Assembly (NCBI GenBank): GCA_013815325.1
Contig: JACDGM010000004.1
Location: forward strand, 1-64,000
Direction: 5' to 3'
Origin: Chthoniobacterales bacterium
GTDB taxonomy: Bacteria > Verrucomicrobiota > Verrucomicrobiia > Chthoniobacterales > UBA10450
Length of the DNA: 64,000 nucleotides
The notes beneath the pieces were generated by a model. That model saw only the letters and a program-made list of their open reading frames with translations, was not told where the DNA came from and searched no databases. Positions 1 to 64,000 of the stretch are shown in pieces; within the stretch, counting starts at the first letter, position 1; each line of letters opens with the position of its first letter. The position numbers and the translations under genes were made by a program.

Positions 1-1933
1 TCGCCGGCCTTACACTGTGATCGGCGTGATGCCGGCGCATTTCCAATTCCCGATCCAGACCGAAGCGGTCGACCTCTACACGACGATCGCGGAAGACGCG
101 TCGAACGCGGAGGGATTCAAGCCGGCGACGGAAGCGCGCGGGAGCCACAGCGTGGTGGGCATCGGGCGGCTCAAGTCCGGCGTCTCGATCGCGCAGGCGC
201 AGGCCGATCTCTCGACCATCGCCGCGCGGCTCGAGAAGCAATATCCCGACAGTAACACTTACTTCAGCGTGCTCCTGAAGCCGCTTCGCGAAGACATGGT
301 CGGCGATGTCCGGACGGCGCTTTATGTTTTGTTCGGCGCGGTCGTCTGCGTGCTCCTGATCGCGAACGCGAACGTCGCCAATCTGCTGCTCGCGCGCGCA
401 TCTGTCCGCGGGAGAGAGATCGCGCTCCGCGCCGCGCTCGGGGCCAGCCGCGCGCGCATCGTTAGGCAATTGCTCACCGAAAGTGTGCTCCTTTCCGCGC
501 TCGGCGGGTTGTTCGGCTTACTCCTGGCGGAATGGGGAACCGCGGCCCTGATTCGCGCCGTGCCGCAGAACATTCCGCGCATCGGCGATATCCAGCTCGA
601 TGCCTCCGTGCTCGGCTTTACGCTTCTCGTCTCGCTCGCCACCGGCATTATTTTCGGGCTCGTCCCGGCCTGGCAGGCCTCGCATGTCGATCTCAACAGC
701 TCGCTTAAAAGCGGCATGCGCATCGGCGGCGATGGCGGACACAAAGGACGGCTGCGCAACGGCCTCGTCATGGCGGAAGTGGCGCTTGCGCTCGTGCTCC
801 TGATCAGTGCCGGCCTGCTCATCCAGAGCTTCGCGCGGCTCGGTCAGGTGCAGACCGGATTGCGGCCCGACCGCCTCCTGACCGCGCGCATCAGCCTGCC
901 CGCTTCGGCTTATCCGAAGAACGAAAACGTCATCAGTTTCTTCGCGCAGTTTCTGCCGAAAGTTCGCGCGCTTCCCGGGGTGGAAGCGGCGAGCACGATC
1001 GTCCCGCTGCCCTTGAGCTCGAGCAACATGGTGACCGATTTCGACGACGCGGATCATCCGCTGCCGGAAGGTCAGCGCGCCACCGCACCGGCGCGCATCA
1101 TCGCGACCGATTATTTTAAAACCGTTGGCGTTCCGGTGCGACAGGGCCGGATTTTTGACGAGCACGACACCTTCACTTCGGCCCCGGTCGTGATCGTGAA
1201 CGAACTTTTTGCGAGCAAGTTTTTCGCTGGGCAAAACGCGGTCGGCAAACGCATCGCACCCGGATTCAGCGCCGGCGATGAGAAGCCGTTGATGCGCGAA
1301 ATCATCGGCGTGGTCGGGAACGTGAAACATCATTCGCTGCGCTACGACTACACCCCGGAGATGTATCTGCCGGTGACGCAGATTCCGTTCAACGAAACGT
1401 CGCTGGTCGTGCGCACGCGCGTCGTCAATGCCGCAAGTCTGACGTCGGCCGTACGCGCGCAACTAGCCGCGGTCGATCCAAACATTCCCATAACGAGTGT
1501 AAGAGTGTTCGAGGATTACATTTCGCGCTCGCTCGCCCGGCCGCGCTTCAACGCGCTCCTCCTTTCCATTTTCGCCGCGACTGCGCTCCTTCTCACCGCC
1601 ATCGGGATTTACGGCGTGATGGCTTACTCGGTCGCGCAGCGGACTAATGAGATCGGCATCCGCATCGCGCTCGGCGCGGCGCAGTCTTCCATCTTCCGGC
1701 TCATCGTCGGGCAGGCGATGGCGCTGGTCGCGATCAGTGTCGGGATCGGACTGGCCGGCGCCTTTGCTGCGACGCGTTTGTTGAACAGCCTGCTCTTCGG
1801 AGTGGGCGCGTGGGACCCGCTTACTTTTGGCGCCATCGTTTTTCTGGTAGCGGCAGTCGCCTTTCTCGCCGCCTGGCTGCCAGCGCGCCGAGCCGCGCGA
1901 GTGGACCCAATTGTTGCCCTGCGCACGGAATGA
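1..1933 (+). CDS. ADOP-family ABC transporter permease (MacB_PCD/FtsX), 5' end cut by window edge
   Basis: ORF open to the left edge (listed from 17); FtsX repeats, '[41 protein letters not shown]', C-terminal '[21 protein letters not shown]'. Confidence 0.9.
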   Translation, partial: RRPYTVIGVMPAHFQFPIQTEAVDLYTTIAEDASNAEGFKPATEARGSHSVVGIGRLKSGVSIAQAQADLSTIAARLEKQYPDSNTYFSVLLKPLREDMVGDVRTALYVLFGAVVCVLLIANANVANLLLARASVRGREIALRAALGASRARIVRQLLTESVLLSALGGLFGLLLAEWGTAALIRAVPQNIPRIGDIQLDASVLGFTLLVSLATGIIFGLVPAWQASHVDLNSSLKSGMRIGGDGGHKGRLRNGLVMAEVALALVLLISAGLLIQSFARLGQVQTGLRPDRLLTARISLPASAYPKNENVISFFAQFLPKVRALPGVEAASTIVPLPLSSSNMVTDFDDADHPLPEGQRATAPARIIATDYFKTVGVPVRQGRIFDEHDTFTSAPVVIVNELFASKFFAGQNAVGKRIAPGFSAGDEKPLMREIIGVVGNVKHHSLRYDYTPEMYLPVTQIPFNETSLVVRTRVVNAASLTSAVRAQLAAVDPNIPITSVRVFEDYISRSLARPRFNALLLSIFAATALLLTAIGIYGVMAYSVAQRTNEIGIRIALGAAQSSIFRLIVGQAMALVAISVGIGLAGAFAATRLLNSLLFGVGAWDPLTFGAIVFLVAAVAFLAAWLPARRAARVDPIVALRTE

Positions 1934-1958
1934 AAGTTTGGCCTAACGAGTAAAGCTT

Positions 1959-4379
1959 ATGATAACCGATTTCAAATACGCCTTCCGGATGCTGCTGAAG
2001 TCACCCGGCTTCACCATCGTCGCCGTGCTCACCCTGGCCCTCGGGATCGGCGTGAATAGCGCCATCTTTAGTGTGATCGACACCGTCCTCCTGCGGCCGC
2101 TCTCTTTTCCGAAGCCAGACCAGCTTGTTATGATCTGGGGCACAGACGTCAACCAGCCGGACTCGCAGGAAACGGATTCCTACCCGGACTTCTATGACTA
2201 TCGTGCCCAGAGCCAGAGCTTCAGCGGGATGGCGGCCTTTACCGGAGCGGGCACCGTCCTGAACGGCTTCGGCGAAGCGCAGGAGCTGAGAGGCGTGGCG
2301 GTGAGTGGAGACTTTTTCGAGGTCATGGGAGTGCAGCCGGCATTCGGTCGCGGCTTTACCGCCAAGGAGGCGAAGCTCGGCCAGCCTAACGTTGTTGTTA
2401 TCGGCTACGGACTTTGGCAGCGCGCCTTCGGCAAAGATCCGAAGATCATCGGCCAACAGATCAATCTCTCCGGCCGCAGCGCGACGCTCCTCGGGGTCAT
2501 GCCGCCGGGTTGGAAATTCCCGGTGGAGGCGGAGACGAGCGAATTTATCTCGCCGCTCGAGCCGCTCGTCGCATCACAAGTACCGGATCGCGGCTCGCAT
2601 TTTCTCCGCCTGATCGGCCGCCTCAAACCCGGCGTCATCGCGCAACAAGCCACCGCGGAAATGAAACCGATCGCCGCGCGTCTCGCCGCGCAATATCCGG
2701 ACACGAATACGGGCCGCGATGTGCTCGTTAGGCCGCTGCTCGACGACATCGTCGGCGACGTGCGGCCGGCGTTGTTTGTCTTGTTAGGCGCGGTCGCGCT
2801 CGTGCTTCTGATCGCTTGCGCGAATGTCGCGAATCTGCTCCTCGCCCGGGCGGCGGCGCGCAGCCGCGAGATCGGGATTCGCACCGCGCTCGGCGCGAGC
2901 CGGCTGCGGATCGTGCGGCAATTGCTGGCCGAGAGTTTTCTGCTCGCTCTGTTGGGCGGCACGGGCGGCTTGCTCCTGGCGTGGTGGGGCGTCGATCTCT
3001 TGAGCGCTTTCGGACCGCGCAATGTTCCGCGTCTAAACGAAGTCCATATTGATCTGGCGATTTGTGCGTTCACTTTCGGGCTCGCGGTTTTGAGCACGAT
3101 CATCTTCGGATTGATCCCAGCACTTCAAGTCGCGCGCGCGTCGGTGAACGAATCGCTCCAGCAAGGCGCGAAAGGTTCCACCGGCGGGCTGCACGGCACG
3201 CGCGTGCGCGCGTTTCTCGTCGTCTCGCAGGTTTCCCTTTCCCTGCTCCTTCTCACCGGCGCGGGCTTGCTGATCAAGAGCTTCTTCAATCTGCGCGCGA
3301 CGGATCCGGGTTTCGAACCGACGCGGCTGCTCGTGCTCGATCAATCGATTCCGCGCACGAAATATCCCGAGCCGGAAGCGCAGCGCCGCTTTTACCAGCA
3401 GTTGCTGCCGAAGCTGGCTGCGCTTCCCGGAGTCGTCGCAGTCGGCGGCGCGAATCCATTACCCTTTAGCGGGAACGACAACGCCTCTTCTTTCCGTCTC
3501 GCCAGCCAACCCGAACGCGGGCCCGGCACGCATCCGGATGCTTCGAATCTTGTCGTCGTGCCCGGCTACTTCCGCTCGATGAAAATTCCGCTACGCGCGG
3601 GCCGCGTTTTCGACGAGCACGACAACGAAACCGGCCGGCAGGTCGCGATTGTGAACGAAGCGTTTGTGCGCCGCTTTCTGTCGAGCACCAACCCGATCGG
3701 CGAACGGATTTTGCGCGACAAAGAAGGCGGCGCGGATGCGTTGGAAATCATCGGCGTGGTCGGCAACGCCAAGCAGACCGATCTGAAGGCGGAAGTGGCA
3801 CCGGAGTTTTACCAGCCGTTTGCACAAGCGCCCGGACGCCGTCTCTGGTTGACCTTTCGGACCGAGACGGAAAATCTCGCAGGCTTGGGTTCCGCGATCC
3901 GCAAGGTCATACGCGAGCAGGATCCGGATGTGTTCGTCGGCAACCTCGACGCGATGACTTTCCTCCTCGGCGAAAACCTGGCGCAACCGAAGTTCAATAT
4001 GATGCTGCTGGCGATCTTCGCCGGGGTCGCGCTCATCCTCGCGGCGATCGGCATCTACGGCGTGATCGCCTACAGCGTGGCGCAACGCACGCGCGAGATC
4101 GGCATTCGCATGGCGCTGGGCGCGCAACGCGCCGACATGCTGACGATGATTTTACGGCAAAGCCTGAGCGTAGTGGCGATTGGCCTAACGATTGGTTTGG
4201 TTGCGGCGCTTGCTGCGACGCGTCTTCTCGCGAGTCTGCTCTACGGCGTGGGCGCGAATGATCTTCTCACCTACGTGGCGGTGATCTTCTTGTTAGGCGG
4301 AGCCGCTTTGCTCGCCAGCTACATCCCGGCACGGCGAGCGATGAAAGTCGATCCGATGGTGGCGCTCCGTTATGAGTGA
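1959..4379 (+). CDS. ADOP-family permease (806 aa)
   Basis: N-term '[48 protein letters not shown]', two FtsX domains, C-term '[17 protein letters not shown]'. Confidence 0.93.
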   Translation: MITDFKYAFRMLLKSPGFTIVAVLTLALGIGVNSAIFSVIDTVLLRPLSFPKPDQLVMIWGTDVNQPDSQETDSYPDFYDYRAQSQSFSGMAAFTGAGTVLNGFGEAQELRGVAVSGDFFEVMGVQPAFGRGFTAKEAKLGQPNVVVIGYGLWQRAFGKDPKIIGQQINLSGRSATLLGVMPPGWKFPVEAETSEFISPLEPLVASQVPDRGSHFLRLIGRLKPGVIAQQATAEMKPIAARLAAQYPDTNTGRDVLVRPLLDDIVGDVRPALFVLLGAVALVLLIACANVANLLLARAAARSREIGIRTALGASRLRIVRQLLAESFLLALLGGTGGLLLAWWGVDLLSAFGPRNVPRLNEVHIDLAICAFTFGLAVLSTIIFGLIPALQVARASVNESLQQGAKGSTGGLHGTRVRAFLVVSQVSLSLLLLTGAGLLIKSFFNLRATDPGFEPTRLLVLDQSIPRTKYPEPEAQRRFYQQLLPKLAALPGVVAVGGANPLPFSGNDNASSFRLASQPERGPGTHPDASNLVVVPGYFRSMKIPLRAGRVFDEHDNETGRQVAIVNEAFVRRFLSSTNPIGERILRDKEGGADALEIIGVVGNAKQTDLKAEVAPEFYQPFAQAPGRRLWLTFRTETENLAGLGSAIRKVIREQDPDVFVGNLDAMTFLLGENLAQPKFNMMLLAIFAGVALILAAIGIYGVIAYSVAQRTREIGIRMALGAQRADMLTMILRQSLSVVAIGLTIGLVAALAATRLLASLLYGVGANDLLTYVAVIFLLGGAALLASYIPARRAMKVDPMVALRYE

Positions 4380-4395
4380 CGTGCTTGCATCAGCT

Positions 4396-4518
4396 CCGGG
4401 TAGCGCGCGCGTCTCGCGTGCTGGTTGCGGCGTTTCGCCGCGACGAACTTTCAGACCTGTAGAAAGACTGTTCTTGCGAGACGCAAGAACCAGCACGCGA
4501 GACGCGCGCGCTACCCGG
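4396..4518. repeat. Intergenic nested inverted repeat (REP/MITE-like)
   Basis: Outer arms ccgggtagcgcgcgcgtctcgcgtgctggtt / aaccagcacgcgagacgcgcgcgctacccgg; inner hairpins gcggcg-ttt-cgccgc and gttcttgcg-aga-cgcaagaac. Confidence 0.9.
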
Positions 4519-4544
4519 AAGGAGCCGCAGCCTAACGAGGAATC

Positions 4545-7019
4545 ATGTTAACCGACCTTAAATATGCCGTGCGCACGCTGTGGAAGGCGCCGGCCTTTAC
4601 TCTCATCGCCATCGCCACCCTCGCGCTCGGCATCGGCGCATCGACCGCGATCTTCAGCGTGCTCGATGCGGTGCTCTTACGCCCACTGCCGTATCCGAAT
4701 CAAGACCGGCTCGTGGAAGTGAACGAGCTGAACGAAGCGGGCCGTGCGATGCCCTTTACGGAGCCGAACTTAGACGATCTCGCCGCGCGCAATCGCAGCT
4801 TCGAAGCGGTGGCTTCATACGCGCGCAGTTCCGAAGCGGTCGCCGGTGGGAAGGAACCGGCGCGCACAGACGTTGCCGGTATTTCCGCTGATTTCTTTCG
4901 TGTCCTCGGCGTCAGGCCGGCGCTTGGCCGCTTGATTTCCGCGGAGACTTTGCGCGAGGGCAATGAGGTCGCGGTGGTCAGCTACGGTTTTTGGAAACGA
5001 ACGCTCGAAGGCCGGACAAATCTGGAAGGAACTTCGCTGCGCTTTACCAACCACGATTTCGCCGTCATCGGTGTGCTGCCGCCAGAAACGGAATTCCCCG
5101 CGGGGGTCGATGTTTGGTATCCGTTCCGGGCGATTTATCCGCCGTTCGAATCGCGCACCGGACATAATTTTCGTGCCATCGCCCGGTTGCGTCCCGCTGT
5201 TTCCTTTGCCCAGGCCGGCAACGAAGTCGCCGCGATTGGCCGTGCCTTGAAATCGCAATACGGAACGCAAACCGACGCTGCCAGTTTTGGTTTGCTCGCG
5301 TTCCGCGAACGTTTCGTGCGCGACATTCGCAGTGTCCTCTTTGTCTTGTGCGGCGCGGCCGGGGTGTTGCTCGCGATCGCCTGTTCGAACGTGGCGAATC
5401 TCTTGCTCGTGCGCGCCTCATCGCGGCGCAAAGAAGTGGCGTTGCGGGCCGCGCTGGGCGCTTCCCGGTGGAGATTGACGCGACAATTCCTCGTCGAAGC
5501 TTTGCTGCTCGCGCTGGCCGCTGGCGCCATCGGCACGCTCCTCTCTACGTGGAGCGTGCAGCTGATCGTCGGCTTGTATCACGGCGATCTGCCGCGCGTC
5601 GGCGAGATCGGCGTGAGCACGAGTGTTCTTCTATTCGCGCTCGCGATTTCAGTGCTGCTCGCGCTCGTGCTCGGGGTGGTGCCGGTGCTGCACGCCTCGC
5701 GGCGTCAATTGCAGAATGATCTGCAAGAGGCGGGCCGCGGCGGCTCGACGGGCGCGCGGCACACGCGTGTGCGCAATGTCCTGATCGTCGCGCAAGTCGC
5801 CTTGACCTTGATGCTGCTCGTGGGCGCGGGCTTGCTCGGGCGAAGTTTGCAGCGGCTGCTCGAGGTCGATCCCGGCTTTCGCGCTGACAGCGTGGTTGCG
5901 TTGACGACCTTGCTGCCGGACCCGCGCGCGGAAATTGCCAATCATGGAAATGCGGAGGGAGAGCTTCGCGCGCTGGCGCAGTTCAATCATCGATTGCTGG
6001 AACGGCTCCGATCATTGCCCGGAGTGACGAGTGCGGGCGGGACGAGCGCGTTGCCGATGAGCGGCAACGGCGCGAATGGCACCTTCATCGAAGAACACGG
6101 GGGCAAGCCGGCCGGGACAGAGCAGGAATTGGCGCGGCAATTCGATGCGCTTTCCCCGAGTGAACGCCTGCGCGACGCCGACTATCGCGCGGTCAGCGCG
6201 GGCTACTTCGAGGTCATGGACATTCCGCTGCTCCGCGGTCGATTGTTCGAGGAACGTGACGGGCCGGATGCGCCGCAGGTGGCCCTCGTTAGTCAAGCGC
6301 TGGCCAAACGCTACTGGCCTAACGAGAACGCGATCGGCAAACAAATCCAATTCGGCAACATGGACAGCGATCTGCGTTTGCTGACGGTGGTCGGTATCGT
6401 GGGCGACGTGCGCGACAACGGTCTGGATCGCGAACCGCGACCGACGATTTATTTGAATTACCTGCAACGTCCGGCGACGACCTCGGAATTTTCCTTCGTC
6501 GTCCGCGGGCAGAGCGATGTCTTCAGCCTAACGAGTGCAATGCGGCGCGAAGCTCGCGCCTTGAATCCGCAAATGCCGATCAAGATTGAAACCGTGCGGC
6601 AGATTGTGGCCGCGTCCTTCGATAACCGCCGCTTCAGCATGATCATGCTTGGCGTATTCGCGGGCGCGGCGCTGGCCCTCGCGATGGTCGGGCTTTACGG
6701 AATCATGTCCTACATCACGTCGCAGCGAACGACCGAGATCGGTATTCGCATGGCGCTCGGCGCGCAGCGTTCCGACATGCTGCGAATGATTCTCCGGCAA
6801 AGTCTGTTCCTGGCCGGCGCAGGTATGACAGCTGGAATTCTTTTGTCGTTAGGCGCGACGCGTCTGCTCGGCAGTTTTCTTTTCGGAGTGGGGGCGACTG
6901 ATTTCTTCACCTACGCGATCGTCCTTTGCTTGTTAGGCGGGGCGGTCTTGCTTGCGAGTTTTGTTCCGGCGCGACGCGCCATGCAGGTCGATCCGATGGT
7001 CGCGCTTCGTTATGAGTAA
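4545..7019 (+). CDS. ADOP-family permease (824 aa)
   Basis: '[50 protein letters not shown]', FtsX domains, '[17 protein letters not shown]'. Confidence 0.93.
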   Translation: MLTDLKYAVRTLWKAPAFTLIAIATLALGIGASTAIFSVLDAVLLRPLPYPNQDRLVEVNELNEAGRAMPFTEPNLDDLAARNRSFEAVASYARSSEAVAGGKEPARTDVAGISADFFRVLGVRPALGRLISAETLREGNEVAVVSYGFWKRTLEGRTNLEGTSLRFTNHDFAVIGVLPPETEFPAGVDVWYPFRAIYPPFESRTGHNFRAIARLRPAVSFAQAGNEVAAIGRALKSQYGTQTDAASFGLLAFRERFVRDIRSVLFVLCGAAGVLLAIACSNVANLLLVRASSRRKEVALRAALGASRWRLTRQFLVEALLLALAAGAIGTLLSTWSVQLIVGLYHGDLPRVGEIGVSTSVLLFALAISVLLALVLGVVPVLHASRRQLQNDLQEAGRGGSTGARHTRVRNVLIVAQVALTLMLLVGAGLLGRSLQRLLEVDPGFRADSVVALTTLLPDPRAEIANHGNAEGELRALAQFNHRLLERLRSLPGVTSAGGTSALPMSGNGANGTFIEEHGGKPAGTEQELARQFDALSPSERLRDADYRAVSAGYFEVMDIPLLRGRLFEERDGPDAPQVALVSQALAKRYWPNENAIGKQIQFGNMDSDLRLLTVVGIVGDVRDNGLDREPRPTIYLNYLQRPATTSEFSFVVRGQSDVFSLTSAMRREARALNPQMPIKIETVRQIVAASFDNRRFSMIMLGVFAGAALALAMVGLYGIMSYITSQRTTEIGIRMALGAQRSDMLRMILRQSLFLAGAGMTAGILLSLGATRLLGSFLFGVGATDFFTYAIVLCLLGGAVLLASFVPARRAMQVDPMVALRYE

Positions 7020-7128
7020 CATAGCCATCCTGGCTGTCGGTCGCGCGGGCATCTTGCCGGCGCATTTCAACCAGGCTGCGGGCTGGAAGCCCGCGCTACT
7101 TATCAGGCTGGAAGCCTGAATTACGGCC
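7020..7128. repeat. Intergenic palindromic repeat, family A copy 1
   Basis: agccatcctggctgtcggtcgcgcgggc...caggctggaagcctga; close match to 15473-15577. Confidence 0.8.
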
Positions 7129-8043
7129 ATGCTCCCTGACCTCCGCTTCGCACCACCCCGACTGGGCAAGGCACCCGGCTTCACTTTTATCGCCCTCCTC
7201 ACGCTCACGGTAGCTCTCTCGACGAGTGGAGCGCCGGCGCCTCTCGGCGTCTTTCCTTTTAAACGCGATGGCCAGCTCATGCTGGTGGAAGTCAGCATCA
7301 ATAAGTCCACGCCCGCCCTCTTTTTCGTTGATTCGGGCGCATCCCACACCGTCTTCGATCCGAAATTTGCGAAGGAGCTCGGGTTGAAAATCGAGAGCGC
7401 TCCTCCCACCACTGGAACCGGAACGGGCGACGTGCCCAAGTCTCACTCCGAGCCGGTCGTGATGACATTAAACGGCTTGAAGGTTGATCTGCCCGAGCCT
7501 TGGGTGATCGATCTCAGTAAGGCGTCGTTACCCGCCGCCGTGAGAGGACTCGTCGGAGCGGAGATCTTCAAGACCTACGTGGTCAGAATGGATCCGGTGC
7601 AGTCGACCTTCACCCTCTTCGATGCCGCATCCTATCGTCACGAAGGCGACGCTCCGGCCATTCCTCTCCACGTCGAAGGCGACAAGCTTTTCCTCGAAGC
7701 AGCTCTGGAGGTTCCGGCCGGCCAAACCGTCACGCACAAGCTTCGGATCGACACCGGCTCGGAATCATCCGTTAACGACGAGATCGTGCAGCGCTCAGCC
7801 GAAGTCCGCAGCAGCAATCTGGGCGGCGGATTGGGAGAAAACTTCAAGTCGTACTCAGGCGTTTTCTCTTCCGTCAAAATCGGTCCTTATATCGTTAGGC
7901 ACGTCTGGGGGCCAGGCGGGCCGCGTCCGGCCATCGGCATGGAGCTTTTGCGGCGGTTCATCATCACCTTCGATGCGCCCCACGGGCGGATGTATCTCGA
8001 GCCAACACCAGCCTTGGCTGAACCGGTCCCGACACCGCCTTAA
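7129..8043 (+). CDS. Chimeric ORF: decayed ADOP N-terminus fused to retropepsin-like aspartyl protease domain
   Basis: 'MLPDLRFAPPRLGKAPGFTFIALLTLTVAL' matches ADOP heads; then 'LFFVDSGASHTVFD' and 'LRIDTGSESSVND' (two D-S/T-G motifs). Confidence 0.75.
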   Translation: MLPDLRFAPPRLGKAPGFTFIALLTLTVALSTSGAPAPLGVFPFKRDGQLMLVEVSINKSTPALFFVDSGASHTVFDPKFAKELGLKIESAPPTTGTGTGDVPKSHSEPVVMTLNGLKVDLPEPWVIDLSKASLPAAVRGLVGAEIFKTYVVRMDPVQSTFTLFDAASYRHEGDAPAIPLHVEGDKLFLEAALEVPAGQTVTHKLRIDTGSESSVNDEIVQRSAEVRSSNLGGGLGENFKSYSGVFSSVKIGPYIVRHVWGPGGPRPAIGMELLRRFIITFDAPHGRMYLEPTPALAEPVPTPP

Positions 8044-8055
8044 CCTAACGAGTAT

Positions 8056-10470
8056 ATGAATGATCTCCGCTTCGCTCTACGCCAGCTTCGCAAATCGCCC
8101 GGCTTTACTTTCATCGCCGTACTTACCCTCACGCTCGGGATTGGGGCGAACACCGCCATCTTCACCGTCGTATACGCGGTCTTGCTCTCGCCCCTTCCCT
8201 ATGCGGATGCCGACCGCATCATGACGGTGCAATCGCGTAATCTGCAAGAGGACCTGAAGGGGCAGGGATTTGCTCCGGCGGGCTTTCGCGATGTCGAAAA
8301 ACAAGTCACCTCTTTCGAGAGTATCGCGGCCAGTCGTTACAACTATGATAACCTGACGCGCGTCGAGAAACCGACTTCACTCACCGGCAGTCTGGTCACC
8401 CAAGATTACTTCCGGGTGCTGGGCGAGAAGGCACTCATTGGCCGCACTTTCATGCGAGAAGACGCAGCGGCCAATGCCAAGCCGACGGTCATCCTCGGTT
8501 ACGATCTGTGGCAAAAGCAATTTGGCGGCCGGCGCGAACTCGTCGGCGAAACCATCACGCTCGACGACGTGCCGCATGAGGTCATAGGAGTCATGCCGCG
8601 CACTTTCAAAGATCCGTTCAACATCGCATCGGAGTGGCGGGTTCTTCCGAACGAAGGTGGCGAAAACTTCGTCGCGAACTCGCGTTTTTGGGGCGTGATC
8701 GGACGGGTGAAGCCCGGCCTGCCCGTCGCCACGGTCCAGGCGGAGCTCAACACGATCGCCGCCCGGCTCGCACAGAACGACCCGAAATTCTACAAAAGCT
8801 GGGACTTCACTTTGTCTCCGCTGCACGATGAAGTCGTCGGCAACTATCGCGAAGGTTTGCTCCTTGTCGTCGGCGCCGCGCTCCTCGTGCTCCTCATCAC
8901 TTGCGCGAACGTGGCTGGCCTTCAATTCGTGCGCGCTTCCACCAGGCAGCGCGAAGTGGCGATTCGTCTCGCGCTCGGCGCGAGCCGTGCGGCGGTCGCG
9001 CGCGGGCATTTGATTGAGTCGCTCGTGCTCGTCGCGCTTGGCGGCGCGGGTGGTGTCCTGATCGGCAGCTGGGGTTTGGACTTGCTCCTGGCGGGTCTGG
9101 CGCGCGATTGGATTCCGCGCAGTGACGAGATCACATTGAACACGCCGGTGCTTTTGGTCACCGGCGCGATCGCGTTGTTGACCGGGCTCGCTTTCGGTCT
9201 TTACCCGGCCTGGTACGCGACCAGGGTCGACGCAATCGATTCGTTGCGCGATGGCGGCAAGGGCGGCTCCGCTGGTCTGCAATCGGTGCGGGTGCGCGGC
9301 GCGCTTGTCGTCGCTCAGATCGCTCTCACGCTCGTGCTCCTTGTCTGCGCCGGCCTCGTTTGGAAAAGTTTTGCCGCGATCACACGAGTGAATCCCGGCA
9401 TCCAGATCGAGAACACGCTCAGCATGGTGATCACGCTCGCGCCCACTCAGTACGATACCGGCCCCAAACGGATCGACTATTATCATCAGCTCCTCGAGCG
9501 GATGAGCACGATACCGGGAGTGGAATCGGCCGCGTTCACGCAGACGATGCCGTTCACTTGGGGGATTCCCGCCACCTTCTCGATCTACGGTGCGTCCGAT
9601 GAGGCGGTGAAATTGCCGCCGGCCTTTTACGATTCGGTCAGTCCCTCATTCTTTTCCACGCTGCACATTCCGCTGCTGGCCGGGCGCACTTTCGCCGAAA
9701 TTGATGATGTCAAAGCGCCGCAGGTGGCGGTGCTGAGCCAATCGGCAGCGAAGAAATTCTTCCCCCGAGAAAAAAATCCGCTCGGCAAGCGTCTCGTACT
9801 TCCGCCCAGTACCCGGCAACCGAACCCGCAACCGCTCGAAGTAATCGGCGTGGTCGGCGATGTGCCGCGCGAAGGCCTCAATGCCGCCACTCCTTATCAG
9901 GTTTACGCTTCCTTGAACCGGCGCGGCTGGCCTTTCGCCACTCTGCTCGTGCGCTCCCCGCTTCCGGTGGACGCGATTACGCAGACGGTGCAACGCGCGA
10001 TTTGGGCCTTCAATCCCGAGCAGACGATTTCAAACGTCGAGCCGGTGCGAACCTTGGTGAAACAAAGTCTCACCCAACCGCAACTCTACCTCACGCTCTT
10101 CAGCCTTTTCGCCCTGCTCGCACTGCTGCTCGCCGGCATCGGTCTCTACGGCCTGATTGCTTACAGTGTCGCGCAGCGCACGCGCGAGTTTGGCATTCGT
10201 TACGCACTCGGCGCGCAAGTCCGCGACGTCCTGCGCCTCGTGCTCGGCCAAGGGATCAGGCTGACCGCGCTCGGTCTTGTCCTTGGTTTGTTAGGCGCGG
10301 CCGCGGTCGCGCGTCTCATGCAAACTCTTCTCTTCCACACCACCGCCTACGATCCATTGGTTTTCGGCGGGGTCGTCTTCGTGCTCGGCAGCATCGGCCT
10401 CCTGGCCGCGTTGTTGCCTGCATTGCGTGCTACGAAGGCAGACCCAGTCGCAGCCTTACGCACTGAATGA
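8056..10470 (+). CDS. ADOP-family permease (804 aa)
   Basis: '[49 protein letters not shown]'; C-term '[17 protein letters not shown]'. Confidence 0.93.
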
Positions 10471-10480
10471 GAACATTCCT

Positions 10481-12892
10481 ATGAACAACCTTCGCCTGGC
10501 TCTGCGCCAACTTCGTAAATCTCCCGGCTTCACCTTTGTCGCCGTGCTGACCCTCGCGCTCGGGATTGGCGCGAACACCGCCATCTTCAGCGTCATTAAC
10601 GCCGTGCTCCTGCGGCCACTTCCCTATCCGGAAGCAAATCGCATCGTCACACTCTCGGAAGCGACTCCGCAACAGCCGGAGATCTCGGTCTCGTGGCCGA
10701 ATTATCTCGATTGGAAAACGGAGAGCACTGTTTTCCAGTCGCTCGCCGTCGGGCGCCGCGAATCGTTCAATCTCAGCGGTCTGCTGGATCGCGGACCGGA
10801 GCGCATTTCCGGTTTCGTGGTGACGGCTGCGTTTTTCAAGGTCATCGGGCTCGAGCCGAAAATCGGGCGGGTTTTTTCCGAAGACGAAGACAAGCCGGGC
10901 GGCCAGCGTTTGGCGGTGATCAGCGACGCGTTATGGCAGCGTGCGTTTGGCCGCGATCCCGCGGTCCTCGGCCGGTCGATCAACCTGCACGATCAGTTTT
11001 ACACAGTGCTCGGCGTAATGCCGCCGGAGATGACTTCGCCCAGCGGCGTGGACGTCTGGCTGCCGTTGATGCGTCGCGTGCCTGACGGGTGGACTCGCTC
11101 GATGCATCCCAGCCTTTTCGCGTGGGGCCGGCTCAAACCGGGCGTCAGCGTCGAGCAGGCGCAAGAGCAAATGAAGACGATCGCCGCCGGTCTCGAGAAA
11201 AGGTATTACTCAGATGACGCAGGCATCAGCGTGGTGGTCAAATCGCTGCTAGAAAACCAGGTTGGCCCCTACCGAAAAAATCTCGGACTCCTGCTCGGCG
11301 CGGTCGGCCTCGTCCTCCTCATCGCATGCGCGAATCTCGCCAACCTTCTCGCGGTACGCGGCGCGGCGCGGGCGCGGGAGTTTGCTTTGCGCGCAGCGCT
11401 CGGCGCGAGTCGCGGCCAGATCATTCGCCAGCTGCTCGTGGAAAGTTCAATTATCGCCCTGCTCGGCGGTCTCGGTGGATTTCTGATTGCGTTCTGGGGC
11501 CGCGACGCGGTCGTTGCGCTGAGTCCGGCGAGCGTGCCGCGTTTGCAAGAGGTGACACTCGACGGCCGCGTGCTCGCGTTCACCGTCGGCCTGGCGCTGC
11601 TGACGAATTTTCTTTTCGGCCTCTGGCCCGCGCGTCTCTCGGCGAACCCCGATCTGCAGCTCGCGCTCAAGGCGGGCGCGCAGGGAAGTTCTGACTCGTT
11701 AGGCACGCGCCGGACGCGCAATTGGCTGGTCGTCGGTGAAATCGCGCTCACCCTTGTGCTCCTCATCGGGGCGGGCCTTGTCTTGAAAAGCTTCGCGCGC
11801 GCGCAGTCGCTCGCCCTCGGCTTCGAGCCGCGGGGAATGCTCACGGTCAGCCTCGATCTGCCCTTTCGGATTTATACCTCGACGGATAAAATCGCGACCT
11901 TCTCCGAACGGGTGATCGAGAAAGTTTGCGCGCTCCCAGGTGTGACCGATGCCGCGTTCGATTCGAGTCCGCCCTTAACATCCCGCTGGCAGACGGGCTT
12001 CTTGCGCGAAGGCGCGCCCGAGCCGCCACCGGAACTCGCGCTTTCCGCCGATACCGAAGTCGTAACGGGAAATTATTTTTCGACGATCCGCGCTTCGCTT
12101 CTGCACGGCCGCGCGTTTAACGAGCGGGACACCGGTAAGTCTCCGCCCGTCACGATCATCGATCAGCTTCTCGCCGACCAGATTTTCCACGGAGAAAACC
12201 CAATCGGCAAAAGGCTGCGGATGGACCCCGGCGACACGGGCAAGAATCAGATGTGGGAAATCGTCGGGGTGGTCGGTCGAATGAAAGCGCGCGCCTTTGA
12301 CGACATCGACACCCTGCCGGTGGTTTATTTCCCGCAGCGGCAGGTGGAGCGGACCAATTACGTTCTGCTCGTGCGGGCCAAAGTCTCCCCCGGGTCGCTC
12401 GAAAAATCGATCCGCGAAATCGTCGCGTCGGTTGATCCCGCGCAACCGGTCTTCGAAGTGCGCTCGATGCTCGAGCGGGTGCAGGAAACGTGGGCCGCTT
12501 CGCGTTTCATCAGCTTTCTGCTTCTCGTTTTTTCGGGGCTGGCCTTGCTCCTTTCCATGGTCGGCTTGTATGGCGTGCTCTCCTACAGCGCGCTCCGTCG
12601 CTTGCGCGAAATCGGCATTCGGCTCGCGGTCGGCGCGCAGCGTTCGGATATTCGCAGGCTCATTTTGGGCCAGGGCGTTCGCCTGCTCAGCCTCGGCCTA
12701 ACGATCGGCATCGCCGGCGCGATCCTATTTTCGCGCGTCCTCGGCAGCTTTCTCTTCGAAGTGAACGCGATCGATCCGGTAATTTATCTGGCGGTCAGTG
12801 TTCTTCTGGCCTTTGCCGCGCTCCTCGCTTGCTGGCTCCCGGCGCGCCGTGCCGCCCGGGTTAATCCCATCGTCGTCTTGCGCAGCGAATGA
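10481..12892 (+). CDS. ADOP-family permease; start placed at [11 protein letters not shown] (54 nt inside ORF)
   Basis: ADOP N-term and C-term '[20 protein letters not shown]'. Confidence 0.92.
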
Positions 12893-12914
12893 GTTTGGAA
12901 TGAAGAAACCAGAT

Positions 12915-12998
12915 GTAGAGGCGGGCGTGTCGCCCGTAACGCCTCGGCAAGAGCCCGTGCATCCGACATTCTTGCGGCCGACACGGCCGCCGCTACAC
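12915..12998. repeat. Intergenic palindromic repeat, family B copy 1
   Basis: gtagaggcgggcgtgtcgcccg...gcggccgacacggccgccgctacac; matches 19101-19187. Confidence 0.8.
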
Positions 12999-13024
12999 CA
13001 TTTTGCCTAACGACTAACGAACCC

Positions 13025-15472
13025 ATGCTAACGGACCTCCGCTACGCCTTTCGCATGCTCCTGAAAGCACCGGCATTCAGTATCATCGCGATCGTCGCGC
13101 TCGCTCTTGGGATCGGCGCCAACACCGCCATCTTCAGTGTCGTCGATGCCGTCTTCATGCGGCCGCTCCCCTACCCGCATTCCGAGCAGCTCGTGCTCTT
13201 GCGCGAAAAAATGCCGCTCTTCGACACCGGCGCGGTCAGTTACCCAAACTTCCTCGATTGGCGCGCGGCGCAGCGCAGCTTGACTGATCTGGCGCTCTTC
13301 CGGCGCGAGTCGATGAACTTGTCGAGCCGGGGCGAAGAAACACCGCCGGAACGAATCGCGGGCGCAGTCATGAGCTGGAATCTTCTCCGGATCACCGGGC
13401 TGAAACCGCTTCTCGGACGCGATTTCACGGAGGCGGAGGATGTGCCGCACGGCCCGAAGATCGCGCTCATCAACGAAGCGCTCTGGAAAAAGCGCTTCGA
13501 CGGCTCGCCCAAAGTGATCGGCCAGCAGTTGCTGGTCGATGCCGTGCCGCGCGAGATCGTGGGCGTCCTGCCTAACGAAATGCAAATGATGCGCGCGGCA
13601 CAGGTTTATCTTCCGTTAGGCGATTTGCGCTCGGAGCACGATGTTTTGCAGCGCGATAGTCATCCGGGGTTTTCGGCCTTCGGCCGGCTCAAGCCCGGCG
13701 TCACCCTGAAGCAGGCGCGGGCCGATCTCGACAATATCGCGCACGAGCTGACCCGGCGTTATCCCGCCTCGAACACCGGCCGCACGATCAACGCAATCGA
13801 ACTCCTCGAGTCGGTGATCGGCGATTACCGGCAAAATCTGCACCTCCTCCTCGTCGCGGTCGGTTGCGTTCTGCTTATCGCCTGCGCCAACGTCACCAAC
13901 CTGCAGCTCGCGCGCGCCCTCGCCCGCGGCAAGGAACTGGCGGTGCGCGCGGCGATGGGGGCGAGCCGCTGGCGTTTGATGCGCCTGATGTTGATCGAAA
14001 GCGCGATCCTCGGCGTGGTCGGCGGGCTCGCCGGATTGCTCATCGCGCTCTGGAGTCTCGATGCAATTCATGCGCTCAGTCCGCCTAACGTCTCGCGTTT
14101 CCAGGAGACGCGGCTCGATTTCCTGACACTTGGTTTTGCGACCGCGACCGCTTTGCTTTGTGGAATTCTCGTTGGCATCTGGCCGGCCTGGCGAATCTCG
14201 CGGCTGGTCTCGCTGAGCGGCGTGTTGCATGAAGCGGGGTCGCGCGGCGGGAGCGACAGCGGCGACCGGCAGCGCGCGCGCGGCATCCTCGTCGTGACCC
14301 AGGTGGCGCTCGCCCTCGTCCTCCTGGCAGGGGCTGGCCTAACGATACGGAGCTTTTGGAATTCGGAGAACGCGCGGCTCGGCTTCGAGCCGCACGGCAT
14401 CCTCACGATGACGTTGGCGCTGCCCGAGGCGCGCTACGATTCCAATGAGAAGATTGCCAATTTCAACGCGCAACTGATCGAGCGGGTGAACGCGCTGCCT
14501 GGCGCGGCCATGGCGGCGATCGGCTCGAATGTGCCTTTCGATAACACGGAATGGGACAGCTCCTTTCATCTCACCGGCTCGCCGCCTAACAAACCCGGGC
14601 AGGAGCCCTCGGCGGAAGTGAACGTGATCTCGCCGGATTATTTTAAGGTGCTGAAAATGCCGCTGCTGCGCGGCCGCGGCTTTGGGCGGGAAGAGAGGCT
14701 GAAGCAGCCGCGCTCCGTCGTCATCGACGACGTCCTCGCGAACCGATATTTCCCCGGGCGAGACCCAATCGGTCAGCACATCGACGACAACCAGACGAAC
14801 GATGAGAATCCGCCGCCGCTCACGATCGTGGGAGTGGTGCCGCACGTGCGCCCGGATGTGCCGGGAGGAAAGTTCGACCGGCTTAACCTGCCGCAGATGT
14901 ATTTCAGCGCCGCGCAATTGACGACGCACGATGAAAATAATCTTCTCGTGCGCGTGGCCAGTGGCGATCCCGGTGCGCTCGCGCCCGCGGTCGTTAGGGC
15001 GGTGCAGAGCATCGATCCGGATCAGCCGGTCGCTTCCATCGCGGCGATGGAAAAGAACATCTCGGAAAGTCTGGCGACGCGTCGCCTAACGATGACGTTG
15101 CTGGGCGCGTTCGCCGCGCTCGCGCTCGTCCTCGCGAGCGTCGGCCTCTACGGCGTAATGGCGTTGAGCGTGACGCAGCGGACGCGGGAATTTGGCATCC
15201 GGCTCGCGCTTGGGGCGCCGCGGCGGGATGTTTTCCGGCTGGCCCTTGGCCGCGGGCTGCTCCTCGTTGGAATTGGGCTGGCCCTGGGGTTGTTAGGCGC
15301 CCTTGGCGCGGGCCGCGCCCTAACGAGTCTGCTTTACAATGTCGGAAGTCTCGATCCGGCGGCTTTGTGCACAGCCATCTTCGCGCTCGCGGCGGTCGCC
15401 CTGCTCGCCTGCTGGTTTCCCGCCCGCCGCGCCACGCGCGTCGATCCGATCGTCGCGCTTCGTTATGAGTAA
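13025..15472 (+). CDS. ADOP-family permease (815 aa)
   Basis: '[50 protein letters not shown]'; '[20 protein letters not shown]'. Confidence 0.93.
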   Translation: MLTDLRYAFRMLLKAPAFSIIAIVALALGIGANTAIFSVVDAVFMRPLPYPHSEQLVLLREKMPLFDTGAVSYPNFLDWRAAQRSLTDLALFRRESMNLSSRGEETPPERIAGAVMSWNLLRITGLKPLLGRDFTEAEDVPHGPKIALINEALWKKRFDGSPKVIGQQLLVDAVPREIVGVLPNEMQMMRAAQVYLPLGDLRSEHDVLQRDSHPGFSAFGRLKPGVTLKQARADLDNIAHELTRRYPASNTGRTINAIELLESVIGDYRQNLHLLLVAVGCVLLIACANVTNLQLARALARGKELAVRAAMGASRWRLMRLMLIESAILGVVGGLAGLLIALWSLDAIHALSPPNVSRFQETRLDFLTLGFATATALLCGILVGIWPAWRISRLVSLSGVLHEAGSRGGSDSGDRQRARGILVVTQVALALVLLAGAGLTIRSFWNSENARLGFEPHGILTMTLALPEARYDSNEKIANFNAQLIERVNALPGAAMAAIGSNVPFDNTEWDSSFHLTGSPPNKPGQEPSAEVNVISPDYFKVLKMPLLRGRGFGREERLKQPRSVVIDDVLANRYFPGRDPIGQHIDDNQTNDENPPPLTIVGVVPHVRPDVPGGKFDRLNLPQMYFSAAQLTTHDENNLLVRVASGDPGALAPAVVRAVQSIDPDQPVASIAAMEKNISESLATRRLTMTLLGAFAALALVLASVGLYGVMALSVTQRTREFGIRLALGAPRRDVFRLALGRGLLLVGIGLALGLLGALGAGRALTSLLYNVGSLDPAALCTAIFALAAVALLACWFPARRATRVDPIVALRYE

Positions 15473-15577
15473 CACAGCCATCCTGGCTGTCGGTCGCGCG
15501 GGCTTCCAGCCGGCGCGATTCACCAACCTGCAGGCAAGATGCCTGCGCTACCTGTCAGGCTGGAAGCCTGAGTTACG
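15473..15577. repeat. Intergenic palindromic repeat, family A copy 2
   Basis: cacagccatcctggctgtcggtcgcgcgggcttccagccggcgcgattc...caggctggaagcctgagttacg; matches 7020-7128. Confidence 0.8.
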
Positions 15578-16170
15578 ATGACTGACTTCCGTTACGCTTT
15601 CCGCCAGTTCGCGAAATCACCCAGTTTCACACTGACCGCGCTGGCCACGGTCGCGATCTGCCTCGGAGCGAATCTCGCGATCTTCGCGGTGATCGATTCC
15701 ATTCTGCTCCGGCTGCTGCCTTTTCCGAGGGCCGAGCAGTTGGTGACGATCTTCAAAAACACCTATCCGAAAGCCGGAGTCGAGAATGACGGTTCGTCGC
15801 TGACCAATTACTACGAGCGGCGCGGCCACCTCCCGGCTTTCTCGAGCCTTTCCATCTTTCGCTACGACAGCGAAGTCGTCGGCGACGCGGTGCGACGCAA
15901 CAGGAAGAGCTCATGCGCGTCTCGCCGGATTTTTTCGCGACGCTTGGCGTCAGCCCGGTGATGGGTCGCAGCTTCAACGAGATGGAAACGATGACGGTTG
16001 AAAACAACGGAGTGGCCATCTTGACCGACGCCTACTGGCGCCAGCGCCTCCCTTCCGATCCAAACGTCCTCGGCCGGGAAATCCGCTTGAACGGAGTGCC
16101 AAGAAAAATCGTCGCAACGGTGGAGGCGAATCCGGAAGACTACCCCGCCGAGAAGGCCACCCATTCATGA
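15578..16170 (+). pseudogene. Truncated, frameshifted ADOP permease
   Basis: ADOP N-term 15578-15961 continues in another frame ('GATQQEELMRVSPDFFATLGVSPVMGRSF'), ending at the start of the next ADOP at 16167. Confidence 0.85.
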
Positions 16171-18578
16171 ACGACCTGCTGCTGGACATTCGTTATGCGC
16201 TTCGCGTGCTGTGGAAGTCTCCCGCGTTCACGGTCGTAGCCACCCTCACTCTGATGCTGGGCATTGGGGCAAACGTCGTCGTCTTTGGAGTAGCGAATGC
16301 GGTGCTGCTGCGCCCCCTCGATGTGAGCGAGCCGCACAACCTATATCAAATTCGCCTCAACCCATGGACGAGTGGCAAAGCACTTACTACATCGTATCCC
16401 GCATTCGAAGACTACCTGCAGCAAAACACCACGTTCACCGGCCTGGCAGGCTATAACGGATTTACAGGGGGGAGACTGCGCTGGGGTAACACGGTGAAGA
16501 GTGTCTCGGGCTATTCGGTCACGGGCAACTATTTCGAGTTCTTGGGCGTGCAGCCGCAGCTAGGCCGACTGATCCAGTCGGCGGACGATCGCGGCCCGAA
16601 CTCAGCGCCCTACTTGGTGTTGAGCGATAGTCTTTGGCGAACCGCATTTAACGCTGATCCCAGCGTCGTCGGGACCGCCGTGCGGCTCGGCAAAGATCCT
16701 TTCACCGTAGTGGGCATCGCACCGGCGCGGTTCCACGGCACGGAGCGATTTGGCTGGCCGGAGTACTGGATACCCGTCGTGAATGACTTCGACGCGAAGT
16801 ACCTGCAGGATCGCAAGGGCAGACCTTTGACGGTGCTTGGTCGACTCAAACCGGGCGTGACGCCGGAGCGGGCTGCGGAAGATCTGAGTGCAATCGCCGC
16901 GCAGTTGGCAAAGGAGTATCCGACGACAGACACCGGAGTGCCGCTGCGGCTCGTCCGTCCGGGACTCCAAGGGGACGCCCGTGACGTCATCCACGGATTT
17001 CTTTATGGTGTGACCGGGCTGACTCTGCTCGTGCTCGTCGCAGCGTGCGCCAATCTGGCGAGCCTGTTTGCGGCGCGCGCGGCCGATCGCAATCGGGAAC
17101 TGGCGCTCCGTGTCGCCCTCGGCGCGAGCCGATGGCGGCTGGTGCGGCAACTGTTAACAGAGGCGATAGTGGTGTCGATGCTCGGCGGAGCCGCGGGGCT
17201 GGTGACCGCGAGCCTGCTGCTGGGTGCGCTGAACCGGTGGCAGTCGCCGCCCTATGGCCAGGTGGCAGTCAGCGTGGATACAGGTGTCTACCTGGCGGCT
17301 TTGATCTTGACGCTCGTAAGCGGGCTGCTCTTCGGCTTGATCCCGGCGCGGCAGGTGTGGCAGAGCAGTCCGTTGCAGGCGATGAAGAGCGGACCGGTGG
17401 ATTCAACGCCGCGACGTCGGCTGTCCTTGCGGGATCTGTTGTTAGGCGCACAAATTGCCATATGCACGCTCCTGGTCACCGCCTCATTCGTCGCGGTGCG
17501 CGGGATGGTGCGCGTGCTGCACGCGCCGCTGGGGTTTCAGCCGCAGGACGCAATGATCGCCGAAATGGCCGTGAGCGAGGAAGGCGACGTGCCGCTTGAG
17601 ACGAAGAAGAAGGCGATGCTCGAGGCAGTGCGGAGCATCCCTGGTGTGACGGCGGCGGGGACCGTGAGCAAAGTGCCCTTCACCGGCGGCCTCCGCGGGA
17701 TTCCGATTTTCCCTCCGGGGACGACAGAGTTCACGCTGAATCATGCTGTGCTGGAGCCGTACGGGCTGACGATTTCGCCCGCATACTTCGAGGCTGCCGG
17801 CACCCGGCTCCTGAGTGGCCGCGATGTCTCGTGGTATGACACCGTCCGGACGCCCTATGTGGCAGTCGTAAACGCAACCTTCGCGCGAAAGATGTGGGGC
17901 GACGCGCCAGCGATTGGACAACGCTTCATTGTGTTCGGCCACTTGAGGGAAGTGGTGGGCGTCGTGGAGGACTCAAAGTATAACGAAATCGCCGAGTCGC
18001 CGCCGCCGGCGTTCTATCTGCCGTTTTTGCAATACGAGCAGGCGAACACGACTTTCGTCGTCCGGTCGCAGCGGGCGCAGAACGAGATGGCGGCAGCGCT
18101 CGAACGCACCCTGAGTGGATTCGCGCCCGATGAGTCAATCGCGGTGCAGAGCTGGCGCGATGCGATGGCCGGTGCGCTGTTCCCGTCCCGCTCGGCGGCC
18201 AGCGGACTCGGAGTCATGGGCCTGCTGGCGGCGATGCTGGCGGTGACCGGCATCTTCGGCATGGCCGCCTACAACGTGAGCCGCCGGATGAAGGAGATCG
18301 GCATCCGCGTCGCCTTGGGTGCGCGCACGAAGCATGTGATGAGCGCTGCGGTTGGGAGGCCAATCGTGCTGCTCGGGGTTGGCTCGCTGGTGGGGCTGCT
18401 CTCGGGCGTCTTCGCCAGCCGCTTATTGGGGCAGATTGTGTATCAGGCGAATCCGCGGGATCCCGTCGTCGTGGTCGGCGCGGTGCTAACGATGGCGCTC
18501 CTGGGCATTGGGGCGTCCGCCATTCCAGCCTTGCGAGCGCTTGCCGTCGATCCATCCAAACTCCTGCGGGAAGACTGA
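16167..18578 (+). CDS. ADOP-family permease, divergent subtype (803 aa)
   Basis: '[51 protein letters not shown]'; FtsX domains; C-term 'PALRALAVDPSKLLRED'. Confidence 0.9.
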   Translation: MNDLLLDIRYALRVLWKSPAFTVVATLTLMLGIGANVVVFGVANAVLLRPLDVSEPHNLYQIRLNPWTSGKALTTSYPAFEDYLQQNTTFTGLAGYNGFTGGRLRWGNTVKSVSGYSVTGNYFEFLGVQPQLGRLIQSADDRGPNSAPYLVLSDSLWRTAFNADPSVVGTAVRLGKDPFTVVGIAPARFHGTERFGWPEYWIPVVNDFDAKYLQDRKGRPLTVLGRLKPGVTPERAAEDLSAIAAQLAKEYPTTDTGVPLRLVRPGLQGDARDVIHGFLYGVTGLTLLVLVAACANLASLFAARAADRNRELALRVALGASRWRLVRQLLTEAIVVSMLGGAAGLVTASLLLGALNRWQSPPYGQVAVSVDTGVYLAALILTLVSGLLFGLIPARQVWQSSPLQAMKSGPVDSTPRRRLSLRDLLLGAQIAICTLLVTASFVAVRGMVRVLHAPLGFQPQDAMIAEMAVSEEGDVPLETKKKAMLEAVRSIPGVTAAGTVSKVPFTGGLRGIPIFPPGTTEFTLNHAVLEPYGLTISPAYFEAAGTRLLSGRDVSWYDTVRTPYVAVVNATFARKMWGDAPAIGQRFIVFGHLREVVGVVEDSKYNEIAESPPPAFYLPFLQYEQANTTFVVRSQRAQNEMAAALERTLSGFAPDESIAVQSWRDAMAGALFPSRSAASGLGVMGLLAAMLAVTGIFGMAAYNVSRRMKEIGIRVALGARTKHVMSAAVGRPIVLLGVGSLVGLLSGVFASRLLGQIVYQANPRDPVVVVGAVLTMALLGIGASAIPALRALAVDPSKLLRED

Positions 18579-18691
18579 GGCAGGTGAAAACTAAAACCCT
18601 ACCATTTCGATTTACGCTCGGTCCCTCAGCGGTAGCTGATCTTATTCTCGTTAGGCATTCCTAGCGCTCACTAGTCATTAAGTTCAAATAT

Positions 18692-19078
18692 ATGTGTAAA
18701 CTGATTCAAACATTTTTCCTGGCTGTATTTGCGTGTGGTTGTCTGAGCGCGGAGACGCCTCTATGGCAGCCATCACCGGGACACACTCAAGTGCCGATAT
18801 GGCCAAAGGAACCGCCTGATGCGCAGCCTGTCGCAGGGCCGGAGGAGATGAAAACCTCCTCCGCTAGGGACGCCAAATTGCATGTTGGCGAAACTGTGAA
18901 GGACTCGCTGGTTGCTGGCAAGCCATGGGTTGAGGTGAGCAACGTCTCTCAACCTACCATGACGGTCTATTCGCCCAAGGGAGAGAATACGGTGATCGCG
19001 GTGTCACTCTTTGCCTGTTGGTTTCCCGCGCGCCGCGCCGCGCGAATCGATCCGATCATTGCGCTTCGTTATGAGTAA
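18692..19078 (+). pseudogene. Chimeric remnant: secreted alpha/beta-hydrolase (esterase-like) N-terminus fused to ADOP C-terminal tail
   Basis: '[26 protein letters not shown]...[18 protein letters not shown]' joined to '[24 protein letters not shown]'. Confidence 0.75.
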
Positions 19079-19100
19079 ACGTGACGCCACACGGATCGTT

Positions 19101-19187
19101 GTAGAGGCGGGGGTGTCGCCCGCAAACGTCCGGAGCCAACGTGCACGACCACGCCTGGCTCTGCGGCCGACACGGCCGCCGCTACAC
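19101..19187. repeat. Intergenic palindromic repeat, family B copy 2
   Basis: gtagaggcgggggtgtcgcccg...gcggccgacacggccgccgctacac. Confidence 0.8.
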
Positions 19188-19234
19188 AAATCAGCAATCG
19201 GCGATCAGTCCGCCTCAGGCGGATCAGCAATCTC

Positions 19235-21667
19235 ATGACTAATCTGCGCTACGCCTTTCGCATGCTCTTCAAGTCCCCCGGCTTGAGTGCGATTGCGATT
19301 CTCGCGCTGGCCCTCGGGATCGGCGCGACGACCGCCATCTTCGGCGTCGTTTACGCTTTCCTCCTGCGCCCGCTTCCCTATGCGCAGCCGGAGCAGTTGG
19401 TCGCCATTCAGTCGCGGCAGGTCAAATCGGGCGCGGATCTCGGCGTCAATTATCTCGATTTTCAGGACTGGAGAGAGCAGTCGAAAAGTTTCGCTGACCT
19501 CGCCTATTTCAATCTGCGCTGGAACGGCAACCTGGAGACCGGCAGCGGCGCGACCGAGACGCTCAAGACTACTTTCACGACCTGGAATCTCTTCGCGCTG
19601 CTCGGCGTCGATCCCGTTCTCGGGCGCGGCCTAACGAGTGCAGACGACGCCGCGAATGCGCCGCGCGTCGTGCTCATTAGTCATCGGCTCTGGCAACGCG
19701 AATTCGCTGGCGAGCCTGGAGTGATCGGCCGCACCGTCCGTCTCGATGGCGATCCGCGCACCATCGTCGGAGTCATGCCGCCCGGTTTTCGTTTCCCCTC
19801 GCAATCGGATCTCTGGATGCCGATGGAAAAAATTTTTGCGCAAATTGGCGGTCGTTCCTGGCGGGCGGATCAAGCGATCGCCCGCCTGAAACCTGAGGCA
19901 ACGCTCGCGCAGGCGCAGGCGGAGATGCGCCTGATCGCCGCGCGGCTGGCGCGCGAACATCCGGAGACAAATCGTGAGGTGGCGAGCGCCGTCGTACCGC
20001 TGCGCGCGCCGTGGACCGCGGAAGTGCGCCCCTCGTTAGTCCTGCTCCTGGCAGCTTGCGGCGGCATTCTGTTGCTCGGCTGTTTGAACGTGAGCCAGCT
20101 CCTGCTCAGCCGCGCCACCACACGCGAACATGAGTTGGCGGTGCGCGCCGCTCTCGGGGCCAGTCGCGTCCAACTTGCCCGCCAATTATTTGCCGAAAGC
20201 GCGCTCCTCGCGATCATCGGCGGCCTAATGGGAATCGGGCTTGCCTTCTGGCTCGTGGACCTGATCCGTTTTCTGATTCCAATCGAACTGCCGTTTTGGA
20301 TCCGGTTCGATGTCAACGGCGTGGTCCTTCTCGTGACCGTTGTGATTTCGGCGGCGGCTGCTCTCCTCGCCGGGTTGCTGCCGGCATGGAAAGCGACGGG
20401 CGCGGATGCGGCGCATGCGCTGAAGACGGGCGGCGGACGGATCAGTGGCGATAAGGCAGGTGCCCGTACGCGCGAGGCGCTGACTGCGGCGCAGGTCGCG
20501 CTTTCACTCCTGCTCTTGATCGGGGCGGGTCTGGTCCTGCGCAGCCTAACGACGCTGCGCGAGGTCGATCCCGGTTTCGATCCGCAGCGCGTGCTCATGA
20601 TGGAGATCAACCCCACCTGGATCAGCGCCGAATCTGCGCAAACGAAGGTGGACCGTTACTCCCGGATTCTTGATCGCATCGCGACGCTTCCCGCAGTGGA
20701 AGCGGCGGCGGCCAACAACAGTCCACCCTTCGTTCCGCAGCGGCCGTGGAATCGCGCCGAGTTCACCGCGGAAGGTCAATCGGCCTCCGAGCAGAGCCTC
20801 AATCCGCGGGCGAATTTTCAAACCGTGAGCGCGGATTATTTTCGGGTGCTGCGCATCCCGCTGCTGCGCGGCCGGGTCTTCGACGCGCGCGACCATCTCG
20901 GCGCGCCGGCAGTTTGCATCGTCAGCGCGACACTGGCCGCGCGTCTCTGGCCTAACGAGGACGCGATCGGGAGGAGACTTCGTTTCGGCACGTTTGCGAA
21001 TGAAGAGAAGGAAGAGTGGATGACGGTCATCGGGGTGACGGGCAACATCCGCCACCAGGCGCTTGATGCCCAGCCCGGTGAGGATATCTACAACCCGGTT
21101 CTGCAACTGGCGTGGAAGCAGATGCATTACCTCGTTAGGCTGCGGCCGGGTTCTGAAAAAAATCCGCTCAGCCTCCTGCCCGCCGTGCGCCGGGAGATCG
21201 CTTCAGTCGCGCCCGAGGTTGGCGTCTTCAACGCCGTCGCACTCGAAAACGAAGTGGTTGATTCGCTTTGGCAACCGCGTCTTCGCGCCTGGCTTCTCGG
21301 ATTTTTCTCCGGCCTCGCTCTCCTTCTCGCTGCCTCGGGGTTGTACGGTGTGGTGGCATTTGGCGTCACTCAACGGACGCGCGAAATCGGGATTCGCATG
21401 GCGCTGGGCGCGACTCGCGCCGCGATCCTGCGCCTCGTGCTCAGCCACGGAATGGGCGCCGTCGGACTCGGCATCGTCGCCGGCTTTCTCGGCGCCGCGC
21501 TCTGCGCGCGCATCTTGCGCGCTTCGCTCTACGGCGTGCGCGCAAATGACCTAACGAGTTATCTCGCGGCCGCTTTGCTCCTCGCGTTCACCGCGATCGT
21601 CGCCTGCTGGCTGCCCGCGCGCCGGGCCAGCCGCGTCAACCCAACCGAAGCGCTTCGTGCCGAGTAG
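19235..21667 (+). CDS. ADOP-family permease (810 aa)
   Basis: 'MTNLRYAFRMLFKSPGLSAIAILALALGIGATTAIFGVVYAFLLRPLPY'; '[20 protein letters not shown]'. Confidence 0.93.
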   Translation: MTNLRYAFRMLFKSPGLSAIAILALALGIGATTAIFGVVYAFLLRPLPYAQPEQLVAIQSRQVKSGADLGVNYLDFQDWREQSKSFADLAYFNLRWNGNLETGSGATETLKTTFTTWNLFALLGVDPVLGRGLTSADDAANAPRVVLISHRLWQREFAGEPGVIGRTVRLDGDPRTIVGVMPPGFRFPSQSDLWMPMEKIFAQIGGRSWRADQAIARLKPEATLAQAQAEMRLIAARLAREHPETNREVASAVVPLRAPWTAEVRPSLVLLLAACGGILLLGCLNVSQLLLSRATTREHELAVRAALGASRVQLARQLFAESALLAIIGGLMGIGLAFWLVDLIRFLIPIELPFWIRFDVNGVVLLVTVVISAAAALLAGLLPAWKATGADAAHALKTGGGRISGDKAGARTREALTAAQVALSLLLLIGAGLVLRSLTTLREVDPGFDPQRVLMMEINPTWISAESAQTKVDRYSRILDRIATLPAVEAAAANNSPPFVPQRPWNRAEFTAEGQSASEQSLNPRANFQTVSADYFRVLRIPLLRGRVFDARDHLGAPAVCIVSATLAARLWPNEDAIGRRLRFGTFANEEKEEWMTVIGVTGNIRHQALDAQPGEDIYNPVLQLAWKQMHYLVRLRPGSEKNPLSLLPAVRREIASVAPEVGVFNAVALENEVVDSLWQPRLRAWLLGFFSGLALLLAASGLYGVVAFGVTQRTREIGIRMALGATRAAILRLVLSHGMGAVGLGIVAGFLGAALCARILRASLYGVRANDLTSYLAAALLLAFTAIVACWLPARRASRVNPTEALRAE

Positions 21668-21716
21668 TCGTTAGGCAAGAACAATCAGAGATCAGAAATT
21701 AACAATCACAAATCCC

Positions 21717-24140
21717 ATGACCGACCTTCGCTTCGCCTTTCGCCAACTTCTGAAGTCTCCCGGCTTCACCTTCATCGCCGTCCTCACCCTCGCTCTCGGC
21801 ATCGGCGCGAACACCGCGATTTTCACCATCGTCCACGCCGTCTTTCTCGAGCCGCTGCCGTATCGCGACGCGAATCGCATTGTCGCCATCTGGGAGACGA
21901 ACGCACAAACCCCGGGGCGTTCCAATGTCGTCGCGCCGGCGAATTTCCTTCGCTGGCAGGAACGTGTGACCTCGTTCGACGCGTTGGCGGCGTTCGCGGA
22001 AACGCGAGTAAACCTTTCCGGCACGGAGAACCCCGAGGAGGTCGTCGCCCAAAATGTGACTGCGCCCTTCTTCTCGGTGCTCGGCATTGGGCCGATGTTA
22101 GGACGCACCTTCACCGCGGAGGAAAGTGCGGACCCGAACTCGTCCGCTGTGATCTTGAGTGAGGAATTATGGCAGCGCCGGTTCGGATCGGACCCGGGAA
22201 TCATCGGCCGCGCGATTCAGTTAAACAGCAAACCGCAGACGGTTGTCGGGGTGATGCCGGCTGGCGTCCGTCTGTTTCTAAAAACCGGCTCATTGGTAGG
22301 CAAGCCGGCCGATCTCTGGCGTACGCTACCGATAGGAGCTGCCGAGCGCGAGCCGCGCGGCCGCGTCCTTTCTGTCATCGGACGTTTGAAGCCGGGTGTG
22401 CGCGTCGAAGCCGCGCGCGCCGAGATGAAGGCGATCTCCGCGAGCCTTGCTTCGGAGTTGCCCGCATTCGATACCGGCTGGACAACGAAGGTCATCCCGC
22501 TGCGCGAAGAGTTAGCGCACGACGTTAGGCGCCCGCTGTTCGTTTTATCCGCCGCGGTCGCCTTCGTCCTCCTGATCGCTTGCGCGAATGTCGCCAATCT
22601 CCTCCTCGCTCGCGGCGCCGCGCGGCAGCATGAGCTCGCCATCCGCATTGCGCTCGGCGCCACACGCGGGCAGATCATCCGGCAACTCCTTCTGGAAAGT
22701 GTGGTTCTCGCAATCATCGGCGGCTTCGCCAGTCTCCTGATTGCGCAATGGGGCGTGGAGTTTCTCCAGGCGCTCAGCCCGGTCGATCTGATCGCGTCTG
22801 GTCCGTTGAAGTTGAGTTATCCCGTGCTGGCCTTTACCGCGACGATTTCAATTCTTACCGCACTCGGCTGCGGCCTCGCCTCGGCTTTGGAAGGCTCGCG
22901 AGGGAATGCCCAGCAATCACTCGTCGAAGGCGGGCGGCAGATCGGTGCTGGCTTGAGGCATCGCCATTTGCGCCACTCTTTTGTCGTCGCCGAGATCGCG
23001 CTCGCGATGGTCCTGCTCGTCGGCGCCGGGTTGATGTTGCGCAGTTTCGCCACGATGCGCCGGGTCGATCCGGGATTCGATGCGAGCAATGTCCTAACGA
23101 TGCGGATGCAATTGCCGCGGGCGAAGTACGCGGATGATGCCGCGCGGATCCATTTCTTTCGCGATTTGACTGCGCGCGTCGCTGCTTTGCCCGGGGTCGA
23201 GAGCGTCGGCGCGGTGAGCTACTTGCCGATGGCCGGACTTGGCGCCGCGACCAGCTTCACGATCGAAGGGCAACCGCCGCCACCACCGGGACAGGACAAG
23301 GACACGGTCGTCACCGTCTGCGATAACGGTTTCTTCCAGGCCCTGAAAATCCCGCTTGTCCGCGGCCGTCTCTTTGCCGCGCGCGAGACGCAGGAGAAGT
23401 CGAACGTCGTCATCATCAACGAAACGTTCGCGCGTCAAAATTTTCCGAAAGGCGATGCGCTCGGCCAACGAGTGACGATTGATATGGCCGACCCGAATGT
23501 GCCGACCGAAATCATCGGGATCGTGGGCGACACAAAATCTGTCGATCTGGTGACGGCCGCGCGCCCGGCGGCCTACTGGCCTCCTCCGCAACTGGCCTAC
23601 GGCGCGATGACCTTGACCGTGCGCACGAAGGTCGATCCGCTTTCCTTGCGCAGCGCAGTCGAAGCGCAGGTGCGCGCGCTCGACAAAGATCAGCCGGTCT
23701 CGGACGTGCGCACGATGGAGCAATGGGTAGAAAAATCGCTCGAACAGGCGCGTTTCAGCTCCCGTCTCCTCGCGCTCTTCGCGGGCCTGGCTCTCGTGCT
23801 GGCCGCGGTCGGCATCTACGGCGTGATGTCATTCGCGGTCAACCAGCGCACCTCGGAGATCGGCGTCCGCCTCGCCCTTGGCGCTGAGGAGCGCGACATC
23901 CTGCGCATGATCGTCGGCGACGGCATGCGCCTAACGGGGATCGGCCTTGGGATTGGCGTTCTCGTCGCGCTCGCCTTGAGCCGCAGCCTAACGAGTCTGC
24001 TTTTCGCGGTTGGCGCTTCCGATCCGGCGACTTTTGTAGTGATCGCGGGACTCATCGCCGCCGTCGCTTTGTTTGCTTCCTGGCTGCCGGCGCGTCGCGC
24101 GTCGCGTGTCAATCCAGTCCAGGCGCTCCGTGCCGCATGA
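21717..24140 (+). CDS. ADOP-family permease (807 aa)
   Basis: '[49 protein letters not shown]'; '[20 protein letters not shown]'. Confidence 0.93.
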
Positions 24141-24148
24141 CCACCAAT

Positions 24149-24207
24149 CAGCCCGTAACGCAGCCCCGCATGTGCGGGGCGAGGCCGGGCTTTCCATCAC
24201 CAATCAG
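24149..24207. repeat. Intergenic repeat, family C copy 1
   Basis: cccgtaacgcagcc(ccgcatgtgcg)gggcgaggccgggctttccatca; matches 31668-31715. Confidence 0.65.
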
Positions 24208-24222
24208 AAATCAGCAATTCTT

Positions 24223-26640
24223 ATGACCGACCTTCGCTTCGCCCTGCGCCAGCTCCGCAAATCCCCCGGCTTCACCGCCCTCACCGTCCTGACCCTTGCC
24301 CTCGGCATCGGCCTTAACACCGCGATATTTTCCCTGATCAACGATTTGTTTTTACGCGGCCTGCCTTTCAGCGAGCCGCAGCGATTGCTTCACGTCCAGG
24401 CGAAATCCGGCGACGACGAGCGACCGATTCCGATCGGTGCGCCGCGTTTTCTGCAGCTGCGCGAGGCGAAGGCGGTCTTTTCCGGGTTCGCCGGCGAGAA
24501 CGGCACGGGCGCGACCATGACGGGTCTCGGCGATGCGGTCACGCTTCCAGTCTTTCGAGTGACGGCGAATTATTTCGATGTCCTCGGCGTGCGTCCAATT
24601 CGCGGCCGCAATTTTTTGCCGCAGGAAGAAGAGGGCGCGGATGTCGCCATCGTTTCGGAAAGTTTTTGGAAGAAGCGCCTCGGCGGTGATCCCGAAGTTC
24701 TGGGCCGGGCAGTCACTCTCGACGGCGTGCCGCACACGATCGTGGGCGTGATTCCGAACATGCCGGTGAAATGGGTCGGGCCGAACGGCAACGAGATTTG
24801 GACGACGAAACCGTTTGTCATTCCCGGATTTTCCTATGAGCGCATGATGCGCGGCACCGGTTTTCTGCGCGCGGTTGGCCGTTTGAAACCGGGTGTATCG
24901 TTAGGCCAGGCGCGCGCCGGGCTGGCGACGCTCGAGCAAAATTACCGCAGTCAATTTGCGGATAAAATCGACGCGAAGTACGCGCTCGTCAGCATGACGC
25001 TGCCGGAAGATGTGACGGAAGAAATTCGGCCCGCCTTCGCCACGCTTCTGGCCGCGGTCGCGTTCGTTTTACTGATCGCGTGCAGCAACGTCGCCAACCT
25101 GCTTCTTGTTCGATTCAGCGGACGCCGGCGCGAAATTTCGCTCCGCATGGCGCTGGGCGCATCGCGCGCCAGCGTGGTGCGCTTGTTCGTTTACGAGAGC
25201 GTGCTCATCAGCGTGCTCGCAGGAATTCTCGGCGCGCTCCTCGCCGCGGAGCTGGTCCCGCTCGTGCCGAAACTAGCGGCGGATTTTCTGCCCCTTGAAG
25301 GCAACCGAGCGAGCGGAATGTCCTGGGCAGTGCTGGGATTCACCATCGCCTTGTCGCTGCTCACCGGTTTGCTCATGGGCGTTTATCCGGCGCTGCAAAG
25401 TTCGCGCACGGATTTGGTCGACGGCTTGAAGGAAGGCGGGCGCGGGTCGAGCGGGAGCGTGCGGCAACAACGTTTCCGCCGCGTGCTCGTCGCCGCGCAA
25501 GTCGCGCTCTCCGTCACGCTCCTCGCCGGTGCCGCACTCTTGATCGCGAGTTTCGTGCGCTTGAGTCATCAGGAAACAGGCTTTCGCGCGGAGCGCACCT
25601 GGGTCGGCTTTGTGAATTATCCCAGCTCTTCCTACCCGGACATCGCCGCGCGTCATCGCTTCGCAGAGCAGATCATCGACAAATTACGAAACACGCCCGG
25701 TCTCGAAAGCGCGGCGGCGAGCGGCGATTTCCCTTTGATCGGCGGCAATAACTTAACCCTTTACGCGCGTGGCGATCGCGAGTTGCCGCCGGTGCCGCAA
25801 CGCGCGGCCGCGCCCTCACACGATGTCGCGCCCGGCTACCTGCGCTTCTGGGGCATTCCAATTTTGAGCGGCCGTGATTTCGATCAGCGCGATCTCGACG
25901 GCCGCGCCAACGTTGTTCTGATCAGCAAATCCGGCGCGCGCAAACTTTACGGCGCGGAAAATCCGATCGGCAAAATCCTCGCGGTCACGAGCGGCGGCGT
26001 GCCTTGCGAAATTATCGGCATCGTCGGCGACGTGCGCGGCGACCGGCTCAATCTCGTGCACGACATGGAATTTTATCGTCCGTGGGGTCAGGAAAATTTC
26101 CCCTTCATGACGATCGCGGTGCGCAGTTCGCAATCGCTCGAAGCCATCACCAGGCTGGTGCAATCCGCGATTAACACGCTCGACTCGACGATGGCGATCG
26201 CGCAGCCGCAAATGATGGACACGGTGATGCGACAGGCCTTGGGCCAGGCGCGTTTGATGATGTGGCTGCTCGGCATTTTCGCCGGCGTCGCGCTCCTGCT
26301 CGCGACCGTGGGAATTTACGGCGCGGTGGCTTACACCGTCGAGCAACGCACGGGCGAGATCGGGGTGCGCATGGCGCTGGGCGCGCAGACGGCGGACGTA
26401 TTGCGGCTGGTCGTTAGGCAAGGAATGGGGCCGGTCGTGATCGGGCTGGTCGCCGGACTTGGTGCGGCGGTCGCACTCGGCACTCTGCTCGCTTCGCAGC
26501 TGTATGAAGTCTCGGCGCACAATCCCCTGCTCCTCACCGCCACAGCTTTTACCCCCGCGTTCGCCGCGCTCCTCGCCTGCCTGATTCCGGCGCGACGCGC
26601 CACCTTGGTGAACCCGATCGAAGCGCTCCGCACAGAATGA
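24223..26640 (+). CDS. ADOP-family permease; start at [11 protein letters not shown]
   Basis: ADOP N-term, FtsX domains, '[20 protein letters not shown]'. Confidence 0.92.
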
Positions 26641-26647
26641 AAATCTC

Positions 26648-29029
26648 ATGAACAATTTACGTTTCGCATTTCGCCGGTTGCGCAATTCACCAGGCTTCAC
26701 TCTCGTCGCGGTGCTCACACTCGCGCTCGGAATTGGCGCGAACACGGCCATCTTTAGCGTCGTCAACGGCGTCTTGCTCCGTCCGTTGCCCTACCCAGAT
26801 CCGGAGCGGTTGGTCACACTGAAATCGAACCAGTCTTCGCTGGAACTGGCGGACATCGCCGCGCAAAACAAGAGCTTCGAGAGTATCGGCGGGGTCGGCG
26901 TTCAAGCCGCGGATTATGCAGGTGGAGTTGAGCCGATCCAGCTCGAGGTCGGTCTGGTCGCGGGCGATTTCTTTCGCGTGCTCGGCACCCGGGCCGCGCT
27001 CGGCCGCACCCTCACCGCGGAGGATGATCGCTTCGGCGGTCCGCACGATGTGGTGCTAAGCCATGAAATTTGGCAGCGCCAATTTGCGGGCGACCCGGGA
27101 GTGCTCAGTCGCAACATCACGCTCGCGGGCCAGAGCTATACCGTCATCGGGGTGCTGCCGGCGGAATTCCGTTCGCCGCGCGGAACCCTCGACGCCTTTG
27201 CTTCGGTCCATGTCTTTTATCCGCTCGCTGCTAAGGCGCGTGGCGCGCATCTGCTCCGGGTGTACGCCAAATTGCGTTCCGGCCTAACGATCGCGGCAGC
27301 GCAGACCGAAATGCGCGTGATCGATCAACGCCTCGCGCTCGCGAATCCGGACGAAAACAAAGATCGACAGAGCACGCTCCTTTCTCTCCACGAACGAATG
27401 GTCGGAGATATTCGCCCCGCGCTTCTCGTCCTCTTCGGCGCGGTCGGTCTGGTGCTGCTGATCGCGTGCGCGAACTTCGCCAACCTGCTCCTCGCGCGCA
27501 CCGCCACGCGCCGCCAGGAGCTGACCGTGCGCGCTGCGCTCGGCGCGGGACGCGGAAGCTTGATCGGCCAGGTGCTGATCGAAAGCATATTACTTGCGCT
27601 GCTCGGCGGAGCCGCCGGTTTATTGTTAGGCAGTTGGGGAGTCGACGCGCTCCTCGCCTTGCGCCCCGAGGATCTTTCGCAGGTCGAGAATGTGCACCTC
27701 GATGGATGGGTGCTCGCCTTCACCTTCCTGCTCGCGCTTGTGACCGGCGTCGTCTTTGGCGTGCTGCCGGCGTGGGAAGCGACGCGGGTGGAAATCAACA
27801 ACGTCCTCAGCTCGAGCAGTCGCAGCGTGACGGCGACGCGTTCAACTTTCCGCAGTTTCCTTGTCATCGCGGAACTCGCTCTTGCGCTCGTGTTGCTCAT
27901 CGGCGCGGGTTTGCTCGGGAAGACTTTTTGGCGCCTAACGAGTGTCGCACCTGGTTTCAATGTCGATCACATCCTAACGATGCGCGTCGAGCTGCCGGAG
28001 GCGCGCTATCGAGCGGTTGAACCGCAGACTCGATTCCGCGAGCAAGTGCTCGAAAATCTGAATGCACTGCCCGGCGTGCAGGCGGCGATGATCAGTGAGA
28101 TGCCGCTTGGCGGGAACGCGATTAATCACAATTTCATCATCGAAGGCCGGCCGCCGCTCACTCCCGGCGAAGAGCCCGAGCTCTTTAACCGCAGCATCGC
28201 GGGCGACTACTTCAAGGTTCTCGGAATTCCGCTTTTACAGGGCCGCGCTCTGACGCGCGACGACCGCGCCGGCGTCCCAGCCGTGGGCGTGATCAACGAA
28301 GCAATGGCGAGAAAGTATTTCCCGAGCGCCAGTCCGCTCGGCGCGCGCATTCGTTGGGCGCGCGACGAAGGCGTGGATTGGATCACGATCGTCGGTGTCG
28401 TCGGCAACGTGCGGCACTTCAGCCTCGCGGCGGCGGAAGAGCCGACGATCTACACGTCCTACGCGCAATCGGGCCAGGAATGGAAACGCTGGAGCGAGAT
28501 CGTGGTGAAAACCGCTGGCACACCCGCGCCGGCCTTCATCGCGCAATGCAAAGCGATGGTCTGGAAAGTCGATCCACTCATCCCGGTGACAAACATCCGG
28601 CCAATGTCCGAAGTCATGGCCGTCTCGCTCGCCGAACAACGTTTCAACACTCTGTTGCTCGCCATTTTCGCGGCCGTGGCGCTCCTCCTCGCCGGCGTCG
28701 GTCTCTATGGCGCGCTTGCCTTTTTGGTCACGCAGCGGACGCGTGAAATCGGCATCCGCGTCGCGCTCGGCGCGCAGGCGCGTGACGTCATGCGGCTCGT
28801 GCTGCGCCAGGGAATGACGTTGTCGCTCGCGGGGATTGTAGCGGGCGTGTGCGTGGCGCTCATCGCCACACGCGTTCTCGCGGGATTGCTTTACGGCGTT
28901 TCGCCGACAGATCCCCTAGCATTCGCCGCGCTCGCAATTTTGCTCCTTCTCGTCGCTCTCGCGGCCTGCGTCGTTCCGGCGCGGCGCGCCATCAAAGTCG
29001 ATCCGATCGTCGCGTTGCGAACCGAATAA
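26648..29029 (+). CDS. ADOP-family permease (793 aa)
   Basis: '[49 protein letters not shown]'; '[20 protein letters not shown]'. Confidence 0.93.
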
Positions 29030-29045
29030 CCAAAACCCAAAACAT

Positions 29046-31589
29046 ATGATCCACGATTTGAGATTCGCCTTCCGGCAACTTTGGAAATCACCCGGCTTTA
29101 CCTTTGCTGCCGTCACCGTGCTCGCGCTCGGGATCGGCGTGAACACCGCCATTTTCACGCTCGTGAACCAGATGTTATTCCAGCCGCCGGCCTACGAGCG
29201 GCCTAACGAGATCGTGCAGCTCTTTTCCCAGGACAAAAAGGATCCGAAAAGCTTTCGTACTTTCTCCTATCCGACCTACCGAGATGTGCGGGAACAGAAC
29301 ACCGTCTTCTCCGGCCTCCTGGCGCACGACAGAACTCTCGTAGGGCTCGGCGAAAAGGGAATCAACCGCCGCGTCCTCGCGGACATCGTAAGCTCCAACT
29401 ATTTTGCGGTCCTCGGCGTGAGGCCCGCCTTCGGACGCACGTTTCTCCCGGAAGAGGAGAAGGCGGGTCGCGACGAGCGGGTCGCGATCGTGAGCTACAG
29501 CTATTGGCAGAAGCATGGGCGCGATCCGTCGCTCCTCGGTGGCAGTCTCTTAATCAACGGTCGCGCCTTCACCGTCGTCGGGATCATGCCGGAGGGATTC
29601 ACCGGGACGCAGAGCATCCCTTCGCCGTCCGCCTGGCTCCCGCTCGGCGTTTATGACGAAATCATGAACGATCTCGGCGGTGGGTCTAACGAGTCACTGG
29701 CTGCGCGCGGGAACGACCGACTCTTGCTCATCGGCCGGCTCAAACCCGGAGTGACAGCCGCGGCCGCAGCGCCCGCGCTCAAGGGTCTCGCCGCGAATCT
29801 GGAAAAGGCGTTTCCGGTCGAACAAAAAGATCAGACGTTGATGACGGCGCCGCTCGACCGCTTCTCCACCAGCAGTGATCCTTTGGAGCCCGGGCCAGAG
29901 AAGACCATCGGAGTCCTGCTCTCGGCGATGGCGGCCGTGGTCCTGCTCGTGGCCTGTCTGAACCTGGCAAACATGCTCCTCGCGCGCGGGACCGCGCGGC
30001 GCAAAGAGATCGCGACCCGTCTCGCGCTCGGAGCGAGCCGCTTTCGACTCGTTAGGCAACTCCTCACCGAGGGCTTCGTCCTCGCGCTCCTCGGTGGCCT
30101 CGGCGGACTCCTTCTCGGACTCTGGTCCTCCGATTTGCTCATCGCCTCCCTCGGCAAAATCCTGCCGTACGATATCGTCTGGCTGAGCGGGCCGAACCCG
30201 GCGATTCTCGGGGCGACGCTGCTTTTCTGCATTCTCGGCACGCTCTGTTTCGCCCTCGGGCCGGCGCTCAAACTCTCCCGCGTGGCTGTCCTTGGAGATT
30301 TGAAAGAACAAGCCGGCGAGGATGTCGTTAGGCCGGGTTGGAAATTTCTCCCGCGCAATCCGCTCGTCGTCGTGCAAATCGCTTTCTCCCTCGCGCTCGT
30401 GACCGCAGCGGCGCTTTTCATTCGCGGCGCCGGGAAAGCGGCGGCGGTCGAATCGGGACTGCAGGCCGACCAAACCTTCCTCATGGAAGTGGATGCGGGC
30501 CTGGGCGGTTTCGAGCAAAAGCGGGCACAGGTACTTTACCGCACACTGGAGGAGAAATTGGCCTCGCTTCCGGGCGTCGAACACGCGGGCGTTTCGGCGA
30601 CGGTGCCATTAGGGGATCGCTTCGTGATGAGGACGGTGCAGCGCGCCGGCGTCGCGCCCGATCCGAATGCCGAAGCCATCAGTCCGTTCTGGAACAGCGT
30701 CGGGGCGGATTATTTCGCCGCGGCCGGTTTGCCGCTGCGGCGCGGTCGCGCCTTCACGCAGACGGAGGCGACGGAACCCCGCGGACCGGCGGTCGCGATC
30801 ATCGACGAAGTGCTCGCGAAGAAGTTGTGGCCTAACGAGGACGCGCTCGGACAAAGCATCCAGTTCCCGATCCGCACCGACGCGCCCCCGGAAAAAATCG
30901 ACGCCGGGAGCGGCGAGATCCGGCGCGGCCAGTCGATCGAGATCGTCGGCATCGTCGGGGCGGTAAAGACCCGGCTGCTCGGCGAGCAGGCGCCCGGAAC
31001 GCTTTACCTGCCCTTCGCGCGCGGATTCCAGAGCGATGTTTTCTTTTTCGTGCGGTTCGCCTCATTGCCGGCGAGGAACGAGCCCGCCGCCGCCGAGCTG
31101 CTGCGGCGGACCTTGCGAGGTGTCGATCCGGTGCTGCCCATTCTCGAGCTGAGGACTTTCGCGAAGCACACGGATGCCAATCCGCACCTTTGGATTGTGC
31201 GGGCAGGAGCGGCGTTGTTCTCGATCTTCGGCGCGCTCGCGCTCGGCTTGGCGGTGATCGGGATTTACGGTGTGAAAGCGTATTCGGTCGCGCGCCGCAC
31301 GCGCGAGATCGGTATCCGCATGGCCCTCGGCGCGCAGCGCGGGACCGTGCTCTGGATGATTTTGCGTGAAGGCCTAACGATGATTGTGGTCGGGCTCATC
31401 CTGGGATTTCTCCTCGCCATCGCGACCGGCAAAATCGTCAGCAGCATTTTGTTCCAAGTGAGTCCGCTCGACCCGTTCGCGTTCACCCTCGCGCCCGCAG
31501 TTTTGGCGCTGGCCGCTTTGCTCGCGACCTGGCTGCCCGCGCGCCGCGCCACCCGCATCAGCCCGATGGCCGCCCTTCGTCATGAGTAA
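29046..31589 (+). CDS. ADOP-family permease (847 aa)
   Basis: '[43 protein letters not shown]'; 'TWLPARRATRISPMAALRHE'. Confidence 0.92.
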   Translation: MIHDLRFAFRQLWKSPGFTFAAVTVLALGIGVNTAIFTLVNQMLFQPPAYERPNEIVQLFSQDKKDPKSFRTFSYPTYRDVREQNTVFSGLLAHDRTLVGLGEKGINRRVLADIVSSNYFAVLGVRPAFGRTFLPEEEKAGRDERVAIVSYSYWQKHGRDPSLLGGSLLINGRAFTVVGIMPEGFTGTQSIPSPSAWLPLGVYDEIMNDLGGGSNESLAARGNDRLLLIGRLKPGVTAAAAAPALKGLAANLEKAFPVEQKDQTLMTAPLDRFSTSSDPLEPGPEKTIGVLLSAMAAVVLLVACLNLANMLLARGTARRKEIATRLALGASRFRLVRQLLTEGFVLALLGGLGGLLLGLWSSDLLIASLGKILPYDIVWLSGPNPAILGATLLFCILGTLCFALGPALKLSRVAVLGDLKEQAGEDVVRPGWKFLPRNPLVVVQIAFSLALVTAAALFIRGAGKAAAVESGLQADQTFLMEVDAGLGGFEQKRAQVLYRTLEEKLASLPGVEHAGVSATVPLGDRFVMRTVQRAGVAPDPNAEAISPFWNSVGADYFAAAGLPLRRGRAFTQTEATEPRGPAVAIIDEVLAKKLWPNEDALGQSIQFPIRTDAPPEKIDAGSGEIRRGQSIEIVGIVGAVKTRLLGEQAPGTLYLPFARGFQSDVFFFVRFASLPARNEPAAAELLRRTLRGVDPVLPILELRTFAKHTDANPHLWIVRAGAALFSIFGALALGLAVIGIYGVKAYSVARRTREIGIRMALGAQRGTVLWMILREGLTMIVVGLILGFLLAIATGKIVSSILFQVSPLDPFAFTLAPAVLALAALLATWLPARRATRISPMAALRHE

Positions 31590-31667
31590 CCGGACGACGG
31601 CAGTCTTCTGCCCGTGACCCGAGATGAGTGATCGTTAGGCTCTTTTGAAAATCAGCAGTCAAAAATC

Positions 31668-31715
31668 AACCCGTAACGCAGCCGCAGGGCGAGGCCGGGC
31701 TTTCCATCAGCAATC
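31668..31715. repeat. Intergenic repeat, family C copy 2
   Basis: acccgtaacgcagccgcagggcgaggccgggctttccatcagcaatc. Confidence 0.6.
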
Positions 31716-31716
31716 T

Positions 31717-34119
31717 ATGAATGATCTCCGTTACGCGTTCCGCATTCTTCTCAAATCTCCCGGCTTCACGCTAATCGCCGTCCTTACGCTTGGCTTAGGC
31801 ATCGCCGCCAGCACCGCCATTTTTAGCGTGGTCGATGCGGTCTTGCTTCATCCCTTGCCTTACCCCGACTCAGAGGACATCGTCACCGTTTCGCAGACGG
31901 TCCGCAGCACCGGCGTTTCGAACCACGACAGTTCGCCCGCCAATTTCATCGATTGGGCCGGGCAGAACACAGTCTTCTCCACCATGGCCGCGGGCCGAGG
32001 CTGGCAGGCGAATCTGGCCGGCGGCGCGGAGCCGGAGCGCATCCGCACAACCATGGCGTCGTCGCGTTTCTTCACGCTTTTCGGAGTGAACCCAATCCTT
32101 GGGCGGACTTTCGGCGCCGAGGATGCGAAGCCGGGCAACTCGAACGTTGTCGTCTTGAGCTACGCATTATGGTCGCGCCGATACGGAGCCGACCGCGGAA
32201 TTATCGGGCGCGACCTGATTCTCGATGGCGAAAAGTTCAATGTCATCGGCGTCATGCCGGCGACTTTTTCGCCCGACGATTACGGGGAAATGTGGGTGCC
32301 ATCGCCGTGGGATGTTCCGACCCATCAGCTTGCGCCTAACGATAACCCGAGAGAATTCCGCGATCGCAATTATCTCGACGTCTGGGCGCGCTTGAAACCG
32401 GGCGTGACGCTCGCGCGGGCGCAGGCCGAGATGAGCGCGATCGCCCTCCGCCTCGAAAAACAATATCCAAACGCGAATCAGGATACCGGCGTCGTTCTCG
32501 TCCCAATGCATGAGGAAGCGGTCGGCGGACTCCGGCCGATGCTGCTGGTATTGGTAGGCGCGGTTTCTTTTGTCCTCCTCATCGCCTGCGCAAATGTGGC
32601 CAATTTGCTGCTCGCGCGCGCGGCCGGGCGCTCGCGAGAAATTGCCATTCGGACGGCGTTAGGCGCATCGCGGCTGCGCTTGATCCGACAGTTGCTGACG
32701 GAGAGCGCGCTCCTCGCGTTCCTCGGCGGAGCGCTCGGCGTGTTGCTCGCGACCTGGGCGTTGCCGGTTCTGCTTTCGCTCAGTCCGCCGGAGATTGGCG
32801 GGTTCAGCGGCATCGACCTGAACGGCGAAGTGCTCGGATTCAGTCTCCTCGCTTCCGTCCTCACCGGGACGCTGTTCGGTCTCGCGCCCGCACTTTTCGC
32901 ATCGCGCTCCAATCCCAACGATTCGCTCCGCGAAGGCGAGCGCGGGAGTTCGTTAGGCCGAAGCCCGGCGCGTTCCGCCCTCATCGCGGTCGAGATCGCG
33001 CTGTCGTTAGTCTTGCTCGTGGGCGCCGGTCTGATGATGAAAAGCTTCGTCCGGCTCACCGGGGTTGATCCTGGATTTAATCCGGATCATCTCCTGGTCT
33101 TCAACGTTGGCCTGCCATCGTCCGCCGACACTGTGCGCCAGGCGACATTTTATCAGCAGGTCGTCGATCGCCTTAGCTCGGTGCCAGGTGTACAATCGGC
33201 CGGCGCCGTCAGCCGTTTGCCGCTCGCCGGAGGGAACAGCTCGCGTTCCTATGGCATTCTCGGCAACACCGAGAGTTACGAGGCGGATATCCGAGTAAGC
33301 ACGCCGGAATATTTTCGCACGATGGGCATCCCGTTATTGCAAGGCCGCAATTTTACGGAGCACGACACCCGCACTTCGCTCCCAGTCGCAATTATCAACC
33401 AGGCCGCGGCCGCGAATGCTTTCCCCGGTCAAAATCCGATCGGGAAATACCTGACGAACTTCGGTCCGGCTAGTGCGCAACTGCAAGTTATTGGCGTCAT
33501 CGGGAATGTCCGTCACGTCGCGCTGGAAAAGCAGGCGAGGCCGGAGATTTACACGCCACTCACTCAGACGCAGTGGCCCTCCATGTTCGTCGCGGTAAGG
33601 AGCGCGATCGGGAACCCGCTCAGCCTGATTCCGGCCGTGCAAAGCGCAGTCTGGAGCATCGATCGCAATGTGCCGCTGGCCAATCCACGCACGATGCAGG
33701 ACGTGCTGACTCATTCTGTATCGCGGCGGAAATTTACGATGCTGCTGCTCTCGATTTTCGCCGGTCTGGCGACGCTCCTCGCGGCCATCGGGCTCTACGG
33801 CGTCATCTCCTACTCCGTCGCCCAACGAACAAAGGAGATCGGAATCCGCATCGCCCTCGGCGGCCAGCGCGCGGACGTCCTGGCGATGGTTTTGCGTCAA
33901 AGCGGGATGCTCGTTCTCGTTGGAATGCTGGTTGGTTTGCCGGCCGCGTTCGGCGCCACGCATTTGTTAGGCGCGCTCCTTTACGGTGTCGGCGCAACCG
34001 ATTTCCTGACCTATCTATTCGTCATCGGGCTCCTCGGCGCGGCCGCTTTCCTTGCCAGCATCATCCCGGCCTTCCGGGCCACCAAAGTCGACCCAATGGT
34101 CGCGCTTCGTTATGAGTGA
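31717..34119 (+). CDS. ADOP-family permease; start at [12 protein letters not shown]; last of the array
   Basis: ADOP N-term, FtsX domains, '[20 protein letters not shown]'. Confidence 0.92.
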
Positions 34120-34659
34120 ACCCGCAATCACAGTTTTCCCAGCTAGCCGCCTACGTTGTGAAAGGCTTTGCGTTCTCTAACGAGTGCGACCAGGTCGACC
34201 GGGTCCTGCGCGATGGCGAACCGGCGATCATCGGTGCGGGAGAAAACAAGCAGGCTATTGACGATTTGCGAAAAGTTGCGGGCACTGCTCGATCACATCG
34301 CCAAGCAGCTGGCGCGCTGGCGGCGCCGGAGAATCGAGCGCGCTCTTCACCTGGGCACGGATGAGGGCGTCGGCGTTTTCAGCTCGTGAGAAGGCGTCGG
34401 AGTTAAAGCGAGTATTTGTCAAAACTGCGTTGCCAGGCGGTACAACATCTCATCAAGACGCGCGCCGGATGGCTGATCTCGTCTTGTGAGGCCGGAGGGG
34501 ATGCGCGCTGGTGCAAGTCGGAGGCGGAAATTTTCTCGGCCGGCGCCAACAACAGCGGCAAAGGCGTTGGCCTGGACCAACTCACCGGGCGGCTTCACCC
34601 GCGCGGTTGTCACGCATTCCTCCAACCTTTGTGGATGCAAACTTTCCCTACCGAACAAA

Positions 34660-34687
34660 CCGGACCGGCAATTTCTTGCCGGCCCGG
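34660..34687 (-). terminator. Rho-independent-like terminator downstream of the minus-strand protease
   Basis: ccggaccggcaa-tttc-ttgccggcccgg near-perfect stem; T-rich on the minus strand beyond it. Confidence 0.55.
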
Positions 34688-34726
34688 TCGTCAAACTGTG
34701 TTAGCTCTTGTTAGACTGTGCAACGC

Positions 34727-37492
34727 CTACGGGTTTTGCAAGAGCTTGATAGCCGCCTCAGCATTCACGAAACCGAAACCATCCAAAAATGAATAGCCGT
34801 TGCCGAGCGTGTTCGTGAAGGTGCCCCGTAACACGGTGCCATTCGCCAGGGAAGCGCTGAAGGTCGCGCCCCCCGGGGCGACGGTCCCCTGCGGGATACG
34901 AACTTCCGCACCCAGTAAGTCCGCACTGTTACCGCCGACAGCACCGTTGGGCCCGAAGGCATCAGCCTCATCGCGATCCACCCCGAAGTGAATCTCATCT
35001 CCACTGCTGATTGCCCCGGAGTCTATCGACAGGGTCAGTTGTTGAAATTGCCCTTCGACAGCTGGAAGCGGCGCGGGCTCGGAAAACGTGGCGTTGATCG
35101 CGCCCGCATCCACACCTTTGAGGCGGCCCAAGGTAAAGGGGAAGCCTCCCAGTGTAATGTCACGCGTGTCGAATACTAATCCCTGCGGGATTTCCGTGGT
35201 ATCGGCGTTTGAAACGTCGAGAGTTAGAGACGTTAGGCTGCTTCCGCCGGTATATCTCACCTGGAAGAAATTCGGATCCTGCGAGCTCGTATTAGTTCCA
35301 TCCCCGATGGCAACTATGGAAACCCGCTCCCCGCCATTATTGGCGACAGCCACTGCGCGGCTTCCATCCAAATCATGGCGAAAGGCAGATTTCTGCATTG
35401 TTCGGCGCAGATCTTCCGGAAGAAGGGAATGCGGGCCTCCAGCGGCCTGCAACATCAAAGTTGCGATGCCGCCAGCGTGCGGAGCGGCCGCGCTCGTGCC
35501 GAAGAAGTTAGGTAACTTGTCTTTGTCTTGCGTGGCATCGGCGACGAAGAAGGTCGTATTGGCTCCGTCCATCGCGGCCATATCGGGCTTACGACGCACT
35601 TCGGGTTTCGGCAGAGGATTGTTATCCTTGTCGAAGTAAATCGTAGCCGGTCCTGGAGAGGTGAATGACTCTGGCACGTAGGGTTTGTAGAAAGCGTAGG
35701 CGGCCACACCGCTAGCACCATTCGCACTGTTATGTCCGAAAGTTACGGGCGTCGTATACGAGACGTATTCTTTTGGCAAGCCGCCATTGAACCAGACATA
35801 CTTTAAGTGATTGGCCGCCCCAGGGCCCGGTGTATTCGCGCGAGCAATGACCAGTTGGAGGTCGAAGGTGCCTGTGATGGTTGCTAATTCAAGCGGCCGG
35901 TTGGTCGCGAGATTATTTTCCGCGACGGAAAAGAGGAAGTGCCCAGCCGGGTCGAAGAAGAGCAGGTTATAATCGGTCTGAACTAGTTGCGAGCCGCTGG
36001 CTTCGTGGACTTCATAGACGAAATCGCCGGTCGCTCCCTCGAACCCGCCAATGCGAATCGTGTAGGTGCCAGTCACTGGCAGGAATGTCACAAGGGTTTC
36101 CGGATCGGTCGTCGCATCCTGAAAAGCGATCTGGTTTCCGTTCGGGTCAATCAGCGTAATAGTGACATCCGGCAATGGATTGGGACTTCCAGGAGCCGCA
36201 TCGGCGATGATCGCGATACGTTGTCCGGCCGTACCCTGGAAAGGAAAGTCTTCGGTCGGCATTGCCTCAGTCAAAGTTCCCGATCCGGACTGGAGCAGAG
36301 CACCGATGGTCGGTGGCGTGGTATCAAAGGGCTCGTTCCACTGGAAAACAATTGTGCCCGCAGTCACAACGGAAGTGTCTTGCGCGATATCCTGCTTTTC
36401 GGAATTGGTTGAGAAATTCTGGAAACCGCCTGCATAAAGGCTCGGATCCACTCCCGTTAGGTCGATATTAGTTCCATCGGTGGCTCCAGGCCCGGGCGGC
36501 ACGAGACGAAAGTCAGAGTCATAACCCTGGGACGCGGGCCTGTTACCGGCGGACGAAAAGTAAGAGACGCCGGCGGCTGCGACCTCATCGGCCGCTTGAG
36601 CTACGATCCCATCTTGGAACATTGGCTCGTCGAGATAAATAATGTCGTCGATAATCACATCCGCTTGAAAGTGTGGCCTCGACTTGGAGCCGGTCGGCAG
36701 CCCGGCCAGTGACAGGATGTTATCGGCGAAATCGACTTCTCCAAGATCGGCCGTGGCGAAGCCCAGCTTTGATTTTGGCGCGATATCATGGACGATCTGG
36801 AGCATCGCGCGGCCTTCGTCGGTTCCAGTTCCGGCAGTCAGGTCCTCCAGTACGAGGACAGGCGCAGTGTTACCAAAAGGATTTCCCGGGCCAGGCAGGT
36901 CGCCCGTGGAAATGTCATCCTGCGCGGTAATGGGGCCGCCCGAGCTGTTATAACTATCCGAGAGAACGCCGGTTGTAATGCCTTTCCCGTTAATCGATGG
37001 GTCCAGCTGATCGATCCGATGCTGTTCTATCCCTTGCGTCGTTGCGAGGCCGATATCGGCGACCGGTTTCGGGACCAGGTGCACCGCCGAGACACCTTTC
37101 ATCTTGGCGATCCCGGGAGCCTGTGCAAGCGACACGAAGGCTTCGATTACTCCCTTCCGATAGTTGGCCTTGCTGATCGTGATCCTGTTATTGCCCAAGG
37201 CTGTGATGCGGCTCCGCATCGTGGTCAGCGGCACCGTTCCGCTCAGCATGATATCTACCAGGACACGATCCTGCGCGTCGGTGATTTTCAATTTTTCATA
37301 GTCGAGGAATGAGGACACCGTTGCAGCAGAGGTCTGTTTTTGGACAAGACTCCGCAAACCGTTGCCGAGGTTCTGCGGGATGGGCGTGGCGGAAAGGGGG
37401 CTGGAAAGCACCCCTGCGAATAAGGCACCGGTTAGTGCGATGATCCGGGTTTTCCGGTTTTGTACGAGCTTGGGCTCAACTTGTTTGATCAT
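34727..37492 (-). CDS. Secreted S8/S53-like serine protease with PPC-like region (921 aa)
   Basis: Signal peptide; 'GITTGVLSDSYN'; 'GTDEGRAMLQIVHDIAPKS'; 'FFGTSAAAPHAGGIATLML' (Ser motif). Confidence 0.85.
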   Translation of the reverse strand: MIKQVEPKLVQNRKTRIIALTGALFAGVLSSPLSATPIPQNLGNGLRSLVQKQTSAATVSSFLDYEKLKITDAQDRVLVDIMLSGTVPLTTMRSRITALGNNRITISKANYRKGVIEAFVSLAQAPGIAKMKGVSAVHLVPKPVADIGLATTQGIEQHRIDQLDPSINGKGITTGVLSDSYNSSGGPITAQDDISTGDLPGPGNPFGNTAPVLVLEDLTAGTGTDEGRAMLQIVHDIAPKSKLGFATADLGEVDFADNILSLAGLPTGSKSRPHFQADVIIDDIIYLDEPMFQDGIVAQAADEVAAAGVSYFSSAGNRPASQGYDSDFRLVPPGPGATDGTNIDLTGVDPSLYAGGFQNFSTNSEKQDIAQDTSVVTAGTIVFQWNEPFDTTPPTIGALLQSGSGTLTEAMPTEDFPFQGTAGQRIAIIADAAPGSPNPLPDVTITLIDPNGNQIAFQDATTDPETLVTFLPVTGTYTIRIGGFEGATGDFVYEVHEASGSQLVQTDYNLLFFDPAGHFLFSVAENNLATNRPLELATITGTFDLQLVIARANTPGPGAANHLKYVWFNGGLPKEYVSYTTPVTFGHNSANGASGVAAYAFYKPYVPESFTSPGPATIYFDKDNNPLPKPEVRRKPDMAAMDGANTTFFVADATQDKDKLPNFFGTSAAAPHAGGIATLMLQAAGGPHSLLPEDLRRTMQKSAFRHDLDGSRAVAVANNGGERVSIVAIGDGTNTSSQDPNFFQVRYTGGSSLTSLTLDVSNADTTEIPQGLVFDTRDITLGGFPFTLGRLKGVDAGAINATFSEPAPLPAVEGQFQQLTLSIDSGAISSGDEIHFGVDRDEADAFGPNGAVGGNSADLLGAEVRIPQGTVAPGGATFSASLANGTVLRGTFTNTLGNGYSFLDGFGFVNAEAAIKLLQNP

Positions 37493-38195
37493 AGGATTGG
37501 GTTTCGCGCGTTTAAGTGACAGTTACCTGAACAGTGGTTCTTCTGTTGAACGTTAGTGACGGCCGGTTTTGCTACCGATTGGAGTGGTGCGATTCCCTTG
37601 CCGCACTAGCGAGAGTTGAGGATGGATGCGCAAGTGTCAAGAATATTTTCGCTGCGACCGAAAATTCCCGCTTGGACGCGAATTTGTTCCCGTCTGTTGC
37701 CGGGTGCTTTCTCAACCACTTGGCGAACCGATGACCTTGACCTGCAACCCGGAGGATTGATGTCGGGGCAGCGGCATAGATATTCGGCACTCCTGGGTCG
37801 CAGGCACCCACGTAAGTTACCAAGGACGCTGAGCGAGCCCGCCCGCTCCTGCCCGACGCGGTGCCTCATTGGACAAATCCATGGCTGACCCTAGCACACA
37901 CACTAATCGCCGACTCGCGCGCGAGCTGTCGCGACTGGTGAGAAAGGAGGCCGTGCGGCAGACGCGAATCGATTCCCGCTTGACGGTTGGAATACTTGCC
38001 TTGACGAATCCTAGAAAGCGGGTCTTCTAGTAGCCAGCAAAATCCCTCGGATATCAAACCCACCTCAAGGTTCAGTGGCGAGAAGATTTAGCTTGCCAAG
38101 ACATTGCAATTTCGTAATACTCGGCACTCACCGCGGTTTACTCCAAAACTCTCGGCGTCGGATCACACTCAACTAGAAACCAAATAGCCCACCCT

Positions 38196-41174
38196 ATGAC
38201 AACTACGTTAGCTCGATTTACATCCAGCAGGCAGTGGAGGCGCTTTGCCATCACCTCTGTTTCGCTTTGCCTCGGCCTGGCCGCCACTTCACTGCAGGCG
38301 AGGCCCGTCCCGCAAAACCTCGCCGGGGGTCTTGACGCACTTGTGGAGAGCAACCTCGCTCTCAAGGCGCAGGCCAACAGCAAAGGCGCACCGACCGCTG
38401 CGCTCTACAACGGCTACGCCACGCAGCGGGCCGCGGATTATGCGGAACGCGCGATTCAAGACGCTGGCACCGGCCGGTTCCTGGTCGACATCTATCCGAG
38501 CAACAACCGTGTGAACGCGGAGAAGCTCGTCTCGATGCTGCAGCAGCGTTTCTCGTCCTTCAAACTCACGGCGCTGAATAAAAAATATCATGGCGTCGGT
38601 GTGGTCGAAGGGTTCATTTCCCTCGATGACGTGCCGGCTCTCGGCAACATGCGCGAAGTGCGCTCCGTCAGCCTGGGGCTCCGGCCCGAGCTGAACCGCC
38701 CGGCGCGCACAGGTGGCGGCATTCAACCGGGCACCACCTTGCCGTTGCTCGGGACGGCCTTCGATCAGGGTGTCTATCAACATCGCGTCGATCAGATCAA
38801 CAAGTTCTATAATCCATCCGCGGACGCGGATTATGAAGGCTCGGGGATTAGCATCGGCTTCCTCTCCGACAGTTACGGCAACTCCGCGACCGACGTGGCG
38901 AATTTCGACTTGCCCGGCGCAGGCGGCAACCCTCTCAACCCTCAGCCGGTAGTTGTCTTGCAGGATATCACCGCCACCGATGAAGGTCGGGGAATGGTCC
39001 AGATCGGCTACAAAATGGCGCCCAAGGCGCGTCTTGGCTTCGCCACCGGCGCGACCGGTGAAGTTGCCTACGCCAATAACATTCGCGCCCTCGCGGCGCT
39101 TCCGGGTTTTGAATATCCGCCGAGAACTCAGCAAGGTTTCAAGGCCGACGTGATCTGCGACGACATCGGCTACGGCGACGAGCCATTCTTCCAGGACGGC
39201 ATCATCGCCGAGGGAGTGGACGATGCTGCCGCCGTCGGCGTCGCCTATTTCTCCTCCGCGGGTAACGACATCGGGACCTATGACTACGACTCCGACTATC
39301 GGAACGTGCCGAATGGCCCCGGTGCGCTGACTGGCACGAACATCAAGCTCGCCGGTGTCCCGTCTAATCTCTACCAGGGTGGCTTCCACGATTTCAATCC
39401 GGCCCATGACCATCAGGATATTGCCCAGACGGTTAACGTGCCTGCCGTCCCGCCGGCGACCAACTTCCAGTGGGATGACCCCTATAACCAGGTGCTCGAT
39501 TTTGACCCAAACCCGATCTATACCAATCACGCTGTCTATAACAATACCCCGCTCACCTTCACGACCCCCTCTCTGACGGCGGGCCAGAACTACGTTATTA
39601 CTGTGACGGCTGATTCGGGCAGCACCTTTGACGCGATTGTCACGATCAAAGATCCCAACGGTAACATCATCGTGAACATGCAGGACACTGGCACGGACGA
39701 GACAATCAATCTCTATCCCCCTATTACCGGCCCTTACATGATCATCGTCACGAACTTTGGCGGAACGACCGGAGCCTTCACAGTGAACATCTATAACGGC
39801 AGCAACCCGCAGCTCACGACCGATTTCAACCTTCTCGTCTTTGACTTGGAAGGCAACTATCTCTCGAATAGCTCGCTCACGACGAATAACTACGCGACTA
39901 ACATCCCGTTCGAATTCGGTGTGACCGCGCCAAAGACTGGTGAGACTCAGGTGCAGTATGTCATCGCTCGCTCGAGCGTACCCAGCGCGCCGCAACCGGC
40001 GACGCACATCCGTTGGATCATCCGCGGTAACGGTCTCTCCGGTATCGGACCAGCGGAGTACTTCAAGGTCAACTCACCGAACACGAAAGGCCACGCCATG
40101 GCTAATGGTTGCAACGGCACCGCGGCGTATAGCGTCTTTCGACCGAACATCCCGGAATATTACACCTCGCCCGGCCCGGCTACCGTTTACTTCGACATGA
40201 TGGGCAATCGCCTGCCGACTCCGGAAGTGCGTCGGCAGCCTGGTGTTGCCGCGGCTGATAATGCCAACACCTCCTTCTTCGGCTTTGATAGCGCGAGTGA
40301 CTTGGATATCGACCCGAACTTCTCCGGCACCAGTGCCGCCTCGCCGCACGCCGCTGCCGTTGCCGCCTTGGTTCTTCAGGCCCATGGCGGTACCGGTAGC
40401 GTTACCCCGACGCAGATGATGGATCTGCTCCATAACAGTGCCTTCCAGCACGACCTCGACCCGAACTTTGCTTCGGGCAGAGCGCGCACTTCGGAGGGCG
40501 GAAGGGTAATTTTCACAGCGAACACGGACCTCGGGCTCAACCCGAGTTCCGGCGTCAACAACGTCAACCACCTTACGGTCTCGTATAAAGGACCAGGAGC
40601 ACTCACCAGTCTCGTCTTCAATCCTGAGGGCACCGCGCAAACCGGCGGCAACACCACCGGGGGTAACAATGGCCTCGATCTGACCAACACTTACTTCAGC
40701 AATATTTACCCCGGCATCGTCTTCGAACCGAGTACGAAGCCTTTCACGGTGGGAACCTCTGATGTAAGCGCTACTGATATCAGCGCAGCCTTCAGCAACC
40801 AGGCTCCGTTGCCTTCGATCGCGGGTCAGTTTTGGACGATGTCGTTGTCATTCGCGAATAACACCTTCACGAGCGAGAAGACGGTGCGCTTCACCGTCGG
40901 TCACGGCCCGCAGCACAACTCCACCCTGACGAATGGAACCGGTCCAGATGGCGGCGCCACCTCCACGGCGTTCACACAGGCCGATCTCTTCGGCAAAGAA
41001 CTGCTCCTGCCAGATGGCACGATTGCGCGCCATGGCATGACCTTTAGCGGCACGACCTCGGGCGGTGGCACCTTTAGCGGGACCATCGAAAACCGTGCCG
41101 GGGCGGGTTACTCTAATCTGGATGGTTACGGATTCCTTAATGCCGAAGCCGCAGTCAAAGCCCCGCTTCACTAA
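38196..41174 (+). CDS. Secreted S8/S53-like serine protease with PPC-like region (992 aa), paralogue of the 34727-37492 gene
   Basis: Signal peptide; 'GISIGFLSDSYGN'; 'TDEGRGMVQIGYKMAPKARLGFAT'; 'FSGTSAASPHAAAVAALVL'. Confidence 0.85.
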   Translation: MTTTLARFTSSRQWRRFAITSVSLCLGLAATSLQARPVPQNLAGGLDALVESNLALKAQANSKGAPTAALYNGYATQRAADYAERAIQDAGTGRFLVDIYPSNNRVNAEKLVSMLQQRFSSFKLTALNKKYHGVGVVEGFISLDDVPALGNMREVRSVSLGLRPELNRPARTGGGIQPGTTLPLLGTAFDQGVYQHRVDQINKFYNPSADADYEGSGISIGFLSDSYGNSATDVANFDLPGAGGNPLNPQPVVVLQDITATDEGRGMVQIGYKMAPKARLGFATGATGEVAYANNIRALAALPGFEYPPRTQQGFKADVICDDIGYGDEPFFQDGIIAEGVDDAAAVGVAYFSSAGNDIGTYDYDSDYRNVPNGPGALTGTNIKLAGVPSNLYQGGFHDFNPAHDHQDIAQTVNVPAVPPATNFQWDDPYNQVLDFDPNPIYTNHAVYNNTPLTFTTPSLTAGQNYVITVTADSGSTFDAIVTIKDPNGNIIVNMQDTGTDETINLYPPITGPYMIIVTNFGGTTGAFTVNIYNGSNPQLTTDFNLLVFDLEGNYLSNSSLTTNNYATNIPFEFGVTAPKTGETQVQYVIARSSVPSAPQPATHIRWIIRGNGLSGIGPAEYFKVNSPNTKGHAMANGCNGTAAYSVFRPNIPEYYTSPGPATVYFDMMGNRLPTPEVRRQPGVAAADNANTSFFGFDSASDLDIDPNFSGTSAASPHAAAVAALVLQAHGGTGSVTPTQMMDLLHNSAFQHDLDPNFASGRARTSEGGRVIFTANTDLGLNPSSGVNNVNHLTVSYKGPGALTSLVFNPEGTAQTGGNTTGGNNGLDLTNTYFSNIYPGIVFEPSTKPFTVGTSDVSATDISAAFSNQAPLPSIAGQFWTMSLSFANNTFTSEKTVRFTVGHGPQHNSTLTNGTGPDGGATSTAFTQADLFGKELLLPDGTIARHGMTFSGTTSGGGTFSGTIENRAGAGYSNLDGYGFLNAEAAVKAPLH

Positions 41175-41199
41175 CGATTCGCGTAGGAACAACTAGCGA

Positions 41200-41232
41200 A
41201 ACGGCAGGCCAGCAATGGCCTGCCGTTTCTGC
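41200..41232 (+). terminator. Rho-independent-like terminator
   Basis: Perfect 12-bp stem aacggcaggcca-gcaa-tggcctgccgtt followed by tctgcttt. Confidence 0.7.
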
Positions 41233-41370
41233 TTTCCAAGACTCACCTCTCACAGCCCTTCGGTTGACGCGCCGGGTGCTCGCATCCATATTCGCGCTCC
41301 TCAATCGTCGGGCGACCGCTTCGTTTGTCCCGGTCAGGCGACCCCCACCTGTATTTCGAGGAATCATCTC

Positions 41371-43185
41371 ATGGACAAAATACGCAACATCGCAATCATC
41401 GCCCATGTCGATCACGGCAAGACGACGCTCGTCGATCAATTGCTCCGTCAATCCGGCACCTTCCGCTCCAATCAAAAAGTCGAGGAGCGCATGATGGACT
41501 CGATGGATCTCGAGCGCGAGAAAGGCATTACCATTCGCGCCAAGAACGCCGCATTTAATTGGAACGGCTACCGCATCAACATCGTCGACACCCCGGGCCA
41601 CGCCGACTTCGGCGGCGAAGTCGAGCGCATCATGAAAATGGTCGACGGAGTCCTTCTCGTCGTTGACGCCCACGACGGGCCGCAGGCGCAGACGCGCTTC
41701 GTCCTCAAAAAAGCGCTCGAGAACAAAGTGAAACCGATCGTCGTCATCAACAAAGTCGACCGCGAAAATGCGCGCCCGCACAAGGTTCTCGACATGGTCT
41801 TCGATCTCTTCGTTGAGCTGAAGGCGAACGACGAGCAACTCGATTTTCCGATCATTTACGCCAGCGCCAAGAACGGCTTCGCCATGCGCGAAGTGCATGA
41901 GAATAGCGAAGACATGACGCCGCTTTTCGAAGCGATCGTGCAATACATCCCGCCGCCCACGATCGCAGCCGAGCCGTATTTTCAAATGCTCGTCTCCAAT
42001 CTGCACTACAGCGATTATCTGGGACGCATTGCTCTCGGGCGCATCGTCAGCGGTCGCGTCGCGGTCGGCGACTCCATCGTCTCCATCCATCGCGACGGGC
42101 GCCGCGAACGCGGCAACGTCACTGCCCTTTATACCTACGCCGGCCTGCAACAGGTCGAGACGCAACACGCCAGCGCCGGCGACATCGTCGGCCTCACCGG
42201 CTTCGAAGAAGTTTACATCGGCGAAACCCTCACCGATCGCGAAGAGCGCGTCCCGCTTCAGTTCGTCGACATCGACCCGCCGACCATCCGCATGCGGATT
42301 TTGGTGAACGATTCGCCCTTCGCCGGTCGTGACGGCAAGTTCGTCACCGCGCGTCACGTGCGCGAGCGCCTCATCCGCGAGACCCGCGGCAATGTCTCGC
42401 TCCAGGTCAATGACACCGAAGCCGCCGGCGCTTTCGAAATCAACGCGCGCGGCGAAATGCAGATCGCGATCCTCGTCGAGCAAATGCGCCGCGAAGGCTA
42501 CGAAGTGATGGTCTCGCGCCCGGAAGTTATCTTTCAACGCGACGAAAGCGGCGCCCTCCTCGAGCCTCTCGAGACTCTTTACGTGGAGGTGCCTAACGAA
42601 AACTTGGGCGATGTCCTGCAGTCGCTCGCCGGCCGCAAAGGCGAGATCGTCGGAATGGATCATCACGCCACACGCGTCTCCGTCGAAGCCATCGTCCCCA
42701 CCCGCGGCCTCATCGGCTTCGAGACCGATCTCGTCAACCTGACTCGCGGCGAAGGCATCATGAGCCACCTCTTTCGCGAGTACTCGCCCTACAAAGGCGA
42801 AATGGAAGGGCGCAACCGCGGCGTTCTCGTCTCGATGGAGCCGGGCATCAGCACCGCCTACGCCCTCAACAACATTCAAGCGCGCGGAACATTATTCGTC
42901 GGTCCCCAAGAGGAAATTTATGCGGGCATGATTGTGGGCGAAAATGCCCGCCCGGATGACCTCCCGGTCAATCCCTGCAAGGCGAAGCACCTCACCAACA
43001 TGCGCAGCCAAGGCGACGGCAAGGGCATCCAGCTCGACGCGCCGCTCAAGATGAGTCTGGAGCGCGCGATCGAGTACATCAGCGCCGACGAGTACGTCGA
43101 AATCACTCCGAAATCGCTCCGACTGCGCAAGCGGATTCTCGACGCCAATTCGCGCAAGCGCGCGGCCAACGCCGCCGCTGCCTAA
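41371..43185 (+). CDS. typA: Translational GTPase TypA/BipA; start at [25 protein letters not shown]
   Basis: GTPase motifs [16 protein letters not shown]; full-length EF-G-like domains. The listed start at 41215 falls inside the preceding terminator. Confidence 0.95.
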
Positions 43186-43241
43186 CGAAAGTGGGCAAGC
43201 CAGGCTGTGTCGTCAGCCCGGATTACGCGACGACACCGGGG

Positions 43242-44810
43242 TTATTGCAAAACGGTGAGCGTCAAATCATTCCCATCGCCGCCTTCGTAGTTCACTTGGA
43301 ACTTGTTCCGCCCGGCAGCGAAAGTAGAATCGTCGGCTAAGTTAGCGAAGGTACCGGAGATTGGCGTAGCGGAGGTGTTACTGATTACGGTGAAGACCTT
43401 GCCGGCGGTCAGTTTTTTGTTCGCGACCGCGGTGAAGTTAAACTGCGCGCCGCTGTCGATGGTTACGCCATTGGCAATGACGTAGTAGGCCCTCGCTTTT
43501 CTGGTGTTCAGCCTGTAAGTGTAGGTGCCGTCCGCTTCGAAGGTAAGTGTGCTCTGGATGGTGAGGCCAGTTAGCGTGCTCGCGCCGATCCTTGGCGCAA
43601 GAAAAGCTCCCGTGCCGCTGCCGCTGCCGATCGTCACCGCCCCCGCGACGATGCCGCGGCCGCCCAGGGTGCCGGCATTGACCCTCACCGCTCCGCTGCC
43701 AGTGGCAGAACCAGTCGTGTTGCTGACCACCAACGCCCCGTCACTGATCGTAGTGCCCTCCGTGTAGGTGTTCGCACTGCTCAACGTAAACCTGCCGGTA
43801 CCAATCTTGATCAGCGCCGCCCCGGAACCGCCACTAATGGTCCCGTCCTGAATTAACCCGGAGAATTCGGTGTTCAATGAGTTGCTTCCTATAGTGAGAT
43901 TGTTACTTCCCAAAAAAACGAAACTATCTCCTTCTAACGAGCCAATCGTCAAACCTGGAGAAAGGTGGTCCGTGATGTCTAGCTGTCCAAAGCCGAAAAG
44001 CTCTACCTGTGCCGAGCCGCCGCTCGATTTGGAAGAAAATTGAATGGAACCGCCGTGGGTGATTAAGGTCGAGTTATCAGCCAATGACCCGTCGTTAAAA
44101 TCGGTGTGCCCGCCCCCGTAGTTGATGAACGTGCCATTGGCTGCGCTCGATCGTCCAGCGAAGGCCGTGCTGCCGCCTATGATCCCGCTGCCAGTTGCAC
44201 TGTTATTAATGAAAGTGCCGTCGCCCGCCGTCGAGCTGTCAAAGAAAAACGTCACACCGTGCGCAGTGCTGGTGCTTGTTGCGCCGTTGTTGCTGAAGCT
44301 CCCTTCATCCGCATTCGAGCTGTCAAAGAAATCGATGAACCCGCTGTTGGAAAAGGTCGTCCCGCTCCCGGCCGTGGCACGGTTGAGGAACTCTATTAAT
44401 CCGTCCCCCACTCCTACAACAAAGTTCTGCGCGATCCCGGAGTTATTCGCGATGCCGGCGCCGCTAAGTGTAAGGTTCCCGCTCGGAGCAGTAGCGATGG
44501 TAAAGGCACTAGCGTCGGGATTGAAGACGATGCCATCGACCGTTGTGATGCCTGAGATAGAAACATTGGTTGTATCCGAGCTCTCGAACGTCGCGACGTC
44601 GGCCGGATCATTGGGCACAGTTGCTGGCGTCCAATTGGCGGCGGTATTCCAGTCGCTATTTGTCGGATGGAAGTTCCAGGTTGCGCTACCTGCTTTGACG
44701 CCTTGGGCAGTCAGCCCCAGACTCAACAATTCGAGAAATGCCGCGACGAAAGCGGAGCGTTTGAAGCGCCCAATCCTGCGGGCGGTGGGTTTTGTTGTCG
44801 TATCGTTCAT
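43242..44810 (-). CDS. Autotransporter-associated beta strand repeat protein (secreted); start moved to MNDTTTKP
   Basis: 'LIKIGTGRFTLSSANTYTEGTTISDGALVVSNTTGSATGSGAVRVNAGTLGGRGIVAGAVTIGSGS' repeat signature. Confidence 0.8.
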   Translation of the reverse strand: MNDTTTKPTARRIGRFKRSAFVAAFLELLSLGLTAQGVKAGSATWNFHPTNSDWNTAANWTPATVPNDPADVATFESSDTTNVSISGITTVDGIVFNPDASAFTIATAPSGNLTLSGAGIANNSGIAQNFVVGVGDGLIEFLNRATAGSGTTFSNSGFIDFFDSSNADEGSFSNNGATSTSTAHGVTFFFDSSTAGDGTFINNSATGSGIIGGSTAFAGRSSAANGTFINYGGGHTDFNDGSLADNSTLITHGGSIQFSSKSSGGSAQVELFGFGQLDITDHLSPGLTIGSLEGDSFVFLGSNNLTIGSNSLNTEFSGLIQDGTISGGSGAALIKIGTGRFTLSSANTYTEGTTISDGALVVSNTTGSATGSGAVRVNAGTLGGRGIVAGAVTIGSGSGTGAFLAPRIGASTLTGLTIQSTLTFEADGTYTYRLNTRKARAYYVIANGVTIDSGAQFNFTAVANKKLTAGKVFTVISNTSATPISGTFANLADDSTFAAGRNKFQVNYEGGDGNDLTLTVLQ

Positions 44811-45151
44811 GGCGATGCGGTTCCTAACTAATCGTTGCCTAGACATAACCTCACCATCACTTGAGATATGTGACCGACGGTCGTCGACTGGAAGGAACGA
44901 AGTTGAGAAACGCGGTGGGAACTCATGGCGAGGCGATGACACAAAATCTATTTGGCCTTGTCAAACAAATTTTGAGCTTTTTGTTTCGTCTGAAAAGCAC
45001 CGAATACGGCTGCGCTGATCGCTCGCGACGAGCTGCGATATCGTTAGGCAGGAGAGGCCGGCGCATTCAGCATCGCTTCGCAGGCGCGAAGCGTCTCTTC
45101 TTGACCCCATTCCGCTCTCCGTTAACCTGCCTTGCAGGAAAGGAGCGTGCG

Positions 45152-45388
45152 ATGAAAACCGAAATCCGGATCGAATACTGCGCGGTTTGAAACTACGCGC
45201 CGAAGGCCGTCAGTTTGACGGCTAAGATTCTCGAGCTCGGGGATCGCATCGCGTCGCTCACCCTGGTCCCATCCAGCGGCGGCGCCTTCGAAGTCAGCGC
45301 CAATGACAAAACGCTCCATTCCAAACTCGCCAGCGGCGAATGGCCGGACTTCGACGGGCTCGTTAGGCAGCTCAAAAAGCTCAAATAA
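45152..45388 (+). CDS. SelW/Rdx-like selenoprotein with CxxU redox motif; in-frame TGA at 45188-45190 read as Sec
   Basis: MKTEIRIEYCAVUNYAPKAVSLTAKILELGDRIASLTLVPSSGGAFEVSANDKTLHSKLASGEWPDFDGLVRQLKKLK; aggaaaggagc RBS; SECIS-like hairpin after TGA; adjacent to tRNA-Sec. Confidence 0.85.
45206..45222 (+). promoter_or_regulatory. Putative bacterial SECIS hairpin (SelW-like)
   Basis: gccgtca-gtt-tgacggc, apical loop starts 22 nt after the TGA codon. Confidence 0.7.
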
Positions 45389-45432
45389 TCGAGCACGTCG
45401 CGCGGTTGCAGGTTGGACCGTTTCTTTTTTCC

Positions 45433-45523
45433 GGAGAGTGAAGGGTGCCTGGTGGCCCTCGCGATCTTCAAAATCGCCGTCGGCCTTCACCGGCCGAGGT
45501 AGGTTCGATTCCTATCCTCTCCG
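45433..45523 (+). tRNA. selC: tRNA-Sec (anticodon UCA)
   Basis: Anticodon arm gcgat-cttcaaa-atcgc (TCA at 45468-45470); long variable arm cggcc-ttcac-cggccg; T arm gtagg-ttcgatt-cctat; acceptor ggagag...ctctcc + G73; ~91 nt. Confidence 0.92.
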
Positions 45524-45562
45524 CCCTTCCTCTTCCTCGTTCTCGAAAGGAGGTGATTCCGA

Positions 45563-46600
45563 ATGTCGCGCGAACAAATCCGTAAACTGACCTCGCTCTC
45601 CACCTGTGCCGGCTGAGCTTCCAAGTTGAGCCAACAGGCCCTGACGCAAGTTTTGCGTCAGCTCCCTCAGTATCCAAATCGCAACGTTCTCGTCGGTTCC
45701 GCCACGGCGGACGACGCCGGCGTTTTCCGTCTCGACGCCGATCGCGCTCTCGTGCAAACGGTCGACTTCTTCACCCCGATCGTAGACAACCCTTTTGCCT
45801 ACGGTCAAATCGCGGCGGCCAACGCGCTCTCCGATGTTTTCGCGATGGGCGGTCGCCCGCTCACCGCCCTAAATATCCTGGGCCTGCCTAACGATTTGGT
45901 TTCGTCAAAAACAATCGCCGCCATTCTGCGCGGCGGCGCGGAGAAAGCGCGCGAAGCCGGTTGCGCCATCATCGGCGGCCACACCATCCGCAATCCGGAG
46001 CCGATTTACGGCCTCGCCGTCACTGGCCTCGTATCGCCCAAAAAAATGCTGACCAATGCGAGAGCCCGAATCGGCGATCTTCTCGTTCTCACGAAACCGC
46101 TCGGCACCGGCATTGTCACTACCGGGATCAAGCGTGGCCTAACGAGTCGCTCGCTCGCCCGGGAAACGGTCAGCCTCATGTCGCGCGTTAATTCCGCGGG
46201 CGCCGATTTGGCCGAACGCGGCCTCGTCCGCGCGGCCACCGACGTCACTGGCTTCGGCCTGCTCGGTCACCTCGCTTCAATGTGTCGCGCGAGCGAAGTC
46301 AGCGCCGCCCTTTCCGTCGGCGACGTTCCCGCCATTAGCGCGGAAGTTTTCCATCTTATCGAGGCGGATTGCGTTCCCGGTGGCACGGTGCAAAACCTCA
46401 AAACTGCCACGGCCCTGGTGGAATGGAATCGCACCGGCAGGGTCCAGAAGCTCCTCCTGGCCGACGCGCAAACCAGCGGCGGAATGCTTCTCTGCGTAGC
46501 GCCGCGGCATTTACCAGAGGTTTCACGGCTCTTGAAATCGGATGCTGTCGTCATCGGCAAAATCACGCGCCGGAGCGCGCGGTTGATTCGTCTTCTCTGA
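45563..46600 (+). CDS. selD: Selenophosphate synthetase SelD, itself a selenoprotein (Sec TGA at 45614-45616)
   Basis: Strong SD aaaggaggtgat; MSREQIRKLTSLSTCAGUASKLSQQALTQVLRQLPQYPNRNVLVG...; the ORF track began after the TGA at a TTG. Confidence 0.93.
45641..45661 (+). promoter_or_regulatory. Putative bacterial SECIS hairpin (selD)
   Basis: Perfect 9-bp stem ctgacgcaa-gtt-ttgcgtcag, loop 33 nt after the TGA. Confidence 0.65.
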
Positions 46601-47934
46601 TGCGATCCCTTCCGGCGGTGGAAAAAGTGCGGCAGGCTCTGGGCGAGACGTCGCTTCCTCGTCCGTTGGTGGTCGATCTCGTTAGGCGCGAATTGGCCCG
46701 CCACCGCGCCGCTGAGGTCGCCCCGTCCTTTGAAGAAATCGTCAGGCAGATCGCCGGGAAAGTTGCGCAACGGGAGCGGAGCCGCCTTCAGCCGGTGATC
46801 AACGGCACCGGCATCATCGTTCACACTAACCTCGGCCGCGCGCCATTGGGTCCCGCGGCGGTCCGAGCCGTGGCCGCGATCGCGTGCGGCTACAACACCC
46901 TCGAATATGACCTGAAAACGGGGGAGCGCGGCCAGCGCGCTGCTTATCTCGAAGAGGCGCTCTCGCTTCTTTGCCAGAGCGAAGCCGCCACCGCGGTCAA
47001 CAACTGCGCCGCCGCGCTTGTCTTGATCGTTAGGCACTTCACGAAGAAGAAACCGGAAGTGATCATTTCGCGCGGCGAGCTCGTGCAAATCGGCGGTGGC
47101 TTTCGCATCGGCGAGATCATCGAGGCCAGCGGGGCGCGTCTGCGCGAGGTCGGCGCGACAAACAAAACGACGCTCAGCGATTACGCGGGCGCGATCGGGA
47201 GCGAGACCGGTTTCATCCTCCGCGTCCATCAGAGCAATTTTTTTATGAGCGGGTTCGCCGATTCTCCGCCTAACGAGGAAATCGCAAAGCTGGCGCGGAG
47301 TCGCCGCCTTCCCTTCGTGGCCGACCTCGGCAGCGGCGCGCTCGTGGCGACGGAAAAATTCGGTCTGGCCGAGCACGAACCGACTCCGGGCGGGACGCTG
47401 AAGGGCGGTGCGGATCTGGTTTGTTTCAGCGGCGACAAATTGTTCGGCGGCCCGCAAGCGGGGCTCATTGCGGGCAAAGCGCGCCTGATCTCCGCGCTCA
47501 AACGCGAGCCGCTCTTCCGCGCGCTCCGCTGCGACAAGCTCGTCTTCGCCGCGCTCGAAGGGACGGCCGATGCGCATTTGCGCAAGGATTGGGAGGAGAT
47601 CCCCGTGCTCGCGCTCCTCCGGACATCCACTGAGGAGCTGCAGGCGCGCGCGAACGCTCTCGTTATGCAAATGCAAAAGTTGCCGCTGGAACTGCGCGTC
47701 GTGCCAAGCAAAGCAGAGATCGGAGGCGGCGCGCTGCCGCGATCGTCCATTCCTTCAGTCGCACTGGAGATTGCTGCAAAATCCCTTTCGCCTAACGAAT
47801 TGGCAGAACACCTCCGCCGGACCTCTCCTGCCGTCGTCGGGTACATAGCCCGCGGCAGATTCCGACTCGATCTGCGGACCGTCTTTCCTGCGCAGGATGA
47901 GTTGATTGCCGCGGCCCTAACGAACTTGCAGTGA
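46600..47934 (+). CDS. selA: L-seryl-tRNA(Sec) selenium transferase; start at MRSLPAVEKVRQ overlapping selD stop
   Basis: 'VINGTGIIVHTNLGRAPLGPAAVRAV', 'FSGDKLFGGPQAGLIAGK' PLP-Lys motif. Confidence 0.95.
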   Translation: MRSLPAVEKVRQALGETSLPRPLVVDLVRRELARHRAAEVAPSFEEIVRQIAGKVAQRERSRLQPVINGTGIIVHTNLGRAPLGPAAVRAVAAIACGYNTLEYDLKTGERGQRAAYLEEALSLLCQSEAATAVNNCAAALVLIVRHFTKKKPEVIISRGELVQIGGGFRIGEIIEASGARLREVGATNKTTLSDYAGAIGSETGFILRVHQSNFFMSGFADSPPNEEIAKLARSRRLPFVADLGSGALVATEKFGLAEHEPTPGGTLKGGADLVCFSGDKLFGGPQAGLIAGKARLISALKREPLFRALRCDKLVFAALEGTADAHLRKDWEEIPVLALLRTSTEELQARANALVMQMQKLPLELRVVPSKAEIGGGALPRSSIPSVALEIAAKSLSPNELAEHLRRTSPAVVGYIARGRFRLDLRTVFPAQDELIAAALTNLQ

Positions 47935-49808
47935 CGCCGGCCAATTTCATCCTCGCCACGGCCGGTCATGTCGATCACGGCAAGACCGCGCTGATTAAAG
48001 CGCTTACCGGCACGGACACCGACCGGCTGCCTGAGGAAAAAGCGCGCGGGATGACAATCGATCTCGGTTTTGCCCATCTCGCGCTTCCTGGTTTTTCCAT
48101 CGGCGTGATTGATGTTCCCGGTCACGAGGATTTCGTCCGCAACATGATCGCCGGCGTGGGCTCGATCGATCTCGCGCTTCTCGTCGTCGCCGCGGACGAC
48201 GGTTGGATGCCGCAAACCGAAGAGCACCTCCAAATCTTGAGCTATCTCGGTGTGACCCGCATCGTAGTCGCGTTGACGAAAGCTGACCTCGGCCAGACCG
48301 CGGAGCGCCGCGCGGAAATTCGTCAGCAACTGCGCGGGACGCCGTTCGCCGACGCTCCAATCGTCGAGACCTCGATTCGCGACGAGACCGGTATTGCGCT
48401 CTTGGGGGAAGCGCTCGCAGCTGAGTTCGGAAAACTTCCGCACGATCGTGCTGGGGAGAAGCCGCGGCTCTTTGTCGATCGCGTTTTCACCGTTCGCGGA
48501 AGCGGCACGGTTGTAACGGGCACGCTCAGCGGCGGCCCACTCACGAGGGGGGCGACCGTGCGCGTGCTGCCGCAAAAACTGGTCGCTCGCATCCGGATGA
48601 TCCAGAGCCACAACCAAACACTGGAAATCGCCGAACCAAGAACACGGACGGCGTTAAACCTTGCCGATTTAAGCGCGGATGAGGTCGCGCGTGGCGCCGT
48701 CATTGTGTCGCTCGATGCGGGCGAGCCTTCCTCGATGCTCGACGTCGTTCTCGAAAGATCGAAACGTTTGCTCCCTTCCGCGCGTCGCTTGAAATCGGGA
48801 TCCATTTTGAACATTCATCACGGCAGCGCGCGGGTCCCGGCGCGGGTGCAATTGCGCGGCCGGAAGGAGCTTCTGCCTAACGACAAGGCAATCGCACGCC
48901 TTCTCCTCCGTACTCCGGTTTTGGCTTTTTTCGGCGACCACTTCATCGTGCGCGATTCTTCCGAGCAAGTGACCCTGGCGGGGGGGGTCGTCCTCGATGC
49001 CTGTGGCGAAGGAATAAAATTTCGTTCTTTGCCGCAGCGCGCGTTGCTCGACGCGCGGCGGCGCGCGCCTAACGACTGCCTAACTTTTTTGCAAACACAA
49101 TTGCAGCGGGATCATTTCTCCCTGCGATGTGACCTCTTGTCGAAATCGCCCTTCCAGCGGGAAGTGATTTTCCGTGGGCTCGAGACGCTGCAGGCGGATG
49201 GCCGCATCTTTCTCGACGAGAAGATCGCGGCGGATGGGAAGTGGTGGCGATCGCTTCTGGAAGAGGCGGCGAACTGGGTCGACGCCGAGCACGCCGCGCA
49301 CCCCGAGCAGGCTGGGCTGGAACTTGCGCGGCTGCGTGAGGCTTTGCGTCTCGCGCACGCGGATGTTTTCGAAGCATTGCTGCGAGATTTGGCGAAAGAG
49401 GGTTTTGTCCAGACGCGCAATGCAGTCCATCGAGCGTCGCATCGGCCGTCGCTTCCGCCGACGTTGCGAGGCGCGGGCGATCGCATCCGGGCCTCTCTTA
49501 CCGCCCGACCGCTGGACCCGCCGTCGCGCAAAGAATTGGCGACGGGCGCGGGCGCGCCAGAGGCATTGCGTTTTCTTTGCGAGACCGGCGAAGTCATCTC
49601 GTTAGGCGAAGAAGTGGTCATTTCCGCGGATGCTTTCGCGCAGCTCACGGCCTTGGTCGTAGAACAGTTGCGGGCAAAAAAGGCGGCGACGGTGAGCGAG
49701 CTGCGCCAGGCCACCGGCACCACCCGCCGTGTGATCGTCCCTCTGCTGGAACGTTGCGATAAACTTGGCCTAACGACGCGGGAAGGAGATTACCGCCGGC
49801 TTCGTTAG
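47931..49808 (+). CDS. selB: Selenocysteine-specific elongation factor SelB (GTG start)
   Basis: '[43 protein letters not shown]'; C-terminal winged-helix region. Confidence 0.95.
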
Positions 49809-49810
49809 GC
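49768..49810. terminator. Inverted pair of the dispersed motif at convergent selB / FNT gene ends; possible bidirectional terminator
   Basis: GCCTAACGA (49768-49776) ... TCGTTAGGC (49802-49810) spanning the two stop codons. Confidence 0.4.
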
Positions 49811-50644
49811 GCCCTCGCCTGCGCCGCTGCTGATATATTCGGCGTGCGCGATCGCCGCCACGATGGAGGATCCGCCGATGATGTTCCCGAGCAGGATCGG
49901 CCCGATGTAGGCGAAGTATTGGGCAAAGGTTTTCACGCCCGTCATGACGAGATAAAACGCGTCGACCGAGCCGGCCACGCTGTGGGAGAATTCTCCGATC
50001 CCGACGATGTAGGTGATGATGATGATGACCGCGACGCGGGCGGTCTCCGCGAATGGCAGCAGCCAGACCATGAGCGCGATGAGCCAGCCGGCGAAGATGC
50101 CGCGGAGGAGGAGCGTGCCGAAGCCGTGATTCATGCTTGCGAGCCCAAGTTCCTTCATCGCCTGGTGCACGTTCGGCGCGACCACGCTGGTGTTGCCCAT
50201 CACCCAGGCGACGATGAGCGCGCCAACCAGATTGGAGGCGAGCACGATGGCCCAGAGCCTAACGACGTTGCCAAAGGTGCGCAGATCTTTCTTGCGCAGC
50301 AGCGGCAAAATAACCGTGAGCGTGTTCTCGGTGAAAAGCTGTTGCCGGCCGAGCACGACGACGAGGAATCCGATGCAGTAGCCGAATTTTGCCACGAGCG
50401 GCCGCCACGGTGTATCCGGCAGATGGCTGCGCAGGAGACCTTCGCTCAAAAGCGAAAAACCCATGGATAATCCCGCCGCAAGTCCGGACCAGGCGAGCGC
50501 CGCGTTGGAGCGCTCGAGCTCATCTTCGCCTTCCTTCTTAACCGCCCGGTAAACGATGTGGCCGCCGGGAGACGAACGCTGCTCGACCTCCTTCGCTTCC
50601 GAATCGGCTTTTTCCCCGGACGGCTTTTCCTTCTCGTTAGGCAT
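49805..50644 (-). CDS. Formate/nitrite transporter family (FNT) protein
   Basis: 'SKLGFATADL'-independent FNT features: 'AAGLSMGFSLLSEGLL', 'LASNLVGALIVAWVMGNT', 'GNIIGGSSIVAAIAHAEYI'; six hydrophobic segments; sits in formate dehydrogenase operon. Confidence 0.85.
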   Translation of the reverse strand: MPNEKEKPSGEKADSEAKEVEQRSSPGGHIVYRAVKKEGEDELERSNAALAWSGLAAGLSMGFSLLSEGLLRSHLPDTPWRPLVAKFGYCIGFLVVVLGRQQLFTENTLTVILPLLRKKDLRTFGNVVRLWAIVLASNLVGALIVAWVMGNTSVVAPNVHQAMKELGLASMNHGFGTLLLRGIFAGWLIALMVWLLPFAETARVAVIIIITYIVGIGEFSHSVAGSVDAFYLVMTGVKTFAQYFAYIGPILLGNIIGGSSIVAAIAHAEYISSGAGEGA

Positions 50645-50662
50645 GACGGAAGATTGGATCGG

Positions 50663-51646
50663 TTAACCTTGGGAAGCAAAAACCGCTTCGGGATCCTTGC
50701 CGGAGACGCGGCCGGCAGCGATCCAGCCGAAGCGGCTCAAGAGCGCGCCGAGGAGGAAGGAAACGGCGGCCAGTGGAACTAGATTCGTTAGGCGAAAAAT
50801 AATTGGGAGCGGACCGGAAAGGATTTCGCCGGAGCGAATGAGCCAGCCGGAACCGCCCGCATGGAGCGCGCGATCAGCCGGCCCGTGTTTGTCGAACTCG
50901 AGCCAGAGCCAGAGCAGCGTCTCGATGGTCGCGACGAACATTCCGAGGAAAAAGAGAGGGCGAATTTGAAAACCGAGCAGCTCGAGAATCGCAGCGGCGC
51001 AGCCGAGACCGGCGGTGCCGAAATGAATCGGGAGCAGCACGTGATGTAGGAACCACGCCGGGATGGCGGTCGCGCCGATCAGGACTCCCGTGTAGGTCGC
51101 CAACCCAAGGCCCCAATAGGCGGCTCCGAACGTCAGCACCTCTGCAACCACGGCGACAAACGTGTCGAGCGAACCGCTGAGGACGTGGTGGAGATGCAGC
51201 TCAAACGCGATGCAGGCCGGCACTGCGAACGTGCCGAACATCGCGAGAATCCAGGCGCCGACCGACATTGGCGATTGATATTTGAAGACGCGCAGCATGT
51301 TGAGAAAGAGCCGCGGTCGCCCTAGATCCATGATGAGCAGGATCGGGGAAATAATCGCGCCGGCCGCGGTGATCCAAAGGGCGGCGCGAGCCAAATCGGT
51401 TAGGCCGAGAAACAATCCCGCGCAAGCGAAGAGCGGCGCCATACCGGCCGCGCCGCCGGCGAAAAAGTAAAGCGGGATTTCCCACGTCCAGACCGGCGGC
51501 CTAACGACAGCCTCGCCGTAGTAGCCGGGCCGCCGCGGGATCGGTCCGCCGGCGACATTCACGCCGCGACCGCTGACGGCGCCGCCGTGTTTCGCCTCTT
51601 TGCGCCACGACTCGAGACGCTCCTCGAAATTACGATCGGCACTCAT
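50663..51646 (-). CDS. NrfD/PsrC-like membrane subunit of formate dehydrogenase
   Basis: 'WTWEIPLYFFAGGAAGMAPLFACAG', polytopic; between FeS subunit and FNT gene. Confidence 0.85.
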   Translation of the reverse strand: MSADRNFEERLESWRKEAKHGGAVSGRGVNVAGGPIPRRPGYYGEAVVRPPVWTWEIPLYFFAGGAAGMAPLFACAGLFLGLTDLARAALWITAAGAIISPILLIMDLGRPRLFLNMLRVFKYQSPMSVGAWILAMFGTFAVPACIAFELHLHHVLSGSLDTFVAVVAEVLTFGAAYWGLGLATYTGVLIGATAIPAWFLHHVLLPIHFGTAGLGCAAAILELLGFQIRPLFFLGMFVATIETLLWLWLEFDKHGPADRALHAGGSGWLIRSGEILSGPLPIIFRLTNLVPLAAVSFLLGALLSRFGWIAAGRVSGKDPEAVFASQG

Positions 51647-51676
51647 CGATTGTCTTCGTCCGAGGCGGCTGCCCCC

Positions 51677-51781
51677 GGAGCATAGGCAGCCTGCCTGTGG
51701 GGAAAGCAGGCGGCTCGCCTGCTTCGGAGTTTACTGCGGGCGGGCCGCCCGGGCTCCCCACAGGCAGGCTGCCTGTGCTCC
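51677..51781. repeat. Intergenic palindromic repeat between NrfD-like and FeS-subunit genes
   Basis: ggagcataggcagcctgcctgtgggga / tccccacaggcaggctgcctgtgctcc plus inner palindromes. Confidence 0.85.
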
Positions 51782-51808
51782 AGACCGCCGTTTTCGTTAC
51801 ATGTTGCA

Positions 51809-52678
51809 TCACGCGAAGAAGCTGAAAGCGGCGCCGACGGCGGCGATCGCTCCGATGGCAGTGACGACGGCCGCGGCCCACGAGGACTTGAGGTAAATTG
51901 TCGGAATCTGCGGCCTCGGCGGCAAGCCGTACGCTTCCGCCTCGCCTAACAATAAGAAAAAAGCGTGAATGCCGCCGACGGAAGTTTCCTGCGGATCATA
52001 GAGTTGCGCGTCATCGTAGCCTTGCCCTTGCAGCGTTCTCACCCGTGCCGCCCCGCGCGCACGCAGATCATCGAGCCGTCCGAAGACTATCGATTCGGTC
52101 GGGCAAACTTTGGCGCAGGCAGGCGTGAGCCCGCTCTTTTGGCGGTCATAACAGAAGGTGCACTTGAATGCGCCGCCGGCGTCGGGCAGCGGTTCAGGCC
52201 GCCGATCGATCACGCCGAACGGGCAGGCAACGACGCAATAACCGCAGCCGTTGCAGACGTCGTTTTGCACGAGAACCGAGCCGACTTCTGTGCGCACGAT
52301 GGAACCGGTCGGGCAGGCTTCCAGGCAGCCGGCATTCTCACAATGTTTGCAAACGTCGGATAAGAAAATCCAGCGAAACGGATCTTCGCTGTCGTTGCCT
52401 AACGACATTGGTCCGGCAATCTGATTTCCTTTCGTGCGGTCTTGTTCGACGAAGAGGACATGGCGCCAGGTGGAGGCGCCGAGGTGGCCGGTGTTGTCGT
52501 AGGAATTTCCCGTCCAGGTGAACCCGTCGTCCGGGACTTCATTCCATTCTTTGCATGCGACCTCGCACGCTTTGCAGCCGATGCAGACGCTCGGGTCGGT
52601 GAAGAAACCAACTTCGACATGGTCCTGCGCGAAGGAGTGCTTCCGCTGATTCGTGCTCTGCGTGCCTTCGCCGATCAT
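51809..52678 (-). CDS. Formate dehydrogenase iron-sulfur subunit
   Basis: 4Fe-4S clusters: 'CIGCKACEVACKEWN', 'CKHCENAGCLEACPTGSI', 'CNGCGYCVVACPFGVI', 'CTFCYDRQKSGLTPACAKVCPTESI'. Confidence 0.92.
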   Translation of the reverse strand: MIGEGTQSTNQRKHSFAQDHVEVGFFTDPSVCIGCKACEVACKEWNEVPDDGFTWTGNSYDNTGHLGASTWRHVLFVEQDRTKGNQIAGPMSLGNDSEDPFRWIFLSDVCKHCENAGCLEACPTGSIVRTEVGSVLVQNDVCNGCGYCVVACPFGVIDRRPEPLPDAGGAFKCTFCYDRQKSGLTPACAKVCPTESIVFGRLDDLRARGAARVRTLQGQGYDDAQLYDPQETSVGGIHAFFLLLGEAEAYGLPPRPQIPTIYLKSSWAAAVVTAIGAIAAVGAAFSFFA

Positions 52679-52789
52679 GAATGAGAAAATCTGGAAACCA
52701 GGAGACCACGAGGGAGAAAGAAATCGGACGTCGGGTGTGAAAGCGCGTCCTCCCTTTTTTCTGGCTTCCTGGGTTCCAGATTCATTTTT

Positions 52790-55700
52790 TTAAGCCGATT
52801 TGCCGTGTTGTCCGTGGCCGGACTCGAGTTTCCCGCCGCTCGGCGCGCCGAGTGGTGGCTGCTCGGGATGCAAAACCGCCGGTCCGCTTTGCGGCGCAAA
52901 GCTGTCTAGCCAAGGGAGAAACTCTTTACCGCGCGGGCGGCGGCCCGGCACCACGTTGCAGACGAGCGCTTTGGTTTCCATAATGGTGACGTTCGGCTCC
53001 CCGGAGATCGCCATGAGATCGTTCGCGACGTCGCCGCGAATGGGACCAGCCGATCCCCAATGAAACGGGATGGCTACTTGATGCACCGTTTTGCCATTGA
53101 GCTGCAACGGCCGCATCCGGCGGCTAACGAGGGCGCGCACTTCGATCGCCCCGCGCAAGGTGACGATGCAAACGTAATCCGTATTTTTGATCCCAAGACC
53201 AACCGCGGCTTCCGGCGAAATTTCGACGAACATTTCCGGCTGCAACTCCGCCAGATGCGGCAGGAACCGGCTCATCCCGCCGGCGGTGTGGTGTTCCGTT
53301 AGGCGATAAGTCGTGAGGACAAACGGGAAACGCGTATCGCCCGGCGGCGCGAAGCGGTTTTCCTCGCGCGTAAACCAATTTTCCACGGGATTCGTGTCGC
53401 GCTCGTAGAGCTTGTTGTTGACCGGCGATTCGAGCGGTTCGTAGTGCGTCGGCAGCGGGCCGTCCTGCAATCCTTCGGGAATGTAGAGCCAGCCAAGACC
53501 GTCCTCGTGCAGGATGAACGGAGCGTCGCCCGGAAGCGCCTCCAGCCCTCTTGCGTGACCGTCGGGTCGGTAATCAGGACTCTTGTCTTTCTTGAAGTCC
53601 ACGACGTCCTGCCCGGTCCACTGCTTGTTTTCCGCACTCCACCAGACGAGTTTCTTCCGCTCGCTCCACGGCTTCCCGTTAGGCGCGGCACTCGCGCGGT
53701 TGTAAATGATGCGGCGATCGCTCGGCCAAGCGAAGCCCCAGCCGTGGCCGAGGTAGTCGTTAGACTGACGCGCCAGCGCTTTGTTTACGCCGTCGCTCGC
53801 GTAAACACCGCAGTAAATCCAGCAGCCGCTCGCGGTCGTGCCGTCGTCTTTGAGTTCCTCGTATTCGTCGATCTGCGGGCCGTGATGCAGCTGCCCGTCG
53901 CGATCGTGGGTGAAAACACTCCCCGTGGCGTTGACTTCGGGCGTTGTTTTCCAGCCGTTGATTTCGGCGAGGACCGCTTCCATCTCCGGTTCACCATCTT
54001 TCGTCTCCGGATACCACCAATCGAGTGCGCGCAGCGGCTCGTCGTTAGGCTCACCAGAGGCTTTGGCTTTCTCGATCAGGCGCAACGCCAAACGATGGAT
54101 AAACCAGCTTTCGCTCCGGCAATCGCCCGGCGGATCGACCGCCTTTTCTCGCCATTGCAAGAGACGCTGCGTGTTCGTAAAGGCGCCTTCTTTTTCGGCG
54201 TGACCCGCGGCGGGAAAAAAGAAAACCTCGGTCTCGATCTCTTCGGTTTTCAATTCGCCGCGCTCGATCTCGGGAGAATCATACCAAAAGGCGGCCGACT
54301 CGATCTCGACCATGTCGCGCACGACGAGCCATTTCAGACGCGAGAGCGCTTTGCGTTCGAGCCGGGCATTCTGCGCGCCGACAGCGGGATTCTGTCCCAT
54401 GAGAAACATCCCTTCCATCTCGCCGTCGAGCATTTTGTAGAGGAATGAAAAATAGGAGTGATCGCCCGTGATCTTCGGCACCCATGCGTAACCGAAGTCG
54501 TTGCTCGACGTCGCGCGGACGCCATAGTAGGCCTTGAGGAGACTAACGAAATAAGCGGGGAACTGTTGCCAGAGGCCTGTTCGGTTGGTGTGCTTCTCAA
54601 GATAATCCTGGAGCGTTTCTTCATCCTTGCCGGCGCGCGGCATCGAGAGGTAACCGGGCAGGATGTCGTAGAGCGTCGGGATATCGGTCGACCCCTGAAT
54701 CGAGGCGTGACCGCGCAAGGCCATAATGCCTCCGCCGGGCCGGCCGATGTTGCCTAACAAGAGCTGGAGGATCGCAGCCGTGCGAATCACTTGCACGCCT
54801 TTCGAGTGATGGGTCCAGCCGACCGCGTAACATATCGCCGCCGTCTTCTCCGGCCCGGAAGCACTCGTTAGGGCATCCGCCACCTTCTGGAAAAGCTCGG
54901 GTGGAATCCCGCACACCTGCTCCACCATTTCGGGCGTGTAGCGGGAGAAATGGCGCTTCAGCGTTTGGTAAACGCAGCGCGCATCCTGCAGCGAGAGATC
55001 GCGCTTCGGATAACTCAGCCCTTCGCCTTCGTAGAGCCAGCTCTCGTGGTTGTAGGCGCGCTTCTCCTCGTTCCAGCCGGAGAAATAACCGGTCGCGCCT
55101 TCGTCGGAATCGCGAAACTCTGGCCGCAGAATGCAGGAAGCATTGGTGTAATGGACGACATATTCGCGGAAGCAGAGGTCGTTCTCGAGCACGTGCCGAA
55201 TGATTCCGCCGAGGAAAGCGATATCGGATCCGGCGCGGATCGGAACCCAAATGTCGGCCAGCGCGCTCGTGCGCGAGAAGCGCGGATCGACGTGGATGAT
55301 GGTGGCGCCGTTTTCCTTTGCTTTCATGACCCAGCGAAAACCCACCGGGTGCGCCTCCGCCATGGACGAGCCTTCGATCAGAATGCAGTCCGAGCGCGCA
55401 AGATCCTGTTGCGCGGTCGTGGCTCCGCCCCGGCCGAAGGAGGTGCCCAGACCGGGCACCGTGCTGCTATGTCATATCCGGGCCTGGTTCGACACGCACA
55501 CCATGCCCAGGCCTCCGGTAAACAATTTTTTTATCAGGTAATTTTCTTCGTTGTCGAGCGTCGCGCCGCCGAGGTGGCAGAGTCCTTCGGTGTGATTGAC
55601 GACCGAGCCGTTTTTCTCCCTAACGAATGTGCGTTTGCGCGATTCCCAAACGCGGTCGGCCACCATTTCCATCGCTTGGTCGAGCGACAGCTCAGTCCAC

Positions 55701-56038
55701 GACGTGGCGCGCGGCGCACGATATTTTACTTTTGTTTCGCGGCGCGAATGGGTGAGGAGCTGATAGGAGGCCGCGCCTTTCGGGCAAAGGTTCCCCTGGC
55801 TGATCGGGCTCTCCGGATCGCCCTCGATCGAGACCAGCTTGTTGTTCTTGTGATAAATCAGCTGCCCGCAGCCGACGCCGCAGTAGGGACAAATCGAGCG
55901 GGCGACCTTCGCGCCGTCGGTCCGCGCGTGCATGGCGCGCGTTTTATCGGACATCGACTCGAGGCCGGTGCCATCCCTGCGTTGCCGAATTTGCCTAACG
56001 AGCGGCCACTTTGAAAGCAGTTGAATCAGAGAGGCCAT
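52790..56038 (-). CDS. Selenocysteine-containing formate dehydrogenase catalytic subunit (Mo/W-bis-MGD); Sec TGA at 55472-55474
   Basis: Two listed ORFs join across the TGA: '...CVSNQARI-U-HSSTVPGLGTSFGRGGATT...'; N-terminal 'CPYCGVGCGQLIY...GNLCPKG' FeS motif. Confidence 0.95.
55442..55460 (-). promoter_or_regulatory. Bacterial SECIS hairpin of formate dehydrogenase
   Basis: Minus strand: TGA + 11 nt + GGTGCCC-GGTCT-GGGCACC. Confidence 0.88.
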
Positions 56039-56149
56039 TAAAGATTTATCGCCTGCCGAGGCGCGCTTGGTTACTCAAAAAATTCCTAACAATGTTGATG
56101 AAAGTCCAGCTAAAAACGAATCAGACACTTCGCGGCAAAGTTAAAAAAT

Positions 56150-56320
56150 TACCTGCATGCGCAAGAGCACTTCGTCGAATTCGGTATCGCCGAACTGTGG
56201 ATGAGCGGCGCGGAAATCCACAGGTGTGAACGTAATCGGCCATCAGCTTAGTGGAGTCGCCGTGAATGTAATAGTTGAGTCCGGCGGTAATGGAATGGAT
56301 GCTCTCATCGATATTCCTTA
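56150..56320 (-). pseudogene. Decayed duplicate of the 3' end of the OprO/P-like porin gene
   Basis: 'SIHSITAGLNYYIHGDSTKLMADYVHT' matches 'GIHSLTGGLNYYIHGDDIKLMANYIHT' of the 56797-58254 gene, then frameshifts. Confidence 0.85.
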
Positions 56321-56350
56321 CCAGCTTTTCGTAACAAACGACAAGTACGC

Positions 56351-56623
56351 ATGCGCCGGTCAACACGGATGAATTCCAAAAGAATATCTAAACGGATTGT
56401 CGCGGTTGTTGTTGCGTTAGCCTCCTTTATTCAGGATGAGACCGCCGCCGCCAAGGAAAACGACGAAAATCAAGCGATACCGTTGTTTGACGATGGCGTA
56501 ATCCTTCGGATTCCAGTCAAAATGTTCGACGAAATACTCTATTTCGTCGTTGATACCGGGAGTAGCATCTCGATGCTCGATAGCAAGTATAGAGAGCCTC
56601 GCTGCGCCACCGTTTCACATTAA
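56351..56623 (+). pseudogene. Truncated retropepsin-like aspartyl protease fragment
   Basis: Signal-like N-term and 'ILYFVVDTGSSISMLDSKY', then stop; similarity-like sequence continues in other frames ('TLGGKARPAIG'). Confidence 0.55.
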
Positions 56624-56796
56624 GGAATCGGATACGTTGGGGGGCAAAGCTCGTCCCGCAATTGGCCGAACAGTTCAAACATCTTGGCACGAGCTTCAAT
56701 ATCGCTGCGGAAGGATCGACCACGGGTATCGCTGCGATTACGTTCGGGAGCCAGCCGCGCCTTTGCAGCCTCGCAAGCTGGCAAAAGGTTTTGGCC

Positions 56797-58254
56797 TTAG
56801 AACATCAACTGCAGGCGCAGGATGACTTCGTCGAACTGATCATCGCCAAACTGTGGGTTTGCAGCGCGGAAATCCGACCAGGTGTGAATGTAGTTGGCCA
56901 TCAACTTGATATCGTCGCCGTGGATGTAGTAGTTGAGCCCACCGGTGAGGGAGTGGATGCCGTCGTTGCCTTTTTGCCCCGGATTTAAATCCTGCCACTG
57001 AACCGCAGCTTGAAGCTTCTTCGGGATGATGAAATAGCTTCCCTGAACATAGTATCCGTTCGTCGTAAAGTTGGCGAACCCCGGTGGGACGCCGTTTACC
57101 GTGCGACCGTTCACGTCTTCCTGGAGGTATTCACCGATTAGATCAAACGGACCCAGTTTGAGCCAGGCGTCCACACTCCATGCCGTCCTTTCATCCGCCC
57201 CGGGCAGGACGAATGACGAGAGGGAACCGTCGTCGTTGACCAGCAGATTGCCCGTTTGTGAGATATTTGTGCCCTTGTCGTCGCGGCTGTTGAGGACATC
57301 GCCGCCCAGCTTCAGACTGGAATCCTGACCGAAGAGTTTGCCTTTGAACGGCTGGAGCTCCAGCCGCCCGACATACATGAAGTTGTTGTTGTCGTTGTTC
57401 GTCGTGTTGCGTCCGTTTCCGTTAAAGATGCCGCCGTAATAGGTCACGAGATCTTTCTGTTCCGGCCACACATTCGTCAGCGGCTTGCCCCAGAGTTGCA
57501 CACCGATCTGCCGCTCCGGCGTGATTGCGCCGGTGGGCAAGCTTCGTTCGATCGTGAAAATCTTCGTGTCGGGCGTGAGTTGCTCCAAACCAAAGGGCGC
57601 TTTGTACTGGCCGACTTTGATGTTCGCTTCCGCAATCGCATGCCAGTTGACAAAGATGTCCGTGCCGGAGAACTCCGTGCGCGTGGAATTTGAGACAGTC
57701 GTCGTCTTGCCGGTTATCACATCGACAGACTTCAGTGCCGTGATGGCGGCATCGCTTTGCTCGAAGTCACCTTCAATTTTGAAATCGAACTGCTCCGCAA
57801 ACTCGCCGCTCAGATTGATGCGCGCCCGGCGCAGACGGAACCGGTCTTTTAGCGCCGTCGAACCAAAGCGGCCTTCGAAAGCGGAGACATCGCCATCCTC
57901 AAAATTCACTTGGATGAATCCGCCGAGCGTGAGCTTGAATTCCGGACCGGCCGGGTGCACGTCGACTGGCGGCGGCAGCGGCGCGCTGAAGATGGCTTTG
58001 TTGCCATTGCCGGCGGTTGCTTTGTTTTCGGTTTCGGGCAGCACCGGAGCGAACGGGCTCTTCTTCGCCTTGAGTTCCTGCACTTCGCGCTCCAACTCGC
58101 CATTGCGTTGTTGCAATTGATCGACCGACCGCTCCAATTTTTGGAGCCGATCGGCTTCGGAGGCGGCCTGCGCCGAAAGCGGCAGCGCCGCGAGCAAAAT
58201 ACTTCCAGCCAGGCTCGCGCCTGCTGTCCTTAAGATGAATCTGTTGATAAACAT
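56797..58254 (-). CDS. Phosphate-selective porin O/P-like outer-membrane porin; start at MFINRFILRTAGAS
   Basis: Signal peptide, coiled coil 'ADRLQKLERSVDQLQQRNGELEREVQELKAKK', 'FKLTLGGFIQVNFEDGD', 'RFRLRRARINLSGEFAEQFDFKIEGDFEQ', C-terminal aromatic 'LRLQLMF'. Confidence 0.88.
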   Translation of the reverse strand: MFINRFILRTAGASLAGSILLAALPLSAQAASEADRLQKLERSVDQLQQRNGELEREVQELKAKKSPFAPVLPETENKATAGNGNKAIFSAPLPPPVDVHPAGPEFKLTLGGFIQVNFEDGDVSAFEGRFGSTALKDRFRLRRARINLSGEFAEQFDFKIEGDFEQSDAAITALKSVDVITGKTTTVSNSTRTEFSGTDIFVNWHAIAEANIKVGQYKAPFGLEQLTPDTKIFTIERSLPTGAITPERQIGVQLWGKPLTNVWPEQKDLVTYYGGIFNGNGRNTTNNDNNNFMYVGRLELQPFKGKLFGQDSSLKLGGDVLNSRDDKGTNISQTGNLLVNDDGSLSSFVLPGADERTAWSVDAWLKLGPFDLIGEYLQEDVNGRTVNGVPPGFANFTTNGYYVQGSYFIIPKKLQAAVQWQDLNPGQKGNDGIHSLTGGLNYYIHGDDIKLMANYIHTWSDFRAANPQFGDDQFDEVILRLQLMF

Positions 58255-58444
58255 TGTTTTCTCCTGGTTTCTGACGTTTTCGGGGAATTGGCTCCCACTC
58301 AATGCGACGGAAGCTAGAAAATGATTGTGACAGCCGTATGACGGACGCGTAACGATTCCGAAAACTTTGCTGCCGAAGAGGCGACGATTCTTTTGTAATA
58401 AAACGCGCGCCCCCTGACTTTACTTAACCAGGATCGACCTTCCG

Positions 58445-58996
58445 ATGGATCGCGACAAACAAAGCCTTCGATTTCTCAGTCTGCTCCGGCCGATCGAGGG
58501 CGACCTCGAAAATTACTCGCGCCGGATGGTTTTTGATCGGCGCGATTTCGAAGATGCGCTGCAAAACGCCGTGCTTCGCGCCTTTCGCGCCTTCGATCGC
58601 TATCACGATGACGCCAGTTTTCGCGCCTGGATGTTTAAGATTTTGACGAACGAAATCTTTACGATAAATCGCAAACGCGGCCGGGTGATGGAGTTCGAGG
58701 TCGCGGTCGAACCGGAGGAGATGGAAGAGTTCGCCGTCCTCAATTTTTCCGGCGAAACCCCGATTTCGTGGGAGACCCTGGCCGATGCACTCGAGGAAGA
58801 AATGCTCGCCGGCTTGCAAAGCCTGAACGACTCCGAGCGCTCCGTCTTGCTCATGCGCGCGATCGGCGACTTGCGTTATCGCGAGATCAGCGAATGCCTC
58901 GGAATTCCGCTCGGAAGCGTGATGGGCCATCTGTCGCGAGCCCGTCAAAGAATGCGCGACATCATTTTGCGTTCGCGCCGGAGATCATCCTTATGA
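58445..58996 (+). CDS. ECF-type RNA polymerase sigma factor
   Basis: Sigma70 r2 'DFEDALQNAVLRAFRAFDRYHDDASFRAWMFKILTNEIF' and r4 'LNDSERSVLLMRAIGDLRYREISECLGIPLGSVMGHLSRARQRMR'. Confidence 0.88.
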   Translation: MDRDKQSLRFLSLLRPIEGDLENYSRRMVFDRRDFEDALQNAVLRAFRAFDRYHDDASFRAWMFKILTNEIFTINRKRGRVMEFEVAVEPEEMEEFAVLNFSGETPISWETLADALEEEMLAGLQSLNDSERSVLLMRAIGDLRYREISECLGIPLGSVMGHLSRARQRMRDIILRSRRRSSL

Positions 58997-59760
58997 AATG
59001 TGCCGAAGCCAGAAAGCTGCTCCAGCTTTACCTCGATTCGGAACTCGACTCGAAAAACAGCTTTGAAGTGGCTGAGCATTTGGAGCTTTGCGCGGAGTGC
59101 GCCGGGCTCTTCGAGGCGGAGGAAAAATTCGCAGGACGGCTGGGCAAATTTTTGCGCCACGGTTCGCGCACGGCTTCGCTGTGGAGGCAAATCGAGTCAC
59201 AGGTCGAGCCTGCGCGTTCACCAGCTCGCTTGTTCCCGTTCTCGTGGTTCGCCGCGGCAGCTGCGATCGTCCTGTTGTTTGCAGGCGGGTTGGTTTGGAC
59301 CAAAGCTCAACCGTTCGATTTGGCGAAAGCCGCGGGCGAATGCCATAACGCTTATGTGCACCGGCTTGCTGCGCCGGAGTTCACTGGCGCGGTTCCACGC
59401 GAGATAGAAAAGGAGTTCGGGAGCGAACTGGATGTTGCCGCTTTCACCTATCATCCGGCGGCGGCCGGATTCAGTTCCCGTGGCTCGCGATTCTGCCATA
59501 TCACGAACGTCCCATGCGCGCTCATCATGGGCGATGTCGGCAAAGTTCCCGTCTCCGTCATTGTCTTTGAAAAAGCCAAGCTCGCGCAGTTTCCGCAAGC
59601 CCGAGAGAGGCTTGCTTCCGGCGATTCGGTGGTTTGCGGCCGCAGCGGCCGTTACCACTTCGCGCTGCGCGTGGTGGATAGTCACGTCGTCTGCGTTGTC
59701 GCCGAAGCGCCCCAGTCTGTCGTCGAAGACCTGGCCAAGTCGGTAACCGATGGCGCTTGA
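58993..59760 (+). CDS. Anti-sigma factor with zinc-finger (zf-HC2/ZAS) N-terminus
   Basis: 'MKCAEARKLLQLYLDSELDSKNSFEVAEHLELCAECAGLF' (HxxxCxxC), one TM helix; overlaps sigma gene stop. Confidence 0.82.
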   Translation: MKCAEARKLLQLYLDSELDSKNSFEVAEHLELCAECAGLFEAEEKFAGRLGKFLRHGSRTASLWRQIESQVEPARSPARLFPFSWFAAAAAIVLLFAGGLVWTKAQPFDLAKAAGECHNAYVHRLAAPEFTGAVPREIEKEFGSELDVAAFTYHPAAAGFSSRGSRFCHITNVPCALIMGDVGKVPVSVIVFEKAKLAQFPQARERLASGDSVVCGRSGRYHFALRVVDSHVVCVVAEAPQSVVEDLAKSVTDGA

Positions 59761-59807
59761 TTCTCGCGTTCCAGAAAAACAAACGTCCTAACGAAAAATA
59801 ACTCGCA

Positions 59808-60302
59808 ATGAACAAACGAAACCTCCTCCTTACCGTGAGCGCCGCGCTGCTCGTCAGCGGATGTGCCTGGGCGGGGCCAACCGTCGTGAACGCGCCAGTG
59901 GGGCCACGTCCGCCGGGTTTGCTCGAAGACGGGTATGCCGGGTTTTTGACGGTTTATAGCGCGACTGAGCAGCACCGAGACGGCGACAACACCTACGCCA
60001 ACGTGCACACCGACTATCAAATCCATACGCCCGATGGGCACCTGTTTAAGCAAGTGAGCAACTCCCTGGGCCCGAGGAGCGAAATACCGGTCACCGTAAA
60101 ACTGCCCAAAGGCTTTTACTCGGTCGTGGCACAATCCGAGACCATGGGCGCGGTCACCATTCCCGTGGTCGTTGGGACAGGAAAGACGACCGAACTTCAT
60201 CTGGAAAGAGAGAAGGATTGGAGGCGGGTCGCGGTCAACGCGCGGGAATCTGATCTCGTTCGCCTGCCCAATGGACAAATCATCGGTTACCGCGGTCGTT
60301 AG
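59808..60302 (+). CDS. Putative lipoprotein of unknown function
   Basis: Lipobox 'LLVSGC' in 'MNKRNLLLTVSAALLVSGCAWAG'. Confidence 0.6.
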   Translation: MNKRNLLLTVSAALLVSGCAWAGPTVVNAPVGPRPPGLLEDGYAGFLTVYSATEQHRDGDNTYANVHTDYQIHTPDGHLFKQVSNSLGPRSEIPVTVKLPKGFYSVVAQSETMGAVTIPVVVGTGKTTELHLEREKDWRRVAVNARESDLVRLPNGQIIGYRGR

Positions 60303-60332
60303 GGCGATTCGTTAAAGAGACTTCTCGCTCCG

Positions 60333-63300
60333 ATGGTTAAGGCCGCGCTCAAGAATCCCTACGCGGTCATCGTGCTCGCGCTGGCCATTCTCGTCATCGG
60401 GTTGATGGCGATCTCGAAGTTGCCCACGGATATTTTGCCGACCTTCAGAACGCCGGCGGTGCAGGTCGTCACGTTTTATCCCGGCATGCCGGCGGAGGTG
60501 ATGGAAAAAGACATCACCTCGCGCATCGAGCGCTGGACCGGACAGTCCAACGGCATCGCGCGGCAGGAAGCAAAATCGATGGTCGGCATCAGCATCGTGA
60601 AAGATTATTTCCGCGAAGACATCGATCCGAACACCGCCATGTCGCAGGTCACCTCGCTGGCGATGAGCGATCTCTTTTATCTGCCACCGGGCACGATCCC
60701 GCCGATGGTGATGCCGTTCGATCCGACGGCGTCGATCCCGCTTGCGCTCATCGCGGTCTCCAGCCCGACCTTCGACGAGACGAAGCTCTACGACGTCGCT
60801 TATTTCGATTTACGCAACCGCTTGCAATCGATCAACGGCGTGATCGCGCCGGCAGTTTATGGCGGCCGCTTGCGGCGCATCATGGCCTACGTCGATCCGC
60901 TGAAAGCGCAGGCGCACGGACTGGCGCCGCTCGATGTGATCAACGCAATCCGCGATTTCAACGTCATGATTCCAACCGGCAACGCGAAGTTCGGCGCGCT
61001 CGATTATCAGATCAATGCCAATGGCATGGTGCCAAAAGTGGCCGAGCTGAATGACCTTCCGCTCCGCGTCGGCAACGGGCCGCCCACTTACATCCGCGAT
61101 GTCGCGAAGGTCGAGGATTCGCACCAAATCCAGACGAACATCGTGCGCATCGAGGGCAAGCGGCAGGTCTATATCCCGATTTATCGCCAGCCTGGCGCCA
61201 ATACCATCGCCGTCGTCGATGGGATCAAAGCGCAGCTCAAGCCGATCCTCGAGCGGATCAAAGGAATCAACCTCGATGTCGTGATGGATCAGTCCGTTTA
61301 CGTGCGCGAGGCGATCCGCAACCTCGTCCAAGAGGCGATCATCGGATTCCTGCTCGCGGCGGCGATGGTCTTCATTTTCCTGGGCAGCGCGCGACCAATG
61401 CTCATCGTGCTGATTGCGCTGCCGCTCGCGTGTCTCGGCTCGTTGATCGGTTTGTATTTTACGGGCGAAACACTGAACGCGATGACGCTCGGCGGCGTTG
61501 CGGTCGTAATTGGGTTGCTCATCGACGAGTCGATTGTCGTCCTCGAAAACACCGCGCGCCATTTGCATCTGGGCGAGACGCCGTTTCAGGCCGCACTCGA
61601 CGGCGCGGGCGAAGTGATGCGGCCGCTGACGATCGTCACCGTGACCATCTCGGTCGTGTTTTTCCCGATCATCTTCATAAGCGGCATCGGGAAATTCCTC
61701 TTCACGCCATTGGCTAAAGCGGTGATCTTTGCCATCTGGACGAGCCGTCTCCTCGCCGCCACGCTCGTGCCAGTCTGCGCCGCGAAGTTTTTCAAACCCA
61801 CGCCGGTGGTGCGCGAGCATGCAGACGAGACGGGGCGGTTCGCGCGCCTGCGCGGTCGCTACCTGCGCGCGCTCGCAGACGTGCTGCGGCGGCGGTGGCT
61901 CGTGCTCGGCGCAACGGCCCTCGTTTTCCTCGTCTCCATGATCCTTTTCAAATTCATCGGTGCCGAACTCTTCCCCCAGACCGATGCCGGACAATTCACA
62001 ATCAAAGTCCGCGGCACAACTGGACTGCGGGTGGAAAGAACTGAGGACTTGGTGGCGGGAGTCGAGAAAGTGATTACCTCGACCATCCCGCAGAGCGATC
62101 GCAAGCTCGTCATCTCGAACATCGGCGTGCTCCTCGATTGGCCGGCCGCTTACACGCCCAACTCCGGTTCACAGGACGCGTTCGTTCTCGTGCAACTGAC
62201 CGATCATCACGCGCGCTCGACCTTTTCCTACGTGGACGAGCTGCGCAGAAAACTGCCGCAGAAATTTCCCGGCGCCGAGTTCGACTTCGAGACCGGCGGC
62301 ATGCTCACGGCGGCGCTCAACGGCGGTCTGCCCTCGCCGATCAACGTCCAGATTGAAGGCAACAAACTCGAAGTCGCGCACGACATCGCGGAAAAGATCA
62401 AGCGTTACGCGGAGACGGTGCCGGGCGCGGTGGATGTGCGGATTCAGCAGCGGCTGGACGCGCCGGAGATCAATGTCGATGTGGACCGCGTGAAGGCGGC
62501 GCAGGTCGGGCTCACGCAGCAGGAGATCGTCAAGAACATCGTCACCGCGCTCAATAGTTCGACGAACTTTGCGCCCTCGTTCTGGATCGATCCCAAAAAC
62601 GGCAATCACTACCTGATCGGCGCGCAGTATCCCGAATCCGACATTCGCTCGATCAACACCGTCCTCGACATCCCGATCACCGGCAATAAACAGCCGGTAC
62701 CGATCCCGCTGCGCACGGTTGCGACCTTTTCGCGCGGGACCGCTTATTCCGAAATCAACCACCTCGACATCACGCGCGTGACCGATCTCTTCGTCAACGT
62801 GCGCGGGCGCGATGTCGCTGCCGTCGCGGCCGACATCGAGCGCTTCATCGGCAAAATCCAAAATGACCGCGCGCAAGTGCCGGAGGGTTACAACATCGCG
62901 ATGCGCGGTGAAGTGAAATCGATGCACGATTCGTTCAAGTCGCTCGGGTTCGGGTTCCTCCTCGCGGTTGTGCTCGTCTATCTCGTGATGATCGTGCAGT
63001 TCCGGTCGTTTCTCGATCCGTTCATCGTCATGTTTGCCGTGCCGCTGGGCTTGATCGGGGTGGCCTGGATGCTGTTTCTCACCCACACCTATTTGAGTAT
63101 CCAGTCGGTCATGGGCAGCATCATGATGGTCGGCATCGTGGTGAGTTTCAGCGTCCTGCTGGTGGATTTTGCCAACCGTATCCTGGCCGAGGCGGCGGAA
63201 AAACGTGAACGCAAGACGCCGCGCGACGCAATCGTGGAAGCGGCCGGGATTCGGCTGCGCCCGATTTTGATGACCGGCATTGCCGCGGTCCTCGGTCTCA

Positions 63301-63446
63301 CGCCGATGGCGATTTTTGGCGGCGCAAACATCCCGCTAGCGCGCGCGGTGGTGGGAGGAATTCTGGCTGCCCTCGTGCTCGTGCTCTTCGTCGTGCCCGT
63401 GCTCTACGTCTTGTTCAAACGCGAAACGCAAACTGCGACTGCATGA
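60333..63446 (+). CDS. RND-family efflux permease (AcrB-like)
   Basis: 1037 aa; 'LAILVIGLMAISKLPTDILPTFRTPAVQVVTFYPGMPAEVMEKDIT', RND helices, 'GGVAVVIGLLIDESIVVLENT'. Confidence 0.93.
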   Translation: MVKAALKNPYAVIVLALAILVIGLMAISKLPTDILPTFRTPAVQVVTFYPGMPAEVMEKDITSRIERWTGQSNGIARQEAKSMVGISIVKDYFREDIDPNTAMSQVTSLAMSDLFYLPPGTIPPMVMPFDPTASIPLALIAVSSPTFDETKLYDVAYFDLRNRLQSINGVIAPAVYGGRLRRIMAYVDPLKAQAHGLAPLDVINAIRDFNVMIPTGNAKFGALDYQINANGMVPKVAELNDLPLRVGNGPPTYIRDVAKVEDSHQIQTNIVRIEGKRQVYIPIYRQPGANTIAVVDGIKAQLKPILERIKGINLDVVMDQSVYVREAIRNLVQEAIIGFLLAAAMVFIFLGSARPMLIVLIALPLACLGSLIGLYFTGETLNAMTLGGVAVVIGLLIDESIVVLENTARHLHLGETPFQAALDGAGEVMRPLTIVTVTISVVFFPIIFISGIGKFLFTPLAKAVIFAIWTSRLLAATLVPVCAAKFFKPTPVVREHADETGRFARLRGRYLRALADVLRRRWLVLGATALVFLVSMILFKFIGAELFPQTDAGQFTIKVRGTTGLRVERTEDLVAGVEKVITSTIPQSDRKLVISNIGVLLDWPAAYTPNSGSQDAFVLVQLTDHHARSTFSYVDELRRKLPQKFPGAEFDFETGGMLTAALNGGLPSPINVQIEGNKLEVAHDIAEKIKRYAETVPGAVDVRIQQRLDAPEINVDVDRVKAAQVGLTQQEIVKNIVTALNSSTNFAPSFWIDPKNGNHYLIGAQYPESDIRSINTVLDIPITGNKQPVPIPLRTVATFSRGTAYSEINHLDITRVTDLFVNVRGRDVAAVAADIERFIGKIQNDRAQVPEGYNIAMRGEVKSMHDSFKSLGFGFLLAVVLVYLVMIVQFRSFLDPFIVMFAVPLGLIGVAWMLFLTHTYLSIQSVMGSIMMVGIVVSFSVLLVDFANRILAEAAEKRERKTPRDAIVEAAGIRLRPILMTGIAAVLGLTPMAIFGGANIPLARAVVGGILAALVLVLFVVPVLYVLFKRETQTATA

Positions 63447-64000
63447 AGCCAGAGGTATCACGCAAAGGGCGCCAAGGTCGCAAAGGATCCGAGGTTTGGA
63501 GTTTTCCTTCGCGTCCTTTGCGTGAGCTAATTCTTTGCTGCTTTCTGCTCGCAAGTGCGCTTCTGCAAACCGGCTGCGGCAGGTCCAGCGGCCCGGCGGC
63601 GCCGGGCGCGTTCGTTCAAACCATTCATCCAAAGCGCGGCCAGATTGTGCGCCAAGTCACGCTCCCCGGCAATGTGATGGCTTACCAGGAAGCAATACTC
63701 TACGCCAAGGTCGATGGTTATCTGAAAACGGTCAGTGTGGATAAAGGCGATAGCGTGAAGGAAGGCGACCAGCTCGCCGAAATCGAAGCGCCCGAGATGC
63801 TGGCCGATCTCATCAAGGTCAAGGCGGAAGCCGAAGCGGCGCAGCTCGATTACAAGCGCGTGACCGCGGCGCAAAAAAAGGCTTCGGATTTGGTGATGCC
63901 GCAAACAGCCGATGCGGCGAAAGCGAAAGCGGACGTCGCCATCGCGGGAGTGCAGCGCATCGAGACGCTGCTCAACTACGCGCAGATCACCGCGCCGTTC
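63443..64000 (+). CDS. RND efflux periplasmic adaptor (HlyD/MFP), cut by window end
   Basis: Open to window end; 'LLASALLQTGCG' lipobox, 'GNVMAYQEAILYAKVDGYLKTVSVDKGDSVKEGDQLAEIEAPEM'. The true start may be TTG 63518. Confidence 0.85.
   Translation, partial: MKPEVSRKGRQGRKGSEVWSFPSRPLRELILCCFLLASALLQTGCGRSSGPAAPGAFVQTIHPKRGQIVRQVTLPGNVMAYQEAILYAKVDGYLKTVSVDKGDSVKEGDQLAEIEAPEMLADLIKVKAEAEAAQLDYKRVTAAQKKASDLVMPQTADAAKAKADVAIAGVQRIETLLNYAQITAPF

Follow-up and report, generated by a model that had tools for sequence, protein, structure and literature searches.

RloA of Pseudomonas is a retropepsin-like peptidase of the secreted type that carries a signal peptide, and it forms a homodimer in which the DTG motif lies where the subunits meet (PMC12239564). 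APRc of Rickettsia is a further secreted bacterial retropepsin-like peptidase (PMC4140852). The locus described here lies in a stretch of 64,000 nucleotides from a Chthoniobacterales bacterium (contig JACDGM010000004.1 of GCA_013815325.1; the whole analysed stretch is referred to as the window) and encodes a predicted retropepsin-like protease within a tandem array of ADOP family permease genes (TIGR03434). Our reading, to which we assign a probability of roughly three in four, is that this is an exported aspartyl protease whose original signal start was replaced by the head of an ADOP permease, probably through deletion of the permease body.

The protease gene occupies exactly positions 7129-8043 of the forward strand and encodes 304 amino acids in an intact frame with an ATG start. 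Residues 53-143 match PF13650 (E=5.6e-13, 49.9 bits against a gathering cut-off of 24.3), and the ORF also matches PF13975 above the Pfam gathering score (E=2.9e-8). The pattern of D-[ST]-G followed by hydrophobic-hydrophobic-Gly (hhG) occurs twice. The first lobe (7285-7557, + strand), to which the PF13650 match belongs, carries DSGAS at 7330-7344 and GLVG at 7546-7557, and its motif is kept in five compared sequences. The second, divergent and retropepsin-like lobe (7654-8010, + strand) carries DTG at 7750-7758, within an Asp motif that reads DTGSE, and AIG at 7930-7938; the Asp, the Gly and the IG are invariant across five compared sequences. Pfam recognizes the first lobe only, and the second by itself has no Pfam match. 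A comparison of the lobes with hhalign gave a weak match (E=0.0065, probability 5.8%), and AlphaFold2, for which the input alignment held two sequences only, returned a pLDDT of 30, so the fold assignment of the second lobe follows from its motifs only. We read the ORF from these matches and motifs as an intact two-lobed retropepsin-like aspartyl protease that is predicted to be active. This agrees with the two-motif retropepsin-like domain proposed in the first-pass annotation, as the DSG, the DTG and both hhG motifs are present and kept in relatives.

On the sequence evidence, the first ~28 codons of the gene come from the 5' end of an ADOP permease gene (TIGR03434). This head (7129-7215, + strand, MLPDLRFAPPRLGKAPGFTFIALLTLTVA) supplies the start codon, the n-region and most of the hydrophobic h-region. 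A profile was built from 35 independent ADOP heads of the window and related genomes, with the fusions left out; residues 3-32 match it at 37.4 bits, and by this score the N-terminus belongs with the conserved ADOP head (M-x-D-L-R-F-A-x-R-x-L-x-K-S-P-G-F). When the residues were shuffled with the compositions of n-region and h-region kept, the best score was 22.7 bits, and none of 5,000 shuffles attained that of the fusion. Aligned in register, the head shares 73% of its DNA positions with the ADOP head at 8056 and 53-71% with others. The ADOP heads of the same array have a median identity of 64% to each other, and the maximum for random in-frame coding DNA is 47% (3,542 positions). Mean DNA identity to all ADOP heads is 0.651, compared with a maximum of 0.488 among 438 non-ADOP signal-like N-termini. 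These results bear out the suggestion in the first-pass annotation that the N-terminal ~30 residues are ADOP-derived.

The similarity to ADOP DNA ends abruptly, dropping to ~25% past codon ~28. A blastn alignment of the two protease copies found in this genome starts at 7219, and the DNA from about this position onwards aligns with the paralogue; the junction and the c-region typical of the protease family span 7210-7248 (+ strand, TVALSTSGAPAPL). A search of the fusion against NCBIfam (TIGR03434) gave no match, and it contains no MacB_PCD or FtsX domain, only the head. Compared with ADOP, the head is degraded, with two new prolines and lost arginines, while its hydrophobic core is retained. 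As far as can be judged from composition, the N-terminus fits the layout of a Sec signal: a positively charged n-region of 18 amino acids (net charge +2), a hydrophobic h-region (12-residue Kyte-Doolittle mean of 2.35) and a polar c-region with STSGAPAP. The cleavage site, as read from the sequence, appears imperfect: AxA-like sites near GAPA would give proline at +1, so VALS or TVA would have to serve as putative cleavage sites. The ADOP head is the sole plausible start for a secreted product of this gene.

The gene is flanked by an upstream ADOP permease gene (4545-7019, + strand; TIGR03434, 853 bits, cut-off 622) and a downstream one (8056-10470, + strand; 857 bits, cut-off 622) that starts 12 nt past the protease stop codon. 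The protease body lies between the two units of an imperfect direct repeat, namely the head at 7129-7215 and that of the ADOP at 8056. Between the upstream ADOP and the start of the fusion lies a short palindrome-like repeat (7078-7099, + strand, GCGGGCTGGAAGCCCGC...), the exact 17-base core of which is present just twice in the genome. A decayed ADOP of the same array (15578-16144, + strand), identified by tblastn against the array ADOPs, has its N-terminal ~184 codons in broken frames and has lost its body; the next ADOP begins at 16167.

The source genome is a draft of 209 contigs, with a contig break upstream, inside the array. At this break, an ADOP gene (1-1933, + strand) has its 5' part on contig C43 and ties the window to an upstream protease paralogue. 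The last 215 bases of C43 (L042, G000:C43, 14901-15115) match window positions 1-215 at 99.5%, and this overlap with the window contig (C11) places both protease copies in one array, three ADOPs apart. The joined array comprises ~18 ADOP genes, two proteases, a MacB-like ATPase and a DUF4097 gene. At L042 7334-8344, a DUF4097/LiaG-like protein of the secreted type is encoded within the ADOP array. A 45% identical DUF4097 homologue directly precedes the protease in another Chthoniobacterales bin (L008, 2100-3095), and the presence of this gene beside the protease there and in the same array here hints at a shared envelope function, as a lead only. The ADOP arrays of genome G018 (L043, G018:C297) and of window positions 21717-31589 have related members (58-61%), and the protease lies at different places in them, so its position relative to the array has shifted.

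The paralogue on C43, located three ADOP genes upstream on the abutting contig, is 79% identical to the window copy and can start at MNDLRFALR, nine ADOP residues that begin 6 nt past the stop codon of the upstream ADOP. This short head scores 12.5 bits against the ADOP head profile (0/5000 shuffles). It is followed in frame by ~20 unrelated residues and then by another ATG, from which a plausible signal peptide would be read. The hydrophobic stretches of the two copies are alike (p=0.002), so there may have been one ancestral head that was later disrupted in C43, or two separate events. Insertion of a repeat element into the C43 head was considered and rejected, given that the 13-base motif concerned occurs at no more than chance level in the window. 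Duplication of a whole segment of protease and downstream ADOP was likewise rejected, given that the ADOP bodies behind the two copies are not closest relatives; paralogous ADOP pairs are C43_8410/W1959 (60%) and C43_10948/W10481 (59%).

The protease was detected at E<=1e-25 in just 5 of the 213 genomes searched in the order. The relative in G018 (64-68% identity) starts with MIAPTQRYLLVLAAMIVSTA, an ordinary-looking signal peptide that scores -1.2 bits against the ADOP head profile and has no ADOP similarity. We found no similarity between this signal peptide and the head of the fusion; the N-terminus, for which the first-pass annotation had named ordinary signal peptides of the protease family as the competing match, aligns with ADOP and not with the G018 signal. 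The ATG of the G018 protease overlaps the stop codon of an ADOP whose C-terminus is nearest to C43_10948, and 44 of 65 C-terminal residues are identical between this ADOP and the one upstream of the C43 paralogue. The adjacency of ADOP and protease is therefore common to G018 and C43, and the window copy has neighbours that differ from those in both. Because the G018 relative has its own signal peptide, the window copy represents a signal swap rather than a first acquisition of secretion. The earlier proposal of a captured secretion signal is therefore imprecise and has to be amended from capture to replacement.

The L008 protease starts with MKALCFALHPLRRS and probably carries a diverged ADOP head, judging from a mean DNA identity to ADOP heads of 0.528 (background maximum 0.488); its result in the profile test was weak (129/5000 shuffles). 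A deletion that joined the head of the ADOP on the DUF4097 side to this protease was rejected as its source, as the L008 head is unlike that ADOP. The exact ADOP/protease junction of the window, sought as the first-pass annotation had proposed, occurs in no second genome among the related genomes compared. The dN/dS check proposed with it gave 0.13 between the window and C43 copies and 0.06 for the second lobe. The dN to G018 is equal for both copies (0.217 and 0.219), so the fused copy has not been relaxed relative to the other; purifying selection acts on both.

A further case surfaced unexpectedly among the signal-like N-termini used as negative controls. In G020, a genome of another genus, a protease with the start MNDLPFAPRLLMKVPA scores 14.4 bits against the ADOP head profile. 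The gene (L029:832-2712, - strand; L074, G020:C9, 10525-12402, reverse complement) encodes 627 amino acids of another aspartyl protease subfamily with a PDZ-like tail, and sits between two ADOPs with its ATG right behind the stop codon of the upstream one. The first 16 codons are ADOP-like, and homology to the orthologue in G095 resumes at codon 17; the mean DNA identity of the head to ADOP heads is 0.571, against a background maximum of 0.465 (5,698 positions). The orthologues in G095, G090 and G083, which are 69-87% identical over the best segments and lie at a dS of ~0.29, have ordinary signal peptides (MRKSVRLFLCG... in two) and are located beside genes that we take, from the appearance of their sequences, to be tilS- and gltX-like. 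No second copy of this protease was found in G020. Location in an array and an ADOP start are found in G020 and in none of the orthologues, so relocation and change of head coincide. As in the window, an aspartyl protease inside an ADOP array has an ADOP-like start; unlike the window fusion, it belongs to a different subfamily (part of the protease region aligns at ~25% identity) and has only 16 ADOP codons with its own h-region kept, whereas the window head supplies most of the hydrophobic segment. By these sequence comparisons, the swap of a signal for an ADOP start in G020 is independent of the window case.

In a survey of 15 genomes with a head profile that contained the fusions, the scores of which are therefore in-sample, the only ADOP-headed proteins other than ADOPs were those of the window and G020. 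This is a minimum count, as the survey profile would miss a head as short as that of C43. All short ADOP-headed frames chosen for inspection were frameshifts, truncations, contig edges or heads remaining after body deletion. Some of these remnants arose by in-frame internal deletion that joined head to tail. At G016:C7:19419, residues 1-49 of the head are joined in frame to the last 28 residues, and at G010:C18:172177 residues 1-102 are joined to the C-terminal 43; other head remnants are at G001:C16:8951, G006:C57:86792 and G016:C1:751153. Remnants that keep the head and have mostly lost the body are seen at window positions 15578-16144, at L079 305-553, L077 678-1116 and L083 352-674 and in L080, L060 and L084. 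Such head remnants of ADOPs with a deleted body are frequent in these genomes and suggest a mechanism.

In an ADOP, these codons make up an n-region with positive charge and begin transmembrane helix 1. The most likely course is that an ADOP adjoining the protease lost its body, which would have left the head in frame with the protease and joined the ADOP helix, cut after ~13 hydrophobic residues, to the protease-family c-region STSGAPAP. The chimeric head may now act as a Sec-type signal peptide and provide the start codon. More generally, a duplicated permease may decay in place while its head persists, and a neighbour or newcomer would then be read from that head. The deletion route, the export and cleavage of the product and its proteolytic activity are what we infer from these comparisons.

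The ADOP head, at ~80 bases, is too short to tell which ADOP was the donor, or to tell a deletion remnant from a copied head. A less probable reading is that recombination or gene conversion copied the head from an adjacent ADOP, for example the one at 8056, or that the protease was inserted behind an ADOP start. In both copies of this genome the protease body lies between ADOP heads that form imperfect direct repeats, the nearest head in the window is the one directly downstream, and the G020 gene, relocated into an array and beginning with ADOP codons, suits insertion behind an ADOP start. However, the 73% identity to the downstream head barely exceeds that to other heads (up to 71%), which argues against recent conversion from a present member of the array, and the frequency of heads that outlast their ADOP bodies makes a further process unnecessary. 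The more specific idea of a recent copy of the downstream ADOP was dropped on the same comparison.

We consider it unlikely that the fused protease is a non-functional recombination scar, a pseudogene in the making. The genome has two copies, one of which could be dispensable, and the head is degraded; but its hydrophobic core is retained, the frame is intact with both catalytic motifs, and neither the dN/dS nor the distance to G018, the same as that of the other copy, fits decay. The mere recombination scar that the first-pass annotation had allowed for is thus hard to reconcile with an intact and constrained gene. An assembly or binning artefact that joined the head to the protease is very improbable: tandem arrays are hard to assemble and the contig of this draft breaks inside the array, but the junction lies within a single contig, the C43 copy starts with a different ADOP remnant of its own, and the G020 case is independent. 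Least credible is an ordinary signal peptide that became ADOP-like by convergence: signal peptides and N-terminal transmembrane helices are alike in composition, and the DNA of signal-like N-termini, in the best register, is on average 0.378 identical to that of ADOP heads, but no region-preserving shuffle and none of the 438 signal-like N-termini reaches the values of the fusion head, which has no similarity to the G018 signal peptide.

Gene fusions in general are well known, and the origin and exchange of bacterial signal peptides have mostly been discussed in terms of sequence drift. In the present cases the donor family can be named and the junctions can be seen in the DNA, and the comparison of G020 with G095, G090 and G083 gives states before and after the change at a dS of ~0.3. 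The first-pass annotation concerned one gene; the fusion stands, and the phenomenon is wider, with nine ADOP residues in C43, a probable case in L008 and the independent swap in G020. As ADOP genes duplicate and decay in place, leaving heads that consist of a start and a helix, genes that land in an array would be re-headed. We put it at an even chance that ADOP arrays act as recurrent donors of start codons and export signals, having done so at least two times, in different genera and protease subfamilies. A small literature search, which makes for a weak negative, turned up no paper in which permease heads repeatedly supply export signals. The cases suggest that large permease families, as they decay, hold a stock of N-terminal targeting segments ready for use, a proposal that is testable among array-resident genes.

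Compared with the ADOP family of duplicated, MacB-like permeases (TIGR03434), the fusion shares the first ~28 codons, with the start codon and the beginning of transmembrane helix 1, whereas full-length ADOPs have ~800 amino acids with MacB_PCD and FtsX, and the fusion is without both. With RloA and APRc it has in common the D-[ST]-G-A active-site motif in a retropepsin-like domain. Unlike RloA, it combines two DxG/hhG sets in one chain, and its predicted signal is ADOP-derived.
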